A stretch of DNA of 64,000 bases from Salegentibacter salarius (GTDB lineage: Bacteria; Bacteroidota; Bacteroidia; Flavobacteriales; Flavobacteriaceae). Below the pieces are notes generated by a model, which saw only the letters and a program-made list of their open reading frames with translations, did no database searches and was not told where the DNA came from. This document shows, one piece after another, positions 1 to 64,000 of the stretch. Position 1 is the first letter of the stretch. Each line of letters begins with the position of its first letter. The DNA is taken from the NCBI RefSeq assembly GCF_900168265.1, contig NZ_FVZF01000008.1:1-64000 (forward strand), written 5' to 3'. The position numbers were made by a program, and so were the translations under genes.

Positions 1-1
1 G

Positions 2-304
2 TTGGCATTTAAGCTTACACAAAGACTTAGAAATATATTTAACAATGCTAAATCAAAAGAAGGGGCTTATACAAAACTAGCTCACTGGTACAAGGATGTG
101 GAGGAGACGGGGTTTAAGGCTTTTAATACCATAGCCAACACCATTACCCTTAATTACAGATCTATTCTCAATTACTTTATCAACAGAAGTACCAACGCTT
201 CAGCAGAATCCTTTAATGCAAAAATAAAAGCGTTTAGGGCTCAGTTTAGAGGAGTGAAAAATGTTGAATTCTTCTTATATAGATTAACCACAATTTTTGC
301 TTAA
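2..304 (+). CDS. transposase, C-terminal fragment cut by the window edge
   Basis: This is the last 100 or so residues of a DDE-type transposase of the kind annotated as ISL3/ISAon1 family in Bacteroidota. The recognisable signature is NRSTNASAESFNAKIKAF followed by FRGVKNVEFFLYRL; its Glu is a candidate for the last acidic residue of the catalytic triad. The frame is open to the left edge, so the first codon here is not a real start. The sequence just after the stop (about 305-330) is a candidate right end of the insertion sequence, but the left end lies outside the window. The family name comes from recognised motifs, not from a search. Confidence 0.8.
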   Translation: MAFKLTQRLRNIFNNAKSKEGAYTKLAHWYKDVEETGFKAFNTIANTITLNYRSILNYFINRSTNASAESFNAKIKAFRAQFRGVKNVEFFLYRLTTIFA

Positions 305-371
305 ACACAACAATTGGGCTTGATCCATTTGAATTTTATTAATATCCCTGGAAAGCTTTATTAGCAAAGGG

Positions 372-407
372 ATAAAAACAAAAAAACCAGCCTTTTTCAA
401 GACTGGT
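372..407 (-). terminator. Rho-independent terminator after tRNA-Asn
   Basis: Read on the minus strand, a 9-bp stem (ACCAGTCTT / AAGGCTGGT, one G-U pair) closes a GAAA tetraloop and is followed by a run of about seven T and then more T. It begins 13 nt downstream of the tRNA 3' end, as expected for a single-gene tRNA transcript. Confidence 0.85.
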
Positions 408-420
408 TTCTTCTGCTTTG

Positions 421-494
421 CTCCCCCTCTTGGGCTCGAACCAAGGACCCTCTGATTAACAGTCAGATGCTCTAACCAACTGAGCTAAGGAGGA
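421..494 (-). tRNA. tRNA-Asn (anticodon GTT)
   Basis: A 74-nt cloverleaf reads on the minus strand. The acceptor stem TCCTCCT pairs with AGGGGGA (one T-G pair), the D-arm contains AGCTCAGTTGGTTAGAGC, the anticodon loop CTGTTAA gives anticodon GTT (Asn), and the T-arm is CTTGG-TTCGAGC-CCAAG. The discriminator base is G. CCA is not encoded, so it must be added after transcription. A terminator follows directly. The transposase fragment lies about 120 bp away, but the tRNA itself is intact. Confidence 0.97.
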
Positions 495-603
495 GTGTTT
501 TGCTCTTTTGCGGTTGCAAATATAAACCAAATTTTAAATCACCGCAAAACAAAAATTGAATTTTTTTCAGGTTTTTTTCTAATAAAATCCAATTGGTATT
601 CTA

Positions 604-1920
604 TCATTCAAATAACCAGCGATATACATCATTTCCATTGGCATAAAGCACCAGGGCAATTAAGATGAAAAAGCCAACCATTTGAGCAACTTCCATAAAT
701 TTATCGTTAGGTTTTCTTCCGGTTACCATTTCGTATAGCAGGAACATTACGTGCCCACCATCTAAAGCCGGAATAGGTAGAATGTTCATAAAGGCAAGGA
801 TTATAGAAATAAGCGCGGTGGTATGCCAGAAACCTTTCCAATCCCAGGTATCGGGAAACATCCCGCCAATGGCTCCAAATCCGCCTAACTGTGTAGCGCC
901 TTTTTGTGTAAAAACATATTTAAATTGAGCTACATAATCGTGTAGTGTCCAGTAACCATAATCAAAACCTTGTTTTATACTTTCTACAAAACCATACTTT
1001 TGCTGCTTTATTTCATAATTAGATTTTATACTAAACCCAAGCATTCCTTCTTCATCTGGTGTGATCATGATGCTTTTTATATCATTATCTCGCTTAAAGA
1101 CCAGCTCTATTTCTTTTTCTTTATTATCCTTGGTAATCTCACCTATCTCATGCCAATAACCAATCTCCTGCTCGTTTACAGAAATAATACTATCACCTTT
1201 TTGCAGGCCGGCAATTTCTGCAGCCTTATCGGCGGTAACTTTCTCTATAACCGGATTTTGAATAGGAATAAAAGGCAACATAACTCCCTGTTCCCACATT
1301 TGCTCTCCAATATCTTCAGGAACTTCAATAGTCTCTTCTTCCCCATTTTGATGTAAAACCGTGATGTTATTTACATCTCGCATAAACAAATACCTATTCA
1401 CATCGGTACTGTTCTGTAAATCTTCTCCGTTTAATTGCAAAACACGGTCCCCGTCCTGAAATCCATATTGTTTAAATTCTTCGGCAATTGCAAAACCTTT
1501 AGGCATTTCGTCTGGACCTACATAGTTTTTTCCCCAAACAAACATGATCATCATATAAATAAGGAAACCAAGCACCAGGTTTACCGTAACCCCACCAAGC
1601 ATAATAATAAGCCGTTGCCACGCCGGTTTACTTCTAAATTCCCAGGGCTCTGGCGGTTTTGCCATTTGCTCCTTATCCATACTTTCATCTATCATTCCCG
1701 ATATTTTCACATAACCACCCAAAGGCAGCCATCCAATACCATATTCTGTTCCGCCGATCTTCTTCTTAAAAAGCGCGAATTTCACGTCGAAGAACAAAAA
1801 GAATTTTTCTACTCTGGTTTTAAATAATTTGGCGGGAATAAAATGCCCAAGTTCGTGTAAGACTATTAATAAAGATAAGCTTAACAGTAACTGTATGGCT
1901 TTAACTATAAATGGATCCAT
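604..1920 (-). CDS. rseP: RseP-type site-2 intramembrane metalloprotease
   Basis: Peptidase family M50 protein of 438 residues. The zinc motif HELGH is at residues 22-26 in the first membrane segment, PDZ-like domains fill the middle, and the second active-site motif (NILPIPALDGGH) is near the C-terminus. Family members cut membrane-bound anti-sigma factors or signal-peptide remnants within the inner membrane. The reading frame extends 10 codons upstream, but a TACTTTTG promoter box at 1948-1955 lies across that extension, so the ATG at 1920 is preferred. It is transcribed towards the tRNA gene. Its target here is unknown; the ECF/anti-sigma pair at 44.4 kb is one possibility, by inference only. 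Confidence 0.93.
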   Translation of the reverse strand: MDPFIVKAIQLLLSLSLLIVLHELGHFIPAKLFKTRVEKFFLFFDVKFALFKKKIGGTEYGIGWLPLGGYVKISGMIDESMDKEQMAKPPEPWEFRSKPAWQRLIIMLGGVTVNLVLGFLIYMMIMFVWGKNYVGPDEMPKGFAIAEEFKQYGFQDGDRVLQLNGEDLQNSTDVNRYLFMRDVNNITVLHQNGEEETIEVPEDIGEQMWEQGVMLPFIPIQNPVIEKVTADKAAEIAGLQKGDSIISVNEQEIGYWHEIGEITKDNKEKEIELVFKRDNDIKSIMITPDEEGMLGFSIKSNYEIKQQKYGFVESIKQGFDYGYWTLHDYVAQFKYVFTQKGATQLGGFGAIGGMFPDTWDWKGFWHTTALISIILAFMNILPIPALDGGHVMFLLYEMVTGRKPNDKFMEVAQMVGFFILIALVLYANGNDVYRWLFE

Positions 1921-1947
1921 GCGTAATGCTTCAAATTTTAAATCGCA

Positions 1948-1955
1948 CAAAAGTA
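1948..1955 (-). promoter_or_regulatory. -7 promoter box of rseP
   Basis: TACTTTTG on the minus strand is a perfect match to the Bacteroidota -7 consensus TAnnTTTG, placed 27 nt before the ATG at 1920. No convincing -33 TTTG was found. Confidence 0.6.
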
Positions 1956-2049
1956 ACCTTTTATAATCTCCTACAAAAGTTAAAAGCCCTCCTGTTTTAG
2001 TGAGCTGAAATTTTAGGTTTTAAACTGCGACTAATTGATTGCTAGCACT

Positions 2050-2057
2050 TAATTTTG
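2050..2057 (+). promoter_or_regulatory. -7 promoter box of the Sco gene
   Basis: TAATTTTG matches TAnnTTTG exactly. Transcription would start at about 2063, giving a leader of roughly 100 nt that contains the whole three-hairpin element at 2070-2152. Confidence 0.55.
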
Positions 2058-2069
2058 CATTAGATTTTA

Positions 2070-2152
2070 CTGAGATCAAATCTCAGGAAGACCAAGTTCA
2101 AAAAATAGATCTTCCAACCTGAGTTGGAATATTTCAAATCTCGATTAGCGAG
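2070..2152 (+). promoter_or_regulatory. three-hairpin 5' leader element, copy A
   Basis: Three hairpins follow one another between the -7 box and the start codon: CTGAGAT-caa-ATCTCAG (2070-2086), TTCCAAC-ctga-GTTGGAA (2112-2129) and CTCG-attag-CGAG (2140-2152). The last ends 13 nt before the ATG. An alternative long stem is possible: CTCA plus GGAAGA (2082-2091) against TCTTCC plus TGAG (2110-2123, 4-nt bulge). It cannot coexist with the first two hairpins. The last palindrome matches those before dtxR and hemE, while the upstream stems differ in sequence but keep the layout. Function is unknown. Confidence 0.5.
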
Positions 2153-2165
2153 TAAATTTAATAGT

Positions 2166-2837
2166 ATGCGTAATCTCTTTTCCTGGCTTAAGAAATTTGC
2201 CATTGTACTGTTTATACTCTCAGTAATTATTATTTATAGTATTTATTCTCTTCTAAAGCCCGAAGAAACTTTACCTGTTTATCAACCAGATATGGTAAAT
2301 GCCGAACTTGTAGATTCTACGGTGCAATATGTTAGAAAATACCACACCGTAAAAGATTTTGAACTTATTAACCAGAATGGCGATACCATAACCCAGGATT
2401 TTTACGAGGATAAAATTTATGTAGCCGATTTCTTTTTTACCACCTGCCTCACCATTTGTCCGGTAATGACCGATCATATGCTAGAAATACAGCAGGAAAT
2501 TAAGGATGATCCTGAAGTTTTATTACTCTCCCATACTGTTTTCCCAAAAACTGATTCAGTGCCGGTTTTAAAAGCTTATGCTGAAGAAAAAGGTGTACTA
2601 GACAAAAAATGGAATCTTGTTACGGGTGATAAAAAACATATTTATGACCTGGCGCGAAAATCTTACCTCGCTTCAAAAAGTAATGGCGATGGCGGACCTT
2701 ACGATATGATTCATACCGAGAATTTTGTACTCGTAGATAAAGAAAAACGAATTCGAGGTTTTTATGACGGTACCGATGCCGAAGCCATAGAAAACCTAAT
2801 GCACGATATCAAGGTTTTAAAACGGGAATATCGTTAA
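2166..2837 (+). CDS. SCO1/SenC family copper chaperone
   Basis: A 223-residue membrane-anchored thioredoxin-fold protein. One N-terminal membrane segment (about residues 10-30) is followed by a periplasmic domain with the copper-binding CxxxC (C94-LTI-C98) and the distal His in IHTENFVLVD that completes the copper site. Sco proteins deliver copper to the CuA centre of cytochrome c oxidase. The frame extends 14 codons upstream through the CTCG-attag-CGAG palindrome from a TTG, but the ATG at 2166 puts a normal anchor at the N-terminus. It runs in the same direction as feoAB but has its own promoter box, and feoA has another. Confidence 0.92.
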   Translation: MRNLFSWLKKFAIVLFILSVIIIYSIYSLLKPEETLPVYQPDMVNAELVDSTVQYVRKYHTVKDFELINQNGDTITQDFYEDKIYVADFFFTTCLTICPVMTDHMLEIQQEIKDDPEVLLLSHTVFPKTDSVPVLKAYAEEKGVLDKKWNLVTGDKKHIYDLARKSYLASKSNGDGGPYDMIHTENFVLVDKEKRIRGFYDGTDAEAIENLMHDIKVLKREYR

Positions 2838-2882
2838 AAGGGAGTTTTTCTATTGAAATTTTTTACTGCTGAAATTTTACCT

Positions 2883-2890
2883 TACTTTTG
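2883..2890 (+). promoter_or_regulatory. -7 promoter box of feoAB
   Basis: TACTTTTG matches TAnnTTTG and lies 28 nt before the GTG start of feoA. A TCTAAA half-site at 2907-2912 resembles the arms of the inverted repeats at 8139 and 23435, but the matching left arm is poor, so an operator is not claimed. Confidence 0.6.
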
Positions 2891-2918
2891 TCTTGTTTAA
2901 AATCAATCTAAATAAAAA

Positions 2919-3158
2919 GTGAAACGAACTCTGGCCGACTTAAAACGTGGTGAACGCGGAATTATCAAAGAATTTTCAGAAGAAAATATTCCGCTAAAAT
3001 TACTCGAAATGGGTTGTTTGCCTGGCAATGAAGTGGAAATGTTACAAATGGCTCCTTTTAGAGATCCTATGTATTTAAACATTAACGGCAGCCACCTGGC
3101 CATTAGAAGAGAGATCGCTTTACTTATAGAAATTGACCTTATAAGCTTACATGGCTAA
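2919..3158 (+). CDS. feoA: FeoA, ferrous iron transport accessory protein
   Basis: A 79-residue SH3-like cytoplasmic protein with the typical FeoA pattern (LADLKRGERGIIKEF, LLEMGCLPGNEVEM, LAIRREIALLI). FeoA proteins bind or modulate FeoB. The start is GTG at 2919, placed properly after the -7 box. The 3' end overlaps the feoB start by 8 nt, so the two are translationally coupled. Length is normal for a free-standing FeoA. Confidence 0.93.
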   Translation: MKRTLADLKRGERGIIKEFSEENIPLKLLEMGCLPGNEVEMLQMAPFRDPMYLNINGSHLAIRREIALLIEIDLISLHG

Positions 3159-5253
3159 ACAAATAAATGTTGCGTTAATAGGAAATCCCAATACCGGTAA
3201 GACCTCTGTATTTAATCAGCTCACCGGTCTTAATCAAAAAGTGGGTAATTATCCCGGCATCACGGTTGAAAAAAAAGAAGGAATTTGTAAACTTCCGCGT
3301 GGCCTTAAAGCCCATATTTTAGACCTTCCGGGAACCTACAGCCTTAATGCCTCTTCTTTAGACGAAAACGTGGTAATAGAGTTATTGCTGAATAAAAGTG
3401 ACAAAGACTATCCAGATGTTGCGGTTGTAGTTAGCGATGTAGAAAACCTTAAACGAAACTTACTCCTTTTTACCCAAATTAAAGATCTTGGAATTCCTAC
3501 TATTCTGGTTATAAACATGGCCGACAGGATGGAGCGAAAAGGAATTTCACTGGATGTGGATTTGCTGGAAGAACGATTAAATACTAAAGTAGTTTTAGTA
3601 AGCGCCAGAAAAAATACCGGGATTGATGAGCTCAAAGAAGCGATAATCAATTACCGTCATATCTCAGACGAGCCTTGCGTAAATGCATCAGTTATTGCTC
3701 CTGAATATTTTGATCGCTTACGAAAAGCATTTCCGAAGCAATCACTTTATAAACTTTGGCTGGTAATTACTCAAGATGTAAACTTTGGTAATATCAATCG
3801 GAAAGAAATTACAAATTCCGATCATTTTGATACTAAATCTCATACCGAGCTAAAGAAACTTCAACATAAAGAAACCATTTTAAGATACCAGTTTATTAAC
3901 GGTGTTTTAAAGGAAACGATGAAGGTTGATGCAAGTTCTGCAAAAGACCTGCGTTCTCGTTTAGATCGGATTCTCACCCACAAAGTTTGGGGTTATACCA
4001 TATTTTTTGGTATTCTGTTATTGATTTTCCAGGCCATCTATAGTTGGTCCAGTTACCCAATGGACCTTATAGATGAGACTTTTGCATTTTTAAGCGAATG
4101 GACAAAAACTACTTTGCCGGCTGGAGCTTTTACCAATCTTATTGCTGAAGGTATTATTCCCGGACTGGGCGGTATTGTTATTTTTATACCCCAAATCGCT
4201 TTCCTGTTTTTCTTTATTTCTATCCTTGAAGAAACCGGCTATATGAGCCGGGTAGTATTTTTAATGGACCGAATAATGCGGAAATTCGGACTTAGCGGAA
4301 AAAGCGTCGTGCCCTTAGTATCAGGAACGGCTTGTGCAATTCCTGCTGTGATGGCCACGCGTAATATTGAAAGTTGGAAAGAGCGTTTAATCACCATTTT
4401 AGTGGTGCCATTTACAACTTGTTCAGCACGATTACCGGTTTACTTAATTATAATTGCGTTGGTAATTCCAGATCGAGCCGTGTGGGGTTTTAACCTCCAG
4501 GGATTGACCTTAATGCTACTGTATCTTTTAGGATTTGGTGTAGCTATTGGTTCTGCCTGGATTTTGAATTTAATTCTAAATATAAAAAACCGAAGTCATT
4601 TTGTAATTGAAATGCCCAATTACAAACTTCCAATGGGAAAAAACATTGCCATCAACGTGGTTGAAAAAACCAAATCTTTCGTGTTTGGAGCCGGAAAAAT
4701 AATTCTCGCAATTTCAATTATATTATGGGTTTTAGCCAGTTATGGGCCGGGAGATAATTTTAATAATGCCAGTGAAATTGTGAGCGAACAATACGATGAA
4801 CAAAGCAATATCACAGAAGACGAGCTTGACGAAGAAATTGCCTCATTCAAATTAAAAAATTCCTATATCGGGATTATGGGAAGAGGTATTGAGCCGGTTG
4901 TGGCGCCTTTGGGTTATGATTGGAAAATTGGAATTGCCATAATAAGTTCTTTTGCTGCTCGTGAAGTTTTTGTAGGAACTTTGGCAACAATCTATAGTGT
5001 AGGCAGCGACGAAGAAGAAACCATTAAAAACCGGATGGCCGCGGAGATCAATCCAATTTTGGGTGGCCCGCTATTTACTTTTGCCAGCGGGGTTAGCTTG
5101 TTGCTGTTCTACGCATTTGCTATGCAATGTATGAGTACTTTGGCTATTGTAAAAAAAGAAACCAATACCTGGAAATGGCCTGTTTTGCAGTTAGTGGTAA
5201 TGACCTTGTTCGCCTACTTTGTAGCATTAGCGGCTTTTCAATTATTGAAATAA
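3151..5253 (+). CDS. feoB: FeoB, ferrous iron transporter with G domain
   Basis: A 700-residue Fe2+ transporter of the inner membrane. The N-terminal GTPase domain shows G1 GNPNTGKTS (residues 11-19), G3 DLPG and G4 NMAD. It is followed by a helical regulatory region and two Gate domains with many membrane helices (SGTACAIPAVMATRN and the FAAREVFVGTLATIYS region). It forms an operon with feoA (8-nt overlap) and a small Cys-ended protein 35 nt downstream. FeoB is usually used under low oxygen or acidic conditions where Fe2+ persists. Confidence 0.97.
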   Translation: MAKQINVALIGNPNTGKTSVFNQLTGLNQKVGNYPGITVEKKEGICKLPRGLKAHILDLPGTYSLNASSLDENVVIELLLNKSDKDYPDVAVVVSDVENLKRNLLLFTQIKDLGIPTILVINMADRMERKGISLDVDLLEERLNTKVVLVSARKNTGIDELKEAIINYRHISDEPCVNASVIAPEYFDRLRKAFPKQSLYKLWLVITQDVNFGNINRKEITNSDHFDTKSHTELKKLQHKETILRYQFINGVLKETMKVDASSAKDLRSRLDRILTHKVWGYTIFFGILLLIFQAIYSWSSYPMDLIDETFAFLSEWTKTTLPAGAFTNLIAEGIIPGLGGIVIFIPQIAFLFFFISILEETGYMSRVVFLMDRIMRKFGLSGKSVVPLVSGTACAIPAVMATRNIESWKERLITILVVPFTTCSARLPVYLIIIALVIPDRAVWGFNLQGLTLMLLYLLGFGVAIGSAWILNLILNIKNRSHFVIEMPNYKLPMGKNIAINVVEKTKSFVFGAGKIILAISIILWVLASYGPGDNFNNASEIVSEQYDEQSNITEDELDEEIASFKLKNSYIGIMGRGIEPVVAPLGYDWKIGIAIISSFAAREVFVGTLATIYSVGSDEEETIKNRMAAEINPILGGPLFTFASGVSLLLFYAFAMQCMSTLAIVKKETNTWKWPVLQLVVMTLFAYFVALAAFQLLK

Positions 5254-5288
5254 ATGTAAGTTAAATATTATAAAACGACCTAAATACT

Positions 5289-5438
5289 ATGGAGTTAATA
5301 CAAGAAATTCTCGTTTTTATAACCTTCGCTATCGCGTTGGGATATATCCTGACAAAATTTATTTGGAAACCTGCTTTTCTAAAAAAGAAATCAGAAAAAA
5401 CTAAAGCCTGCGGAGTTTCAGGTTGTGGTTGCAGTTAA
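5289..5438 (+). CDS. FeoB-associated small Cys-rich membrane protein
   Basis: A 49-residue protein begins with a membrane helix (LIQEILVFITFAIALGYIL), continues with a basic stretch (KPAFLKKKSEK) and ends in a cysteine cluster (ACGVSGCGCS). This matches the small FeoB-associated Cys-rich proteins found after feoB in many bacteria, proposed to play a FeoC-like or iron-handling part. ATG at 5289, stop at 5436-5438. The stop overlaps the stop of the convergent toxin remnant. The last 36 nt of the gene are duplicated at 5988-6023, on the far side of the toxin-antitoxin segment. Confidence 0.8.
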   Translation: MELIQEILVFITFAIALGYILTKFIWKPAFLKKKSEKTKACGVSGCGCS

Positions 5439-5439
5439 T
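5404..5439 (+). repeat. direct repeat, left copy (3' end of the Feo-associated gene)
   Basis: A 36-nt stretch encoding ACGVSGCGCS-stop matches 5988-6023 at about 30 of 36 positions, including 17 identical bases in a row (GTTTCAGGTTGTGGTTG). The two copies bracket the toxin-antitoxin remnant. Confidence 0.8.
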
Positions 5440-5710
5440 CTCTTTTCGGAAAATATTTGTAAATTTCTTTTCGCTGCAAAAAACGAACAAGCAGAATTTC
5501 CTGTTCGGTCAACTTTTTTAACCCCCAATCTATAATCACCTATCCGATTTCGATAAAAATCTTTAAATCCTTTAAGCTTTTTAATCGGTTGTTGACTTAA
5601 ATTTTCGGCATTTTGAAGCTGTTCAATTATTTAAAAAGCTTTTCTTTAACTTTTTTATCAGTGATTTTTGCAGTGTCTTTTGCCAGGCTTTTACTGATTC
5701 TAACCTTCAT
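5435..5710 (-). pseudogene. RelE/ParE-type toxin, broken by two frameshifts
   Basis: From ATG at 5710 the minus strand reads MKVRISKSLAKDTAKITDK and then hits a stop within KEKLFK. Shifting frame restores IIEQLQNAENLSQQPIKKLK, FKDFYRNRIGDYRLGVKKVD. A second shift restores EQEILLVRFLQRKEIYKYFP-KRD-stop. Joined, this is a full-length RelE-superfamily mRNA interferase of about 85 residues with the usual basic YR.RIGDYRLG core and C-terminal RKEIYKYFP. The intact antitoxin lies just upstream with an 11-nt overlap. The toxin is therefore probably inactive unless the frameshifts are sequencing errors at A/T runs. Confidence 0.8.
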
Positions 5711-5906
5711 CTTTTAAAAGTGATTGTTTAAAATCTTCCAGGCCCATTTCTTCTTCATTCACTCCTTCTTCAATTGCTAATCCAAACGCAAATTCCTCTA
5801 ATTCGTTCGACTTTAAAAATTGAGTTTCGATACCAAGTTTATGGGCAAGTTTTACAAGCAACTTTAAATCTTCTTTTGATTCTCCTTTTAAAATTACTGA
5901 TTCCAT
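5700..5906 (-). CDS. antitoxin of a decayed type II toxin-antitoxin pair
   Basis: A 68-residue acidic protein (MESVILKGESKEDLKLLVKLAHKLG at the start, acidic tail GVNEEEMGLEDFKQSLLKDEG) of the small Bacteroidota antitoxins that precede RelE-type toxins. The N-terminal half is predicted to be strand-helix and the tail to wrap the toxin. Its end overlaps the toxin start, the usual arrangement. With the toxin frameshifted, the antitoxin may persist only as a relic or a cross-neutraliser. The exact family was not verified. Confidence 0.65.
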   Translation of the reverse strand: MESVILKGESKEDLKLLVKLAHKLGIETQFLKSNELEEFAFGLAIEEGVNEEEMGLEDFKQSLLKDEG

Positions 5907-5987
5907 AATAAATTTTTAATTACAAGATAAGAGATATTTCTCATTTGTAATAAATCTCTTAAATGATATAATTTGATTTTATGGGCT

Positions 5988-6023
5988 AAGCCTACGGTGT
6001 TTCAGGTTGTGGTTGTGACTAAT
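5988..6023 (+). repeat. direct repeat, right copy (relic of the Feo-associated gene tail)
   Basis: In the plus frame this reads AYGVSGCGCD-stop, a diverged copy of the ACGVSGCGCS tail at 5404-5439. No upstream coding sequence accompanies it: an in-frame stop precedes the conserved part. It overlaps the last codons of the convergent gene at 6019. It marks the right boundary of the segment holding the toxin-antitoxin pair. Confidence 0.75.
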
Positions 6024-6501
6024 TTTCCAATCTCTTCGTCACTTTCAACTTAAGCTGGTAATCTGAAGCTTCTATCTTCCTTGAAGTCTTTGGATACGGG
6101 GAAAGCGATAGGATTTCTATATCTAATTCTTTCTCAAAAAATTTAGCCAGGTTGGTTTTAAAGGAATTCACATTTGCTCCCAGGGTAATAATTTCTTTCC
6201 CTAAAGATTTTTCATCCTTAAATATTTCTACCAGAATTTTTGCCTCCCCTGCTCTCACACAGGTTACATCGCTAGGACATCTTGAATCTACCAACACTTC
6301 TTTAAATCGGATTATTCTTTCATTAAAATTAAAAGATTCTCCCAACTTAGTTTCCGCAAAATATGTTTCAATTTCAGCTTCATCTTGCGCTGATGCAGAA
6401 AAGGCAAAAAGAAAAAGACTGAGAACCAATAAAGCTGGTTTTAAAAAGTGAAAAACGCTGTTAGTGTAAGTCAATTTTATATTTCTTGGGTTTATTTGCA
6501 T
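6019..6501 (-). CDS. secreted protein of unknown function with SRCPSDVTCVRAGEA motif
   Basis: A 160-residue protein with an N-terminal signal sequence (LKPALLVLSLFLFAFSASAQ, cleavage probably after ASA) and a single periplasmic domain. The paired cysteines in DSRCPSDVTCVRAGEAKI form a recurring motif of small secreted Bacteroidota proteins, and a disulfide is likely. No enzyme motif is visible. It follows the right copy of the feo-tail repeat and runs in the same direction as the ZIP gene upstream (50 nt away), so it may share its transcript. No specific function can be assigned. Confidence 0.7.
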   Translation of the reverse strand: MQINPRNIKLTYTNSVFHFLKPALLVLSLFLFAFSASAQDEAEIETYFAETKLGESFNFNERIIRFKEVLVDSRCPSDVTCVRAGEAKILVEIFKDEKSLGKEIITLGANVNSFKTNLAKFFEKELDIEILSLSPYPKTSRKIEASDYQLKLKVTKRLEN

Positions 6502-6550
6502 AGTTCTTTATTATAAAGACTACACCTCAACTTAAATGTTGCAAAAGATT

Positions 6551-7372
6551 TTAACCTAAGCCAACATCCAGGGTCATCATCACCATAAAACCTACAATAA
6601 AGCCCATAGTAGCAATATCGGTAAAATTCCCTTTTTGAGATTCCGGCACAACTTCTTCCACCACCACAAAGATCATCGCACCGGCAGCAAAAGAAAGTGC
6701 ATATGGCAAAATAGGTTCAAAAGTCATTACCGCCCAGGCACCAAGCACCGCAGCAAAAGGCTCTACAATAGCCGAAAGCTGACCAAAATTAAAACTTTTC
6801 CAACGGCTCATTCCCTGCCCTCGAAGCGGCATGGCAACCGCAAAACCTTCAGGAAAGTTTTGCAAACCAATTCCTATGGCAAGAGCCACAGCGCCACCAA
6901 TACTAGCCCCTTCCAGACCTGCACCCGCAGCACCAAAGAGCACGCCTACGGCTAAACCTTCAGGAATATTGTGCAGAGTAATAGCCAGGGTAAGTAGAAC
7001 AGATTTATGCCAGGGGGTTTTAATTCCTTCAGTCTCACTCATTTTAAAGTTTACGTGTAGGTGAGGCAGTACTTTATCAAGTCCGAATAGAAAAAGGGCT
7101 CCCAATCCAAATCCAACAAGCGGCGGAACTGTTTTTTCAAAACCTTCTCCGGGACTCATTTCTATCCCCGGCGCCAGTAAACTCCAAAAACTGGCAGCCA
7201 CCATAACTCCACCGGTAAACCCAAGCATCCCGTCAAATAATTTTCTATTCATCTTTTTAAATAGAAAAACCAGGGAAGCTCCAGCAGCGGTAAGTAACCA
7301 GGTGAAAATTGTAGCCAGTAATGCTGCCATTACCGGGTCTAATTGCTCAAAATAAGCGATTAATTCTTCCAT
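6551..7372 (-). CDS. ZIP family divalent metal transporter
   Basis: A 273-residue inner-membrane protein with about eight hydrophobic segments and the two ZIP metal-pore motifs: HNIPEGLAVGV and NFPEGFAVAMPL. Family members import Zn2+, Fe2+ or Mn2+. It follows the DtxR-type regulator with no gap (the regulator stop at 7373-7375 abuts this ATG at 7370-7372), so the pair is one transcript. Regulation by that protein is the simplest reading. The substrate cannot be fixed from sequence, but neighbouring iron genes and the regulator family favour iron or manganese, with zinc possible. Confidence 0.9.
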   Translation of the reverse strand: MEELIAYFEQLDPVMAALLATIFTWLLTAAGASLVFLFKKMNRKLFDGMLGFTGGVMVAASFWSLLAPGIEMSPGEGFEKTVPPLVGFGLGALFLFGLDKVLPHLHVNFKMSETEGIKTPWHKSVLLTLAITLHNIPEGLAVGVLFGAAGAGLEGASIGGAVALAIGIGLQNFPEGFAVAMPLRGQGMSRWKSFNFGQLSAIVEPFAAVLGAWAVMTFEPILPYALSFAAGAMIFVVVEEVVPESQKGNFTDIATMGFIVGFMVMMTLDVGLG

Positions 7373-8029
7373 CTATTGTATTTTTATATATAGATTATTT
7401 GATATTAGTTGTGAAATTCTTAATTCTCTTTCTTCTATTAGAATTAGCATAGATCCATCAAAGGCTTCCTTTTCAAGTACTTTAATTTCTTTCCCCAGGG
7501 AAATATTATTCTTGTCTAAAAACCTTAAAAATTCCGATGAAGAATCTTTTACGCCCACACAAATTCCCTTTTCTGCTTTCCCCAATTCAGAAAGCAGCAT
7601 TTTATTAGCTACACTAAAGTTTCCTTCTGCATCAGGAATAGGATCTCCGTGAGGATCACGTTTAGGAAAACCAAGAAATTTATCTAATTCCTGGGTAAGC
7701 TTTTCAGATTTAATATGTTCTAGTTGTTCGGCTATATCGTGTACTTCATCCCAATTAAAATTGAGCTTTTCTACCAGAAAATATTCCCACAACCGGTGTT
7801 TTCTAATTACCTGGATAGCGGTCTTGTCTCCTAATTCACTCAGTTTTACTCCCTGGTATTTCTTATAGATCACCAGTTCTTTTTCCGATAGTTTTTTAAT
7901 CATATCAGTAACCGAGGAAGCCTTGGTCTCCATTTCTTCCGCCAGTGCGTTGGTGCTCACACCAGCCTGGTATTTTCTTTCTAAATGAAAAATCGCTTTA
8001 AGATAATTTTCTTCTGAAAAACTAAACAT
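7373..8029 (-). CDS. DtxR/MntR-family metal-dependent repressor
   Basis: A 218-residue regulator. The N-terminal winged helix (SEENYLKAIFHL through SSVTDMIKKLSEKELV) is followed by the dimerisation and metal-binding domain (HRLWEYFLVEKLNFNWDEVHDIAEQLEHI), and the C-terminal part contains an SH3/FeoA-like domain (GVKDSSSEFLRFLDKNNISLGKEIKV). It is divergent from the TonB receptor gene, with an inverted repeat at 8139-8154 overlapping that gene's promoter. Its own leader carries the hairpin element at 8042-8092. Expected role: metal-loaded repressor of the linked ZIP and receptor genes. Confidence 0.9.
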   Translation of the reverse strand: MFSFSEENYLKAIFHLERKYQAGVSTNALAEEMETKASSVTDMIKKLSEKELVIYKKYQGVKLSELGDKTAIQVIRKHRLWEYFLVEKLNFNWDEVHDIAEQLEHIKSEKLTQELDKFLGFPKRDPHGDPIPDAEGNFSVANKMLLSELGKAEKGICVGVKDSSSEFLRFLDKNNISLGKEIKVLEKEAFDGSMLILIEERELRISQLISNNLYIKIQ

Positions 8030-8041
8030 ACTTCTAATTTG

Positions 8042-8092
8042 CTCGATAATCGAGATTTAAAACCAATAGCACCTCGTTAGCTAACTCCGAGG
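8042..8092 (-). promoter_or_regulatory. multi-hairpin 5' leader element, copy B (dtxR leader)
   Basis: On the minus strand, after the -7 box at 8107-8114, come a hairpin with outer stem CCTC/GAGG and inner stem GTTAG/CTAAC (8072-8092) and the palindrome CTCGATTATCGAG (8042-8054). The palindrome ends 12 nt before the dtxR ATG. It is identical to those at 12870 and 26523, while the first hairpin is a variant. Confidence 0.55.
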
Positions 8093-8106
8093 CAGTTTGC
8101 AATTTC

Positions 8107-8114
8107 CAAAAATA
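8107..8114 (-). promoter_or_regulatory. -7 promoter box of the dtxR-ZIP operon
   Basis: TATTTTTG on the minus strand is a perfect TAnnTTTG. A start at about 8100 gives a leader of about 70 nt that contains both hairpins of copy B. Confidence 0.55.
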
Positions 8115-8138
8115 CATTTTTAAAATTAAAAACCTATT

Positions 8139-8154
8139 TTTAGACTTATCTAAA
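8139..8154. promoter_or_regulatory. inverted repeat, candidate metal-regulator operator
   Basis: TTTAGA-N4-TCTAAA is a perfect 6-bp inverted repeat ending 9 nt upstream of the -7 box of the TonB receptor gene, i.e. between the -33 and -7 positions where a repressor would block RNA polymerase. The adjacent DtxR-type gene is the obvious candidate. A near-identical repeat with N5 spacing lies at 23435-23451. Confidence 0.5.
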
Positions 8155-8163
8155 TTTATTTTA

Positions 8164-8171
8164 TAGTTTTG
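8164..8171 (+). promoter_or_regulatory. -7 promoter box of the TonB receptor gene
   Basis: TAGTTTTG matches TAnnTTTG and ends 14 nt before the ATG at 8186, so the leader is very short (about 8 nt). Confidence 0.6.
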
Positions 8172-8185
8172 TCAAAAATAAGAAA

Positions 8186-10456
8186 ATGAAAACATTAGCA
8201 ATAATATTCTTGACACTAATCAGTTTTTCTGGGTTTGCCCAAAAGGGGAAACTGTCGGGAAAAATAACTTCAGAAGGCAGTACTGTGGCTTTTGCAAATG
8301 TCTATATCAAAGCTTCAGACCTTGGTACTACTGCAGATAAAGACGGTAAATTCCTATTGAAAAATATTCCGGCAGGAAATCATCGTATTGAGATTAGCGC
8401 TATTGGTTTTAAAAAGTTTAGCCGTGATATTCTTATAAATTCCGGGCAAAGCAAAACGCTTAATATTGAACTGGAGAAATCTTCTGAAGAACTTAATGAG
8501 GTTTTGATTGTAGATACACAAACCGGGCTTACCCGCCGCACGCCTTATAATGTCTCCAGCATAGATATGCAGGGGATTGAAACAAAAGGAAACCCTAACG
8601 GGATGATGGGAAGTTTACGGGAAGTTCCTGGTGTTTATGGAGCAGAATTCGGCCAGGGTATCGTAAAACCTTTTATCCGCGGGCTCGGTTTCTCCAGGGT
8701 GGTTACTATTTACCAGGGCAATAAACTGGAAAATCACCAATGGGGCGCAGATCACGGCCTGGGAATTAATGATCTTGGCATTAAAAAAGTAGAAGTTATT
8801 AAAGGTCCTGCTTCAGTTTTATATGGTTCCGGTGCTTTGGGCGGCGTTCTACTTACCCAGGATGACGAATTTTACAAAGAATCCACTAAGTTTTCCGGAA
8901 ATATTGGTACTACTTTTAATAGCGTTTCCACCGGAATTCGCACCTATGCTTCTCTAGGTAAATCTTTTGAAAATGGGATTTTTATAGCTACCGATCTTGC
9001 TTATGAAAATCACGCCGATTATAAAAACGGTAATGGTAGATTAATTGGAAACAGCCGATTCAATACGAAGACATTAAGGCTCCATACCGGAATTGAAAAA
9101 GAAAACTTTCAGAATAAATTATCATTTTCCTTTAACGACCAGAACTTAGGAATTATCCTGGATGAAGAAATGGAGGATTCAAAAAGCCTCGCCACTAGCC
9201 GAAACGACAGGGATATGCAATTGCCGTTTCAGGAAGTAAAAGATTATTTGCTTTCTTATAACCAAACCACGCAACACGAGAATTTTGAGACCTCTTTGCA
9301 CCTTTCACACCACTCAAATAATAGAAAGGAAGTGGAGCAGGATTTCGATCTTGTAGATTTGGGATTGCAGCAAAACCATAGCTTCTACAATGCAAGAATA
9401 ACTTTCCCTAACGGAAAAATAAAGCATAGTTTAGGAACCCAGGGAAGTTTTGTAAAAACCCAGAATATTAAAAATTCGCAGGAATTTCTAATTCCTGATG
9501 CCGAAATCTTTGAAAACGGAATTTACTACCTGGCCAGTTTAGATATTGACAGTTGGTTTTTTCAGGGAGCTCTTCGTTATGATTACAGGAATGTTACCGC
9601 GGATGCCAGTTCAGAAGAATTGATTGCAGACGACTTTATTCTACCTGGGAATCCTGAAAATCGAAAACTCACCAGAACCTTTAACGGTTTTACCGGTTCA
9701 ATTGGTGCCACTAAAAAATTCAATGCCAAAAATCAACTAAAGTTTAATTTCTCCACTGGTTTTAGAGCTCCAGATCTGGCTGAATTATTCTCTAACGGTC
9801 CACATCCCGGCACCAGCCGATTTGAAAAAGGGAACGATCAATTTGGGAGAGAACAAAGTTTACAGGCAGATTTAAGTTATACTTACCGAAACAACAGGTT
9901 TGAAAGTACTTTTTCAGCATTTGGTAGCCGGGTAAACAATTATATTTATTTCACCGCTACCGATGAAACATTACCAAATGAAAACCTTGAAGTATGGTCT
10001 TACCTCCAAACCGATGCTAACTTATACGGATTTGAATTTGAGCTAAAACATACCTGGCTTGATCAACAACGCCTGGAAACAAAATTTTCAGGAGCTATTG
10101 TAAGGGCAGAAGATCTTAAAAACGATAGAAACTTAAGTTTTATTCCACCAGATAATTTTAACCTGGAAGTTGGCTATTTTGGTTTAAAAGATAGATCGCT
10201 CTATGCTTTCTCAAAATTAAGATTGGTAAGCGACCAAAACAGGGCCGGTCTCAACGAGGAAACTACAGCCGGTTATACTTTGCTTAATTTGGGAGTAAGT
10301 AAGAAATTTAATTTAGGAAACGATCAGCTGGAAACAGGAATTACGGTTTATAACGCCTTAAATAAAAACTATGTAGACCATATGTCAATTTTAAGGGCGT
10401 TTAACGTGAGTAGCCCCGGCAGGAATTTTATGCTGAATTTGAAATATAATTTCTAA
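8186..10456 (+). CDS. TonB-dependent outer-membrane receptor, probably for a metal
   Basis: A 756-residue receptor: signal peptide (residues 1-18, ending GFAQ), a carboxypeptidase-regulatory-like repeat (about 20-95), the plug domain (about 110-225, with VPGVYGAEFGQGIVKPFIRG and IKKVEVIKGPASVLYGSGA), and a 22-strand barrel ending in the aromatic LNLKYNF. The plug contains NHQWGADHGLG, a His-rich patch similar to zinc/metal receptors rather than the SusC type, and no SusD partner follows. Divergence from the DtxR-type gene and an operator-like repeat at its promoter support metal uptake. Zinc, iron complexes or another metal cannot be told apart here. Confidence 0.88.
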   Translation: MKTLAIIFLTLISFSGFAQKGKLSGKITSEGSTVAFANVYIKASDLGTTADKDGKFLLKNIPAGNHRIEISAIGFKKFSRDILINSGQSKTLNIELEKSSEELNEVLIVDTQTGLTRRTPYNVSSIDMQGIETKGNPNGMMGSLREVPGVYGAEFGQGIVKPFIRGLGFSRVVTIYQGNKLENHQWGADHGLGINDLGIKKVEVIKGPASVLYGSGALGGVLLTQDDEFYKESTKFSGNIGTTFNSVSTGIRTYASLGKSFENGIFIATDLAYENHADYKNGNGRLIGNSRFNTKTLRLHTGIEKENFQNKLSFSFNDQNLGIILDEEMEDSKSLATSRNDRDMQLPFQEVKDYLLSYNQTTQHENFETSLHLSHHSNNRKEVEQDFDLVDLGLQQNHSFYNARITFPNGKIKHSLGTQGSFVKTQNIKNSQEFLIPDAEIFENGIYYLASLDIDSWFFQGALRYDYRNVTADASSEELIADDFILPGNPENRKLTRTFNGFTGSIGATKKFNAKNQLKFNFSTGFRAPDLAELFSNGPHPGTSRFEKGNDQFGREQSLQADLSYTYRNNRFESTFSAFGSRVNNYIYFTATDETLPNENLEVWSYLQTDANLYGFEFELKHTWLDQQRLETKFSGAIVRAEDLKNDRNLSFIPPDNFNLEVGYFGLKDRSLYAFSKLRLVSDQNRAGLNEETTAGYTLLNLGVSKKFNLGNDQLETGITVYNALNKNYVDHMSILRAFNVSSPGRNFMLNLKYNF

Positions 10457-11193
10457 AGTCCGCGTTCCTTTTGAATTTGGTCGTAGGCTTCCTGAACTTT
10501 ATTGAATTTTTCGCGAGCTCCTTTTCTATAAGCTTCGTCCATATGGCCTAATTTATCGGGATGATATTTTTTAACCATATTTCTGTATGCTTTTTTCACC
10601 TCAGCATCTGTAGCCGATTTTTCAATTTCAAGGATTTTATAAGCATTATCGGCAGATTTAAAGAACATAGCCTTTAAGCTTTCAAAATCCATTCGGCCAA
10701 TCCTAAGATAGCCGGCAATTTCCTGGATTACGCGAGCTTCAGCTTCACTAACGCGACCATCGGCTTGCGCTATTCCAAAGAGAAAGTGAATTATTTGTAA
10801 ACGTGCAGGATACTTTGTTCTGGCAGCCAAATATTGTGAAATTCTCGAAGCTGAAATTTCACGATTTTTAATTAGTTCATTAAACGTTCTAAATGTTGCA
10901 TTAGCGCGTTCTTTCCCATAAGCCTGCACAAAATAGGAGCGTACATAATCCATTTCAGACTGTGAAACCTGGCCATCGGCTTTAATCACCAGGGAACATA
11001 GCGAAAGTAAATTCAGCTCAAAATCACCGGGAGAAACTTTCTGCTCTTCCTGCTGCTGTCCAAACATTTGTTTGAACGCACCGCCACTACCACGAGTCCA
11101 GTTATCTATAAGCGTTCCTATTATAAAACCTAAAATGGCTCCGGGAAACCGGAAATACATATAGCCTATTACAGCGGCAATCCATTTAAACAT
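10453..11193 (-). CDS. DjlA-like protein: membrane anchor, TerB and J domains
   Basis: A 246-residue membrane co-chaperone. A short N-terminal membrane hairpin (WIAAVIGYMYFRFPGAILGFIIG) is followed by a TerB-like helical domain (about residues 50-160) with two acidic DGQVS/DGRVS loops, and a C-terminal J domain (about 175-245) with the HPDK signature that stimulates DnaK. The architecture is that of DjlA. Its 3' end overlaps the receptor gene's stop by 4 nt on the opposite strand. Confidence 0.87.
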   Translation of the reverse strand: MFKWIAAVIGYMYFRFPGAILGFIIGTLIDNWTRGSGGAFKQMFGQQQEEQKVSPGDFELNLLSLCSLVIKADGQVSQSEMDYVRSYFVQAYGKERANATFRTFNELIKNREISASRISQYLAARTKYPARLQIIHFLFGIAQADGRVSEAEARVIQEIAGYLRIGRMDFESLKAMFFKSADNAYKILEIEKSATDAEVKKAYRNMVKKYHPDKLGHMDEAYRKGAREKFNKVQEAYDQIQKERGL

Positions 11194-11215
11194 GAAGAAA
11201 ATTTTAAATAAGCGG

Positions 11216-11223
11216 CAAAGATA
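11216..11223 (-). promoter_or_regulatory. -7 promoter box of the DjlA-like gene
   Basis: TATCTTTG on the minus strand, a perfect TAnnTTTG, 22 nt before the ATG. Confidence 0.6.
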
Positions 11224-11392
11224 CTATTTTACTCATTAAATGAGATTTAAAACCCCCAAAGCCTTCGCCCCAAAATTTTGTTAGCTTGAGTCGTGAATTT
11301 CGACCAAATATTTAATTAAGTTCATCGATTTAACCTATTCGCACATAATTAATTGGAATATGGGCAGCTGAAGTTAATTTGGTATCTTTGTT

Positions 11393-11400
11393 ACTTACTA
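11393..11400 (+). promoter_or_regulatory. -7 promoter box of the bacilliredoxin gene
   Basis: TATCTTTG, a perfect TAnnTTTG, 26 nt before the ATG at 11427. Confidence 0.6.
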
Positions 11401-11426
11401 AAGTTTAATACAAAAAAACAAAATAT

Positions 11427-11837
11427 ATGTATCCAGCAGATTTAGTAAAACCTATGCGTGAAGACCTTACCAGCATTGGTTTTGAAGAATTACACACTGT
11501 AGAAGATGTAGAGAACGCAATGAAGAAAGAAGGAACTACCCTGGTAGTTGTAAATTCGGTTTGTGGATGTGCTGCCGCTAATGCAAGACCAGGCGCCAGA
11601 ATCTCTTTACAGAATGCAAAAAAACCAGATAATTTAGTAACTGTTTTCGCAGGGGTTGACAAAGAAGCTACAGATAAAGCTCGTAGCCTAATGGTACCTT
11701 TCCCTCCATCTTCGCCTTCTATGGCACTTTTTAAAGATGGTGAATTAGTACATATGCTAGAGCGTCACCACATTGAAGGCCGCCCGGCTGAAATGATTGC
11801 TGAAAACCTTACCGGAGCTTATAACGAGTTCTGTTAA
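11427..11837 (+). CDS. bacilliredoxin, BrxA/BrxB (YphP/YqiW) family
   Basis: A 136-residue thioredoxin-fold protein with the family's CGC active site in NSVCGCAAANARPG (residues about 48-52). Bacilliredoxins remove bacillithiol from S-bacillithiolated proteins in the cytoplasm. Homologues are common in Bacteroidota, where bacillithiol is reported in some lineages. It is a single gene: its own promoter box upstream and a long hairpin with a T-run (11861-11990) downstream. Length is normal. Confidence 0.93.
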   Translation: MYPADLVKPMREDLTSIGFEELHTVEDVENAMKKEGTTLVVVNSVCGCAAANARPGARISLQNAKKPDNLVTVFAGVDKEATDKARSLMVPFPPSSPSMALFKDGELVHMLERHHIEGRPAEMIAENLTGAYNEFC

Positions 11838-11860
11838 GCAGCAGCTAGTATAAATTATTC

Positions 11861-11982
11861 AATGGCTGGTTGAAAAGTCTTATTACGTCAAGCTGAACTT
11901 GTTTCAGCTTCTAAGTTAATTTGAAACTAGATCCTGAAACAAGTTCAGGATGACGATCAAAAACAATTTTTCAACCAGCCAT
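11861..11982. repeat. MITE-like intergenic element with perfect 16-bp terminal inverted repeats
   Basis: AATGGCTGGTTGAAAA (11861-11876) and its exact reverse complement (11967-11982) enclose a second, imperfect inverted pair: GTCAAGCTGAACTTGTTTCAG and CTGAAACAAGTTCAGGATGAC. The 122-bp unit has no coding capacity and can fold into one long hairpin. It is followed by a T-rich stretch and may end the bacilliredoxin transcript. Relatives are at 55772-55906 and, without the outer ends, at 12921-13023. Confidence 0.85.
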
Positions 11983-12058
11983 TTTTTATTTCCCTTTCCC
12001 ACATTAGTATTTGTAGGTTTTCGGCTTAAATACTTAATTTAGCCGCATAATCTATGTG

Positions 12059-12790
12059 ATGAAAAAAATACTTTCATACCCCTTAACGGTTTTATTCTAT
12101 TTTTTCTTTTTTTTAAATCTGCTGGTTTTTCATCCTATTCAGTGGTTGTGCTTAAACCTTGGCGGATACCAGGCTCATAAAAAAAGTGTAGATATTTTTA
12201 ATTTCTTTTTAATGCGTTGCCTAAACGTTCTGGGAACACGGTTTAGCTTTGAAAATCTCCAGGATATCCCTATCGAGAAACCCTGCATTTTTGTATCAAA
12301 TCACCAGGGAATGTATGATATTCCTCCAATAATTTGGTATTTGCGAAAGCACCATCCAAAGTTTGTAAGTAAAAAAGAATTAGGAAAAGGAATTCCCAGT
12401 ATTTCTTTTAATTTACGCCACGGAGGTTCGGTTTTAATAGACCGTAAAAATAAGCGGGAATCGCTTATTAAAATGGGTAAATTCGCGAAATACCTCAACA
12501 AAACAAATCGTTCAGCAGTAATTTTCCCTGAAGGAACACGTAGCCGAACAGGCGCTCCAAAAAAGTTTGCTGTTAGTGGAATGCAAATGCTTTTTAAGCA
12601 AATGCCGGAAGCACTAATTGTACCCATAACCATAAATAATTCCTGGAAACTATTTAAACACGGTAATTTCCCAATGGAACCCGGCGTTCATATTAAAGTA
12701 AAAGTGCAGGAGCCCATTCCTGTAGCATCAGGCGATCCTGAAAGTTTAGCGGCAAAAGTAGAAAGAGCTATTATTGCAGATATAAAGTAA
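12059..12790 (+). CDS. 1-acyl-sn-glycerol-3-phosphate acyltransferase (PlsC type)
   Basis: A 243-residue lysophosphatidate acyltransferase of the inner membrane, making phosphatidate in phospholipid synthesis. An N-terminal hydrophobic segment (SYPLTVLFYFFFFLNLLVF) is followed by the catalytic NHQGMYD (HX4D), a KKELGKGIP binding region and FPEGTRSRTG. GTG at 12056 is in frame directly before the ATG at 12059; the ATG is preferred. A second PlsC homologue is at 46491-47249. Neighbours give no operon context: a repeat element follows the stop within 5 nt. Confidence 0.9.
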   Translation: MKKILSYPLTVLFYFFFFLNLLVFHPIQWLCLNLGGYQAHKKSVDIFNFFLMRCLNVLGTRFSFENLQDIPIEKPCIFVSNHQGMYDIPPIIWYLRKHHPKFVSKKELGKGIPSISFNLRHGGSVLIDRKNKRESLIKMGKFAKYLNKTNRSAVIFPEGTRSRTGAPKKFAVSGMQMLFKQMPEALIVPITINNSWKLFKHGNFPMEPGVHIKVKVQEPIPVASGDPESLAAKVERAIIADIK

Positions 12791-12794
12791 ACAA

Positions 12795-12882
12795 CTTCCG
12801 AGCAAGCTCACGAAGCATTATACTTGGAAAATATAATTTGATTTCGAGGCAAGCCTCGGAGCAATTAATCTCGATTATCGAG
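12795..12882 (+). repeat. multi-hairpin element, copy C
   Basis: Three palindromes follow in a row: an imperfect hairpin around GAGC-aa-GCTC flanked by CTTC/GAAG (12795-12815), CGAGGC-aa-GCCTCG (12845-12858) and CTCGATTATCGAG (12870-12882). It is nearly identical to copy D at 26447-26535 over about 90 nt. Unlike copies A, B and D it is not next to a start codon: the GTCATCC-type repeat at 12921-13023 lies between it and the HD-domain gene. Confidence 0.85.
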
Positions 12883-12920
12883 TAAATATAAAAAATAACC
12901 GCCTGTAGGTATATTAAAAC

Positions 12921-13023
12921 GTCATCCTGAATTTATTTCAGAGCCTGCTCCGAAATTTATTCGGAGATATAAGATCTTAAATTGTAATAGCGTCTTAGAA
13001 GCTGAAACGAGTTCAGCTTGACG
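12921..13023 (+). repeat. GTCATCCTGAA-type dispersed repeat
   Basis: It begins GTCATCCTGAATTTATTTCAG and ends with GAAGCTGAAACGAGTTCAGC plus TTGACG, the same two half-motifs as in the elements at 11861 and 55772. The outer terminal inverted repeats of those elements are not present. The middle holds a TCCGAA...TTCGGA hairpin. Together with copy C it fills the gap between the acyltransferase and HD genes; no gene is seen in it. Confidence 0.8.
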
Positions 13024-13059
13024 AAGCGACACTTCCACAAATATTCTTTGATTTCAAAT

Positions 13060-13713
13060 ATGAATAAACCCCAGATATTAAAAAACACCGAAGCCTTCGT
13101 AAAAGAAACCCTTAAAAATGCTGAAGGTGGTCACGACTGGTTTCACATTCAGCGGGTTTGGAAAAATGCGAAACTGATTGCAAAAAATGAAAATACTGAT
13201 CTTTTTATCGTAGAATTAGGCGCTCTGCTGCACGATATCGCCGATTCAAAATTTCACGATGGAGATGAAAGTGTTGGACCTAACGTGGCATCAAAATTTC
13301 TTCAGCAAGAACAGGTTGACGCTGAAGTTATAGATCACGTGGTAAAAATCATCGAAAATGTATCTTTTAAAGGTGGTAATATTCAGCAGGAATTTAATTC
13401 GATAGAACTTCAAATTATTCAGGATGCCGACAGATTAGATGCGTTGGGTGCAATAGGAATTGCCCGAACCTTTAATTATGGAGGCTTTAAAGCCCGTGCC
13501 CTTTACGATCCAGAAATTAAGCCAGATCTGAATATGAGCAAAGAAGAATACAAAGCTTCTACTGCACCAACCATCAATCATTTTTACGAAAAGTTGCTTT
13601 TACTAAAAGACCGAATGAACACTGAAACAGGAAAGGAGATCGCCCAAAAGCGCCACGAATTCATGGAACTTTATCTGGAGCAATTTTATGCGGAGTGGAA
13701 CGGAAAAGTTTAA
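13060..13713 (+). CDS. HD-domain metal-dependent phosphohydrolase
   Basis: A 217-residue cytoplasmic protein. Metal ligands are His in GGHDWFHIQRVW, the HD pair in LLHDIADSKFHDGD and Asp in IIQDADRLDALGAIGIART, all typical of the YpgQ/YedJ-like HD hydrolases, some of which act on nucleotides. The substrate is not predictable. The reading frame extends upstream from a TTG into the repeat element at 12921-13023, so the ATG at 13060 is used. Confidence 0.85.
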   Translation: MNKPQILKNTEAFVKETLKNAEGGHDWFHIQRVWKNAKLIAKNENTDLFIVELGALLHDIADSKFHDGDESVGPNVASKFLQQEQVDAEVIDHVVKIIENVSFKGGNIQQEFNSIELQIIQDADRLDALGAIGIARTFNYGGFKARALYDPEIKPDLNMSKEEYKASTAPTINHFYEKLLLLKDRMNTETGKEIAQKRHEFMELYLEQFYAEWNGKV

Positions 13714-13716
13714 ATT

Positions 13717-14502
13717 CTAAGATCTCTCCTTTTGGCAGGTAGGACAAAAATAGGTGGTTCTCCCAGAAACTTTAATTTGCTCAATTTCACCGTTTTCTCT
13801 GGGACATTCTGCGTCTTTTTTGCGCGCCGTAGTTAGATAAGATTTTGGGAGTTTCTTCCCTTCTACCCTGGCTTCTTTTACCACTTCCAGAACTTTTTCG
13901 ATCTCTTTAAAAATCTCCTGCTTCTCTTCTTCCGAAAGTTTATCAACTTTGGTTGTTGGATGAATTTTGGACTGAAAGAGCACCTCATCGGCATACAAAT
14001 TCCCAATTCCAGCGATTAGTTTTTGGTTCATTAGCAAGCCTTTGATCGTTCCGGTTTTACCTTCTAAAATTTCGAAAAACTGTTCTTTGGTAAGGGCAAG
14101 TGCATCAACTCCCAGATCGTTCGCTTTCTGAAATTCAGCTAAATTTTCAGCTAAATAAAGTTTCCCGAATTTACGCGGGCAGGTAAAGGAAACCCTGGAA
14201 TGGTCCTCGAAGGTAAGTGTGAGTTGCGCATATTTTGGCACCTCATCGTGCTGATAATATTCCAGTTTTCCCGTCATTCCGAAATGCACCACCAAACCAC
14301 CATTCTTTTCTAAATTTAGGAATAAGTATTTTCCCAGGCGTTCGCTCCCGGTAAATTGATTGTTTGCCAACGTTTCTTCAAAATCACTTTTATCTGATTG
14401 GTAGATTTTTTTATCCCCAGTTTCTACCTTAACGATCTTCTTATGTAAAATAGTAGCATCAACATATTTTTTCTGGTAAGCAACTTCTGGTAGTTCTGGC
14501 AT
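13717..14502 (-). CDS. Fpg/Nei family DNA glycosylase with altered zinc finger
   Basis: A 261-residue DNA repair enzyme that removes oxidised bases. The N-terminus is MPELPEV, with Pro-2 as catalytic nucleophile and Glu-3. The helix-two-turn-helix is around GIGNLYADEVLF, and the C-terminal zinc finger ends GRTTYFCPTCQ. The usual C-x2-C at the front of the finger reads C-P-R-E, so one of four cysteines is replaced by Glu. It is convergent with the HD gene, 3 nt apart. Base specificity (8-oxoguanine or pyrimidines) cannot be told. Confidence 0.9.
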   Translation of the reverse strand: MPELPEVAYQKKYVDATILHKKIVKVETGDKKIYQSDKSDFEETLANNQFTGSERLGKYLFLNLEKNGGLVVHFGMTGKLEYYQHDEVPKYAQLTLTFEDHSRVSFTCPRKFGKLYLAENLAEFQKANDLGVDALALTKEQFFEILEGKTGTIKGLLMNQKLIAGIGNLYADEVLFQSKIHPTTKVDKLSEEEKQEIFKEIEKVLEVVKEARVEGKKLPKSYLTTARKKDAECPRENGEIEQIKVSGRTTYFCPTCQKERS

Positions 14503-14514
14503 ATTTTCGGTTTT

Positions 14515-14538
14515 CAGTTATGAGTTCTGAGTTATCAG
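14515..14538. repeat. short degenerate heptamer-like repeat (GAGTT/CAGTTAT)
   Basis: CAGTTATGAGTTCTGAGTTATCAG-type sequence, imperfectly tandem and partly palindromic, lies just upstream of the glycosylase start. Similar low-complexity runs flank the S23 gene (28973-29000, 29365-29400) and separate atpA from atpG (60354-60470). The 140-bp gap to the radical SAM gene holds nothing else recognisable. Confidence 0.5.
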
Positions 14539-14642
14539 TTTTTCTCTTACCCTTAAAATATTAATGATTTCAGCTTTAAGCTTATAAATTCATCATAAAA
14601 TTTATGATCAAAGTGAACCGGATTTAGCAATAAGGCAGTCTC

Positions 14643-15719
14643 TCAAAACAGCTTCATTTGTCCGTCTTTGAATTCCTCATGGAGATCGCAGTTTAGCAAT
14701 GGTCTTTCTCTTCCTTTTAAATATTTAGCTCGCGCTATTTTAAATTGTTGCTTTACCTGATCTGCGAACTCGCCTTCCCCTTTCATTCTTGTTCCAAACC
14801 TACTATCGTTTAAACTTCCGCCGTGTAAACTTTCAATTTGATTTAAAACTTTATCGGCTCTATCTGGCATTGTTTTCTTGATCCAATCGGTGAAAATTGC
14901 ACCGATCGAGCCATTTAAACGCACAATGGTATAGCCAACGCCCAGTGCGCCCCTTTCTGAAACCTCTTTGACCAAAGGCATAATTTCGTGCGAATTGATG
15001 GCCGGAATTATAGGAGCCATCATAACACTAACAGGAATGTTTGCCATTGAAAGTTTTTCTATGGTTTCAAGGCGTTTTTTAATACTTGCAGTTCTGGGCT
15101 CCAAAATCCTACGGGTTTTTTCTTCAAGTGATGTGACCGAAAGGCTTACGTGCACTAAATTATCTGTCGCCAGTTCTCGTAAAATACCCATATCTCTTTG
15201 CACCAGGGCATTCTTGGTAATAATTCCTACCGGATGTTTATACTTCAGAAACGTTTCCAGTAGTTGGCGGGTAATTTTCAGTTTTTTCTCAATAGGCTGG
15301 TAACAATCGGTATTTCCGGAAAGTACAATGGGTGCAGCTTCCCATTTTTTACCGCTAATCTTCTTTTCGAGCAACTGAACCGCGTTTCTTTTTACAAGAA
15401 TTTTCTGTTCAAAATCAAGCCCGGCACTAAAGCCCCAGTACTCGTGAGAATTTCTGGCATAGCAATAAATACAACCGTGTTCGCAACCCTGGTAAGGATT
15501 TAAAGAAAAACCCATTCCCACATCTGGGCTGGTCACTTTATTCACAATACTTTTAGGAAAAGTATCTATTAAAACGGTTTTGGAATTTTGCACCTCATCC
15601 CCTTCAGTAGCGCAATGATTTAAAAAATCATCCCTAAACTCGTGATTATGCGCATCAAATCGGTTAGAGACATTTAATTGCGCACCTCTTCCGTAGATAA
15701 ATTCATTGTTATTGGACAT
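14643..15719 (-). CDS. radical SAM protein, PA0069/Rv2578c family
   Basis: A 358-residue enzyme with the [4Fe-4S]/SAM motif CEHGCIYC in GFSLNPYQGCEHGCIYCYARNS (cysteines about residues 79-86), followed by PIVLSGNTDCYQPIEKKLKITR and LVHVSLSV. The family is compared with spore photoproduct lyase-like proteins; the substrate is unknown. Standing beside an Fpg-like glycosylase on the same strand (140 nt apart), it could take part in DNA repair, but that is inference. Full length. Confidence 0.88.
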   Translation of the reverse strand: MSNNNEFIYGRGAQLNVSNRFDAHNHEFRDDFLNHCATEGDEVQNSKTVLIDTFPKSIVNKVTSPDVGMGFSLNPYQGCEHGCIYCYARNSHEYWGFSAGLDFEQKILVKRNAVQLLEKKISGKKWEAAPIVLSGNTDCYQPIEKKLKITRQLLETFLKYKHPVGIITKNALVQRDMGILRELATDNLVHVSLSVTSLEEKTRRILEPRTASIKKRLETIEKLSMANIPVSVMMAPIIPAINSHEIMPLVKEVSERGALGVGYTIVRLNGSIGAIFTDWIKKTMPDRADKVLNQIESLHGGSLNDSRFGTRMKGEGEFADQVKQQFKIARAKYLKGRERPLLNCDLHEEFKDGQMKLF

Positions 15720-15753
15720 ATTACAAATTTATGGAATATATCCTATTAATAGA

Positions 15754-15804
15754 ATAAAAAATAAGCTTTAACATTCAAAAGATATAATCTGAATGTCAAA
15801 GCTT
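15754..15804 (-). terminator. terminator after enoyl-CoA hydratase
   Basis: On the minus strand AAGCTTTGACATTCA (15790-15804) pairs with TGAATGTTAAAGCTT (15763-15777, one mismatch) and is followed by TATTTTTTATTC. It begins a few nt after the hydratase stop. Confidence 0.7.
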
Positions 15805-15809
15805 TTATA

Positions 15810-16592
15810 TTATTTTCCCGGAAAATCTGCTTTGCATTTATTTAAAAAGGCTGAAGTTCCTTCTTTAAAATCTTCGGTTCCAAAAGAACTTCCAAATTCG
15901 CTGATTTCAACTTCAAAACCATTTACGCCATCTTCGTAATTTGCGTTAACCGCCCTAATTGCAGCACTCATAGCTACCAGAGAATTTTTCATAATCTTCT
16001 GAGCAATTTTTTCGGTAAATTCTATTAATTCTTCCGGCTCACAAACGTGATTCACCAGATTATATTGAAGCGCCTGATTAGCATCTATCATACCTGCGGT
16101 CATGATCATTTCCATAGCACGACCTTTTCCTACAAGTTGCGGAAGTCGCTGAGTACCGCCATAACCGGGAATTAGCCCAAGTGAAGTTTCGGGAAGACCC
16201 ATTTTTGCATTATCGCTTGCTACTCTAAAATGAGCAGCCATCGCCAATTCGAGTCCACCGCCAAGTGCAAAGCCATTTACCGCTGCAATCACCGGTTTTG
16301 GAAAGTTTGCTACAAAATCGAATAATTTCGCCTGTCCATCGGCTGCAAGCTCCCGACCTTCTTCCGTAGAAAAATCGGAGAATTCACTAATATCAGCACC
16401 GGCAACAAAAGCCTTTTCTCCGGTTCCTGTTAAGATCACCACTTTTACTTCCTCATCGTCCTTTGCATCTAAAAAAGCTTCGTGAAGTTCCTGGATAGTC
16501 TTCCTGTTTAAAGCGTTTAATTTCTTTGGACGGTTAATGATGATTTGTAAAATTCCGTCGTTATTTTCGGTTAAAATATTTTCGAATTCCAT
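15810..16592 (-). CDS. enoyl-CoA hydratase/isomerase family protein
   Basis: A 260-residue crotonase-fold enzyme. The oxyanion-hole region is GEKAFVAGADISEF; both catalytic glutamates of true hydratases appear, in ALGGGLELAMAA and in LPETSLGLIPGYGGTQRLP. It would hydrate trans-2-enoyl-CoA in fatty-acid or amino-acid degradation (short-chain, crotonase-like). It stands alone, with a terminator behind it and the histidine kinase gene 27 nt upstream on the same strand. Confidence 0.93.
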   Translation of the reverse strand: MEFENILTENNDGILQIIINRPKKLNALNRKTIQELHEAFLDAKDDEEVKVVILTGTGEKAFVAGADISEFSDFSTEEGRELAADGQAKLFDFVANFPKPVIAAVNGFALGGGLELAMAAHFRVASDNAKMGLPETSLGLIPGYGGTQRLPQLVGKGRAMEMIMTAGMIDANQALQYNLVNHVCEPEELIEFTEKIAQKIMKNSLVAMSAAIRAVNANYEDGVNGFEVEISEFGSSFGTEDFKEGTSAFLNKCKADFPGK

Positions 16593-16619
16593 ATTTAAAA
16601 TTTTGGTTCGTTACTTATT

Positions 16620-18074
16620 TTACTTCGGAAAACGTACTCTAAAAGTAGTCCCTTTTCCGTGCTTAGAGGTAAAGGTAATACTTCCATTATAGGTTTCCAC
16701 AATATTCTTTACCATAGCCAGCCCAAGTCCCATTCCGCTGCTTTTGGTAGTAAATTTAGGTTCAAATACCTTCTCTAAATTTTCTTCGGAAATTCCCGTT
16801 CCATTATCAGAAATGATTACGCAAACATTGTTTTCTTCTTCGTGAATACTTACCATTATTCGCGGATTTTCCTGACCTTCCATTGCCTGTATCGCGTTTT
16901 TCACCAAATTGGTGATTACTCTAATTAGCTGTGTACGATCAAATTTGGCCAGAATCTCTTCTTTTTCACTGCTAAATTGAATATAATTTTCATTAAAGAT
17001 ATCCAGCGCCAGCTTTACTATTTTTGGCACATTTAGCATCTCATTTTGCTGAGCAGGCATTTTCGCAAAATTTGAAAAGGCCTCTGCAATAGAGCTCATG
17101 GTATCTATTTGATTGATGAGGGTAGTAGAATATTCGGCTACTTTATCTTCAATTTCAGGATCGTTCTTATCAAAATTACGTTCAAAACTTTGTACACTTA
17201 AACGCATTGGGGTTAAAGGGTTTTTAATTTCGTGCGCCACCTGTTTAGCCATCTCTCTCCAGGCCTGTTCCCGTTCACTTGCAGCGAGTTTAACCGCACT
17301 TTCTTCCAACTCGTCTATCATACTATTATAAGCGGCTACGAGCGTGTAGATCTCTTCGGAAGCATTCGTGATATCTATTTTCTGGTTACGCTTATCCAGC
17401 CTGGTTTCAGTGATCTTATCTGAAATGATCTTTAAGGATTTGGTGATATATTTTGAAAGAAAATAAGACAGGATTATAGCCAAAACCAGCATAAACAAAT
17501 AAACCTCGCCCATTCTTAAGAGGAAATTATTAAGGTCCCGGTTTAGCACGGTATCATCCTGTACATAAGGAAGGTAAAGAATCGCAAGTGGCTTAAATTT
17601 TCCATCTACGATATAAGTATAGGAAGACTGAAACTTTTGCCCATTAATTTCGTTCTTTTCTATATACCTTTTGTTTTCAGATAATTCCAATTTTCGCAAA
17701 ATATGGCGATCTAACTGATTATCTGTGGTATCTCTAAAAAATGATTGATCTGATTTTATTAAAAGTTCACCTTGCAGATCATAAATATTTATCTGCATCT
17801 CGTGAACCTGGGCCACTTCGTGAATTTTGTCCCGCTCCCTTAAAATAATATCCATATTCTCAGTATTTACCAGGAAGGTTGTACTGGCCAATATGAATTT
17901 AATATTTTCTGTAATAGCCTGCTCTTTTCTTTCCAGGCGTTCACGGTGATAATTTTCAGCTTCAAGTTTATATTGATAAACGGTGATTCCCACAATTAAA
18001 ATAGAAGCTCCCAGCACCAATAGGATCATGGAGATAAAAATGCGGGTACTTAAAGAAAGTTTTGAAAGCTTCAT
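16620..18074 (-). CDS. sensor histidine kinase, NtrY-like
   Basis: A 484-residue membrane kinase. TM1 is at about residues 10-30, followed by a periplasmic sensor of about 150 residues, TM2 at about 185-210 (VYLFMLVLAIILSYFLS) and a HAMP segment. The HisKA domain carries the phospho-accepting His in VAHEIKNPLTPMRLSVQSF, and the HATPase domain has N (LVKNAIQAM), G1 (DNGTGI), F and G2 (GMGLGLAMVKNIV) boxes. No response regulator adjoins, so it is an orphan in this window. The HEIKNPLTPM form is typical of NtrY-like kinases. Signal unknown. Confidence 0.9.
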   Translation of the reverse strand: MKLSKLSLSTRIFISMILLVLGASILIVGITVYQYKLEAENYHRERLERKEQAITENIKFILASTTFLVNTENMDIILRERDKIHEVAQVHEMQINIYDLQGELLIKSDQSFFRDTTDNQLDRHILRKLELSENKRYIEKNEINGQKFQSSYTYIVDGKFKPLAILYLPYVQDDTVLNRDLNNFLLRMGEVYLFMLVLAIILSYFLSKYITKSLKIISDKITETRLDKRNQKIDITNASEEIYTLVAAYNSMIDELEESAVKLAASEREQAWREMAKQVAHEIKNPLTPMRLSVQSFERNFDKNDPEIEDKVAEYSTTLINQIDTMSSIAEAFSNFAKMPAQQNEMLNVPKIVKLALDIFNENYIQFSSEKEEILAKFDRTQLIRVITNLVKNAIQAMEGQENPRIMVSIHEEENNVCVIISDNGTGISEENLEKVFEPKFTTKSSGMGLGLAMVKNIVETYNGSITFTSKHGKGTTFRVRFPK

Positions 18075-18113
18075 AAATAATAATTAGCCCAAATTGATCA
18101 ATTATCACACCAA

Positions 18114-18665
18114 TTAAGCCTCGGGGTTTTTAGCTCTAAATCGCTTATACATTTTAATACCCAACATTAGCATTGCGGCTAGTAAAAAAATTCCCAGAAC
18201 TCCGTAAATCCAGTTTAAAGCATCCCTTACGATTACTAAGAATATTACTGAAAAAAGGATTAAGGTAGAGCCTTCATTCCAAAGGCGCATTTGGTTTGAA
18301 GTCCATTTTACAATATCATTTTGAAGTTCTTTAAAAATGAGATGAGATTTTATATGATAAGCATAGAGTAAAACCACAAATCCTAATTTTACCAACATCC
18401 AATCTTGTGAAAGCCAACCCGGGGCCAAATGCAATAGTAAAAAAGCAAACAAGCTCGCTAAAATAGCCGAAGGCCAGGTGATGATACACCAAAGTCTTTT
18501 GGTCATTAATTTTAACTGAGTAGCTAAAATGCTCTTTTCAGGTTCAGGTTTTTGCGTGGCTTCAATATGATAAATAAATAAGCGCGGAATATAAAAAAGC
18601 CCGGCGAACCAGGTGATCACAAAAATAAGATGTAAAGCTTTTATATACTGGTAATATTCTATCAC
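18114..18665 (-). CDS. hemJ: HemJ, protoporphyrinogen IX oxidase
   Basis: A 183-residue inner-membrane protein with four to five helices, of the HemJ (UPF0093/TIGR00701) family. Conserved features seen are the His in YIKALHLIFVITWFAGLFYIPRLFIYH and Lys/Trp residues in LMTKRLWCIITWPSAI. HemJ oxidises protoporphyrinogen IX to protoporphyrin IX, the step between HemF and HemH; both of those are encoded within 11 kb. No hemG or hemY is in the window. A toxin-antitoxin pair separates it from the MATE-hemH unit. Confidence 0.9.
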   Translation of the reverse strand: MIEYYQYIKALHLIFVITWFAGLFYIPRLFIYHIEATQKPEPEKSILATQLKLMTKRLWCIITWPSAILASLFAFLLLHLAPGWLSQDWMLVKLGFVVLLYAYHIKSHLIFKELQNDIVKWTSNQMRLWNEGSTLILFSVIFLVIVRDALNWIYGVLGIFLLAAMLMLGIKMYKRFRAKNPEA

Positions 18666-18668
18666 AAA

Positions 18669-18965
18669 TTATGGTTTTTTGGTTGGGTTTTGATGGGTAT
18701 TGAAGACACCGAGAACAGTAATTTTAAAATCTTCGATTTTATAGATTATTAAATAAGAAAAAATCTTCAATCCTGCTTCCCTGTTATTATCATCAAATTT
18801 TCTAAATGAATATGGATTTTCAGTGATATACGCTATAGTACTTCGAAAATCAATTAAAAATCTTATTCCTAATTCAGGTAATTGGTCGTTATACCAATCC
18901 ATAGCTTCCTGAACATCTAAACGGGCTTTTACGCTTATTTTAAGCTTAAACCCCATATTTTTCAA
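18669..18965 (-). CDS. RelE/ParE-family toxin
   Basis: A 98-residue basic protein with the ParE pattern VKARLDVQEAMDWYNDQLPELGIRFLIDFR, NPYSFRKF, then LKIFSYLIIYKIEDFKITVLGVFNTHQNP. ParE toxins poison gyrase; RelE relatives cleave mRNA. Which applies is not decidable by eye. It overlaps the antitoxin gene by 20 nt and ends 4 nt before hemJ, so hemJ may be read from the same transcript. It appears intact, unlike the pair at 5.4 kb. Confidence 0.85.
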   Translation of the reverse strand: MKNMGFKLKISVKARLDVQEAMDWYNDQLPELGIRFLIDFRSTIAYITENPYSFRKFDDNNREAGLKIFSYLIIYKIEDFKITVLGVFNTHQNPTKKP

Positions 18966-19221
18966 ATATTTTTTTATTGAAGGTTTCTAGCGATTCGGTT
19001 TCCAAATCACCTTTCAAATAAGCCTTGTTCCGCTCATCAATTTCCTTCAATTGTCCTTTTGAAAGTTCGCTCTTTCGGCCTTCTACTTCATAGCTTTCTC
19101 CCTGCTCACTGGCCCCAGATTTTACATTTTTCAATAAGCCTTCAATTTTACTTAGCAAATCCTCATCATCACAGGCAATGATCTTTTGCATCAATTCTAT
19201 TTTTAAAGCATTTGCATCCAT
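18946..19221 (-). CDS. antitoxin partner of the ParE-family toxin
   Basis: A 91-residue charged protein (MDANALKIELMQKIIACDDEDLL, acidic and Lys-rich middle, ending ETFNKKIFEKYGV). This resembles Bacteroidota addiction-module antitoxins with an N-terminal helix and a toxin-binding tail. It comes first in the operon and overlaps the toxin start, as usual. There is no clear DNA-binding motif. Confidence 0.75.
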   Translation of the reverse strand: MDANALKIELMQKIIACDDEDLLSKIEGLLKNVKSGASEQGESYEVEGRKSELSKGQLKEIDERNKAYLKGDLETESLETFNKKIFEKYGV

Positions 19222-19275
19222 GGTATTTCCAGCTTTCTAACAAAGATAGGGATTTATGAATTTTCTTCGGAAAAA

Positions 19276-20631
19276 TTATCGGGAGGTTTGGGGCTTCAAC
19301 TTCAGCCTGGTCTCTCTATTTAGAAAATACGCCGTAACCAGGGTAGAAAGTAAATCGGCGATGGGGAAAGAGATCCAAACTCCAATTTCTCCATAGTAAT
19401 TAGGTAAAACCAGAATTAACGGAATAAAAAAGAATCCCTGCCGGGAAAGCGTAAGCAATAAAGCCGGAATTGCCTTTCCGACCGCCTGGAAATATGCTGC
19501 ACCAATTAGTTGAATAGCGACAATAGGAGTAGCCGCAAAAACCCAGCGCATGGCATCTGGAGTTTCAGCAATAATCTTTGGATTTTGAGTAAAGATTTCA
19601 ACAATCTCTTCAGCAAAAAACATAATTCCTCCAAAAACTAATAATCCCAATCCGCAGGCATATAAAATAGCAGTATTGATACTTTCTTTAACTCGCTGGT
19701 ATTTTTGAGCGCCATAATTAAACCCGGCAATAGGCAGAAAACCTTGTGTCACTCCAAGAACAGGAAAAAGGGCAAACATCAGCATTCTACCAATAATCGC
19801 ATAAATCGCCACTGAATCTTCCCCGCCAAGATCAAATAAAATATTATTCATCAGTAGATAAATAATACTAACTACAGCTTGTCGCGATAAAGTGACAAAA
19901 CCAAGGGAACCCATTTCAGAAAGTATAGGTTTATTAAGTCCGAAATCTGGTAAACTGATTTTAAGCTCAGAATTTTTAGAGACAAAAAACCAGAAAACAT
20001 AGGCAAAACAAAAAAGATAAGAAGCGGTAGTAGCCCAGGCTGCACCCCACATTCCAAGCCCCATTTGATTGATGAAGATATAATCCAGAAGTAAATTCCC
20101 AACAGATGGAATTATCATGGCGATCATCGCGAATTTAGGTTTCCCTTCTGCCCTAATCACGGTATTCCCCATCATACAAAGCGCCAAAAATGGTACGCCG
20201 TAAAGGACTATGGTATAATATACTTTTGCAGGTTCAAAAATATCGCCTTTTCCCCCAAAAGCAGGAATAAGGGAATCCACGAACATAAGCCCAATAATAA
20301 CTAATGCAATGGTGAGAATTAGTGTTAAACTAATCTGGTTTCCGAAGGTCTTTAAAGCTTTTTTCCGGTCATCACCACCAAGGGCCCGGCTAATTATAGA
20401 CGAACCACCAATACCAATAGCCATTCCCAAAGCGGCAATAAAAAATGAAACTGGCAGTACTACATTTATTGCTGCAATAGCGGTAGAACCTATCCAGTTT
20501 CCTACAAAAATAGTATCGATTAATATATTCAGCGACATTACCAGAATTCCTATGGAAGCCGGTGCCGCTTGCTGCACAAGTAATTTACCTATTGGTTTTC
20601 TCCCAAGATTTTGAGAATTCGCCGAGGCCAT
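19276..20631 (-). CDS. MATE-family efflux transporter
   Basis: A 451-residue inner-membrane exporter with about 12 helices in two homologous halves. MATE features include QQAAPASIGILVMSLNILIDTIFVGNWIGSTAIAA near the start and GVTQGFLPIAGFNYGAQKYQRVKE in the second half. Such proteins expel cationic drugs or metabolites using Na+ or H+ gradients. Its ATG overlaps the hemH stop by one base (TAATG), so it is translationally coupled to ferrochelatase. Substrate unknown. Confidence 0.9.
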   Translation of the reverse strand: MASANSQNLGRKPIGKLLVQQAAPASIGILVMSLNILIDTIFVGNWIGSTAIAAINVVLPVSFFIAALGMAIGIGGSSIISRALGGDDRKKALKTFGNQISLTLILTIALVIIGLMFVDSLIPAFGGKGDIFEPAKVYYTIVLYGVPFLALCMMGNTVIRAEGKPKFAMIAMIIPSVGNLLLDYIFINQMGLGMWGAAWATTASYLFCFAYVFWFFVSKNSELKISLPDFGLNKPILSEMGSLGFVTLSRQAVVSIIYLLMNNILFDLGGEDSVAIYAIIGRMLMFALFPVLGVTQGFLPIAGFNYGAQKYQRVKESINTAILYACGLGLLVFGGIMFFAEEIVEIFTQNPKIIAETPDAMRWVFAATPIVAIQLIGAAYFQAVGKAIPALLLTLSRQGFFFIPLILVLPNYYGEIGVWISFPIADLLSTLVTAYFLNRETRLKLKPQTSR

Positions 20632-21665
20632 TATGCTTCAACGGGCTTTTGGTGCGCCCACTCATCTACCCAGCGAGAAAGCACCTTTACCCAATCATCC
20701 CGATCGTTCAAACACGGAACCACGGTAAATTCTTCCCCTCCTACTTCGTGGAAGATTTCTTCGCCTTCCATAGCGATTTCTTCTAAAGTTTCAAGACAAT
20801 CTGAAACAAACGCGGGAGTTACAATAGCAAGTTTTTTCATTCCCTGTTTTCCAAAACGCTCTATGGTTCTATCGGTATATGGTTGCAACCATGGATCAAA
20901 ACCTAAACGAGATTGAAAAGAAACACTGTAAGAATTTTCTTTTAATTCTAAATATTCGGCAACCAATCTTGTGGTTTCATAACATTGATGACGATAACAA
21001 AATTGATGTGCTGCAGAAGGCGTTTGGCAACAACTACCATCTATTTTACAATGAGATTTGGTAACATCGCTTTTTCTAATATGTCGCTCCGGTACGCCGT
21101 GATAAGAAAATAATAAATGCTGAAAATCTTTTCCTTTTAATTTTTCAGCAATACTTTCAGCTAAAACCCTAATATAATCTGAATGATTATAAAATGGAGG
21201 CACTGTAGTAAATTGCATTTTCGGAAAATGTTCTTTTCTAAGTTGTTCGGCTAAAACAAGAATAGTTTCTGTGGTAGCCATCGCGAATTGAGGATATAAC
21301 GGAAAAAGTAAAACTTCGTTTACGCCTTTATCATACAATTCCTGAAGTCCTGATTTTATGCTAGGTTCTCCATAACGCATTGCTAAAGCAATAGGCACAG
21401 ATGTGTTTTTATCCATTTTTTCCTGAAGGCGTTCTGATAACACAATAAGCGGAGAACCCTCGTCCCACCAGATCTTCTGGTAAGCTGCAGCCGATTTCTT
21501 AGGCCTTGTATTTAGAACAATTCCTCTTACCAAAAGTACCCTGGCCCAATAAGGAACGTCAATTACACGTTCATCCATTAAAAATTCGTCAAGGTATTCT
21601 TTTACATCTTTTGGGTCGGTGCTTTTTGGGGATCCCAAATTAACCAATAGTACGCCTTTACTCAT
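20631..21665 (-). CDS. hemH: ferrochelatase
   Basis: A 344-residue enzyme inserting Fe2+ into protoporphyrin IX to give protohaem. Recognisable are GVLLVNLGSPKSTDPKDVKEYLDEFL at the N-terminus, the catalytic His in LLFSYHGVPERHIRKSD, and the C-terminal FVSDCLETLEEIAMEGEEIF with its conserved Glu. Length is typical. It lies on the opposite strand from hemA-hemB but in the same locus, with its own promoter box; the MATE gene is coupled behind it. Confidence 0.96.
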   Translation of the reverse strand: MSKGVLLVNLGSPKSTDPKDVKEYLDEFLMDERVIDVPYWARVLLVRGIVLNTRPKKSAAAYQKIWWDEGSPLIVLSERLQEKMDKNTSVPIALAMRYGEPSIKSGLQELYDKGVNEVLLFPLYPQFAMATTETILVLAEQLRKEHFPKMQFTTVPPFYNHSDYIRVLAESIAEKLKGKDFQHLLFSYHGVPERHIRKSDVTKSHCKIDGSCCQTPSAAHQFCYRHQCYETTRLVAEYLELKENSYSVSFQSRLGFDPWLQPYTDRTIERFGKQGMKKLAIVTPAFVSDCLETLEEIAMEGEEIFHEVGGEEFTVVPCLNDRDDWVKVLSRWVDEWAHQKPVEA

Positions 21666-21684
21666 AGTTTTTCTTTTTCAACAT

Positions 21685-21692
21685 CAAAAATA
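21685..21692 (-). promoter_or_regulatory. -7 promoter box of hemH
   Basis: TATTTTTG on the minus strand, perfect TAnnTTTG, 19 nt before the ATG at 21665. Confidence 0.55.
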
Positions 21693-21754
21693 AGCTTATT
21701 AAAAGTGTAACAAAGCTTTATATTATTGCACTTTTTTATGCCTTAATAGAGGAA

Positions 21755-22513
21755 TTAGTTTTTTGTTTTGTCTAACGCATACAATATACTTTTTAAAATA
21801 TGCTCTTTAAAACCGGGTTCTATATATGATTGAATGGTGTGCCCCAAACCTGTATAAATAGAAACCCCGCCGTAACCGGTTTCCCTAAACCAGGCTATGG
21901 GATGCTTTTCTCCGTTTGTTCCGGCTTCGTAAGAATTCTCATCAAGATAAAGCAAAACCTGCATTTCAGGATTTAGATTTTTGTAATTGTACCATTCATC
22001 TGTTCGTGTCCAAATCTTTGGCAGGTGCAAAACAGCAGGGTGTTCAGGCATATTTACATGAATATCGGCTTCCTGTATTTCTGGGTGGCCAGCGAAGTAA
22101 CCTCCCACCAATTCGCCAAACCACGGCCATTCATATTCAGTATCTGCTGCGGCGTGAATTCCGAAGAAATTACCACCGTTTTCTATATATTTTTTGAAAG
22201 CATCCTGCTCTTTCTCATCTAATACATTTCCGGTAGTGCTTAGAAAAATTACGAGATCAAATTTCGCCAGGTTCTTTTCATTAAAATCATCTGCATCTTT
22301 AGTGGCAGTAACTTCAAAACCTTGATCTTCTCCAAGATCAGAAATAAAAGATTTTCCTGTAGGAATCGATTTATGCCAAAAGCCTTCGGTTTTATAAAAA
22401 ACCAGTACTTCATTTTTCTCTTTGTTTACCTGACCTTCAACTTCCTGAGCAAAACCAGAATTTTGGGAAATAAGAAAAAGCGAAAGGAAAAAAGTCAGCA
22501 TTAATCTAGACAT
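21755..22513 (-). CDS. secreted ThuA-domain protein
   Basis: A 252-residue protein with a signal peptide (LMLTFFLSLFLISQNSGFAQ) and a ThuA-like glutamine-amidotransferase-fold domain: VLVFYKTEGFWHKSIPTG, FFGIHAAADTEYEWPWFGELVGGYFAGHP, PIAWFRETGYGGVSIYTGLGH. ThuA-fold proteins of Bacteroidota are linked to carbohydrate turnover, with unclear chemistry. It starts 2 nt after the AraC regulator's stop, so the two form an operon. No link to haem is evident beyond position. Confidence 0.85.
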   Translation of the reverse strand: MSRLMLTFFLSLFLISQNSGFAQEVEGQVNKEKNEVLVFYKTEGFWHKSIPTGKSFISDLGEDQGFEVTATKDADDFNEKNLAKFDLVIFLSTTGNVLDEKEQDAFKKYIENGGNFFGIHAAADTEYEWPWFGELVGGYFAGHPEIQEADIHVNMPEHPAVLHLPKIWTRTDEWYNYKNLNPEMQVLLYLDENSYEAGTNGEKHPIAWFRETGYGGVSIYTGLGHTIQSYIEPGFKEHILKSILYALDKTKN

Positions 22514-22515
22514 AA

Positions 22516-23415
22516 TTAAACGTTTGGATTTAAAGACATAATATATTTCTTTGGCGTAGTACCAAATTTCTTTTTAAAAGCCGCAATAAAATGACTGGAA
22601 GTACTGTAGCCCACCTTCAAACCAACTTCGTTTACGTTATAATCGCCACTATCCAGGAGTTTTCTTGCGAATTCCATTTTATAGTCAAATAGAAAACTGT
22701 AAACCGAATCGCCATAAATTTGCTTAAAACCTTCTTTAAGCTTTTTAAGGCTTAATCCAATTTCATCAGATAATTCCTGTAGCGAAGGTGGTTCGGCCAT
22801 TCGGGAGATCACGATATCTTTAGCTTTTCTAATCTTAATAATATTTTCTTCGTCACTAAGAAAAGGGCATTGCTCTACATCTGGATCTCCTGTTCTATTA
22901 AAATACAAACTAAGCAGCTCATAAGCTTTACCTTTTAAATAAAGATTTTTAATGCTTTGGGTAAGATTAAAATTCATTACCTGATTAAGCACAATTGCCA
23001 TAGAAGGCGAAATGGGAGCATCTTTATAGTATTTTTTATCCTTATTATCGGCGCTTAAAAAAGTAATGTATCCGGCTTCCTGTGAAAACAGGGAATGGAA
23101 TTTTTTAATAGAAATCACCAGGGAAATTAACCAGGAATTTGGTTCTAAAACTAAGTTAAGCGGAAGATCCTGCTGCGGATTATAAAGTAATAATGAACTT
23201 TCTTCATTAAGCGGAAGCTCGTAATTGCTGTTATTAAACAGAAACTTGCAATTTCCTTTTAAATTGAAGTGAAACTGGATAAAACTACTATCTATATCGC
23301 GAATAATTTTTTGATTATCAGAAGTTTCGTTTTGAAACTTTAAAAGATAAAAACCATCTTCAACTTTTAATTCTTCCGTAAATCCTTCAGCGTTATTTTT
23401 ATCTTCTAAAATCAT
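22516..23415 (-). CDS. AraC-family transcriptional regulator
   Basis: A 299-residue regulator. The N-terminal half is a ligand-sensing region without clear motifs; the C-terminal 100 residues form the double helix-turn-helix (LQELSDEIGLSLKKLKEGFKQIYGDSVYSFLFDYKMEFARKLL, then NVNEVGLKVGYSTSSHFIAAFKKKFG and TPKKYIM). It is divergent from hemA across about 200 bp. Its leader contains an inverted repeat, TTTAGA-N5-TCTAAA, similar to the one at the TonB receptor promoter. The position suggests control of haem genes or iron response, by inference only. Confidence 0.88.
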   Translation of the reverse strand: MILEDKNNAEGFTEELKVEDGFYLLKFQNETSDNQKIIRDIDSSFIQFHFNLKGNCKFLFNNSNYELPLNEESSLLLYNPQQDLPLNLVLEPNSWLISLVISIKKFHSLFSQEAGYITFLSADNKDKKYYKDAPISPSMAIVLNQVMNFNLTQSIKNLYLKGKAYELLSLYFNRTGDPDVEQCPFLSDEENIIKIRKAKDIVISRMAEPPSLQELSDEIGLSLKKLKEGFKQIYGDSVYSFLFDYKMEFARKLLDSGDYNVNEVGLKVGYSTSSHFIAAFKKKFGTTPKKYIMSLNPNV

Positions 23416-23434
23416 ACTTTTAATTTTTAAACTA

Positions 23435-23451
23435 TTTAGAATTGTTCTAAA
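23435..23451. promoter_or_regulatory. inverted repeat in the AraC gene leader, candidate operator
   Basis: TTTAGAA-TTG-TTCTAAA is a perfect 7-bp inverted repeat 19 nt upstream of the regulator's ATG and downstream of its -7 box. Read as 7-1-7 (TTAGAAT-T-GTTCTAA) it also resembles Fur/PerR-type boxes, with one mismatch. Half-sites equal those at 8139-8154. Confidence 0.45.
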
Positions 23452-23481
23452 CTATTGCCTCCAAATCGACTATCACTACTA

Positions 23482-23489
23482 CAAATGTA
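23482..23489 (-). promoter_or_regulatory. -7 promoter box of the AraC-ThuA operon
   Basis: TACATTTG on the minus strand, perfect TAnnTTTG; leader of about 60 nt. Confidence 0.5.
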
Positions 23490-23584
23490 AGCAAATACCA
23501 TTTTTTGAAGATATAAAAAACCTAAAATAACTGAAAGCGATACAAAAAGTACTTTGAGCGTTACTTTTTGATTTAACATTAGCT

Positions 23585-23592
23585 TAATTTTG
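23585..23592 (+). promoter_or_regulatory. -7 promoter box of the hemA operon
   Basis: TAATTTTG, perfect TAnnTTTG, 24 nt before the ATG at 23617. It overlaps an in-frame upstream TTG at 23590, which argues that the ATG is the real start. Confidence 0.6.
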
Positions 23593-23616
23593 CCACCGAA
23601 TAGCCTAAATAGGTAC

Positions 23617-24873
23617 ATGGAAGATTATCACATCGCAAGCGGAAAACATTTTTACACAATAGGCCTTAGCTATAAAAAGGCTGATGCAGAGATAAGAGGA
23701 CATTTTAGCTTAGACGAAGAAGCAAAGAAACGTTTACTTCAGCAAGCTAGTGCCGAAGGGATTGAAGCTATTTTGGTAACTTCTACCTGCAACCGTACTG
23801 AAATTTACGGATTTGCGCAACACCCATTTCAACTTATTAAATTGCTTTGTGAACATACACACGGCACCGTAGAAGAATTTGAAAAAGTAGCCTATGTTCA
23901 TAAAAACAAACAGGCTATTTCTCATATGTTCAGGGTCGGCACCGGGCTAGATAGCCAGATTCTGGGGGATTTCGAAATTATTAGTCAGTTAAAAGTTGCC
24001 TTTACCCGTTCTAAAAAGCTTGGACTTGTCAACGCCTTTTTAGAAAGATTAGTTAACGCAGTAATCCAGGCTAGTAAGCGCATTAAAAATGAAACCGAAA
24101 TTTCTACAGGTGCTACTTCAGTTTCTTTCGCCTCTGTACAATACATTCTGCAAAATGTACCGAATGTTTCTGATAAGAATATTTTACTATTCGGAACAGG
24201 GAAAATAGGTAGAAATACCTGCGAAAACCTTATAAAACACACACATAACGAGCATATTACCCTTATTAACCGCACCAAAGATAAAGCGGAAAAAATTGCA
24301 GGGAAATTCAATCTTATCGTTAAAGATTACGCCGATTTACAGGCAGAAATAAGAAATACCGATATCCTAATTGTGGCTACAGGAGCGCAAAACCCTACTA
24401 TTTCTAAAGAATTGATCTATTCTAATAAAGATCTACTGGTTTTAGATCTTTCTATCCCAAAGAATGTTTCAGAAGATGTAGCGCATTTACTGAATGTAAA
24501 ACTGGTGCACCTGGATCAGCTTTCAAAAATTACCGACGAGAATTTAGAACGAAGAAAGCAATTTATTCCTGAAGCCGAAGTAATTATTAAAGAGGTGGAA
24601 ACCGATTTCAATAAATGGCTTGAGACCCGAAAATTCGCACCTACCATAAAAGCTTTAAAGAAAAAGCTTAGAAGTATGAAAGATGCCGAGTTAGATTTTC
24701 AGCGCAAGAAAATTTCAGATTTCAACGATGAACAAGCTGAAATAGTTAGTGACAGGATCATTCAAAAAATAATGAAGCATTTCGCTAATCATTTAAAAGG
24801 AGATTCCGAAACTACCGATGAAAGCCTGGAATTGATCCAGAAAGTATTTCAGCTAGAAGAACAGGCCAAATGA
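23617..24873 (+). CDS. hemA: glutamyl-tRNA reductase
   Basis: A 418-residue enzyme making glutamate-1-semialdehyde from Glu-tRNA with NADPH, the first committed step of the C5 haem pathway. The catalytic Cys is in VTSTCNRTEIYGF; the QILGDFEIISQLK segment, the NADPH-binding GTGKIGRNTCENL and a C-terminal dimerisation helix follow. The ATG at 23617 fits the promoter box and normal length. The gene heads the operon and overlaps hemC by 4 nt (ATGA). The next enzyme, HemL, is not encoded in this window. Confidence 0.96.
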   Translation: MEDYHIASGKHFYTIGLSYKKADAEIRGHFSLDEEAKKRLLQQASAEGIEAILVTSTCNRTEIYGFAQHPFQLIKLLCEHTHGTVEEFEKVAYVHKNKQAISHMFRVGTGLDSQILGDFEIISQLKVAFTRSKKLGLVNAFLERLVNAVIQASKRIKNETEISTGATSVSFASVQYILQNVPNVSDKNILLFGTGKIGRNTCENLIKHTHNEHITLINRTKDKAEKIAGKFNLIVKDYADLQAEIRNTDILIVATGAQNPTISKELIYSNKDLLVLDLSIPKNVSEDVAHLLNVKLVHLDQLSKITDENLERRKQFIPEAEVIIKEVETDFNKWLETRKFAPTIKALKKKLRSMKDAELDFQRKKISDFNDEQAEIVSDRIIQKIMKHFANHLKGDSETTDESLELIQKVFQLEEQAK

Positions 24874-25790
24874 ACAAAGTAATTCGCATTGGCACCCGGG
24901 ATAGCGAACTCGCGCTTTGGCAGGCAAAAACAGTGCAAAATGCATTGGAAAAGGCCGGCCATAAAACCGAACTTGTTCCTGTAAAATCCACAGGAGACCT
25001 TAATCTAGACCAGCCACTTTACGAAATGGGCATTACCGGGATTTTTACCAAAACCCTGGATGTTGCTATGATTAAAGGCGAGATTGATATCGCAGTACAT
25101 TCTATGAAAGATGTACCTACAGCACTACCCAAGGGCATTGTTGAAGCAGCGGTTTTAAAACGAGCCAATACTAAGGATATTCTCATCCATAAAGGCCTAG
25201 ATTTCTTAGAAAGTGAAGGTACTATTGCTACGGGAAGCCTTAGAAGAAAAGCGCAATGGCTTAATAAGCATCCTAATCATAAGGTGGTAGATTTACGTGG
25301 AAATGTAAATACAAGGATGAAAAAATTAGACAATAACGACTGGAACGGCGCAATTTTCGCAGCTGCCGGTTTGGAACGCATCGCTCTAAAACCAGATAAT
25401 TTCACAGATCTTAACTGGATGATTCCTGCCCCGGCACAAGGCGCAATGCTTGTGGTGGCCATGGAAGAAGATGAATTTACCCGAAAAGCACTTGCTTTAT
25501 TAAACCATAGAGAATCTGAAATTACCGTACATATTGAGCGGGAATTCTTGAAGGTATTAGAGGGCGGTTGTACTGCGCCAATTGGTGCTTTAGCCAATAT
25601 AGACAAAGATTTGGTTTACTTTAAAGGCGCATTATTTAGCCTGGATGGAAAAGAGAAAATTGGAGTTGAAAAAACTGTTTCTTTAAACGAAACTGAAAAT
25701 CTTGGAAGGCGTTGTGCTGAAGAAATTCTTAATAATGGCGGTGCAAAATTGATGCAGCAAATTAAAGCTGAAATAAATACCGAAGGCTGA
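24870..25790 (+). CDS. hemC: porphobilinogen deaminase (hydroxymethylbilane synthase)
   Basis: A 306-residue enzyme joining four porphobilinogens into hydroxymethylbilane. Seen are RIGTRDSELALWQAKTV at the N-terminus, the catalytic Asp region HSMKDVPTALP, ATGSLRRKAQW, DLRGNVNTRM, and the Cys carrying the dipyrromethane cofactor in LEGGCTAPIGA. Standard length. It overlaps hemA by 4 nt and precedes hemD by 21 nt. Confidence 0.97.
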   Translation: MNKVIRIGTRDSELALWQAKTVQNALEKAGHKTELVPVKSTGDLNLDQPLYEMGITGIFTKTLDVAMIKGEIDIAVHSMKDVPTALPKGIVEAAVLKRANTKDILIHKGLDFLESEGTIATGSLRRKAQWLNKHPNHKVVDLRGNVNTRMKKLDNNDWNGAIFAAAGLERIALKPDNFTDLNWMIPAPAQGAMLVVAMEEDEFTRKALALLNHRESEITVHIEREFLKVLEGGCTAPIGALANIDKDLVYFKGALFSLDGKEKIGVEKTVSLNETENLGRRCAEEILNNGGAKLMQQIKAEINTEG

Positions 25791-25811
25791 TTCTCATTTA
25801 AATAACTATGA

Positions 25812-26474
25812 ATGAAGAGCATTCTCTCTACCAAAAAACTCAGTAATTCCCAGAAACAATTGTTTCTAAATTCGGGATTAAGCCTGGTAGAATATAATGC
25901 CATAGTAACCCAAACTAGCAATTTTAAACTTCCTTCAGAAAAAATTGAAAACGCCATTTTTACCAGTAAAAATGCAGTAAACTCGGTTATTGAAAAAATT
26001 GAACTGAAGAACTGTTTTTGTGTTGGAGAAAAAACTGCGGAGCTTTTAAGTGATAATGGATTCCATATTCAGGAAATAGCAAATTATGGTAAGGATTTAG
26101 CCGAAATTATTACTAAGAAATATGCGGCTGAAGAATTTACTTTTTTCTGCGGAAATAAAAGAAGAGATGAACTTCCTGAGATTTTACAAAAAGAAAATAT
26201 TGAATTTAACGAAATTGAAGTTTACAAAACAAGCTTGAATCCGCAGCCATTTCCGCAGGAATTTGAAGGGATTTTATTTTTTAGCCCAAGTGCGGTGCAG
26301 AGTTTTACAGCAAAAAATCGGTTAAAAGACACTACGGCTTTTTGTATAGGTAATACCACGGCTACAGAAGCCCAAAAACATACAAATAACATAATAATTG
26401 CTACCAAACCAACTATTGAAAATGTGATTGTGCAGGTAGTAAACTACTTCGGAGCAAGCTCACGAAGCATTTAA
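25812..26474 (+). CDS. hemD: uroporphyrinogen-III synthase
   Basis: A 220-residue protein between hemC and hemE. HemD is poorly conserved; the call rests on position, length and the pattern of two Rossmann-like halves (AIFTSKNAVNSVIEKIE, CVGEKTAELL, FCGNKRRDELPEIL, ILFFSPSAVQSFTAKN, FCIGNTTATEAQKH). It closes and inverts the D ring of hydroxymethylbilane. The last residues, about FGASSRSI, are encoded by the start of repeat copy D (from 26447), so the normal C-terminus seems to have been replaced or extended by the element. Confidence 0.88.
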   Translation: MKSILSTKKLSNSQKQLFLNSGLSLVEYNAIVTQTSNFKLPSEKIENAIFTSKNAVNSVIEKIELKNCFCVGEKTAELLSDNGFHIQEIANYGKDLAEIITKKYAAEEFTFFCGNKRRDELPEILQKENIEFNEIEVYKTSLNPQPFPQEFEGILFFSPSAVQSFTAKNRLKDTTAFCIGNTTATEAQKHTNNIIIATKPTIENVIVQVVNYFGASSRSI

Positions 26475-26535
26475 TATTGAAAAATATAATTTGATTTCGA
26501 GGCAAGCCTCGGAACATTTAATCTCGATTATCGAG
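26447..26535 (+). promoter_or_regulatory. multi-hairpin element, copy D (hemD-hemE junction)
   Basis: Hairpins are around GAGC-aa-GCTC with CTTCG/CGAAG flanks (26447-26467), CGAGGC-aa-GCCTCG (26498-26511) and CTCGATTATCGAG (26523-26535). The last ends 16 nt before the hemE ATG. The first hairpin lies inside the hemD reading frame. The element is nearly identical to copy C at 12795-12882. It is transcribed within the hem operon and could affect hemE translation or mRNA stability; this is untested. Confidence 0.6.
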
Positions 26536-26551
26536 TAAAATATTCTAAAAA

Positions 26552-27580
26552 ATGATAAAAAACGATTTATTTCTAAAAGCTTTAAAAGGAGAAACGGTAG
26601 AACGTCCACCAGTTTGGATGATGAGACAGGCAGGCCGTTACCTTCCCGATTTTATGAAGCTTAAAGAAAAATACGACTTTTTCACTCGTTGCCGAACTCC
26701 AGAGCTCGCTACAGAAATCACCGTGATGCCTATTCATCAAATAGGGACAGATGCCGCAATTCTATTTAGTGACATTTTGGTGATTCCACAGGCGATGAAT
26801 ATCGAGGTAGAAATGAAACCCGGTGTTGGCCCATGGCTGCCAAATCCAATTCGCACCTCTAAAGATGTAGACAATGTAATTGTTCCAGATATCGAGGAAA
26901 CTTTAGGTTACGTAATGGACGCTATTAAAATGACCAAACAGGAATTAAATAACGAAGTTCCGCTAATCGGTTTTGCCGGTTCCCCGTGGACAATTCTATG
27001 CTACGCCGTGCAAGGGCAGGGTTCAAAAAACTTTGATAAAGCGAAGAAATTTTGCTTTACTAATCCAGTGGCAGCCCATCAGTTATTACAAAAAATCACC
27101 GATACAACTATCGCTTACCTTAAAGCAAAAGTTGCTGCCGGAGTTGATGCGGTACAAATTTTTGATTCCTGGGGCGGAATGTTAAGTCCTGTAGATTATC
27201 AGGAATTTTCCTGGAAATATATTCAGCAGATCATTGATGCCTTAAAAGATGAAATCCCGGTAATCGCCTTTGGAAAAGGATGCTGGTTTGCCCTTCACGA
27301 AATGGCAAATTCGGGAGCTTTAGCTTTAGGTGTAGACTGGACGCTTAGCGCTAGAAATGCACGCTATTTAAGCGGCGGTAAGATCACCTTACAGGGTAAT
27401 TTTGATCCTTCAAGATTATATTCCCCTCCGGCAGAGATCAAAAAAATGGTAACCCAAATGATCAATGAATTTGGAAAGGATAGCTATATCGTAAACCTGG
27501 GGCACGGTATTTTACCTAATATTCCGGTAGAAAACGCAAAAGCTTTTGTAGATGCGGTAAAAGAATATAAAGCTAATTAG
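26552..27580 (+). CDS. hemE: uroporphyrinogen decarboxylase
   Basis: A 342-residue cofactor-free enzyme removing four acetate carboxyls from uroporphyrinogen III. It shows the signature [15 protein letters not shown], catalytic Asp in [22 protein letters not shown], and the C-terminal [20 protein letters not shown]. Full length. It is separated from hemD by the hairpin element, and its stop is followed immediately by the DUF6973 gene. Confidence 0.97.
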
Positions 27581-27606
27581 TGGCAGTCTGGGCGCGGATT
27601 AAAAAT

Positions 27607-28065
27607 ATGAACTTTACGGAACTGTTCGCAGTCTCTAAAATTTTTATAAGTAAACCGCGCTATATTTTACCAACCTACCGGGCAACGATTAAAACCATAA
27701 GAATTTGTGACGACCTTTATAAAAAGGAACATCACAAAAATGGAAAAGAAAATGCCTTTAGACACGCCCTATGGAATTATTTAATTTGCCAGCAATGTTT
27801 TAAAATTTCCGGATCGGTTGAAGCTGCCAGAATTTGGAGCGACCATTTTACTGGTTTGCACGAAAAACTTTCTCCAAACCAAAAACTAGCCAAAACCATG
27901 GATTTACACAACAACCGGTTTGGGCAGGCTTTATATAAAGGAAATGAAATTCCAACTGAAGAAATCATTCATCTTTTGCAGCAAAAAATGAAAGTGGCAA
28001 TTAAGGTTTCCAAAGTAGAAGAAATAGGAAAAACGAAAGATAAACTGGTTTATATTGAAGATTGA
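27607..28065 (+). CDS. DUF6973-like protein inside the haem operon
   Basis: A 152-residue protein of unknown function between hemE and hemF, with 2 nt to the hemF ATG. It has a conserved polar motif set: ENAFRHALWNYL, a second His-Glu (GLHEKLS), and MDLHNNRFG. These resemble potential metal-ligand or hydrolase residues in an all-helical fold. No signal peptide is seen. An in-frame GTG at 27580 overlapping the hemE stop is a possible alternative start; ATG 27607 is chosen. Its place inside the operon suggests a haem-related job, but nothing in the sequence proves it. Confidence 0.75.
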   Translation: MNFTELFAVSKIFISKPRYILPTYRATIKTIRICDDLYKKEHHKNGKENAFRHALWNYLICQQCFKISGSVEAARIWSDHFTGLHEKLSPNQKLAKTMDLHNNRFGQALYKGNEIPTEEIIHLLQQKMKVAIKVSKVEEIGKTKDKLVYIED

Positions 28066-28067
28066 AA

Positions 28068-28970
28068 ATGAGAGTGGAGTTTTATAAATATATCGAAGAT
28101 TTACAGGATCGCATTTGTGAAAAACTGGAAGAGATAGACGGTACGGCGAAATTTCAACAGGACCTTTGGGAGCGCGAAGAAGGTGGTGGTGGCAGAACCA
28201 GGGTTATAGAAAACGGTGCTGTTTTTGAAAAAGGCGGCGTAAATATTTCGGCAGTGCACGGGCCTTTAGCTCCTGCAATGCAACAATATTTTAAAATTGG
28301 CGATGTAGATTTTTTTGCCTGCGGACTCAGTTTGGTGATCCATCCAAAAAATCCAATGGTACCCACAGTTCACGCTAATTGGCGCTATTTTGAAATGTAT
28401 GATAAAGAAGGAAACGTTTTAGACCAGTGGTTTGGCGGTGGGCAGGATCTTACGCCTTACTATCTTTTTGAAGAAGATGCCGAACATTTTCATAAGGTTT
28501 CAAAAGAAGCCTGTGATAAACACTCCCCGGAGTTTTACCCGGAATACAAGAAAAAATGTGATGAATACTTCTGGAATTCCCACCGAAACGAAGCGCGCGG
28601 AATTGGAGGATTGTTCTTTGATTATTTAAAAGCATCCGAAGAAAAAAGTATTGAAGACTGGTACAATTTTGTAACCGAAGTTGGTGATAGCTTCCTGGAA
28701 GCTTATGCACCCATTGTAGAAAAACGTAAAAAGTTATCATATTCTGAAGCAAACCGAAAATGGCAAGAAATAAGACGTGGCCGGTATGTGGAATTCAATT
28801 TGGTACACGATAAAGGCACGCTTTTCGGTTTAAAAACCAACGGAAGAATAGAAAGTATTTTAATGAGTTTACCTCCGCATGTGCAATGGATATACGATCA
28901 TCATCCAGAACCCGGCAGCGAAGAAGAGAAAATATTGAAGGTTTTGGAAAAACCAAGAAATTGGGTTTAA
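28068..28970 (+). CDS. hemF: oxygen-dependent coproporphyrinogen III oxidase
   Basis: A 300-residue enzyme converting coproporphyrinogen III to protoporphyrinogen IX with O2, so haem synthesis here is set up for aerobic growth. Motifs are GGGRTRVIENGAVFEKGGVN, HPKNPMVPTVHANWRYFE, WFGGGQDLTPYYLFEEDA, and RRGRYVEFNLVHDKGTLFGL near the C-terminus. The frame opens from TTG at 28062, but ATG at 28068 gives the usual N-terminus. Confidence 0.97.
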   Translation: MRVEFYKYIEDLQDRICEKLEEIDGTAKFQQDLWEREEGGGGRTRVIENGAVFEKGGVNISAVHGPLAPAMQQYFKIGDVDFFACGLSLVIHPKNPMVPTVHANWRYFEMYDKEGNVLDQWFGGGQDLTPYYLFEEDAEHFHKVSKEACDKHSPEFYPEYKKKCDEYFWNSHRNEARGIGGLFFDYLKASEEKSIEDWYNFVTEVGDSFLEAYAPIVEKRKKLSYSEANRKWQEIRRGRYVEFNLVHDKGTLFGLKTNGRIESILMSLPPHVQWIYDHHPEPGSEEEKILKVLEKPRNWV

Positions 28971-28972
28971 TA

Positions 28973-29000
28973 GCTATCAGCCTTTAGCTTTTAGCATTAA
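28973..29000 (+). repeat. short AGC-rich repeat before the S23 gene
   Basis: TAGCTATCAGCCTTTAGCTT-type sequence, imperfect copies of (T)AGCTTTTAGC/AGCTATCAGC. A relative, ACAGCTAATTGCTCATAGCT, lies just after the S23 gene (29366-29388). Such runs bracket many four-helix-bundle genes in Bacteroidota. Confidence 0.45.
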
Positions 29001-29010
29001 GCAGGGAAAT

Positions 29011-29361
29011 ATGAGAAACTATAAAAATTATTCAGTTTGGGAAAAAGGTCATAAACTCACGCTTGATGTTTATCAAATAGTAGCCAATTACCCTCAAGAA
29101 GAGCTTTATAGTTTGGTTAGCCAAATGAAACGTTCTTCCAGTTCTATTCCCACAAATATTGCTGAAGGTTGCAGAAGGAAAAGTGACAAAGATTTTGCAA
29201 GATTTCTCTACATTGCATTTGGTTCAGCCAATGAATTAGAATACCAAATTCTATTAAGTATTGATCTTAATTTTATAACAGAGGAACAAGGCACACCATT
29301 AATATTTCAAGTAGAGGAAATCAAAAAAATGCTCAACTCTTTAATTCAAAAATTAAATTAA
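29011..29361 (+). CDS. four-helix-bundle protein (S23 ribosomal / IVS-type)
   Basis: A 116-residue protein with the family pattern YSVWEKGHKLTLDVYQIV, LVSQMKRSSSSIPTNIAEGCRRKSDKDFARFLYIAFGSANELEYQILLS. The family was first found in 23S rRNA intervening sequences of spirochaetes, forms pentameric helical bundles and has no firm function. Here it stands between hemF and hemB, flanked on both sides by short AGC-rich repeats, and looks like an inserted cassette. Both edges are intergenic, so it does not break any hem gene. Confidence 0.9.
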   Translation: MRNYKNYSVWEKGHKLTLDVYQIVANYPQEELYSLVSQMKRSSSSIPTNIAEGCRRKSDKDFARFLYIAFGSANELEYQILLSIDLNFITEEQGTPLIFQVEEIKKMLNSLIQKLN

Positions 29362-29388
29362 ACGCCAACAGCTAATTGCTCATAGCTA

Positions 29389-29403
29389 TTGGCTTAAAGC
29401 CAA
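29389..29403 (+). promoter_or_regulatory. perfect palindrome just before the hemB start
   Basis: TTGGCTT-A-AAGCCAA is a perfect 7-bp inverted repeat ending 4 nt before the hemB ATG. As RNA it could form only with a strained loop, so a DNA-binding site is as likely as a translational hairpin. Confidence 0.4.
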
Positions 29404-29407
29404 AAAA

Positions 29408-30397
29408 ATGTATCCACTAAGAAGAAATAGAAGATTACGAACTAGCGAGGCAATAAGAAGCTTAGTTAGGGAAACCGCAATAACTCCAAACGATTTTATA
29501 GCGCCACTTTTTGTGGTTGAAGGAAAAAACAAAAAGGAAGAAATCGCTTCTATGCCTAATTATTTTAGGTTTAGCCTTGATTTGCTGGAAAAGGAAGTTA
29601 AAGAGCTTTGGAGTTTAGGGATAAAATCGGTTTTGCTTTTTGTAAAAGTTCCGGAAAATCTAAAAGACAATGCCGGAACGGAAGCTTTGAATGTTGACGG
29701 ACTAATGCAACGCGCTATTAAAACAGTAAAAAATGCGGTTCCGGAAATGCTGGTAATGACCGATGTTGCCCTGGATCCCTATTCTGCTTATGGACACGAT
29801 GGCGTTATTGCCGATGGAAAAGTGATCAATGACGACACTACCGCTGTTTTAGCTGAAATGGGACTTTCTCACGTAAAAGCCGGCGCCGATATTCTCGCTC
29901 CCAGCGATATGATGGACGGCCGAATTATTGAAATGCGCAGTCTATTGGAAGATGAAGGTTTTCATGAAACGGGCATAATGAGTTATAGCGCAAAATATGC
30001 TTCAGCATTTTACGGGCCTTTTCGCGATGCTTTGGACTCCGCACCCGTTGATGCCGAAAACATTCCGAAGGATAAAAAAACCTACCAGATGGATCCTGCA
30101 AACCGCGAAGAAGCGGTTAAAGAAACCCTTATGGATATTGAGGAAGGTGCCGATATTGTGATGGTAAAACCGGGCTTGTGCTACTTAGATATTGTTCGTG
30201 ATATTAGAAATGCGGTAGATGTTCCGGTGGCGGTTTACCAGGTTAGCGGCGAATATGCGATGATTAAAGCTGCAGCCGAGAAAGGTTGGTTAGACCACGA
30301 TGCGGTAGTTTTAGAACAACTAACCGCTATAAAAAGAGCCGGCGCTTCTATGATTGCCAGCTATTTTGCTAAAGATGCGGTGAAATTGATCTCCTAA
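29408..30397 (+). CDS. hemB: delta-aminolevulinic acid dehydratase (porphobilinogen synthase)
   Basis: A 329-residue enzyme joining two 5-aminolevulinates into porphobilinogen. The Schiff-base lysines lie in HVKAGADILAPSDMMDGRI-type and MVKPGLCYLDIVRDIR segments. The metal motif reads DVALDPYSAYGHDG: the three zinc cysteines of the human/yeast type are replaced by Ala and Asp, the form that uses Mg2+ and K+ instead of zinc. Normal length. It is the last hem gene of the run. Confidence 0.96.
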   Translation: MYPLRRNRRLRTSEAIRSLVRETAITPNDFIAPLFVVEGKNKKEEIASMPNYFRFSLDLLEKEVKELWSLGIKSVLLFVKVPENLKDNAGTEALNVDGLMQRAIKTVKNAVPEMLVMTDVALDPYSAYGHDGVIADGKVINDDTTAVLAEMGLSHVKAGADILAPSDMMDGRIIEMRSLLEDEGFHETGIMSYSAKYASAFYGPFRDALDSAPVDAENIPKDKKTYQMDPANREEAVKETLMDIEEGADIVMVKPGLCYLDIVRDIRNAVDVPVAVYQVSGEYAMIKAAAEKGWLDHDAVVLEQLTAIKRAGASMIASYFAKDAVKLIS

Positions 30398-30451
30398 TTT
30401 TATAACTAAAATTTAGCGATAACCAATCAGGTTGTTATATACATTTACAGG

Positions 30452-30805
30452 TTGAAAAACCAGAAAAATTTGAAAGCTTTATATGCGCTGTTTGCCATAT
30501 TGTTTATGTCCTTTTCAGGGCAGGGCTTCGCTTTTTCTGGTTTTTCTGCTCATAATCTTGATTCCCGTAATTACGATTATCTTCAGGCCGATCAAAATAA
30601 ACAGGCGGTACTATTTTCTGAAATTATCTCTTCTGAAAATACCATTTCAGAAGAAAGTTTTTCTGTTTTTGCAGGGAATTCAGCTTCTACTTTTACTTCA
30701 AAAGAACCATTACTGCTTCCAATTGAGAAAAAATCATTTTTCAATTGTTTAGACCAAAGGCGGTTAATACTTCAACAAATTTATCCATTCCATTTTTTCT
30801 GGTGA
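30452..30805 (+). CDS. small secreted protein of unknown function
   Basis: A possible 117-residue product with a clear signal peptide (KNQKNLKALYALFAILFMSFSGQGFAF) and no recognised domain, ending in an aromatic QIYPFHFFW. The start would be TTG at 30452; no ATG precedes the signal peptide. A TACATTTA sequence (one mismatch from TAnnTTTG) lies just upstream. The evidence is the signal peptide plus an open frame in a gap; it could be a false call. Confidence 0.4.
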   Translation: MKNQKNLKALYALFAILFMSFSGQGFAFSGFSAHNLDSRNYDYLQADQNKQAVLFSEIISSENTISEESFSVFAGNSASTFTSKEPLLLPIEKKSFFNCLDQRRLILQQIYPFHFFW

Positions 30806-30901
30806 ATTGCTTGATTTCCGAAGAACTTAAGGTTTTTCGTAATTCATATTTAGCTCAAAAAAAGAGCAAACAAATTAAAATTCACCTAAATATTACAAAA
30901 A

Positions 30902-31375
30902 ATGGATACCGTATCTACACTAATTGGCCTTGGCCTTTTAGCAGTGTTTATTATGCCAATACTATACCTGATTTGGCAACAGAACAACAAAGAAAAAAAC
31001 AGGCTTAACAAGCTTAAAAAAATAAGTGCTGAAAATAACTTAACAACTGACACTGTTGAGGTTTCCGCCAATTTATTGCTGGGTTTAGACAGTAAAGCAA
31101 ATAAGCTGCTCATTATAGAGCCTGCCAATAATATGCAACATCGGGTTTTGGATCTCAACAAAATAAAGAATAGCAAAGTAAATTCTCATCCTTTTCCGGA
31201 GAATCAGAAATTAATTAAAAGTGTTAGCTTAGATCTTTCAGAAGAAAATAGGAACCAAAAACCTACTGAAATTATCTTTTATGATGAAGATGATAATGAG
31301 AATAATAACGCATCAGAAAGGTTAATTGCCGCCCAGAAGTGGCAGCGTATAATTAGCGCAAAACTCTCAGCTTAA
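30902..31375 (+). CDS. small membrane-anchored protein of unknown function
   Basis: A 157-residue protein with one N-terminal membrane helix (TLIGLGLLAVFIMPILYLIW), then a basic segment (KEKNRLNKLKKIS), and a cytoplasmic domain in which strands such as LLLGLDSKANKLLIIEP and HRVLDLNKIKNSKV suggest a PH-like or beta-rich fold. No catalytic motif is visible. A strong terminator (31398) follows 22 nt after the stop, supporting a real gene. No function is assigned. Confidence 0.7.
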   Translation: MDTVSTLIGLGLLAVFIMPILYLIWQQNNKEKNRLNKLKKISAENNLTTDTVEVSANLLLGLDSKANKLLIIEPANNMQHRVLDLNKIKNSKVNSHPFPENQKLIKSVSLDLSEENRNQKPTEIIFYDEDDNENNNASERLIAAQKWQRIISAKLSA

Positions 31376-31397
31376 GGCTTAATCAGTAACTCTTATC

Positions 31398-31432
31398 CAG
31401 CCCCGATTTTAATCTATCGGGGCTGTTTTTTA
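31398..31432 (+). terminator. Rho-independent terminator
   Basis: CAGCCCCGAT (31398-31407) pairs perfectly with ATCGGGGCTG (31416-31425) across an 8-nt loop, followed by six T. Confidence 0.92.
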
Positions 31433-31507
31433 TACTTTATCATTTCTTTGCATTTGTTTGCAGGAATTATCTTTAAATTAGTATTTCAAACAAGCCTAAA
31501 AACCAAT

Positions 31508-32635
31508 ATGGGATTACTAATTTTATTTGCTGTTCTTTCCATTTTCTTTTCTTTTATGTGTTCAATTTTGGAAGCAGCTTTATTGAGCGTAACCCCTTCT
31601 TATATCAAAATAAAAAATAAGGAAGGAAAAGCATATGCCACGACCCTGGCAAATTTTAAACAAGATATAGACAAACCACTAATTGCAATATTAACGGTAA
31701 ATACTATTTCCCATACCGTGGGAGCAATTTTAGTAGGTGTACAGGCCGAAAAGATCTATGGCGATGGCGGAAATGCTGTTGGGATAGTTTCTGCAGTAAT
31801 GACGGTGGCTATTCTGGTTCTTTCTGAAATTATTCCGAAAACCATAGGCGCCACATACTGGCAAGCCCTGGGGAATTTTACCGCAAAAACACTTAAAATA
31901 ATGATCTTTCCGCTGAAGTATACTGGAATACTTTGGCTTATGATGCTTACCACAAAACTAATTGGAAAATCGGCTCACGTTTCTTCTATGAACCGTGAAG
32001 AATTTGCTGCAATTACCGATGCTGCCGAAGAGGAAGGTGTGTTTGACGAAAGTGAAACCACGGTTATTAAAAACCTACTGGTATTTAAATCGGTTAAGGC
32101 AAAAGATGTGATGACGCCATATTCTGTGGCAATTATTGAAAATGAAGATACCAGCATAGAAGAATTTCACCGAACTCATAAAAATCTTAAGTTTTCCAGA
32201 ATTCCTGTTTATAAAAACCAAACCAACAATGTTACCGGTTTTATTCTGAAAGATGATGTGTTGGAGGAAATGATAGACGATAAAGGTGCTGAACCTTTGA
32301 GCACTCTAAAAAGAGATATTTTTATGAGTGCTGAAGACACTCCAATCCCCGAACTTTTTGAAAATTTTGTTCAAAAAAGAGGACATATTTCCATGATTGT
32401 AGACGAATTTGGGAATACCGTTGGCCTTGTAACCATGGAAGATATTATTGAAACTTTACTGGGGCTTGAAATAATGGACGAAAGCGATAGTATTGAAGAT
32501 ATGCAAATGTTGGCCCGACAAAACTGGGAAAAAAGAGCAAAACGCCTTGGGTTAATTCAAAGGAGAGACAATGAGGAAAACGAAGACGCCAAATCAGATA
32601 TTTCTGAAAACTCCGCTGGGAACAGCCAAAATTAG
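31508..32635 (+). CDS. CNNM/CorC-type membrane protein with CBS pair
   Basis: A 375-residue protein: an N-terminal DUF21/CNNM transmembrane domain (about residues 1-175) with SILEAALLSVTPSYIK and LSEIIPKTIGA motifs, then a CBS-domain pair (about 195-325; VMTPYSVAIIENED, VDEFGNTVGLVTMEDIIETLLG) and a charged tail. It lacks the usual C-terminal CorC_HlyC domain. Relatives handle Mg2+ (efflux or Na+-coupled). The frame opens at TTG 31448, but ATG 31508 is the natural start. The next gene starts inside its 3' end. Confidence 0.88.
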   Translation: MGLLILFAVLSIFFSFMCSILEAALLSVTPSYIKIKNKEGKAYATTLANFKQDIDKPLIAILTVNTISHTVGAILVGVQAEKIYGDGGNAVGIVSAVMTVAILVLSEIIPKTIGATYWQALGNFTAKTLKIMIFPLKYTGILWLMMLTTKLIGKSAHVSSMNREEFAAITDAAEEEGVFDESETTVIKNLLVFKSVKAKDVMTPYSVAIIENEDTSIEEFHRTHKNLKFSRIPVYKNQTNNVTGFILKDDVLEEMIDDKGAEPLSTLKRDIFMSAEDTPIPELFENFVQKRGHISMIVDEFGNTVGLVTMEDIIETLLGLEIMDESDSIEDMQMLARQNWEKRAKRLGLIQRRDNEENEDAKSDISENSAGNSQN

Positions 32636-33062
32636 CGGAGACGAAGAGGGAGTTTCGGCCATTCAAATTCTGGATGAAAAAATTCCAACTTCCACAGAAA
32701 TTCCCGATTTTCTTCAATCCGCGTTTCAACAATTAAACGATTATTTTAACGGAGAACTGGAAGAATTCAGTTTAAAATTAAATCCGCAAGGAACTGCTTT
32801 TCAGCAGAAAGTTTGGAAAGCACTTAACGAAATTCCTTTCGGAAAAACCTGTAGCTACCTCGAACTTTCCAGGAAATTAGGTGATGAAAAAGCAATACGG
32901 GCAGTAGCTTCAGCCAATGGAAAAAACCCGCTTTGGGTGGTAATTCCCTGTCATCGCGTAATTGGTAGTGACGGTTCGCTAACCGGTTATGCCGGTGGAT
33001 TGCAGCGAAAACAATGGCTTTTAAACCACGAAAACAATACTTCACAACTATCAATGTTCTAA
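32571..33062 (+). CDS. ogt: methylated-DNA-protein cysteine methyltransferase
   Basis: A 163-residue DNA repair protein that moves O6-methyl groups from guanine to its own Cys in VIPCHRVIGSDGSLTGYAGGL. The DNA-binding helix-turn-helix is in TCSYLELSRKLGDEKAIRAVASANGKNP. The ATG at 32571 overlaps the CBS gene by 65 nt; this gives the expected N-terminus (FLKTPLGTAKISGDEEG), so the overlap is probably real. Confidence 0.92.
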   Translation: MRKTKTPNQIFLKTPLGTAKISGDEEGVSAIQILDEKIPTSTEIPDFLQSAFQQLNDYFNGELEEFSLKLNPQGTAFQQKVWKALNEIPFGKTCSYLELSRKLGDEKAIRAVASANGKNPLWVVIPCHRVIGSDGSLTGYAGGLQRKQWLLNHENNTSQLSMF

Positions 33063-33074
33063 AACCTCAGCCTT

Positions 33075-34229
33075 ATGACTAGATTTTTAAAGATTCTTGG
33101 CTCGGTAATACTCGTACTTTCCATCGCCATTGTTATTCTAATTATTTTTGATTTCGGTTATATTTTCCGCGGAATTCAAGCCACATATTTTCAAGGGCAC
33201 AATACAGCTTTTATAGATGATTATCCGCATTTTGAAAACAGGCTGATCGAAGCAGGAACCGGAAACGATAAATGGCCGGAACATTCAAATTATAACTCTG
33301 TTTCATCAACTCAAGATCTAACAGAATTAAACCAAGAACTGGAAACCGCTGCTTTTTTAATTATTAAAAATGACAGTATTTGGTTTGAGAAATATTACCA
33401 GGAATATGGCCCAGATTCTAAAACAAATTCGTTTTCTATGGCCAAAAGTATTGTTTCGGCATTACTGGGGAGCGCTATTAAAGATGGGTATATTAAAAGT
33501 TTAGAGCAACCGGTTTCCGATTTTTTCCCTCAGTTTAAGTCTGATTTAAAAGTAGGAGACCTGGCTTCTATGTCTTCTGGCCTAAACTGGAATGAGAATT
33601 ACTACAATCCCTTCGGTATGACTGCAAGGGCTTATTTCGATGAAAACATTCGTGAACTAGTACTACGCCTAAAAGTAACCGGAACTCCCGGAGAGAGCTT
33701 TAAATACCTTAGTGGCAATACTATTTTACTTGGGATGGTTATAGAAAAAGCCACCGGAGAGAATCTTTCAGAATATTTAAGTGAGAATTTATGGAAACCA
33801 ATGAATATGCAACACGACGCGCTGTGGCAATTAGACAGCGAAGAAAGCGGGATGGAGAAGGCTTATTGTTGCATAGCTTCTAACGCCCGGGATTTTGCAA
33901 GATTTGGGAAACTTTATAAAAATAAAGGGCAATGGAATGGAAAACAGTTGCTGAGCCCTGAATTTGTTGAGCAATCTACTGAGCCACGTTTTGAAGATAG
34001 TCCCCAATATGGCTATGGTTTTTGGCTTAGCGATTATAAAGACAAAGATATTTTTTATATGCGTGGCATTCACGGTCAATACGTTATCGTTATTCCCGAA
34101 GACGATCTAATTATTGTAAGATTGGGGGAAAACCTGATTAAAAAAGACGAAGACGAAGAGCACGCGCCCGATTTCTATAAGTATATTGATGAGACTTATA
34201 AAATGCTAAATGATGTTGCAAACAATTAA
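33075..34229 (+). CDS. membrane-anchored serine hydrolase, class C beta-lactamase family
   Basis: A 384-residue protein with an N-terminal membrane anchor (LGSVILVLSIAIVILIIF) and a beta-lactamase/esterase domain. The SxxK nucleophile is in TNSFSMAKSIVSALLG; the tyrosine motif is in FKYLSGNTILLGMVIEKATG, where the usual Y-x-N reads Y-L-S; the third motif region is RGIHGQYVIV. Family members include DD-peptidases, esterases and amidases; the substrate is unknown. It runs with ogt (12 nt upstream) and overlaps the exonuclease gene by 20 nt. Confidence 0.88.
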   Translation: MTRFLKILGSVILVLSIAIVILIIFDFGYIFRGIQATYFQGHNTAFIDDYPHFENRLIEAGTGNDKWPEHSNYNSVSSTQDLTELNQELETAAFLIIKNDSIWFEKYYQEYGPDSKTNSFSMAKSIVSALLGSAIKDGYIKSLEQPVSDFFPQFKSDLKVGDLASMSSGLNWNENYYNPFGMTARAYFDENIRELVLRLKVTGTPGESFKYLSGNTILLGMVIEKATGENLSEYLSENLWKPMNMQHDALWQLDSEESGMEKAYCCIASNARDFARFGKLYKNKGQWNGKQLLSPEFVEQSTEPRFEDSPQYGYGFWLSDYKDKDIFYMRGIHGQYVIVIPEDDLIIVRLGENLIKKDEDEEHAPDFYKYIDETYKMLNDVANN

Positions 34230-34926
34230 GCTAGAGCATATTCTCTTTCTAGATATTGAAACCGTACCAGAATTTGAAAATTTCAATGAACTCTCTGAAG
34301 AAAAAAAGTTACTCTGGGAAGAGAAAACTCAATACCAGCGCAAAGACGAATTTACTGCAGAACAGTTTTATGACCGTGCCGGAATTTGGGCAGAGTTTGG
34401 TAAGATTGTTTGTATCTCCGTTGGTTTTTTCAGCTTTAAAAATGGCGACAGAACTTTTAGACTTACCACTTTTAAAGATGAAGAAAGAATTCTACTTCAA
34501 CAGTTTTCAGAATTATTAAAAGAACATTTCTCAAAACCTCAGCATTTACTTTGTGCACACAATGGCAAGGAATTAGATTTTCCCTTCATTGCACGCAGAA
34601 TGCTAATTCATAATCTCCCACTACCTTTAAAACTAAATCTGTTTGGAAAAAAGCCCTGGGAAGTGCCGCATTTGGACACTTTGGAGTTATGGAAATTTGG
34701 AGATTATAAACACTTTACTTCTTTAAAATTATTGACCAACGTTCTAAAAATTCCTTCTCCTAAAGATGATATTTCAGGTAGTGATGTAAGAAACGTTTTC
34801 TACAACGATAAAGATCTGGACCGTATTGTTAGTTACTGTGAAAAAGATGTACTCGCCATTGCACAGGTTATTTTAAAACTGCGGCAGGAAAAACTATTGG
34901 AAGCTCCAGAAGTGGTTAGTGTATAA
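34210..34926 (+). CDS. 3'-5' exonuclease, PolB-like DEDDy superfamily
   Basis: A 238-residue nuclease with Exo I DIETVPEF, Exo II HNGKELDFPFIARRM and Exo III YCEKDVLAIAQ (YxxxD, so DEDDy type). It corresponds to the stand-alone PolB-like 3'-5' exonucleases found in Bacteroidota, likely acting in repair or RNA/DNA trimming. ATGATG at 34210 gives two adjacent starts. It overlaps the hydrolase gene by 20 nt. Confidence 0.85.
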   Translation: MMLQTIKLEHILFLDIETVPEFENFNELSEEKKLLWEEKTQYQRKDEFTAEQFYDRAGIWAEFGKIVCISVGFFSFKNGDRTFRLTTFKDEERILLQQFSELLKEHFSKPQHLLCAHNGKELDFPFIARRMLIHNLPLPLKLNLFGKKPWEVPHLDTLELWKFGDYKHFTSLKLLTNVLKIPSPKDDISGSDVRNVFYNDKDLDRIVSYCEKDVLAIAQVILKLRQEKLLEAPEVVSV

Positions 34927-35044
34927 AATTAGCACGTTCGGCAGATGAGTTTTATCAGCTATTAAGACATTTTAACCTAAGCTAAAGAATTTCTCTTAAT
35001 TTTTTCACTAACTTGAAGTATATAACTATTAAAACCATAAAATT

Positions 35045-35404
35045 ATGTATTTGTATATTGAAATGTGGAATGTAACCGGAAAGTGGATAGACCTGTCTAA
35101 AGATAAAAGACGGGAGCTCATGGAAAATATGCAAGATAGAATTACCGGTTTGAAAGAGAATGGTGTAGAAAATCTAGGCTGGGCTTTAAATGATGAACAC
35201 ACTCATTACCGAAGCCAGTACCGCTACGTTACGGTTTGGAAAATGCCTTCTATAGATAATGTAGAAACTTTGGAAGAGAACTTAAAGAAAGTAGGTTGGT
35301 ACGATTATTTCTCCCAGGCCAATACGCGTGGAAAAATTATTTCGCAAAAAGAAGCTATTGATTTCTTGGTAGATCTTGAAGCTGAATCTACTTCACTAAC
35401 TTAA
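35045..35404 (+). CDS. small cytoplasmic alpha/beta-barrel-like protein of unknown function
   Basis: A 119-residue soluble protein beginning MYLYIEMWNVTGKWIDL, with RYVTVWKMPSIDNVETLEENLKKVGWYDYF. The pattern suggests a ferredoxin-like dimeric alpha/beta-barrel fold (compare DUF6616 or NIPSNAP-type proteins), inferred only from strand/helix rhythm. It is a single gene with a strong terminator behind it (35430). Confidence 0.65.
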   Translation: MYLYIEMWNVTGKWIDLSKDKRRELMENMQDRITGLKENGVENLGWALNDEHTHYRSQYRYVTVWKMPSIDNVETLEENLKKVGWYDYFSQANTRGKIISQKEAIDFLVDLEAESTSLT

Positions 35405-35429
35405 ATACGAATTAAAATAGAAATATTTT

Positions 35430-35464
35430 CCGGCAGTAATTTAAAGTTACTGCCGGATTTTTTT
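35430..35464. terminator. bidirectional terminator between convergent genes
   Basis: CCGGCAGTAA (35430-35439) pairs perfectly with TTACTGCCGG (35447-35456) over a 7-nt loop, with a T-run on the plus side. It separates the 35.0-kb gene from convergent scoB and touches the scoB stop. Confidence 0.88.
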
Positions 35465-36116
35465 ATAACTGCATTTCAGGAATATCACCTTCTACAAGTA
35501 ACTTTCCTTCAGTTGCTTTTTGAATTTCTTCTACACTTACTCCGGGAGCTCTTTCCAGCAATTTAAAACCATCTTTAGTAACTTCAATAACCGCCAGGTT
35601 AGTTACAATTTTAGTTACACAGGCCACGCCGGTTAAAGGCAGCGAACATTTTTTAAGCAATTTAGAATCCCCTGCTTTGTTGGTATGCATCATCGCTACG
35701 ATAATATTTTCAGCACTGGCTACAAGATCCATAGCACCACCCATACCTTTTACCATTTTCCCCGGTATTTTCCAATTGGCGATGTCGCCATTTTCGGCAA
35801 CTTCCATAGCTCCTAAAATAGTAAGATCTACGTGTTGGCCGCGAATCATTCCGAAGCTCATTGCTGAATCAAAGAAACTCGCACCGGGAAGTGCAGTTAT
35901 GGTTTGTTTTCCAGCATTAATAAGATCGGCATCTTCTTCTCCTTCCAGTGGAAAAGGTCCCATTCCCAGGATTCCGTTTTCACTCTGAAATTCTACTTCT
36001 ATATCATCGCGTACAAAATTGGCTACGAGGGTAGGAATTCCAATTCCCAAATTCACATAATACCCATCTTTCACCTCTTTGGCAATACGTTTTGCTATTC
36101 CTTCTTTGTCTAACAT
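35463..36116 (-). CDS. scoB: succinyl-CoA:3-ketoacid CoA transferase subunit B
   Basis: A 217-residue beta subunit that moves CoA between succinyl-CoA and acetoacetate in ketone-body/acetoacetate use. The catalytic Glu lies in EFQSENGILGMGPFP; the N-terminus is IAKRIAKEVKDGYYVNLGIGIPTLVANF. It lies after scoA with a 193-bp gap that contains a hairpin repeat ending 12 nt before this start, so the usual tight scoAB coupling is loosened. Confidence 0.93.
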   Translation of the reverse strand: MLDKEGIAKRIAKEVKDGYYVNLGIGIPTLVANFVRDDIEVEFQSENGILGMGPFPLEGEEDADLINAGKQTITALPGASFFDSAMSFGMIRGQHVDLTILGAMEVAENGDIANWKIPGKMVKGMGGAMDLVASAENIIVAMMHTNKAGDSKLLKKCSLPLTGVACVTKIVTNLAVIEVTKDGFKLLERAPGVSVEEIQKATEGKLLVEGDIPEMQL

Positions 36117-36128
36117 AATTCTAATTTT

Positions 36129-36152
36129 GTCATTTCCGCGAAGGCGGAAATC
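36129..36152 (-). repeat. GTCATTTCCGC hairpin repeat upstream of scoB
   Basis: ATTTCCGC-GAAG-GCGGAAAT, an 8-bp perfect stem with a 4-nt loop, flanked by GTC and C. It ends 12 nt before the scoB ATG. The only other copy in the window (56945-56968) sits 13 nt before another start in the same orientation. Confidence 0.8.
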
Positions 36153-36309
36153 TATATTTTTTCAAAAAACCAGATTCGAAAAGACCATAAAATCACTATT
36201 GAAAAATGAATGATTCTCAAATTATCACATTTTCAAATCTTCAAATCATAGTTTATAAAACATTCGTCAATTAGTTATTTGTTCAATGGTCACTTTTAAC
36301 CATCAACCT

Positions 36310-37011
36310 TTAACTCACTTTTCGAACTGTTCTTTTCTCAATTCGCTTTTCGTAATTTTTTCCTTCAAAAATGCGTTGTACAAATATTCCCGGAATATGA
36401 ATCTGGTTCGGGTCCAGTTCTCCCGGTTCTACCAGTTCTTCCACCTCAACAACAGTCACTTTAGCGGCACCACACATTAGCGGATTAAAATTACGGGCAG
36501 TTCCTTTAAAAATAAGATTTCCGGCTTTATCACCTTTCCAGGCTTTTACAAATGCAAAATCTGCTTTAAAGGCTTTTTCTAATACATACATTTTTCCATC
36601 AAACTCGCGTGTTTCCTTAAACTGGGAAACCTCGGTACCGTAACCGGCAGGCGTATATATAGCGGGAAAACCCTGTTGTGCAGCCTGGCAACGCGCAGCT
36701 AATGTTCCCTGCGGAATAAGCTCTACATCCAGCTCTTCGCTAAGCATTTGGCGCTCAAACTCGTCGTTTTCTCCCACATAGGAAGAAACCATCTTATATA
36801 TTTGTTTCTTTTGAAGTAAAAGTCCGAGGCCAAAGTCATCTACCCCGGCGTTATTGGAAATGCAGGTAAGGTTCTTTACATTAAGACGAACTAATTCTGA
36901 AATGGCATTTTCTGGGATACCGCTAAGGCCAAAACCTCCCAGCATAAACGTCATACCATCTTCTACGCCCTGCAAAGCATCCTTTACATTTGCTACAGTT
37001 TTTCTAATCAT
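36310..37011 (-). CDS. scoA: succinyl-CoA:3-ketoacid CoA transferase subunit A
   Basis: A 233-residue alpha subunit partner of ScoB. Recognised by [38 protein letters not shown], and [23 protein letters not shown]. The gap to scoB (36117-36309) holds a hairpin repeat and AT-rich sequence with no gene. The 195-bp gap upstream, to the PBP gene, shows nothing beyond a CCCTCTAGAGGG palindrome near 37191-37206. Confidence 0.93.
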
Positions 37012-37207
37012 CGGTATTAAATTTTACCGAAAAATACGAAAATAAAAATGCTGCTACAATGCTTTTAGGCTTGTAGATTATATTTTCCTGAAAAATAAAG
37101 CTGAATTTTTGCTAAATAATCAAAAACCACAAGCCAAGACCTAGAGGTATGAATCGGGATATAAAAATTACGGGATTCGCCTGGAGGAATTAAACCCTCT
37201 AGAGGGC

Positions 37208-39520
37208 TTAAAAATCAAGTTCGTCTGGTACACTATCGGTTTGAGATTGATTTTCCTGATTATACTGCTCGCAGTCTGTCGCAATAGAAAGATTATCAGG
37301 TCTTGGAAATGCTTCTTGTGAAACATCAAGTTCTTCGTCTGCATAAAGATCTTTCATATACATTCCCCAAATTGGTAACGCCATAGTAGCACCCTGGCCG
37401 TATTTTAGTGATGGAAAATGCACGGCACGATCTTCTGCACCAACCCAAACGCCGGTTACGAGGTTAGGAACCATTCCCATAAACCAACCGTCACTTTGGT
37501 TTTGTGTGGTTCCGGTTTTCCCGGCAATAGGATTCTTAAAATCGTAAGGATAACCGGTTACCCCGCGTTTGTAATGGTCAAATTCTTTAGCATAAGTTCC
37601 ACGTAAACGAACTCCAGAACCGTTTTGTGTTACGCCTTCTAAGAGATTTACCGTCACATAAGCAGCTTCCTTATTAAGTACATCGCGAGTTTGCGGTACG
37701 TGCTGATATAGCACCGTACCATTTTTATCTTCAATTCGGTTTACAATCACCGGTTTCACATAAACACCTTCATTTACAAAAGTGCTATAAGCAGAAACCA
37801 TTTCAAAAAGGCTCATATCCTCGGTACCTAAAGCAATTGCCGGTCCGTTCGAAAAGTTTTCAGTATCCACACCCAATTTCTTAACCAAATCAAGAACCGG
37901 CCCCGGACCTGTTTTATCAATTAGCCTGGCTGTTACGGTATTCACAGATTGCGCGAGCGCATTTTTTAAACTAATCATCCCGTCGTATTTTCCGTTAGCA
38001 TTTCCTGGAGACCAATCTTTAACATTCCCGTATTTACCGGCTTCAATAGTAAACCTGTTTTTAGGCATCATATCACATGGAGAAAGCTTTAATTGATCTA
38101 TTGCCGTAGCATAAACAAATGGCTTAAAGGTAGAACCTACCTGGCGTTTCCCTTGTTTTACGTGATCGTATTTAAAATGTTTAAAGTTAGTTCCACCAAC
38201 CCAGGCTTTCACTTCTCCTGTTTGTGGCGTCATAGACATTAAACCTGCTTGCAAAAATCCTTTATAATAGAATATAGAATCCTTAGGCGTCATAATAGTG
38301 TCCTTAATACCATCCCAGGAAAAAACACGCATGTTAGTTTCTTTATCGAAGGAGGCCAGAATATCTTCTTCAGATTTGCCCTGATCTTCCATTTCCCGCC
38401 ATCTTACGGAGCGTCGCATAGCACTTTTTACAATATTATTGATCTGTCCCTGGTCTAAATCCCGAAACGGTGCGGTTTTATTTCTTTCATTTTGCCTGTC
38501 AAATTCTTTCTGAAGATGAGAAATATGCTTTTCCACAGCGGTTTCAGCATACTGTTGCATTTTAGAATCTATGCTGGTATAAATTTTTAGCCCATCACGG
38601 TAAAGACTGTATTCAGTCCCGTCAGGTTTTGGATTTTTTTCTATCCAGTCTTTCATAAATCCTTGCAGGTATACACGAAAATAGGTTGCCATACCTTCAT
38701 CGTGCCCTTCAGGAGAAAAATCGAGGTTTAATGGTAATTTCTGAAGAGAATTTTTTTCCTGTTCAGACAAATATCCATTTTTATGCATTTGAACAAAAAC
38801 CTGGTTACGACGCTGTTTTACTAGTTCTGGCCTACGCACAGGATTGTATAGAGCAGCGTTTTTAAGCATAGCCACCAATACCGCCGATTCTTCTATATTA
38901 AGATCTTTAGCTTCTTTTCCGAAGTAAATTTTTGAAGCTGAACGAATTCCCACTGCCTGGTACACAAAATCGTATTTATTAAAATACATGGTAATAATTT
39001 CCTCTTTAGTGTACTGGCGTTCTAACCTTGTAGCAATAATCCATTCTTTTACCTTTTGTAAGATCCTGGCAAAAGGATTATTGGATACCTGATCTGTAAA
39101 TAATAATTTGGAAAGCTGCTGGGTAATTGTACTCGCACCACCTCTTGTTCCCAGGTAAACCGCGGCTCTAATTGTTCCCTTTGCATCTATCCCGGCGTGT
39201 TTATAAAAACGTTCATCTTCAGTAGCAACAAGAGCTTCAACCAGGTGGTCAGGAAGATCGTCGTATTTTATAGGTGTGCGGTTTTCACTATAATATTTTC
39301 CCAAAGTTTCCCCATCTGAAGAGAAAATTTCGGTAGCAAGATTAGTTTCAGGGTTTTCAAGCTCTTCAAAATCGGGCATCTTACCAAAAGCGCCCCAGCC
39401 TGCCATTAGGAAAATTAAAACTACAGCTAATAATCCAATACCAAAAAGTGTCCAAAATCCAATAATATAAGGCCTTTTACTGGTTTTGGTCTTTTGCTGC
39501 TTCTTTTTTGTTCCGGCCAT
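37208..39520 (-). CDS. penicillin-binding protein 1A, bifunctional
   Basis: A 770-residue class A PBP building peptidoglycan at the inner membrane. A short cytoplasmic tail and TM (IGFWTLFGIGLLAVVLIFLM) lead to the GT51 glycosyltransferase (about residues 60-240; EDERFYKHAGID, GASTITQQLSK) and the transpeptidase with SxxK (GSTFKPFVYA), SxN (AQSVNTVTA) and KTG (AGKTGTTQNQSDGWF). It follows gldH by 12 nt and lies in the same run as ricT, a frequent arrangement in Flavobacteriia. Confidence 0.95.
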   Translation of the reverse strand: MAGTKKKQQKTKTSKRPYIIGFWTLFGIGLLAVVLIFLMAGWGAFGKMPDFEELENPETNLATEIFSSDGETLGKYYSENRTPIKYDDLPDHLVEALVATEDERFYKHAGIDAKGTIRAAVYLGTRGGASTITQQLSKLLFTDQVSNNPFARILQKVKEWIIATRLERQYTKEEIITMYFNKYDFVYQAVGIRSASKIYFGKEAKDLNIEESAVLVAMLKNAALYNPVRRPELVKQRRNQVFVQMHKNGYLSEQEKNSLQKLPLNLDFSPEGHDEGMATYFRVYLQGFMKDWIEKNPKPDGTEYSLYRDGLKIYTSIDSKMQQYAETAVEKHISHLQKEFDRQNERNKTAPFRDLDQGQINNIVKSAMRRSVRWREMEDQGKSEEDILASFDKETNMRVFSWDGIKDTIMTPKDSIFYYKGFLQAGLMSMTPQTGEVKAWVGGTNFKHFKYDHVKQGKRQVGSTFKPFVYATAIDQLKLSPCDMMPKNRFTIEAGKYGNVKDWSPGNANGKYDGMISLKNALAQSVNTVTARLIDKTGPGPVLDLVKKLGVDTENFSNGPAIALGTEDMSLFEMVSAYSTFVNEGVYVKPVIVNRIEDKNGTVLYQHVPQTRDVLNKEAAYVTVNLLEGVTQNGSGVRLRGTYAKEFDHYKRGVTGYPYDFKNPIAGKTGTTQNQSDGWFMGMVPNLVTGVWVGAEDRAVHFPSLKYGQGATMALPIWGMYMKDLYADEELDVSQEAFPRPDNLSIATDCEQYNQENQSQTDSVPDELDF

Positions 39521-39532
39521 TTATGTAAAATA

Positions 39533-40024
39533 TTATTGCAGGTCTTTTTCTATCCTGAAACCTACGTGGGTAATTCCTTCTAAATTTTCTATTCCATCAA
39601 CCTGGTCGTTTTTACGCATTGCCTGTTTTATGGCAATCCTATATTCACCGGGTTCAGTAAAACTCACATTTTCTTTATACCAGAGCTTACTTTCTTTTAC
39701 ATCACCAAAACCTGTACCAAGCCAGGTTCCATCTGGCGCTGCCATCTCATATTCCAGGGTATCAGTAATTACTTTTCCCTGCGGAAAACGCATCTCGGTA
39801 ATTAAAAATAAATTTCTGTAATTATAATCTTTATTATTTCTAACGTTTATAAACAGGTTATAATTTTGTAGCGAGTCTAACTTTCCCAATTTAAAAACCA
39901 GGGTAGAATCTTTATCCCAACCGTCGGTTACAGGTTTGTATTCGTCATAAACCCGCTTTTTATCACAGGAAGTCAATAAGGCAAAGGCGCCAATAAAAAT
40001 TAAAAATACCCAGGCATTACGCAT
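39533..40024 (-). CDS. gldH: gliding motility lipoprotein GldH
   Basis: A 163-residue lipoprotein with signal sequence and lipobox (VFLIFIGAFALLTSC, Cys about residue 20) and mature start DKKRVYDEYKPV typical of GldH. GldH is required for Bacteroidota gliding and the linked type IX secretion machinery. The frame runs 25 codons upstream inside ricT, but ATG 40024 places the signal peptide correctly; the overlap with ricT is 8 nt. The ricT-gldH-PBP order supports the call. Confidence 0.93.
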   Translation of the reverse strand: MRNAWVFLIFIGAFALLTSCDKKRVYDEYKPVTDGWDKDSTLVFKLGKLDSLQNYNLFINVRNNKDYNYRNLFLITEMRFPQGKVITDTLEYEMAAPDGTWLGTGFGDVKESKLWYKENVSFTEPGEYRIAIKQAMRKNDQVDGIENLEGITHVGFRIEKDLQ

Positions 40025-41177
40025 TCTTAGAAGGTTTTCCTTTACGTTTTTTTCGTTTTTTTGACTTGTTCTTTTTTTGCTGACCTTTAGGCTTATCAAA
40101 ACGCGTTAAGCTATCCTGCCCAACCACATTATTAAAATCTGGTTTCTCTTCAATTTGAAGCTGAACTTCAAACTCTTCAAGGCTACCAACATCTTCTTTC
40201 TTACGATTTGAAGCTATAATTTTATTGGCCTGCTCTGCGGTTAATTTATGCCAGTTCATCCATTCACCCTCGTAGGCATACCAAAGTACACCTTGAAAAA
40301 TGTCTATTTTCTGGCAAACTGCAGTTCCTTTTTTGGTAAAAAGTTTAGTATCGGTTCTTGGAAATGTTTTTAAAGCTTCCAGGTAAGAATCCAGCTCGTA
40401 GTTGAGGCAACATTTTAACTTTCCGCATTGTCCCGCTAATTTCTGCGGATTTAAGGATAATTGCTGATATCTCGCTGCAGAAGTACTTACCGATCTAAAA
40501 TCTGTAAGCCAAGTAGAACAACAAAGTTCCCGGCCGCAAGAGCCAATTCCACCAAGGCGGGCAGCTTCCTGTCTTAATCCAATTTGGCGCATTTCTATAC
40601 GCGTATTAAATTCTCGTGCAAACTCCTTGATTAACTGACGAAAATCTACGCGATCATCTGCTGTATAATAGAAAGTTGCTTTTGAAGCGTCCCCCTGAAA
40701 TTCGATATCGCTAATCTTCATACTAAGATTAAGGCGAATGGCAATTTCACGAGCGCGTTTCTTTATCGCTTCTTCCCTGCTGCGAACTTCCTCCCAAACA
40801 TCAATATCTTTTTGGGTGGCTTTTCGGTAAATCTTTAAAACTTCTTCGCTATCGGGTTTTACTTTTTTCTTCTTCATTTGTACCCTAACCAATTCTCCGG
40901 TAAGGCTTACCATTCCCACATCGTGGCCGGGAGAAGCTTCTACAGCTACTACATCTCCCATACTAAGGCTAAGGTTTTCGGTATTTTTAAAAAAGTGTTT
41001 TCTTCCGTTTTTAAAGCGAACTTCTACATAATTAAAAGGTTCTACACCGTTAGGCATAGACATATTTGAAAGCCAATCGAATACAGAAAGTTTATTACAG
41101 GAATCTGTACCACAGGTTCCGTTATTTTTACATCCTTTTGGCTGACCGTCTTTGGTTGAGCAACTGCTACAAGCCAT
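40017..41177 (-). CDS. ricT: RicT (PSP1 domain) protein
   Basis: A 386-residue cytoplasmic protein of the YaaT/RicT family. The N-terminus is rich in Cys (CSSCSTKDGQPKGCKNN, CGTDSC). The PSP1 core contains RVDFRQLIKEFAREFNTRIEMRQIGLRQEAARLGGIGSCGRELCC and LAGQCGKLKCCLNYELD. The tail is Lys-rich. In Bacillus RicT acts with RicA/RicF, an Fe-S complex affecting RNase Y; those partners are not seen here. In Flavobacteriia it habitually precedes gldH. Confidence 0.92.
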   Translation of the reverse strand: MACSSCSTKDGQPKGCKNNGTCGTDSCNKLSVFDWLSNMSMPNGVEPFNYVEVRFKNGRKHFFKNTENLSLSMGDVVAVEASPGHDVGMVSLTGELVRVQMKKKKVKPDSEEVLKIYRKATQKDIDVWEEVRSREEAIKKRAREIAIRLNLSMKISDIEFQGDASKATFYYTADDRVDFRQLIKEFAREFNTRIEMRQIGLRQEAARLGGIGSCGRELCCSTWLTDFRSVSTSAARYQQLSLNPQKLAGQCGKLKCCLNYELDSYLEALKTFPRTDTKLFTKKGTAVCQKIDIFQGVLWYAYEGEWMNWHKLTAEQANKIIASNRKKEDVGSLEEFEVQLQIEEKPDFNNVVGQDSLTRFDKPKGQQKKNKSKKRKKRKGKPSKNA

Positions 41178-41294
41178 AAATATTTATATGTTGTAAGTCT
41201 TGCAAACTAATTTGCAGACTTTTGGGTTTATATTGAGATTCTAAAAAGGTAAATATACCAATATTAATTGGCACTCCCTTTTTAGAACGCTGTG

Positions 41295-42326
41295 TTAACT
41301 TTTATATTTTAAAACCTCCGAACGCCCTTTTTTGAATATTTTATTGCTATTTCCTTTTCCCTTTCTAAGGGCTTTTTGCTCTTCGTACGGCAATGCAGCA
41401 ACCTCCATACAATCTGTAGAACAACAATTATTCATTTTTTCGGCACATTCTTCACACTGAATAAACAGTAAGTGACAGGCTTCATTAGCGCAATTTACAT
41501 GGGTATCGCAAGCTTTTCCGCACTGGTGACAATTTGCGATCACTTCTTCTGAAATTTGCTCGGCACGCCGATGATCAAAAACAAAATTCTTACCTATAAA
41601 CTTGTTTTCCAGTTTTTGCTTTTCAACCTGGCGGGCATATTCAATAATTCCACCTTCCAGTTGATACACATTCTTAAAGCCTTTATGCTTATAATATGCG
41701 CTAGCCTTTTCACACCTAATACCACCGGTGCAATACATTACCAGGTTCTTATCTTCTTTATAATCTTTAAGATCGTTCTCTATAATTGGCAAAGAATCTC
41801 TAAACGTATCTACATCTGGCTTTATGGCTCCCTGAAAATGACCAATTTCACTCTCGTAATGGTTACGCATATCTACCAATACTGTATTAGGGTCGCTAAT
41901 AAGGTCGTTGAATTTTAAAGCATCTACGTGAACACCTTTATTGGTAACATCAAAAGTGCTATCGTTAAGTCCGTCAGCTACTATTTTATCACGAACTTTA
42001 ACCTTCAGCTTTAAAAAAGCCTTAGCATCGTGTTCAATAGCGATATTTAGTCTCACGCCTTCAAGAAAATAAATATTATCTATAAATTCTTTAAATTCTT
42101 CAAATCGTGTTGCCGGAACAGAAAGTTGGGCATTAATCCCCTCGTGCGCAACATAAATGCGGCCAAGCACATCCATTTGGTCCCAGGCGATAAAAAGATG
42201 ATTTCTGAATAAATGTGGATTGCCAATTCTGGCATAGGCATAAAAAGAGAGCGTTAAACGGTCTTCTCCCGCTTCGTCTATAAGTGTTTCCCTCTCTTTA
42301 GCGCTTAATTTATTGTACAGTTGCAT
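41295..42326 (-). CDS. trhO: tRNA uridine(34) hydroxylase TrhO (rhodanese family)
   Basis: A 343-residue enzyme of the YceA/TrhO family, which forms 5-hydroxyuridine at tRNA position 34 using O2. Domains: an N-terminal acylphosphatase-like part (YVAHEGINAQLSVPATRFEEFKEFI), a rhodanese domain with catalytic Cys in VMYCTGGIRCEKASAYYKHKGF, and a C-terminal Cys-rich zinc-binding tail (CHQCGKACDTHVNC...CEECAEKMNNCC). It is divergent from recA with a long gap between and has its own promoter box. Confidence 0.93.
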   Translation of the reverse strand: MQLYNKLSAKERETLIDEAGEDRLTLSFYAYARIGNPHLFRNHLFIAWDQMDVLGRIYVAHEGINAQLSVPATRFEEFKEFIDNIYFLEGVRLNIAIEHDAKAFLKLKVKVRDKIVADGLNDSTFDVTNKGVHVDALKFNDLISDPNTVLVDMRNHYESEIGHFQGAIKPDVDTFRDSLPIIENDLKDYKEDKNLVMYCTGGIRCEKASAYYKHKGFKNVYQLEGGIIEYARQVEKQKLENKFIGKNFVFDHRRAEQISEEVIANCHQCGKACDTHVNCANEACHLLFIQCEECAEKMNNCCSTDCMEVAALPYEEQKALRKGKGNSNKIFKKGRSEVLKYKS

Positions 42327-42362
42327 GCTATACTAATTAGTTAAGGTTAAAGAAATTTTTTG

Positions 42363-42370
42363 CAAAGATA
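42363..42370 (-). promoter_or_regulatory. -7 promoter box of trhO
   Basis: TATCTTTG on the minus strand, perfect TAnnTTTG, 36 nt before the ATG. Confidence 0.6.
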
Positions 42371-42390
42371 CGTTTAAATTTCAAGGAAGA

Positions 42391-42428
42391 AAAAATGCCC
42401 TGAAAATTGAATTCCCAGGGCATTTTTT
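42391..42428. terminator. terminator hairpin inside the trhO-recA divergent gap
   Basis: AAAAATGCCCTG (42391-42402) pairs perfectly with CAGGGCATTTTT (42416-42427), giving a T-run on both strands. Neither flanking gene ends here, since both start. It therefore either ends an unannotated minus-strand transcript coming from 42430-42720 or insulates the two promoters. Confidence 0.85.
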
Positions 42429-42488
42429 GTGTGGCTAATTCGGTTTGTAATCTTTTTTACATTCTTTCATAAATTAGATTTTAAAATT

Positions 42489-42584
42489 CTAGCCACCATC
42501 TACCCGGCAACTCACATTCAGCAAAATAATCGCTGAAGCATCAAAAACACCAGGCATAAGCAGACTTTTTTTCAAAAATCTCAT
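42489..42584 (-). CDS. possible 31-residue peptide or small RNA in the trhO-recA gap
   Basis: The 471-bp gap 42327-42797 holds a candidate transcription unit on the minus strand: TTTTGTATATTTACG near 42705-42724 (one mismatch from TAnnTTTG), a 31-codon frame (MRFLKKSLLMPG...LLNVSCRVDGG) and the terminator at 42391. A TTCAGC/GCTGAA hairpin lies within the frame. The peptide has a basic start and hydrophobic middle but an internal Asp and a weak lipobox, so it is not a standard lipoprotein. A non-coding RNA is equally possible. Confidence 0.35.
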   Translation of the reverse strand: MRFLKKSLLMPGVFDASAIILLNVSCRVDGG

Positions 42585-42797
42585 AGGCAGAGTTAATTTT
42601 TAAATTTCTATTTGGTTTACTACCTCTTTGCAAGTACAGCGAGGCATATGGCTCAAAAAATTAAAATACTTCAACAAAATTGTTTCAGCATTTTAAATCT
42701 TTCATATATCGTAAATATACAAAAGCCGCTCATATAAAATTGTGATGCAGGAAAACTTATAGTAATTTAGCAACTCTCTAAATAGATTATTCAAATT

Positions 42798-43814
42798 ATG
42801 AGCAACGATAAAGAAAAAGAAGCAAAATTAAAAGCCTTAAAGCTTACCCTCGACAAAATGGATAAAACCTACGGAAAGGGTACCGTGATGAAGATGAGTG
42901 ACCAGGCCGTAGTAGATATAGATGCCATTTCTACCGGTTCTTTAGGTTTAGATTTAGCCATGGGTGTTGGAGGATATCCCCGTGGAAGGGTTATTGAAAT
43001 TTATGGACCTGAATCTTCGGGTAAAACAACTTTAACCTTACACGCCATAGCTGAAGCTCAGCAAAAAGGAGGCATCGCTGCCTTTATTGATGCAGAACAT
43101 GCTTTTGACCGTTTTTATGCAGAAAAACTTGGTGTAGATATAGAGAACCTTATTATTTCGCAACCAGATAATGGAGAACAGGCACTGGAAATTGCCGATA
43201 ATTTAATCCGGTCTGGAGCAATAGATATTATTGTGATAGACTCGGTTGCTGCGCTTACCCCTAAAAGTGAAATTGAAGGTGAAATGGGAGATTCTAAAAT
43301 GGGATTACACGCCCGTTTAATGTCTCAAGCCCTTAGAAAACTCACCTCTTCTATTAGCAAAACCCATTGTACCGTAATCTTTATTAACCAGTTAAGGGAA
43401 AAGATTGGGGTTATGTTTGGAAACCCCGAAACTACTACCGGTGGTAATGCCTTAAAATTCTATGCTTCAGTACGTTTAGATATTAGACGTTCTACCCAAA
43501 TAAAAGATAGCAATAGTAATGTTATGGGTAATAAAACCCGTGTAAAAGTGGTGAAAAACAAAGTTGCCCCACCATTTAAAATGGCTGAATTTGACATTAT
43601 GTATGGCGAAGGAATATCTAAAATTGGAGAAATTATAGATATTGGTGTAGATTATGAGATCGTGAAAAAGAGCGGTTCCTGGTTTAGCTACGAAGACACT
43701 AAATTAGGTCAGGGTCGTGATGCGGTGAAAATTCTGCTTAAAGACAATCCAGATTTAATGGAAGAGCTAGAAGAAAAAATAAAGAATGCTATTAAAGTTG
43801 CCAAAGAAGCTTAA
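42798..43814 (+). CDS. recA: recombinase RecA
   Basis: A 338-residue ATP-dependent strand-exchange protein. It has Walker [49 protein letters not shown] (Walker B and L1 region), [35 protein letters not shown] (L2), and a short C-terminal domain. Length is typical for Bacteroidota. There is no clear SOS box in the 470-bp upstream gap, so LexA control cannot be claimed. A terminator follows. Confidence 0.98.
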
Positions 43815-43842
43815 GTTCCAGGCTAAATAACAGCAAAGTCTT

Positions 43843-43871
43843 AAAAATCCCTTAAAAAAAGGGATTTTTTT
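43843..43871 (+). terminator. terminator after recA
   Basis: AAAAATCCCTT pairs with AAGGGATTTTT across a 5-nt A loop, followed by T and TGTTT; 29 nt after the recA stop. Confidence 0.88.
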
Positions 43872-43941
43872 GTTTCGGCACGCAACCATTTCAATAAAGC
43901 TGCATCTATGAAATAGATAACACCTAAATAATAAATTTGAA

Positions 43942-44421
43942 ATGAAAAGAATTGCCCTGTTAATGGTCCTGGCCCTAAGTCTTTACAGTTGCGACACAGA
44001 TGATGACGGTCCAAATTTGAATTTCACGATCGCAGAAATTACCGGTACTGATTTACCGGAATATTTTGAAATTGGTGAAAGTTATGATTTAGAGGTAACT
44101 TACGAGCTACCCAATGCGTGTCATCAATTTTCCAATTTTAGCGTAAATCCTTATGTAGATGAGGAAACCGACTCTACATTTGTAATAGAAATCGCTGCAT
44201 TAATCTCATACGATGCGAACATTACAGACTGTACAGAAGAAGGAGAATTAACTGATAGTCGGACTATAAGAGATTTAAGAGTTAGTAGTGAAGATTACAA
44301 TAACTACCAATTTAAATTACTCACGGGAGAAGATGAAAATGGAGAAGCAGAGTTTTTAATTATTGATGTTCCGGTTGGAGAGCCCGAACCAGAAACACCA
44401 GAAGAAAATACTAACGCATAA
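43942..44421 (+). CDS. lipoprotein of unknown function ahead of an ECF sigma operon
   Basis: A 159-residue lipoprotein: signal and lipobox RIALLMVLALSLYSC (Cys about residue 17), acidic spacer DTDDDGPN, then a beta-rich domain (YFEIGESYDLEVTYELPNACHQFSNFSV) with two further Cys (ACHQ, DCTEEGE). The acidic Pro/Glu tail is EPEPETPEENTNA. It ends 12 nt before the sigma factor start, so it is co-transcribed and may take part in envelope sensing. No family recognised. Confidence 0.8.
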   Translation: MKRIALLMVLALSLYSCDTDDDGPNLNFTIAEITGTDLPEYFEIGESYDLEVTYELPNACHQFSNFSVNPYVDEETDSTFVIEIAALISYDANITDCTEEGELTDSRTIRDLRVSSEDYNNYQFKLLTGEDENGEAEFLIIDVPVGEPEPETPEENTNA

Positions 44422-44433
44422 CAATCTAAGTTA

Positions 44434-44976
44434 GTGAGTTTAGAAAAACTCATACATCAGTGTAAAAAGCAGGATATTAGGGCACAGGAAAAGCTTTACC
44501 GATTGTACTCCGGTAAACTTTTTGGCCTGTGCCTTAAGTATTCTAATAACTACCAGCAAGCTGAAGACAACTTGCAGGAGGGTTTCATTACCATTTTCAA
44601 TAAAATCAACCAATATGAAGATAAAGGTTCTTTTGAAGGCTGGATGAAACGTATTGTCATAAACACCACCCTACAAAAGCACCGAAAAGAGAAATATTTT
44701 GAGATCATCAACGAAAACCTTCTGGAAGATCCGGAAATAGAAGTTGATGACGAAGAAATTACAACCGATTTTCTATTAGAAAGCATTCAGGATTTGCCAG
44801 AACGTTACCGGCAAATTTTTAACCTCTATGCATTAGACGGATTTTCACATAAAGAGATCGCAGAAATGCTGAATATAAGTGTGGGAAGTTCAAAATCTAA
44901 TTTGGCCCGTGCCAGGCATATTTTGAAGTCTAAAATAGAAAACCACCTCAACGACAATAAGGTGCAATCGCTATGA
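44434..44976 (+). CDS. ECF-type RNA polymerase sigma factor
   Basis: A 180-residue sigma-70 factor with region 2 (LYRLYSGKLFGLCLKYSNNYQQAEDNLQEGFITIFNKINQYEDKGSFEGWMKRIVINTTLQ) and region 4 (IQDLPERYRQIFNLYALDGFSHKEIAEMLNISVGSSKSNLARARHILK). It starts at GTG 44434. It overlaps the next gene by 4 nt (ATGA), the usual coupling of an ECF sigma to its anti-sigma. Target promoters unknown; autoregulation is likely by family habit. Confidence 0.93.
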   Translation: MSLEKLIHQCKKQDIRAQEKLYRLYSGKLFGLCLKYSNNYQQAEDNLQEGFITIFNKINQYEDKGSFEGWMKRIVINTTLQKHRKEKYFEIINENLLEDPEIEVDDEEITTDFLLESIQDLPERYRQIFNLYALDGFSHKEIAEMLNISVGSSKSNLARARHILKSKIENHLNDNKVQSL

Positions 44977-46457
44977 AAGAAAGAAAAAACATAGACCGGC
45001 TATACCAGGAAAAGTTTAGGGATTTTGCCCCCGAACCAAGTCCTGAGTTATGGAATAACATTGCCGGTAAACTGAAGGAGAAAGATCGAAAAAAGCCTTT
45101 TATCATTCCGTTATGGATAAAACTTGGCGGAGTTGCCGCAGTTTTAGCGCTGGTTCTTGGCGGATATTTCTTTAGCCAAAATAATTTTACAGAGACACAA
45201 GTTGTTTTTGAAGTAGAAGAAAGTGCAAAACCTCAAATAAATTTACCAGAAATCAATAAAAACGAACAGTTTACAAATGCCTCAGAAGTATTGAAAAACA
45301 ATGTGGATGAAACAATTTATTCAACATCTAAAGATGCAAAAAGCTCATCATCAAATAATAATTCAGCTTTAGCTTCTCAAAATACAAATGTTGAATCTGG
45401 CAAGTCACAAATCACTTCAACTGAAAAAGAAAAAGAAAAAGAAAAAGAAAATAATGCGAACAAAATTACGGATGAGTCAGGCGAACAAAATTCAGCTTTA
45501 GCGGGAGAAGATCATCAAAATTCCGTAGAAAAAAATATTCAACATCAGGATTTCATCAATCCAAATTCAAAAAACGAACAGCAGAAACCTGAAGCTATTG
45601 CTCAAAAGGAAGCGAATAAAACTGAAATAGAAGAGCAATTTTCGACTAAAGACAGCCTGGAAGTAGCCCAACAATTGGCGCAGATTGAAAAAGATAAAAA
45701 CCTGGAAAAAGAGGAAGATCTTATTGCAGAAACAGGCAAAAAGAAACTGCGTTTAAGCACTTTTGCCGCTCCTGTTTTTTATGATAATATTGGAAAAGGA
45801 AACGCGATAGCACCACAATTTGCAGGCAACAACACCAGCTCCCAGGTTAGTATGGCTTATGGAATGAATTTGGCCTATGCTATTTCAGATAAAATAAAGA
45901 TTAGGAGTGGGATTTCTAAAGTATCTATGAGTTACGATGTAGAAGATATTATGTTTTCTGCCACTGTAAATCCTAATAGTATTAGTTCCATAAATTATGA
46001 GTCAGATAATGTGCAATTAGATAGCGCGCCATCGGGACTTCCCGGCAGCCAGCTCGGAAATAGCGACGGAAGTAATTTCTCTGGCACCAATATGGCCTTA
46101 CCAGGCGAAATCAATCAACAGTTTGGATTTATTGAAGTTCCGCTGGAAATTGAATATAATCTTGTAGATCGTAAAATTGGTATTAACCTAATTGCCGGCG
46201 GAAGCAGCCTGTTTTTAGATGAAAATAGTATAAAGGTAAATACCAATAATCAAAACACCAGAATTGGCGAAGCAAACAATATTAATAAAGTTAGTTTTAG
46301 CACCAATGTGGGAGTGGGATTAGATTACAAACTTACCGATAGTTTTCAGTTGAATTTAGAACCAATATTTAAATATCAACTAGATACTTTTGATGATGCT
46401 CCAGGCGTACGCCCATTCTATTTTGGCGTTTATTCCGGAATAAGTTTCAATTTTTAG
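44973..46457 (+). CDS. envelope-spanning anti-sigma-like / outer-membrane beta-barrel protein
   Basis: A 494-residue protein. Residues 1-45 form a cytoplasmic segment (NIDRLYQEKFRDFAPEPSPELWNNIAGKLKEK) typical of sigma-linked Bacteroidota proteins. One TM follows at about 47-68 (LWIKLGGVAAVLALVLGGYFF), then a long low-complexity Gln/Lys/Glu/Asn linker (about 80-255) including a KEKEKEKEK run, and a C-terminal barrel-like domain ending GVYSGISFNF. Such a layout could join the sigma factor in the cytoplasm to the outer membrane. Anti-sigma action is inferred from coupling and topology. Confidence 0.82.
   Translation: MKERKNIDRLYQEKFRDFAPEPSPELWNNIAGKLKEKDRKKPFIIPLWIKLGGVAAVLALVLGGYFFSQNNFTETQVVFEVEESAKPQINLPEINKNEQFTNASEVLKNNVDETIYSTSKDAKSSSSNNNSALASQNTNVESGKSQITSTEKEKEKEKENNANKITDESGEQNSALAGEDHQNSVEKNIQHQDFINPNSKNEQQKPEAIAQKEANKTEIEEQFSTKDSLEVAQQLAQIEKDKNLEKEEDLIAETGKKKLRLSTFAAPVFYDNIGKGNAIAPQFAGNNTSSQVSMAYGMNLAYAISDKIKIRSGISKVSMSYDVEDIMFSATVNPNSISSINYESDNVQLDSAPSGLPGSQLGNSDGSNFSGTNMALPGEINQQFGFIEVPLEIEYNLVDRKIGINLIAGGSSLFLDENSIKVNTNNQNTRIGEANNINKVSFSTNVGVGLDYKLTDSFQLNLEPIFKYQLDTFDDAPGVRPFYFGVYSGISFNF
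45423..45450 (+). repeat. in-frame hexanucleotide microsatellite (GAAAAA)4
   Basis: Four perfect GAAAAA units plus GAAA encode alternating Lys-Glu in the linker of the anti-sigma-like protein. A change of one unit would alter the linker by two residues without shifting the frame. Confidence 0.9.
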
Positions 46458-46475
46458 CACCTATGAAAGGAGTAG

Positions 46476-46509
46476 AATCCTTCAGAAGTTTTATTTTGAA
46501 GGATTTTCT
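46476..46509. terminator. bidirectional hairpin between convergent genes
   Basis: AATCCTTCA (46476-46484) pairs perfectly with TGAAGGATT (46497-46505). The T-run is weak. It overlaps the last codons of the convergent acyltransferase gene and may serve both. Confidence 0.5.
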
Positions 46510-47249
46510 TGCTCCAAGTCTTTAGTAAGCTCGTCAAAAATTACCTGGCGTGTTTGGTTTCTTAAATTTTTTCTATCGGCAGGCTGCATTCCTTTGGTAG
46601 TAATAAATTCATGAATTTTCACGCGAAGTTTCCCCGGCGCTCCGGAAACGAATTTATAAGAAAAGCGCTTTTTATTATCGTAAAAGGTAATGGGAACAAT
46701 AGGAATTTGATGAGCTATAGCCAATCTAAAGGCTCCGTCTTTAAAACTATCTAAAACCAAAGACCTGTCATTGGGCACACCGCCTTCAGGAAAAATGCAA
46801 ATACTTTCTCCCATATCTAATCTTCGGCGGGCTTCAGTTACAACATCCTGCTTGCTTTTCGCGCAATTTCTATCTACGGTAATATTTGTTTTTCGGTAGA
46901 AAAATCCAAAAACAGGAATTTTAGCAAGCTCCCTTTTCCCTACAAAAATAAATGGTTGTTTAATGATCACCAGCATCATCATAATATCTATCATAGAAGT
47001 ATGATTTGCCACTAACATGTAGTTCTTCTTGGGGTCAAGTTGCTGCATCCTTTTAATTTCAGGATAAAAACCCATTCCATATAAGATACACTTAGCCCAA
47101 ATACGGGCGCAAACATAATATTTAGGATAAAGTCTTTCTGCGGAAGAAAACACAACAAGTACCGGAAACATTACCAAAATTGGTAATACAAGTAGAATAT
47201 AAAACCAGATTCGCCATAAAATAGTAAGTATTGTGCGTAGGATGTTCAT
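46491..47249 (-). CDS. 1-acyl-sn-glycerol-3-phosphate acyltransferase (PlsC type), second copy
   Basis: A 252-residue acyltransferase with N-terminal TM (LWRIWFYILLVLPILVMFPVLVVF), HX4D motif NHTSMID, GKRELAKIPVFGFFYRK and FPEGGVPND. Compared with the 12-kb copy it is more divergent, with VPND after FPEGG instead of SRTG, so acyl or acceptor preference may differ. The frame continues 40 codons upstream into trpS, but a -7 box at 47256-47263 shows the ATG at 47249 is right and that the mRNA is almost leaderless. Confidence 0.9.
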   Translation of the reverse strand: MNILRTILTILWRIWFYILLVLPILVMFPVLVVFSSAERLYPKYYVCARIWAKCILYGMGFYPEIKRMQQLDPKKNYMLVANHTSMIDIMMMLVIIKQPFIFVGKRELAKIPVFGFFYRKTNITVDRNCAKSKQDVVTEARRRLDMGESICIFPEGGVPNDRSLVLDSFKDGAFRLAIAHQIPIVPITFYDNKKRFSYKFVSGAPGKLRVKIHEFITTKGMQPADRKNLRNQTRQVIFDELTKDLEQENPSK

Positions 47250-47255
47250 AGAAGC

Positions 47256-47263
47256 CAAAAGTA
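47256..47263 (-). promoter_or_regulatory. -7 promoter box of the second plsC gene
   Basis: TACTTTTG on the minus strand, perfect TAnnTTTG, ending 6 nt before the ATG. The transcript start would fall at or next to the A of the start codon. Confidence 0.65.
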
Positions 47264-47296
47264 CTAAATTGAACCGAGGGAATTCGGTAAAAAAAT

Positions 47297-47304
47297 TACC
47301 TTTG
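47297..47304 (+). promoter_or_regulatory. -7 promoter box of trpS
   Basis: TACCTTTG, perfect TAnnTTTG, 20 nt before the trpS ATG; divergent from the plsC promoter 34 bp away. Confidence 0.6.
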
Positions 47305-47324
47305 CAGAAAACCGAAAAAAGCAG

Positions 47325-48293
47325 ATGTCCAGAATTCTTACAGGAGTACAAAGCACAGGAACTCCACACTTGGGAAATTTATTGGGAGCAATTTTACCGG
47401 CTATAGAAATGGCCAATAAACCCAATAACGATTCTTTTATTTTTATTGCCGATATGCACTCGCTTACCCAAATAAAAGATGCCGAAACTTTAAGAAACAA
47501 CACCTATTCTGTAGCGGCAACCTGGCTGGCTTGCGGTATAGATATTGAAAAAACCGTTTTTTACCGACAAAGTGATATTCCACAAACGGCAGAGCTTTCC
47601 TGGTATTTAAGCTGCTTTTTTCCGTATCAACGCTTAACCTTAGCACATTCTTTTAAAGATAAGTCAGATAGATTAGAAGATGTGAACGCAGGGCTTTTTA
47701 CCTATCCCATGTTAATGGCTGCAGATATTTTACTTTACGATGCCGAAATTGTACCGGTAGGAAAAGACCAGCTTCAACACTTGGAAATTACTCGCGATGT
47801 AGCTTCCCGTTTCCATTCAAAAATGGGTGAGGCTTTTGTAATTCCTGAAGCAAAAGTTCAGGAAAATACGATGTACGTTCCTGGAACCGATGGCGCCAAA
47901 ATGAGCAAATCTAAAGGCAATACCATAAACCTGTTTGTAACCGATAAAAAGCTTAGGAAACAAATTATGGCTATTGATACTGACAGTACGCCATTGGAAG
48001 AACCGAAGAACCCAAACACCTGTAATGTTTTTGCACTTTACAAATTAGTGGCTACAGAAGCACAAATCGCTGAAATGCGCAAGAATTATGAAGCCGGTGG
48101 CTTTGGATACGGGCACGCTAAACAGGCTTTATACGAAGTACTTTTAGAGCAGTTTGAAACTCCAAGAAAAAAGTATGAATATTATATGAATAACCTGGAA
48201 GAGATTGACAAAGCCCTGGAAGTAGGTGCCGAAAAAGCCAGAAATGTAGCCAATGAGGTTATAAACAGGGTAAGGAAAAAAGTAGGTTACTAG
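47325..48293 (+). CDS. trpS: tryptophanyl-tRNA synthetase
   Basis: A 322-residue class I synthetase charging tRNA-Trp. The HIGH-type motif is TGTPHLGN (residues 11-18) and KMSKS lies in GAKMSKSKGN; LMAADILLYDAEIVPVGKDQLQHLEITRDVA is typical. Its end overlaps the convergent dprA by 4 nt. No leader peptide or T-box is seen in the short leader. Confidence 0.97.
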   Translation: MSRILTGVQSTGTPHLGNLLGAILPAIEMANKPNNDSFIFIADMHSLTQIKDAETLRNNTYSVAATWLACGIDIEKTVFYRQSDIPQTAELSWYLSCFFPYQRLTLAHSFKDKSDRLEDVNAGLFTYPMLMAADILLYDAEIVPVGKDQLQHLEITRDVASRFHSKMGEAFVIPEAKVQENTMYVPGTDGAKMSKSKGNTINLFVTDKKLRKQIMAIDTDSTPLEEPKNPNTCNVFALYKLVATEAQIAEMRKNYEAGGFGYGHAKQALYEVLLEQFETPRKKYEYYMNNLEEIDKALEVGAEKARNVANEVINRVRKKVGY

Positions 48294-49390
48294 ATTAATT
48301 CAAATAATTTACCGGGTAATGGGCGTACCACGCCTTTTAATTCCATATTAATTAAAATACCCGCAGTTTTATAAGAGGGAAAGTTACAGTTTATCGCAAT
48401 GCTATCTAACTGGGCTTTCCCTTCCTTTTGCAGAAAATCTAAAACATTATTTTCTTCCTCATCCAGCTCCACAAACAATTGTTTTTGTACCGGTTTCGCT
48501 GATTCTTCCGGTTGCCAATTGAGCATATAAACCAAATCTGCTGCAGAATTCAATAAATGCGCTTTTTGTGATTTTATAAGATCGTTGCAACCTTTACTTA
48601 ATTTATCTGAAGGCCTTCCCGGCACAGCAAAGACTTCCCGGTTATAAGAATTTGCAATATCTGCAGTAACTAACGAGCCGCCTTTTTCGGCACTTTCTAT
48701 GACAACGGTTGCTTCGCTTAGACCTGCGATTATTCGGTTTCGTTTTAAAAAATTATTTCTGTCGAAATCATCACTACTCCAAAAATCGGTAAAAAACCCA
48801 CCGTTTTCTTCCACTGAAGCTACATATTTCTGATGCACTTTTGGATAAATTTGATCTAAGCCGTGTGCAAGGCAACCTATATTCTGCAGGTTATTGGCCA
48901 CTGCGGCCCTTTGCGCGGTAATATCAACTCCATAGGCGAAGCCAGAAACGATTACCGGGTTTAATGGACTCAATTCCTCTATAAACTTTTCGCAAAAAGC
49001 CACACCGCTTTGGGTAATTTTACGCGTACCCACCACACTAATAATCTTTTGATTTTTTAAATTGATATTCCCTCTTTGGAAAAATACCACCGGGCCATCT
49101 ATACAATGCTTTAGCTTGTCTGGATAATCCTGATCTTTAAAATAAAGTACTTTTATCTGATTCTTTTCAATGAATTTTAGCTCTTCTTCTGCAGCTTTAA
49201 GATGAGAGGCATCAAAAAATTCGCGTAAACGGTAGCCACCAATCCCATCAATTTTTAATAAATCCTGCTTTTTCTGCTGTAATACATTTTTAGCCGAACC
49301 AAAATGCCTGATCAGTTTCTTGGCAAGTGTATCTCCCAGATTTGGAATATGTTGTAATGCCAGGACATACTGTAATTCTTCAGAAGACAT
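48290..49390 (-). CDS. dprA: DNA-processing protein DprA
   Basis: A 366-residue RecA-loader for transforming single-stranded DNA. Order: an N-terminal helix-hairpin-helix/SAM-like part (LKIDGIGGYRLREFFD), a Rossmann fold domain (VVGTRKITQSGVAFCEKFIEEL, VSGFAYGVDITAQRAA, VIESAEKGGSLVTADIAN, AVPGRPSDKLSKGCNDLI), and a C-terminal winged helix. The gene implies competence-type DNA uptake or a housekeeping role; no other com genes are here. Confidence 0.95.
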   Translation of the reverse strand: MSSEELQYVLALQHIPNLGDTLAKKLIRHFGSAKNVLQQKKQDLLKIDGIGGYRLREFFDASHLKAAEEELKFIEKNQIKVLYFKDQDYPDKLKHCIDGPVVFFQRGNINLKNQKIISVVGTRKITQSGVAFCEKFIEELSPLNPVIVSGFAYGVDITAQRAAVANNLQNIGCLAHGLDQIYPKVHQKYVASVEENGGFFTDFWSSDDFDRNNFLKRNRIIAGLSEATVVIESAEKGGSLVTADIANSYNREVFAVPGRPSDKLSKGCNDLIKSQKAHLLNSAADLVYMLNWQPEESAKPVQKQLFVELDEEENNVLDFLQKEGKAQLDSIAINCNFPSYKTAGILINMELKGVVRPLPGKLFELI

Positions 49391-49475
49391 AATTGGATTT
49401 TCATTAAAATTACAGAAAAAAAGATTTGTTAATAAAATTTCTTTGGGTAACTTTAGGAGGAATAAAATAACCCCT

Positions 49476-49483
49476 TATTTTTG
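49476..49483 (+). promoter_or_regulatory. -7 promoter box of the HU-SPOR gene
   Basis: TATTTTTG, perfect TAnnTTTG, ending 5 nt before the ATG at 49489; a leaderless mRNA is expected. Confidence 0.65.
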
Positions 49484-49488
49484 CGGCA

Positions 49489-50421
49489 ATGAAGATAGCT
49501 AACTACATCCAGGATTTACTTTATCGTTACGAATGCGTAATTCTACCAGGCTTTGGGGCTTTTTTATCCCAAAAAGAACCGGCATTTATAGACAAAGACA
49601 CCCAAACTTTCCATCCACCCAAAAAAGTGGTTTCTTTTAATTCGCAGTTAAGGAAGAACGATGGGCTTTTGGCAAACTATATTGCTGCAGCGCAAAAAGT
49701 ATCTTATACTACTTCAGTCAATATGATTGCTGAATTTGTAGAAAAACTGGAAGAATCTTTTAAAGAAGATGGTAAGGTTGAGCTGGAAAATATTGGACGA
49801 TTCTTTTATTCGGAAGAAAAACTTCAGTTTGAACCTTTTGAACACGTAAATTATCTAACCGATTCTTTTGGGCTCGATAGCTTTAAAACTTCAGCAATTA
49901 GCAGGGAAACTTATAAAAAGCAAGTGGAAGAGCTGGAAGAAAAAGCTCCTATACTATTTACTCCTGAAAGAAGAAGAAAAGCTCCTGCTTATCTTAAATA
50001 TGCCGCTATAGGTCTTATCGCATTGGGAATTTCGGGCTTTGCAGGCTTGAATATTTATAGCAGCCAGGTTTCTAAACACAATATAGCCGAGCAACAACAG
50101 GCCCAGGAACAGCTCCAGGAGCAAATTCAACAGGCCACCTTTGTTATTGATAATCCTTTACCGGCAGTTACTTTTAACGTAGCTAAACAAACCGGAAGCT
50201 ATCATATTGTAGCCGGGGCATTCCGTGTAGAAGAAAATGCGAAAACTAAAGTTGCTGAACTTAGAAAAGAAGGTTTTAAAGCACATCTTCTTGGCGAGAA
50301 CAAATATGGATTACACCAGGTAGTTTATGCCAGTCACGAAAAAAGACGAGACGCCATAAATATGTTGCGTGAGGTAAAGTCCATTAATGAAGCTGCGTGG
50401 CTATTAGTACAGGAACTTTAA
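49489..50421 (+). CDS. HU-like DNA-binding / SPOR domain membrane protein
   Basis: A 310-residue protein joining two distant functions. Residues 1-130 form an HU/IHF-like domain (IANYIQDLLYRYECVILPGFGAFLS, ELENIGRFFYSEEKLQFEP). A TM at about 165-185 (YLKYAAIGLIALGISGFAGL) leads to a Gln-rich stretch and a periplasmic SPOR domain at about 235-310 (YHIVAGAFRVEENAKTKVAELRKEGFKAHLLGENKYGLHQVVYAS). SPOR domains bind denuded septal peptidoglycan, so it could link the nucleoid or its relative to the division site. This architecture is common in Bacteroidota. Confidence 0.88.
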   Translation: MKIANYIQDLLYRYECVILPGFGAFLSQKEPAFIDKDTQTFHPPKKVVSFNSQLRKNDGLLANYIAAAQKVSYTTSVNMIAEFVEKLEESFKEDGKVELENIGRFFYSEEKLQFEPFEHVNYLTDSFGLDSFKTSAISRETYKKQVEELEEKAPILFTPERRRKAPAYLKYAAIGLIALGISGFAGLNIYSSQVSKHNIAEQQQAQEQLQEQIQQATFVIDNPLPAVTFNVAKQTGSYHIVAGAFRVEENAKTKVAELRKEGFKAHLLGENKYGLHQVVYASHEKRRDAINMLREVKSINEAAWLLVQEL

Positions 50422-50455
50422 TAGTTCTTTAAGCTGTAAATTGCCCAAAGCACCT

Positions 50456-50463
50456 TATTTTTG
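50456..50463 (+). promoter_or_regulatory. -7 promoter box of the thioesterase gene
   Basis: TATTTTTG, perfect TAnnTTTG, 15 nt before the ATG at 50479. The in-frame TTG at 50461 lies inside the box and is rejected as a start. Confidence 0.55.
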
Positions 50464-50478
50464 CCAAAAATTGGCAAA

Positions 50479-50991
50479 ATGCAGGCTAAACACCCAGAAG
50501 AATCCAGAACTACTTTAACCGACTTGGTTTTACCCAGTGAAACCAATCCCCTAAATAATTTATTTGGTGGTGAGCTACTCGCCAGAATGGATCGTGCTGC
50601 CAGCATTGCTGCAAGAAGGCACAGTCGCCGTATTGTGGTTACCGCATCGGTAAACCACGTAGCGTTTAATAAAGCTGTTCCCTTAGGAAGTGTTGTAACT
50701 GTAGAAGCTGCAGTTTCCAGAGCTTTTAAATCTTCTATGGAGATCTTTATTGATGTTTGGGTGGAAGATCGCGAAAGCGGAAACCGTTCTAAAGCCAATG
50801 AAGCCATCTACACATTTGTAGCTGTGGACGAAACGGGTTCTCCTGTTGCCGTTCCTCCTTTAGATCCCGAAACAGAGCTGGAAAAAGAGCGCTATGAAGC
50901 TGCTTTGCGAAGAAAGCAACTTAGCCTGGTACTTGCAGGAAAAATGAAGCCTAATGAAGCTACAGAACTCAAAGCTTTATTTGAGAGTTAG
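50479..50991 (+). CDS. hotdog-fold acyl-CoA thioesterase
   Basis: A 170-residue enzyme of the YciA/ACOT family hydrolysing acyl-CoA. The hotdog helix and active-site Asn/Asp lie in NPLNNLFGGELLARMDRAASIAARRHS; VTASVNHVAFNKAVPLGSVVTVEA follows. Substrate chain length is unknown. It is convergent with the OMP gene with a 4-nt overlap. Confidence 0.93.
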   Translation: MQAKHPEESRTTLTDLVLPSETNPLNNLFGGELLARMDRAASIAARRHSRRIVVTASVNHVAFNKAVPLGSVVTVEAAVSRAFKSSMEIFIDVWVEDRESGNRSKANEAIYTFVAVDETGSPVAVPPLDPETELEKERYEAALRRKQLSLVLAGKMKPNEATELKALFES

Positions 50992-51626
50992 CCATTCGGG
51001 TTTTGTAGATGAAGCCTTACCCCAAAACCAAGTAATAATAAGCTGTGTTTGTTGATATAATCGTGTAGGGTTGGCGGAGTATCAATATCCATTCTGTCCC
51101 AACGTAATGTTGCTTTAATAAAAATAGCTCCAGTTTTATCAAACCTATAGCCTAACTCGCTTCGTAACATTAAACTGTTTCCATTTTCAGTAAAACGAGA
51201 ATCTGGGGCTCGGTTTACATTATTAACCTCCCCAAAACCGGCCAGGGTATGTAAATTCCATTCTTTATTAAAAGCGTGATAATAACCAAGATGAAGTCCT
51301 AAATAATGTGAATTAATTCTTTTTATGGCACCGGTATTGCTCAGATCTCCCTCTTTTAAGTCTCCGCTCATATAACTATATTCTCCACCAATAGTTAGAA
51401 ACGGAAGCACAAACCAGTTAAAATCCAGGCCGAAACCTAACTGAGAATAATTCTCCCAGCTAGAATTATTTACACTATAACCTCTAAAAAATTCCCCGAC
51501 AAAAAATACGGTTTCAGGATCTGTAGCTACATATTGATTTGGATTTGGTTCGGGGATACTATCTTGCGCAGTTAACGAAAGCGGAAATATGATAGCGAAT
51601 AGAAAAAGTTTAAAAGTTGAATTCAT
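50988..51626 (-). CDS. outer-membrane beta-barrel protein of unknown function
   Basis: A 212-residue protein with a signal peptide (FKLFLFAIIFPLSLTAQ) and alternating amphipathic strands throughout (LGFGLDFNWFVLPFLTIGGEYSYMSG, YLGLHLGYYHAFNKEWNLHTLAGFG, SLLLLGFGVRLHL). It is probably an 8- to 10-strand barrel in the outer membrane. It overlaps the lipoprotein gene upstream by 17 nt, so the two are co-expressed. No family is assigned. Confidence 0.8.
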   Translation of the reverse strand: MNSTFKLFLFAIIFPLSLTAQDSIPEPNPNQYVATDPETVFFVGEFFRGYSVNNSSWENYSQLGFGLDFNWFVLPFLTIGGEYSYMSGDLKEGDLSNTGAIKRINSHYLGLHLGYYHAFNKEWNLHTLAGFGEVNNVNRAPDSRFTENGNSLMLRSELGYRFDKTGAIFIKATLRWDRMDIDTPPTLHDYINKHSLLLLGFGVRLHLQNPNG

Positions 51627-52314
51627 AAACCGGATTTTCAGGAGTTATTTCAACATTTATTGTATCGTAAACCGCTTCAGCTCTAAATTTATATTTAAAC
51701 TGAATACTGCTATTCGCTAGAGTTGGGGTTACTATGGTCATTTCACCTTCACCAGGTAACAAACGATTCCAATATTCTCTTTCTGTTTGAAACCGGTAAG
51801 AATTATCGTCAATGGTATTACTATTTAAGCCCTGATAAAATTCGGTAGCCGGATATGAAAATCTATAAAACAAGGTATCGCTTCTCGCGGTGGTATTTTT
51901 AATCCTAAGCTCAAACCTTTGCGTTTTAGGTAGGTTTATATTTACAAACTCAAAAGAATTTTCTCGCGTTCCTATGGAATCTAAAAAATGTACAGTGGCG
52001 TAATCAATATCGTAGTTCTGGTGATCTGGATGATTTATACTTACACCGTAAAAACTATTATCGGTATCTAAACTTACAAAAGAAAATTCCCCGGCCACAT
52101 TGGTAAAACCTTCGCCCAGGATCTCTTCAGGCCTGGCATTTAGCATAGTACTTTCAGAACCCGAGGCAATAACATTTAAGTTTTCTAAAGGTATATTTTG
52201 GGTATCAAGAATATTTCCTGAAACCTGCATTCTTTTGTCGCCAACCACCGAAACACTATGATCGAAACAACTCACAAGCAAAACCAAACTAAAAAGAAGT
52301 ACTACTTTTTTCAT
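51610..52314 (-). CDS. lipoprotein with carboxypeptidase-regulatory-like domain
   Basis: A 234-residue lipoprotein: lipobox in LLFSLVLLVSC (Cys about residue 16), then a CarboxypepD_reg-type beta-sandwich (VSGNILDTQNIPLENLNVIASG...GEFSFVSLDTDN) and a second beta domain. The ATG at 52314 is chosen over an upstream TTG. It couples to the barrel gene downstream by a 17-nt overlap, suggesting a two-part outer-membrane assembly. Function unknown. Confidence 0.8.
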   Translation of the reverse strand: MKKVVLLFSLVLLVSCFDHSVSVVGDKRMQVSGNILDTQNIPLENLNVIASGSESTMLNARPEEILGEGFTNVAGEFSFVSLDTDNSFYGVSINHPDHQNYDIDYATVHFLDSIGTRENSFEFVNINLPKTQRFELRIKNTTARSDTLFYRFSYPATEFYQGLNSNTIDDNSYRFQTEREYWNRLLPGEGEMTIVTPTLANSSIQFKYKFRAEAVYDTINVEITPENPVYEFNF

Positions 52315-52375
52315 AGGCAAATAACCAGGCTTATACTCTTAAGATGCAAAAAACGAAAAAGGTTGCGTGGGAAAA

Positions 52376-53599
52376 CTACATTTCCAGAATCCAATCTGCC
52401 GGATCCATCTTTTGCATATTCTTATAGATCAAAAAGTGCAAAGTAGTTTTTCCAGAGGTGCGGCTGGTAGCCACAGCGCCAAGTTCCTGCCCTGTATTCA
52501 CTACATCTCCTCTTTTTACATAAACTTTTTCAAGGTTATCGTATATGGTAATATAATCTCCGTGCCTCACCATAACCGCCTTATTGGCTCCTTTTAGCAC
52601 CTGAACCTCACTCACGGTACCGTTAAAAACAGCGCGGGCTTTTCCTCCCGAATCGGTATCGATATTTACCCCGTTGTTATTTATGCTAATAGATTTCACC
52701 ACCGGGTGCGGTTGCCTGCCGAAGCGGGAAGTAACCACACCCGAACGCACGGGCCAGGGTAAACGGCCTTTATTTTTTACAAAATCTGCTGCGAGAGCTT
52801 TTGCAGCGGGAGTTAATTCATAAACATTTCTTTCGGTAGAGCCGCTTTCCTCGTTAGATTTTGCAATAGACTCACGAATCATTTTCTCAATTTGTGCGTC
52901 TATTTTATTGATCTCCTGTTGTTTTTGCCTAATCTGTGCAGCGAATTCACCTTCTTTACTTCTAATATTCTGCATCAAATCCTGCTGCGCTTTTTTGTTC
53001 TTTTCCAGTTGAGTTCTGGTTTGCCTGTTTTCAGCAATAAGTGCATCCTTAGCTTCTTTTTGATCGGCTAAATCGGCATTGAGCTCCTGCAGCTCTTCAG
53101 TTCTCAATTTAATTTCATCTCCTTGCTGCTTGCGATAATTCGTATACTGTTTCATATATTGCAGACGTTTATAAGCCTGCAAAAAGTTTTCGGAAGATAA
53201 TAAGAACATTATCCTACTTTGTGAAGATTTGCTTTTGTAAGATTTTTCAATCATCCTGGCATAATCTTCCTTAAGCTGCTCCAGTTCTTCCCTAAGCCTG
53301 GAAATTTTATTGGTATTCGCGCTTATTTGATTGGTTAGAAGATTCGCCTGCTGGTTGGTTACTTTTATTAAATTTTCTGTACTTCTTATTTGCTGATCCA
53401 AGTCTTCTACCTGACTTAAAACCGAACGCTCCTTTTGTTTATTACTGCTTCTTAGCTCATTTATTCTCCGGATCTCATTCCGAAGTTCCACACGCTTTTT
53501 CTCAAGGCTTTCTCGTGTTGTTTGAGCCGACAAATTTCCCGCGGAAAGCAGTAAGAATATAAAACAGAATAATAATCTAGAAAACTTCTTAAACTTCAT
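52376..53599 (-). CDS. EnvC-like murein hydrolase activator with degenerate LytM domain
   Basis: A 407-residue periplasmic protein: signal peptide (LLFCFIFLLLSAGNLSAQ), long coiled coil (about 25-250), then a LytM/M23 domain (about 290-400). The zinc ligands are mostly lost: H-x-GxDI reads NNGVNID, the HGxYxTxYxHL region reads RHGDYITIYDNL, and only LHF keeps its His. Like E. coli EnvC it would activate amidases at the division site and not cut peptidoglycan itself. It starts one base inside the DUF4292 stop. Confidence 0.9.
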   Translation of the reverse strand: MKFKKFSRLLFCFIFLLLSAGNLSAQTTRESLEKKRVELRNEIRRINELRSSNKQKERSVLSQVEDLDQQIRSTENLIKVTNQQANLLTNQISANTNKISRLREELEQLKEDYARMIEKSYKSKSSQSRIMFLLSSENFLQAYKRLQYMKQYTNYRKQQGDEIKLRTEELQELNADLADQKEAKDALIAENRQTRTQLEKNKKAQQDLMQNIRSKEGEFAAQIRQKQQEINKIDAQIEKMIRESIAKSNEESGSTERNVYELTPAAKALAADFVKNKGRLPWPVRSGVVTSRFGRQPHPVVKSISINNNGVNIDTDSGGKARAVFNGTVSEVQVLKGANKAVMVRHGDYITIYDNLEKVYVKRGDVVNTGQELGAVATSRTSGKTTLHFLIYKNMQKMDPADWILEM

Positions 53600-54369
53600 T
53601 ATAAACTAATTTCTTCATAACCTGATGGGATATCAAATGGGAAACTTAGATCTCCCCTATCAAATTCCAGTGAGCGGTAAGTAAGTTCTATTTTCGTGCT
53701 GCTTCCAGCTTCATTGGCAATAATACTTATTTCTTCCGGAAAAATCTTTCCTTCCACTTCCTGGTAATCAGAATAAGTTACGGTCACACTTTTATTTTCT
53801 TCTGTTTGTGCCAGCTGCTGGGCAGAGGTTTTGAAGTTTTTAGGATTCAAAAGAAACATTTTTCTTATTAATCCACCATTTGAAGGCATAAATTGAAAGC
53901 CTTTTGCGGTTTGGGAAAATTCAAACTCCTCTTCCCTAAGATCATAAATTGCCTGACCTATGAGTAAATTCTGCAGTTTTTGAAAATCTAAAGGAGTGCC
54001 TAAAAGATCACTTAGCAGCCGAAAATCACCGTCAAAATAGGTTTGACTCACCTTTTCGTAATAACTTACCCGAGAAGGCGTGATATAAGCTTTAGCAACT
54101 GGAAATCCTAATACCGAAGCACTCATCCAAATCGCTTTATCTTTTTCCATTCTAAAACTCAGATTAACCGATTGCGTGCGATCTTCGTTTTGATAAACCG
54201 TTTTTAACCTACCGGTAAGCGTAGTAAAGCGGGTTTCAGAATTATAGTGACTTTCTATAATGTTTGCGGCTTCAGCATTTTTAGTAGCAATTCCTTTTAC
54301 TCCCTTCCGGCTTCCGCAGGAAACAATAAAAAGGCTTAATAACACTACTCCTAAAATCTTTCTATACAT
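53599..54369 (-). CDS. DUF4292 lipoprotein
   Basis: A 256-residue lipoprotein (lipobox LLSLFIVSC, Cys about residue 18) of the DUF4292 family, a LolA/LolB-like half-barrel by fold: LTGRLKTVYQNEDRTQSVNLSFRMEKDKAIWMSASVLGFPVAKAYITPSRVSYYEK and a C-terminal VTYSDYQEVEGKIFPEEISI. It is possibly involved in outer-membrane lipoprotein or lipid handling. It lies tightly between the TPR gene (abutting) and envC (1-nt overlap). Confidence 0.87.
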   Translation of the reverse strand: MYRKILGVVLLSLFIVSCGSRKGVKGIATKNAEAANIIESHYNSETRFTTLTGRLKTVYQNEDRTQSVNLSFRMEKDKAIWMSASVLGFPVAKAYITPSRVSYYEKVSQTYFDGDFRLLSDLLGTPLDFQKLQNLLIGQAIYDLREEEFEFSQTAKGFQFMPSNGGLIRKMFLLNPKNFKTSAQQLAQTEENKSVTVTYSDYQEVEGKIFPEEISIIANEAGSSTKIELTYRSLEFDRGDLSFPFDIPSGYEEISL

Positions 54370-55746
54370 CTATTCTATTTCTTTTATTAAAGCTTCGACT
54401 TTACGCGAAAATTCAGCCGATTTCTCTTCTTCTCCGAGTTCCTTCTGGGCCATTTTTAATTGTGTGTAAAAATCGATTTCCATTCTTGGGTTATCAATTA
54501 AGTAATCCAGTCCAAATGTAAGTATTTCTATAGCTTCACGATACTCTTCCAATTGGTTTAGTGCAATTCCCTGCAATAAAAACAAAACAGGCTGCGCCGG
54601 AAATACCTCTAGCATTTCCTTACTCAAATCCCGGGCCTCTTTATACTTTTCTAACTCTAATTGAAGAAAAATAGTATTTTTTACCAACTGAAAATCTTCA
54701 GTATTTTCTGCCAGGCCGGCCTTAAAGAAATTTAAAGCATCTTCCAGTTCCCCGCGTTTCATATAATACTGACCTAATTGACTGTAGAGTTTTGGGGCAT
54801 TTTCACGCTCGCTAAGCATTTTACTTACCTGCATTAGATCTTCTTCATATTCGGGATTGTTATCTACAAAAATCAGAAAATCATTAAGTACTTTAAATTT
54901 TGACTCGGCATCAATTTCTTCGCTTTCAAAAACAATTTTCATTGAATTAACAGCCTCCTCCGGTTCTTCTCTTTCAAGGTGAAATTTATACAATGCCAGA
55001 TGCACTAAGGTAGATCCCGGATTGGCTTCCAGCAATTGTAAAGCGGTATTATAAGCCTGTTCGTGATCTCCCATATCGCTGTAGATATAAATGAGATTGA
55101 GATAATTCTGTTCGTTTTCAGGATTATTAGCAATGCCCTGTTCCAGGTTCTCTATTTGTGCGGCAGTGTCGCCCGTTCGGGCATAAATTTGCCGGCGTAA
55201 TTTGTTTCGATAAGTACTGGGGCCTTCCTGCTCGTCCAGTTCATCTATAGTTTGAAGCGCTTCTTCAAATTGGCGGTTTAACAGGTAAATATTAGCAAGC
55301 TTTTCTTTATAATCTTCGTCAAAGCGCAGTAATTTCAACAGGGTTTCAACGGCGTTATCATATTGCTTTGCCCGCGTATAGGTTTTATAAAGTTGATCTA
55401 GAACACCTTCCCTTTTAGGCGCTAATTGATGGGCCTTTTCAAGATTTGCAATCGCTCTATCATAATTCTCTAATTCATTGTAATTCCTGGCCATTTCAAA
55501 ATAGACCACCGGATTATTTGGTTCCAGTCTTTGGCATTCTTCTAAAGCAACTATGGCTTTTTCGTAATTCTCAATGCCTTTTTGTTTTAAGGCTTCAAAG
55601 AATTGCTCCTGAAATTCGTCGGTTACATTTCCAAGATCGTCCTGATTAACATCTTCGAGCTCCACTTCCTTTTCCTGGGCAAAACTTACCTGAAATGAAA
55701 ACAAGGCTCCTGAAAGCATAGCTATAATGAAGAAGTACTTTTTCAT
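54370..55746 (-). CDS. periplasmic tetratricopeptide repeat protein
   Basis: A 458-residue protein with a signal peptide (IIAMLSGALFSFQVSFAQ) and about nine to ten TPR units (e.g. PVVYFEMARNYNELENYDRAIANLEKAHQL, PKLYSQLGQYYMKRGELEDALNFFKAGL). It is a helical scaffold for protein-protein contacts, likely periplasmic. It abuts the DUF4292 gene with no gap and follows the nucleotidyltransferase gene after a MITE-like element. The partner is unknown, perhaps envelope assembly given the neighbours. Confidence 0.9.
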   Translation of the reverse strand: MKKYFFIIAMLSGALFSFQVSFAQEKEVELEDVNQDDLGNVTDEFQEQFFEALKQKGIENYEKAIVALEECQRLEPNNPVVYFEMARNYNELENYDRAIANLEKAHQLAPKREGVLDQLYKTYTRAKQYDNAVETLLKLLRFDEDYKEKLANIYLLNRQFEEALQTIDELDEQEGPSTYRNKLRRQIYARTGDTAAQIENLEQGIANNPENEQNYLNLIYIYSDMGDHEQAYNTALQLLEANPGSTLVHLALYKFHLEREEPEEAVNSMKIVFESEEIDAESKFKVLNDFLIFVDNNPEYEEDLMQVSKMLSERENAPKLYSQLGQYYMKRGELEDALNFFKAGLAENTEDFQLVKNTIFLQLELEKYKEARDLSKEMLEVFPAQPVLFLLQGIALNQLEEYREAIEILTFGLDYLIDNPRMEIDFYTQLKMAQKELGEEEKSAEFSRKVEALIKEIE

Positions 55747-55771
55747 AATTTTCAGGCTAAAAATTGAAATA

Positions 55772-55906
55772 AAGAGGTTGTTTGAAAACTGGTTTCAGCT
55801 TCTAACATGTTTTGACGAACAATAAATTAGATTCCCGAAAAAATTCGGGGCAAGCTCTGAAATAAATTCAGGATGACGATCTTAAAAATTCTTCAAACAG
55901 CCTCTT
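55772..55906. repeat. MITE-like element, second copy with 15-bp terminal inverted repeats
   Basis: AAGAGGTTGTTTGAA (55772-55786) and TTCAAACAGCCTCTT (55892-55906) are inverted with one G-T wobble. Inside are the GTTTCAGCTTCTAACATG and CTGAAATAAATTCAGGATGACG half-motifs shared with 11861 and 12921, and a CCCGAA...TTCGGG hairpin. It separates the nucleotidyltransferase and TPR genes within an otherwise tight operon. Confidence 0.82.
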
Positions 55907-55914
55907 AAATAAGC

Positions 55915-56931
55915 TTATTCTAAAGTTGAATAATCGCCAATGCTAATTTGGGTAAAGTTCCCGTCAAATTTCGCAAAATTACCTATCATCGCGTTATCCA
56001 GTTTTGCATTTCTCACTTCAGCAAAAGTTTGAATTAAGCTATTCTTCACTTCAGCATCAGTAATTTTAGTTCCGTCGCCTACTGAAACATTCGGGCCAAT
56101 TTTAGCATTTACCAGCTCTACATTTTCGCCAATATAACAAGGCTCGGTAATTTCAGAATTAGTGATCTTCACAGAATCTGAAATCAATTTTTCACCATCC
56201 TGGTGAAGGAAATTCAGCATTCTCCCATTGGTTTCTACGGTTACATTTTTGTTTCCGCAATCCATCCATTCATCTACGGTTCCGGTTTTAAAGATCCTGT
56301 CTTCGGCCATCATTTTCTTAATACCGTCATTAATCTGGTATTCGCCGCCATGCATCAGGTTTTCATTAAGCACTTCTTCCAGCTTCTCTTTTAAAACCGC
56401 AATATCTTTAAAATAGTAAATACCAATTACTGCCTGGTCACTTACAAATTCTATTGGCTTTTCAACCAGTTCTATAATCTCGTTCTTCTCGTTAAGATTC
56501 ACCACCCCAAAAGCTTCGGGATTAGCTACTTTTTTAGTCCAGATCACCGCATCGGCATCCTTATCAAGTTTGAAGTCAGCTTTTATCAGGGTATCGGCAT
56601 AAGCTACAACTGCAGGGCCGGAAAGTGACTCCTTCGCGCTAATAATAGCGTGACCAGTCCCCAAAGGTTGGTCCTGACGGTAAATAGAAGCTTTTGCATT
56701 TAAGCTTTTTGCCAGACCTTTTAAACTTTCTACAATATCGTCTCCAAAAAAAGCAGGATCGCCCAAAATAAAAGCGATCTCGTCTATTGGTTGGTCAAGA
56801 ACCTTTGCAATATCTTCTACCAGGCGATGCACGATTGGCTTTCCAGCTACGGGTATTAAAGGTTTTGGTACTGTCAACGTATGAGGACGAAGTCGTGAAC
56901 CACGACCCGCCATAGGAACTATAATCTTCAT
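55915..56931 (-). CDS. sugar-1-phosphate nucleotidyltransferase with beta-helix tail
   Basis: A 338-residue enzyme. The NTP-transferase domain (residues 1-235) has VPMAGRGSRLRPHTLTVPKPLIPVAGKP and EYQINDGIKKMMAE; a C-terminal left-handed beta-helix (about 255-335) has hexapeptides such as AKIGPNVSVGDGTKI. It would activate a hexose-1-phosphate for cell-surface polysaccharide, RmlA-like. A GTCATTTCCGC hairpin repeat lies 13 nt before its start. Confidence 0.9.
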   Translation of the reverse strand: MKIIVPMAGRGSRLRPHTLTVPKPLIPVAGKPIVHRLVEDIAKVLDQPIDEIAFILGDPAFFGDDIVESLKGLAKSLNAKASIYRQDQPLGTGHAIISAKESLSGPAVVAYADTLIKADFKLDKDADAVIWTKKVANPEAFGVVNLNEKNEIIELVEKPIEFVSDQAVIGIYYFKDIAVLKEKLEEVLNENLMHGGEYQINDGIKKMMAEDRIFKTGTVDEWMDCGNKNVTVETNGRMLNFLHQDGEKLISDSVKITNSEITEPCYIGENVELVNAKIGPNVSVGDGTKITDAEVKNSLIQTFAEVRNAKLDNAMIGNFAKFDGNFTQISIGDYSTLE

Positions 56932-56944
56932 TTATTTAATATTT

Positions 56945-56968
56945 GTCATTTCCGCGCAGGCGGAAATC
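56945..56968 (-). repeat. GTCATTTCCGC hairpin repeat upstream of the nucleotidyltransferase
   Basis: ATTTCCGC-GCAG-GCGGAAAT, 8-bp perfect stem, ending 13 nt before the ATG at 56931. Same family, orientation and spacing as the copy before scoB. Confidence 0.8.
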
Positions 56969-57012
56969 ATTGATTAAAATTAATTTTATATAATATAAGC
57001 TTATTAGATAGC

Positions 57013-57447
57013 TTAATTACTTCCTGTACTTCCAAAGCCACCTGCACCACGAGTGGTTTCTTCCAGCGTCTCAACTTCTTCCCAGGAAATATGTTCGTGT
57101 TTAGCAATCACCATTTGAGCTACACGTTCGCCATTTTCTATAGTGAATTCTTCATTAGATAAGTTCACCAAAATCACCCCTATTTCTCCACGGTAATCGG
57201 CATCTATGGTGCCGGGGGCGTTTAATACTGTGATTCCTTTTTTGGCAGCCAGGCCGCTTCTTGGTCTCACCTGCGCTTCGTAACCTACCGGAAGCTCAAT
57301 AAAAAGTCCGGTTTTAACGATAGTTCTCTCTAATGGTTTTAACGTAACAGCTTCAGAAATATTGGCTCTAAGGTCCATTCCTGCTGAAGCTTCAGTTTCG
57401 TAATGCGGCAGTTTGTGCGCCGATTTATTGATGATCTTTACTTGCAT
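57013..57447 (-). CDS. dut: dUTP diphosphatase
   Basis: A 144-residue trimeric dUTPase that keeps uracil out of DNA and supplies dUMP. All five motifs are seen: [43 protein letters not shown] and the C-terminal [10 protein letters not shown]. It follows the flippase gene by 2 nt. Confidence 0.97.
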
Positions 57448-57449
57448 AG

Positions 57450-58901
57450 TTAAGATTGTAATATTTTAATTAGTTGTTTTCTTTCAGAAACATATACTGT
57501 TCCGAGAAAGACTATTAATAAGCTAATTCCTACGAAATAATTTCCCCGGAAAACATAAAAGGAAAATACCGAAAATAAGACGGAAAGTACTAAATAGCCG
57601 CCTATTTTTTTAAGGTTATATGGAATAGGGTAATATTTTCTTCCGTAGAAATAAGAAAGCAGCATCATTACACCGTAAGCCACCAAAGTTGCAATCGCAG
57701 AACCGGTGTAGCTTATATACGGAATTAAAATAATGTTGAGCGCAAGGGTAAATAAAGCTCCCACTACAGAGATATAACCGCCGAAACGGGTTCGGTCTGT
57801 AATCTTATACCAAACGGAGAGATTATGATATATCCCAAGGAAAAGGTTCGCCAGCAGAATGAGCGGAACAATATGCATTGCCTCCCAGTAAGAGCTATCC
57901 TGAATTAATAGTTGCTTTAAAACATCTATAAAAACGATCACGGCCACAAGAATGAAGCTTCCAAAAACCACAAAATACTTGGTGATTATCGCATAGGTTT
58001 CCGGTGCATTTTTATTTTCGGCGTGGCTAAAGAAAAAAGGCTCTATTCCCAATCTAAATGCCGTTGCAAAAAGAGTCATGAATAAGGCTAACTTATAACA
58101 AGCAGCATAAGCACCAATCTCGGCCCGGGCTATATCCTGCGGAAGTAAATAATCCAGCATAATCCTATCGAAAACTTCGTTTACCGAAAAAGCAAGACCG
58201 GCGATTAAAACCGGAAAAGCATAGGACATCATGGATTTCCATAACTTGGCATTAAAGCTAAAATCTATTTTAAAATAGAAAGGCAGCATCATTAACAGCG
58301 TAGCACCGCTGGCCACCAGGTTGGAAATAAAGATATAGCTGATCTCAAAATCTGGAATATAGATACTTTGAAAAACTGAATTCTCTATTGCCAAATCTTT
58401 TAAAAACAGTAAAAAGAAAATATTAAGCCCCAGGTTTATGCAAACATTTATAATTTTAATTACTGCAAACCGCATAGGTTTTTCAGCTGCTCGAAGCCAG
58501 GTAAAAGGGATAATAACCAGGGCGTCCAGCAACAGAATCCAAATAACCAGTTGAATGTATTTAACCGGGATATTTGCCATTTCAGCAATAAAATCCTGTG
58601 CTAAAAAAGCTGCTGTAAAAAATAGTATAGAAGTTGCTACAATAGACCAGCCGGAAGTACTTAGTACTTCCCTACTGGTCTTCATTTTATTATAAAATCT
58701 AAAAAAAGCGGTTTCCATCCCATAAGCAAGGATGACATTAAAAAACACAAAATAGGCGAAGATTATAGAAACTTCGCCATATTCTTCTTTAGGTAAAACA
58801 TGGGTGTAAAGCGGCACCATAATCACATTCAGCATACGCGGCAACACCGTGGCGAGACCGTAAACAAAAGTTTGCTGAAATAGTTTTTTAAAGGTACCCA
58901 A
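57450..58901 (-). CDS. polysaccharide flippase (MATE/Wzx-like)
   Basis: A 483-residue inner-membrane protein with about 14 helices of the oligosaccharide-lipid flippase superfamily: [47 protein letters not shown] at the start. It would flip lipid-linked sugar units for surface polysaccharide. The nucleotidyltransferase two genes downstream fits such a pathway. No glycosyltransferases are in the window. Confidence 0.9.
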
Positions 58902-58926
58902 CCGAAGGATAAATTAGATTTTAAGC

Positions 58927-59370
58927 TTAGTTCTGCGCTTCTATTCCTGTTAGCTTGTAATACTTGGTTTTATCATTTTGAGAAAACACGAGAATAGCTT
59001 CATCGTCTTCAAGCTCAAACGGCATTTTTTCCGTTTTTTGTGGCACCCTGTTTTTGTTTTCTTCGGTGGGATCAGAACTCATAATATCCATTCCATCTCC
59101 AGTGCTGAAATTAGCCGTAAAGAGATTGGTTTGTTCTTTATCCTGAACCAATGGAGATTTCATTCCTCTAAAATAAACACTATCCATACTTACCCGATTA
59201 TCCTGGATAACCGCCACAGGAATGTGGAGATCTAACCCATTTTCACCCTGTGTGTAATAAATATCCTGAAACTGGGCGGGAGCGCGTTCCTGCAATTCCT
59301 TATTGCTGCCGCAGCCTGTAATTAAGGTTAAAGCGAATATACTGCTGAATAAAAATAGTAGTTTCTTCAT
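58927..59370 (-). CDS. lipoprotein of unknown function
   Basis: A 147-residue lipoprotein: lipobox LFSSIFALTLITGC (Cys about residue 20) then a short beta-rich domain (FQDIYYTQGENGLDLHIPVAVIQDNRVSMDSVYFRGMKSPL). The ATG at 59370 is used; the frame continues 14 codons upstream without a signal-like start. It heads the run flippase-dut-nucleotidyltransferase. No family recognised. Confidence 0.78.
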   Translation of the reverse strand: MKKLLFLFSSIFALTLITGCGSNKELQERAPAQFQDIYYTQGENGLDLHIPVAVIQDNRVSMDSVYFRGMKSPLVQDKEQTNLFTANFSTGDGMDIMSSDPTEENKNRVPQKTEKMPFELEDDEAILVFSQNDKTKYYKLTGIEAQN

Positions 59371-59420
59371 AATAGAAAGTTTGTTGTTTAAAAGTACAAA
59401 AACAAAACGCATACCAAATA

Positions 59421-59449
59421 AAAAACCCGTAGTTAACTTACGGGTTTTT
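59421..59449. terminator. terminator at the end of the atp operon
   Basis: AAAAACCCGTA pairs perfectly with TACGGGTTTTT over a 7-nt loop, with T-runs on both strands. It follows the atpG stop and precedes the lipoprotein operon, so it ends atp transcription. Confidence 0.9.
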
Positions 59450-59485
59450 AGAACGGAATTACTTCCGGAATATTATTCTTTGGTT

Positions 59486-60346
59486 TTATCCATTCAATGC
59501 CTCGGCACCACCAACAATTTCAAGGATTTCGTTGGTAATAGAAGCCTGTCTGGCTTTGTTGTAAGACAATTTAAGATCATCTCTAAGTTCTTTTGCGTTA
59601 TCGGTTGCTTTGTGCATCGCCGTCATACGCGCGCCGTGTTCTGAAGCGAAAGAATCTCTTAATGCTTTAAACAATTGCATTTTGAGAGATTTAGGAATAA
59701 GCTCTTTTACAATTTCGATCTTTGAAGGCTCAAAAAGGTAATCGAGTTGCTTTTCTTCTTCCGTTTCAAATTGTTCTATAGGCAAGAATTGTTCGTGCTG
59801 TACAATTTGAGTAGCTGCATTCTTAAACTGATTGTACACCAATACGATCTTATCGTACTTTTCGTCTAAAAACAATTGCATTAATTCTTCTGCGATTTCC
59901 GATACGTTTTCAAAAGAAAGCTCGTCGTAAATTGCATTATTATTCTTATAAACCTCATAGTCCTTTTTAAGAACATCGTTGGCTTTTTTACCAAGCGTAT
60001 AAAGATCTATCTTTTTAGAATCGTAATCGTTCTTAGCTTTGTACTTAACGGCTTTTACAATATTGGTATTAAAAGCACCCGCCAGGCCCTTATTAGAAGA
60101 TATAGCTACCATCAACACGTTTTTCACTTCGCGTTCTTCGGCGTATTTGCTACTGGTATCATCATCAAGGGTTGCACTTAAATCCTGTAACAGCTGAGTT
60201 AATTTTTCAGAATAAGGTCTCATTTGCGTGATCGCATCCTGAGCCCTGCTCAACTTTGCTGCCGACACCATTTTCATGGCGCTGGTAATCTGCATCGTTG
60301 ATGATACCGAAGTAATCCTGCTACGTAATTCTTTTAAGTTTGCCAT
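59486..60346 (-). CDS. atpG: ATP synthase F1 gamma subunit
   Basis: A 286-residue rotor shaft of F1. Terminal helices are intact: ANLKELRSRITSVSSTMQITSAMKMVSAAKLSRAQ and the C-terminal LRDSFASEHGARMTAMHKATDNAKELRDDLKLSYNKARQASITNEILEIVGGAEAL. It is last in this operon; atpD and atpC do not follow, as is usual in Bacteroidota where beta and epsilon lie elsewhere. A 122-bp gap with inverted repeats separates it from atpA. Confidence 0.97.
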   Translation of the reverse strand: MANLKELRSRITSVSSTMQITSAMKMVSAAKLSRAQDAITQMRPYSEKLTQLLQDLSATLDDDTSSKYAEEREVKNVLMVAISSNKGLAGAFNTNIVKAVKYKAKNDYDSKKIDLYTLGKKANDVLKKDYEVYKNNNAIYDELSFENVSEIAEELMQLFLDEKYDKIVLVYNQFKNAATQIVQHEQFLPIEQFETEEEKQLDYLFEPSKIEIVKELIPKSLKMQLFKALRDSFASEHGARMTAMHKATDNAKELRDDLKLSYNKARQASITNEILEIVGGAEALNG

Positions 60347-60353
60347 TTTATTT

Positions 60354-60470
60354 AGTATTGAGTATCGAGTATTTAGATTTTAGACAAAATAAATACTCGA
60401 TACCTATAATTTATTTAAAGTTTAAATATGAACTTAAGTTTCTAACTGCCTAAGTTCAATACTCAATACT
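60354..60470. repeat. competing inverted repeats between atpA and atpG
   Basis: GTATCGAGTATTTA (60362-60375) pairs perfectly with TAAATACTCGATAC (60390-60403). The overlapping AGTATTGAGTAT (60354-60365) pairs instead with ATACTCAATACT (60459-60470), at the atpA stop. The two stems exclude each other. The pattern comes from a GAGTAT-type low-complexity repeat. Confidence 0.75.
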
Positions 60471-62049
60471 ATTTCTTATACTTAGCTGAAAGCTCTTTCG
60501 CTACTGAAACCAAGGTATCTGTAACCTCATCGGTTAATTTACCGGCTTTTAGCGTATCTAGCATATCTCTATGCTTAGCGTTAAGATATTCCAGGTAGTC
60601 TTTTTCAAATTCCTTCACTTTCTCTACCGGCACATCTTTTAGCAAGTTCTTAGAACCTGCATAAATAATTGCGATCTGGTCTTCTACCGGGTAAGGATCG
60701 TTTTCAGCCTGCTTAAGGATTTCCACGTTGCGCTTACCTTTTTGAATAACTCTTAAAGTAGTAGGATCTAGATCTGAACCGAACTTAGCAAAAGCTTCAA
60801 GTTCACGATATTGTGCCTGGTCTAATTTTAAAGTACCGGCAACTTTCTTCATAGACTTAATTTGCGCCGAACCACCTACACGTGATACAGAAATACCAAC
60901 ATCAATTGCAGGACGAACCCCAGAGTTAAATAAATCTGAAGTTAGGAAAATCTGCCCATCGGTAATAGAAATTACGTTGGTTGGGATATATGCTGAAACG
61001 TCACCTGCTTGTGTTTCAATAATTGGAAGTGCGGTTAAAGAACCTCCTCCTTTTATTTTTCCTTTAAGAGACTCAGGAAGATCGTTCATACTTTGTGCAA
61101 TATCGTTATCATCAATAACTTTTGCAGCACGCTCTAATAATCTTGAGTGCAAGAAGAAAACATCCCCAGGGTAAGCTTCACGTCCCGGTGGGCGACGTAA
61201 AAGCAAAGATACCTCACGGTATGCAACAGCTTGCTTAGAAAGGTCATCATAGATAATCAAAGCAGGACGACCAGTATCTCTAAAGTACTCACCAATAGCA
61301 GCACCTGCAAAAGGAGCATAAACCTGCATAGGAGCAGGATCTGAAGCGTTTGCGGCTACGATGGTAGTATATTCCATTGCACCTTTATCTTCAAGTACTT
61401 TTGCAATACCTGCTACAGTTGAAGCTTTTTGCCCAATCGCAACATATATACAGTGTACAGGTTCCCCCGCATCGTAAAATTCTTTTTGATTAAGAATGGT
61501 GTCAATACAAACGGTAGTCTTACCAGTTTGACGGTCACCAATCACAAGCTCACGCTGCCCTCTACCAACAGGTACCATCGCATCAATAGATTTGATTCCT
61601 GTTTGCATTGGTTCACTTACCGGCTGACGATAAATTACACCAGGCGCTTTACGCTCTAATGGCATCTGAAAAGTTTCCCCTTCAATGTCACCTTTACCAT
61701 CTATAGGATCTCCTAAAGTATCTACTACACGACCAACAATTCCTTCTCCAACGTTGATAGAAGCAATTCTTTCGGTTCTTTTTACTACAGACCCTTCTCT
61801 AATATCTTTAGAAGGTCCCAGTAATACGATACCTACATTGTCTTCCTCAAGGTTTAAAACCATTCCTTCAAGGCCGCTTTCAAACTGAACCAATTCCCCG
61901 TATTGTGCGTTTGCCAAACCGTAAACGTTAGCGATACCATCACCAACAGTAAGTACAGTTCCCACCTCGTCTAAAGAGGCTCCGCTTTCAAAACCTGATA
62001 ATTGTTTCTTTAATATTGCTGATACTTCAGCAGGATTTACTTCTGCCAT
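60469..62049 (-). CDS. atpA: ATP synthase F1 alpha subunit
   Basis: A 526-residue non-catalytic nucleotide-binding subunit of F1. Walker [82 protein letters not shown], and the [19 protein letters not shown] signature. Full length. It sits between atpH (74 nt upstream) and atpG. Confidence 0.98.
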
Positions 62050-62123
62050 AATTATTTAAGATAAAATGCCACGATAATTGCGTGACGGTTTTTATTAACT
62101 TTTTGCAAGCCCATTATGGGCAT

Positions 62124-62678
62124 TTATATAGATGAAATATATGAGTTTGTTTTCAACTCCCTTTTTAGCCTATTAAGGTTTCGGGATACGCTGGCATCAT
62201 ATTGCAGATCGCCAACTCTTAAAACAAAACCTCCTATAATATCTTTATTGACAACATTTTTAATCTTCGCTCCGGTTCCTGTTAATTCCTTCACCTTAGC
62301 CAAAATCTTTTCTTCCAGCTCTGCAGTTAATGGAACTGCTGAAGTTACCACAGCTTCCTGAGAACGATTCATTGTATTGTAACGAACTATATAATTTCTC
62401 GCTACTAAATCAAGAATATTAATTCTTCCGTTTTCAATAAGCACATCAAAAGCACCTAGCGTGATTTCACCAGCATCCTTAAAAATCTCCTTTAAACTGG
62501 CTTTTTTAACCGTTGCGTTTACAACCGGACTTTTAAGCATAGCCGAAAGATCCTCACTTTTTGCGATGGTTTGAGAAATCTGTTGCATATCAGTAAAAAC
62601 GATATCTGCAGTATTTTTCTCTTTTGCCAAGTCTAAAATGGCTTTGGCGTAACGTTTTGCTGCCCTGGTTCCTTTCAT
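62124..62678 (-). CDS. atpH: ATP synthase F1 delta subunit
   Basis: A 184-residue stator subunit (OSCP equivalent) linking F1 to the b stalk. Recognised by AAKRYAKAILDLAKEKN at the N-terminus and VVNKDIIGGFVLRVGDLQYDASVSRNLNRLKREL at the C-terminus. It starts 6 nt after the atpF stop. Confidence 0.95.
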   Translation of the reverse strand: MKGTRAAKRYAKAILDLAKEKNTADIVFTDMQQISQTIAKSEDLSAMLKSPVVNATVKKASLKEIFKDAGEITLGAFDVLIENGRINILDLVARNYIVRYNTMNRSQEAVVTSAVPLTAELEEKILAKVKELTGTGAKIKNVVNKDIIGGFVLRVGDLQYDASVSRNLNRLKRELKTNSYISSI

Positions 62679-62684
62679 TACTTC

Positions 62685-63179
62685 TTAGTTTAAGGTAGCA
62701 TCGTTCAACATCTTATCAATCATCTGATGTTGCTTCTCCTCGGTAGACAATTCTTTTCCAATTACTTTTTCAGCAATTTCTATAGAAAGAGTAGCTACCT
62801 GATTTTTAATATCGGCCATAGCTGCACGCTTCTCCATCTCTATGCTCTCTTTAGCCTTAGCTACAATATTATCAGCTTTTTTCTGGGCATCTCCTTCAGC
62901 TTCAGAAATCATCTTTTCTTTTAACTGACGTGCTTCTTTAAGAATCTCATCCCTTTCTGCACGAGCTTCCTGTAACAACTTTTCGTTATCCGCCTTTAGA
63001 TTTTGCATCTCTTTACGTGCATCTTCAGCAGAAGCAAGAGCCTCGTTAATAGACTCTTCCCGAGTTCTTACCGCACCAAGAATTGGCTTCCAGGCGAATT
63101 TGGCAAGAATAAGCATCAGCACTAAAAATACGATGGTTTGCCAAAAAATCAGACCAACTTCCGGAGTAATTAAATCCAT
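62685..63179 (-). CDS. atpF: ATP synthase F0 b subunit
   Basis: A 164-residue peripheral stalk subunit. An N-terminal membrane segment (PEVGLIFWQTIVFLVLMLILAKFAW) is followed by a long charged coiled coil (REESINEALASAEDARKEMQNLKADNEKLLQEA...). Normal length and place between atpE and atpH. Confidence 0.96.
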   Translation of the reverse strand: MDLITPEVGLIFWQTIVFLVLMLILAKFAWKPILGAVRTREESINEALASAEDARKEMQNLKADNEKLLQEARAERDEILKEARQLKEKMISEAEGDAQKKADNIVAKAKESIEMEKRAAMADIKNQVATLSIEIAEKVIGKELSTEEKQHQMIDKMLNDATLN

Positions 63180-63267
63180 AATTCTTTATTTATATAATAC
63201 CTGTTAACATCATTTTTTAAAAAGCCCATTCGCAACCAACCGTTACGAATGGGTTTTTGAAATCTTC

Positions 63268-63492
63268 TTAGGTGGTCAAAACACCTAACAATGCAGCTAC
63301 AACTCCAAAAAGAGCAACACCCTCTACAAGTGCAGCAGCAATAATCATTGCAGTCTGGATTTTTCCAGAAGCTTCCGGTTGACGGGCAATAGCGTCCATT
63401 GCTGAACCACCAATTTTACCAACGCCAATAGCGGCTCCAACAACTGCTAATCCAGCTCCTAAAGCTGCAAGACCTACGTGTAATAATTCCAT
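63268..63492 (-). CDS. atpE: ATP synthase F0 c subunit
   Basis: A 74-residue hairpin of two membrane helices forming the c-ring. The ion-binding Glu is in ALVEGVALFGVV. Gly follows the Glu where Na+-dependent rings have Ser/Thr, and helix 1 lacks the Na+-type Gln, so proton coupling is expected. The loop is ARQPEASGKIQ. Confidence 0.97.
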   Translation of the reverse strand: MELLHVGLAALGAGLAVVGAAIGVGKIGGSAMDAIARQPEASGKIQTAMIIAAALVEGVALFGVVAALLGVLTT

Positions 63493-63515
63493 AGTATAAA
63501 AATTAAAAATTAAAA

Positions 63516-64000
63516 TTAATGATGTTCATGTTCCGCAACTGCCATCCCGATAAACAGGGCAGACAGCATTGTAAAAATAAACGCTTGAAGGAATGCTACT
63601 AACAATTCCAGTACTGTGATGAAAAGGGCAAAAGGAACCGAAATCCCGGCAACTCCAGCACTTTCCAGTATAAATATCAATCCTATTAAACTTAATATAA
63701 TAATGTGACCCGCGGTAATGTTCGCAAATAAACGAATCATAAGTGCTACCGGCTTAATGATTAAACCAAGCACCTCTACCACCGCCAAAATTGGCTTCAC
63801 AAAAGTAGGTATTCCCGGCATCCATAAAGTATGTTGCCAAAAATCTTTATTTCCGTTTATCAATATTAAAGCAAGGGTAAATAAACCTAAAGAAACGGTA
63901 ACCGCAATATTACCTGTTACGTTTGCAGCCCCCGGCAACAAACCTAAAAGATTAGTGATCCAGATAAAGAAGAACACTGTCAATAAAAACGGCATAAACT
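63516..64000 (-). CDS. atpB: ATP synthase F0 a subunit, N-terminus beyond the window
   Basis: The C-terminal part (about 160 residues) of subunit a, which forms the proton half-channels against the c-ring. The critical Arg is in [24 protein letters not shown]; the protein ends [19 protein letters not shown]. The frame is open through the right edge, so the start and the operon promoter are not seen. Confidence 0.96.

Follow-up and report, generated by a model that had tools for sequence, protein, structure and literature searches.

How does a toxin-antitoxin (TA) module with no room for a recombinase gene come to lie exactly between the end of a chromosomal gene and a second copy of that end? 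The question is raised by the feo locus of Salegentibacter salarius (Flavobacteriaceae), which was analyzed within a window of 64,000 nucleotides (positions 1 to 64,000 of contig NZ_FVZF01000008.1, assembly GCF_900168265.1). The genome of the window is referred to as G000; G004 and G006 are two other Salegentibacter genomes that carry the same insert. The relevant features of the window are the following:

2919..3158, plus strand: feoA, 79 aa (Pfam FeoA, E 8.6e-19)
3151..5253, plus strand: feoB, 700 aa (ORF), used as a flank in the divergence comparison
5289..5438, plus strand: gene of the FeoB-associated Cys-rich small membrane protein, 49 aa (ORF; PF12669, FeoB_associated)
5404..5439, plus strand: left copy of the 36-nt tail, ending with the stop codon of the intact gene and one T
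5440..5987, no strand assigned: insert proper, 548 bp, with ends identical in G004 and G006
5438..5710, minus strand: remnant of a ParE/RelE-type toxin gene with two frameshifts
5700..5906, minus strand: intact antitoxin, 68 aa (ORF), no Pfam family above the cut-off
5907..5987, minus strand: stretch upstream of the antitoxin
5988..6023, plus strand: right, orphan copy of the tail, running straight into native downstream DNA
6019..6501, minus strand: 160-aa protein (ORF), the native downstream neighbor
6551..7372, minus strand: 273-aa membrane protein (ORF), a further comparison flank

The match of the 49-aa product to PF12669 (E 1.8e-4) is under the gathering cut-off. The 80 FeoB relatives that were kept share 75-98% identity across their best segment, and the closest named one is that of S. 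agarivorans (98%). The 160-aa protein matched no family in Pfam and NCBIfam searches; its gene (6019-6501) is fast-evolving, with 66-79% nucleotide identity among the carriers. The 273-aa membrane protein is presumably a ZIP-type metal transporter, and an ORF at 2-304, also the start of the contig, resembles what we take to be the end of a transposase.

The two tails (5404-5439 and 5988-6023) form a direct repeat identical at 30 of 36 positions and, in its 28-nt core, at 26 of 28. Since the next best match to the 36-mer on either strand of the 64-kb window reaches only 21/36, the repeat is not due to chance. The left copy closes an intact gene (ORF 5289-5438), and no gene body precedes the right copy. 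The duplicated target at the feo gene is 36 bp long. An earlier, sequence-only reading of the locus had described a 36-nt repeat with about six differences, corresponding to the 3′ end of a 49-residue gene that is whole on the left and orphaned on the right. None of the ten inverted pairs listed links both ends of the insert; unlike an insertion sequence or transposon, the unit thus shows no terminal inverted repeats among these pairs, and its duplication is 36 bp rather than short.

The two tails of a carrier are identical at 35/36 positions in G006, 30/36 in the window and 26/36 in G004. The G006 value implies that the duplication began as a near-identical one and that most of the six differences in the window arose after insertion or were brought in by a transferred unit. 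The differences had been taken as the mark of an old event or of a related donor. That proposal has to be recast, given the G006 tails and an insert that is younger in these species than its flanks.

In G006 the toxin gene is whole, and its 91-aa product belongs to PF05016 (ParE_toxin, E 3.7e-10, above the cut-off). The toxin region of the window (5438-5710, minus strand) aligns to this homologue with in-frame stops and has two single-base gaps relative to both other carriers; therefore, the two frameshifts that had been read in a RelE-type toxin gene next to an intact antitoxin gene are indeed in the assembly. In G004 the toxin gene has one in-frame stop. The toxin has been lost through different mutations in two carriers, the window and G004; it would have decayed after arrival, the antitoxin being retained. 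As in a type II TA operon, the antitoxin gene of the G006 locus (L084, 1654-1869) lies directly upstream of the toxin gene (1850-2125) and overlaps it. In the window, the toxin stop would share the sequence TTAA (5435-5438) with the stop of the host gene, the two genes being convergent and overlapping by four bases; the toxin and the host gene occupy 1851-2126 and 2123-2272 in the G004 locus (L083), and in L084 the host gene ends at 2122.

The largest ORF within the insert is that of the 68-aa antitoxin, which leaves no room for an integrase or a transposase. Searches of the antitoxin against Pfam, NCBIfam and PADLOC gave nothing above the cut-off, and the sole promoter-like match upstream of it on the minus strand (6005-5976) was not above chance. 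Homologues of the antitoxin were found in 4 of 15 genomes of the genus (E < 1e-4) and in 2 of 397 genomes of the family, both Salegentibacter; a profile retrieved 2 of 336 genomes of the order, that of the window and the distant G669, at whose antitoxin locus no repeat was found. No antitoxin was detected on plasmids and none was confirmed in viral contigs, and the single plasmid match of the toxin (43%) is from Chryseobacterium.

Fifteen Salegentibacter genomes were searched with the locus and with the insert. The whole insert is present at the same site, with the same ends, in three of them, each of a different species (G000, G004 and G006). A single tail without the insert is present in eight genomes (G001, G007, G008, G005, G011, G009, G002 and G012), of which the first six were also aligned. 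These single-tail sites are empty sites, as expected from the earlier suggestion of an insertion at the 3′ end of a gene that rebuilds the gene end, and no empty-site genome with both tails was met among the eight. G003 and G010 matched in feoB only and were left out of the tail count, and G013 (61% complete) gave no match to the locus. A remnant is found in G014 (L092, G014:C103), whose contig shares its synteny with the window: feoA and feoB are missing at this place, where DNA of the antitoxin is kept along with the native genes downstream. The tail remnant at this place is weak (22/36, with the next best match in the locus at 18), and its position weighs equally; a divergent feoB (77% identity) is located elsewhere in G014.

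Divergence of the insert was compared with that of its flanks in the pairs G000-G004, G000-G006 and G004-G006, given in this order throughout. The insert is 95.1, 94.5 and 93.4% identical, feoB 90.5, 82.1 and 81.9%, the body of the small gene 88.7, 84.3 and 83.5%, and the next downstream gene 79.4, 66.3 and 67.2%. The dS values are 0.107, 0.137 and 0.202 for the antitoxin; 0.548, 1.686 and 1.75 for feoB; 0.989, 1.147 and 1.428 for the small-gene body; and 0.504, 0.729 and 0.757 for the downstream membrane-protein gene. With about 40 synonymous sites in the antitoxin and three carriers, the synonymous counts of the antitoxin and feoB differ with Fisher p values of 1.2e-4, 1.6e-11 and 1.5e-9. 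Judged by these distances, the insert is younger in the carrier species than the DNA around it. Since its dS is far below that of feoB, exchange between species with little or no flanking DNA would be the simplest account.

We regard it as probable that the locus records a selfish type II TA module whose insertion duplicates the target and which later re-inserts at the same tail. The module would enter just past the stop codon of the FeoB-associated gene, and the last ~36 bp of the target would be duplicated, so that the host gene stays whole and an orphan tail is left on the far side. At its first insertion the module may have been joined to the gene tail in a staggered or one-sided manner. 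Thereafter a unit made of the TA genes and one tail (about 584 bp) would move between cells and re-enter at the same tail, most likely by tail-to-tail recombination, with the direct repeats supplying the homology: either a circle would form between the repeats, or imported DNA would cross over in or near them. A homology of 36 bp is short for RecA, which counts against this route. Addiction perhaps helps the unit to spread and keeps it in place; later the toxin would decay, the antitoxin would persist and the unit could be lost by recombination between the tails. The data show directly the single-tail empty sites, the nearly identical repeat in G006, the shared ends of the insert in three species, its low divergence relative to the flanking genes and the different toxin mutations in two carriers; the recombination step and the movement between cells are what we infer.

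Comparable arrangements were found at three other ParE-type loci of Flavobacteriaceae, each with a host gene, a TA module facing its end and an orphan tail (host genes are named from protein sequences and the names are our assumption):

L300 (G170), 9261-11597: aldehyde dehydrogenase gene, orphan tail of 163 nt, 90% identical
L328 (G107), 8536-10494: acyl-CoA dehydrogenase gene with a RelE/ParE-type module, orphan tail of about 46 nt, 87% identical
L111 (G359), 1060-2250: VOC-type gene, orphan of about 130 nt over a 200-nt span

The L111 orphan is a copy of the 3′ part of the host gene with an internal deletion. Among relatives of L300, a single tail was seen in 14 of 14 loci returned (of 39 other matching genomes), and in L368, L373 and L374 the DNA after the single gene end matches the DNA after the L300 orphan tail. 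In L369 (G754) a toxin-like relic (2901-2997; 98 nt, 75%) directly follows the aldehyde dehydrogenase gene, with no second tail, and given this relic the same gene end may have been used twice. Relatives of L328 have a single tail in 5 of 5 loci, one more 14-nt match having been set aside.

To place the feo case among other loci of its kind, 170 feo loci (80 + 30 + 60, in which species may overlap) were scanned for tails; G000 and G006 are among the set of 30. The scan covered repeats 150-3000 nt apart with a score of at least 17, and some loci extended for less than 1.5 kb downstream. It misses the 26/36 repeat of G004, and its silence elsewhere thus leaves room for old, diverged tails. A separate look for the best 36-mer downstream covered 79 of 80 loci, the remaining one being without a recognizable small gene. 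The only other tail-bracketed insert at the feo small gene was in L070, an uncultured Algibacter contig, where an exact 24-nt repeat (7248-7271 and 7534-7557) surrounds an unrelated 262-nt insert in which no TA module was recognized; it contains what reads as a fragment of a membrane-protein gene. Matches in L033, L074, L158 and L189 were judged by eye to be tandem or dispersed repeats. The idea of a hotspot at the feo tail was abandoned, two independent tail-bracketed inserts in 170 loci being too few for a preference. Applied to 20 syntenic stretches from seven Salegentibacter genomes, about 397 kb in all, the same scan found the G006 feo case alone and missed that of G004, whose repeat is more diverged.

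One alternative is that a site-specific recombinase uses the tail as its att core, the insert being a minimal, non-autonomous integrative cassette on which an integrase from another locus acts in trans. Phages and integrative and conjugative elements integrate at gene 3′ ends, e14 at icd being an example, and the feo unit resembles such elements in that the gene end is rebuilt by the incoming element and an orphan tail is left. The same site and the same insert ends in three species, as well as the unrelated L070 insert with its 24-nt tail repeat at the same gene, would also be accounted for. However, the unit, at 584 bp in total, has no ORF longer than 68 aa and no integrase, and no larger element between tails was seen in the 170 feo loci (for repeats up to 3 kb apart, diverged ones being missed). 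In addition, the duplications at the other TA loci (about 46, 163 and ~130-200 nt) vary in a way that the core of one enzyme would not. We therefore hold the att-core account to be rather unlikely.

Ordinary homologous recombination could also have carried the insert together with flanking arms that were later hidden by recombination or divergence. This would need no new mechanism; the flanks are 82-90% alike, which permits recombination, and the carriers are scattered, not forming one clade in the best trees of the penicillin-binding protein, feoB and the downstream membrane-protein gene. The change in identity, however, falls near the repeats, and for pairs with G006 it is sharp on both sides: in 100-nt windows, the DNA adjoining the insert is 75-86% identical on either side, versus 91-99% inside. 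The dS of the small-gene body, which is near or above 1 in each pair, also argues against arms. The right side is softer for G000-G004, where identity in the downstream gene is 89-92% in its near part and 60-71% in its far part, and where single feoB windows reach 97%; limited co-transfer is thus possible on that side for that pair. As an explanation of the locus as a whole, transfer with arms seems unlikely to us.

A single old insertion with vertical descent, several precise tail-tail losses and strong selection on the insert is very improbable. Well-supported branches force only 1, 2 and 1 changes in the penicillin-binding-protein, feoB and membrane-protein trees, so the trees alone are compatible with one origin followed by losses. 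In the penicillin-binding-protein tree, G014 with its remnant clusters with species that have the empty site, and a crossover between the direct repeats would leave a perfect empty site behind. What speaks against vertical descent is that the antitoxin dS is 5-12 times below the feoB dS and that the toxin region, broken in both G000 and G004, is 95% identical between them despite a feoB dS of 0.55. Finally, the small gene could have been duplicated in tandem and the body of its second copy then replaced, which the sequence-only reading had offered as its other option. The outcome would likewise be one complete gene plus an orphan tail, but this course is barely credible, since no second repeat of the small-gene body was found in the repeat search around the insert and tail scans of relatives, 170 feo loci in all, show no tandem copies among repeats 150-3000 nt apart, a range in which diverged ones can escape the scan.

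The closest known pattern is "insertion with long target duplication", reportedly described by Nobusato et al. (2000), as cited in later papers. Excerpts of three papers report this kind of insertion for restriction-modification genes (PMC1643837, PMC3031569, PMC3874152), and a parallel between the mobility of restriction-modification and TA genes is already drawn in excerpts of two (PMC2654758, PMC3031569). The feo module agrees with the restriction-modification cases in that the insert is absent in relatives, the target is present in one copy when empty and in two when filled, the insert has no transposase or integrase, and the cargo is of the post-segregational-killing type. It differs in that the cargo is a TA module, the duplication of 36 bp covers a gene end and three species share the unit, little diverged, at one site. 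Duplications of the restriction-modification type are described as long, with variable lengths around 100 bp; those at the TA loci are 36, about 46, 163 and ~130-200 bp.

In excerpts of a 2020 review (PMC7167474), ccdO157-type chromosomal TA modules are described as lying alone between core genes and decaying, and the way in which chromosomal TA modules move and integrate is called unresolved. As far as those excerpts go, the feo module is similar in being small, without a mobile element, patchy among relatives and inactivated in its toxin in some lineages, and unlike in its target duplication and its low divergence relative to the flanks, which bear on the route of arrival. No description of TA modules with target duplication at a gene tail was recognized among the literature titles and abstract beginnings searched. 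The TA parts are ordinary, and their mode of insertion has a reported counterpart in restriction-modification genes. A single feo locus presents a filled site, empty sites, a target duplication, apparent exchange between species with little or no flank, toxin losses that arose independently and a late remnant; together with the three further genes of the same anatomy, it links TA modules to the insertion pattern of restriction-modification genes.

It is conceivable, and we propose it tentatively, that small type II TA modules in general are mobile units without a recombinase of their own, which insert facing the 3′ ends of host genes, duplicate the tail and spread between species by re-insertion at the same tail. 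If true, this would give chromosomal TA modules a concrete route of arrival. Repeat brackets with a score of at least 22 were found at 18 of 80 ParE loci, chosen from among the matches listed, versus 54 of 2221 intervals placed at random in these stretches. Further ParE loci, taken with 1.5 kb of flank and without a control, were bracketed in 8 of 30 cases (score of at least 18), and 14 homologues in 4 cases, versus 4 of 1500 random centers in feo loci. Only two of the 18 brackets, L300 and L328, are clear gene tails (L111 comes from the 14 homologues), so the enrichment of brackets is no proof of tail insertion. In a gene-end test, 4 of 86 TA-adjacent ends scored versus 5 of 731 others (p 0.01); without two cassette-like cases the counts were 2/86 versus 5/731 (p 0.16, not significant). 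Tail-bracketed modules are thus a minority of TA loci, 2 of the 80 surveyed plus 1 of the 14 homologues.

Many of the remaining ParE brackets look like cassette-type or dispersed repeats. Integron-type cassette arrays carry TA cassettes, and the ParE modules of L257, L274, L280, L298, L331, L341 and L346 lie between repeats that, in our estimation, resemble the sites of such arrays; the feo repeat differs from integron cassettes in being the tail of a host gene. The repeat at L107 recurs elsewhere in G107. At L328 a second TA module lies directly behind the first, and at L109 there are two consecutive TA modules, the first of which is located between ~118-nt repeats about 818 nt apart.
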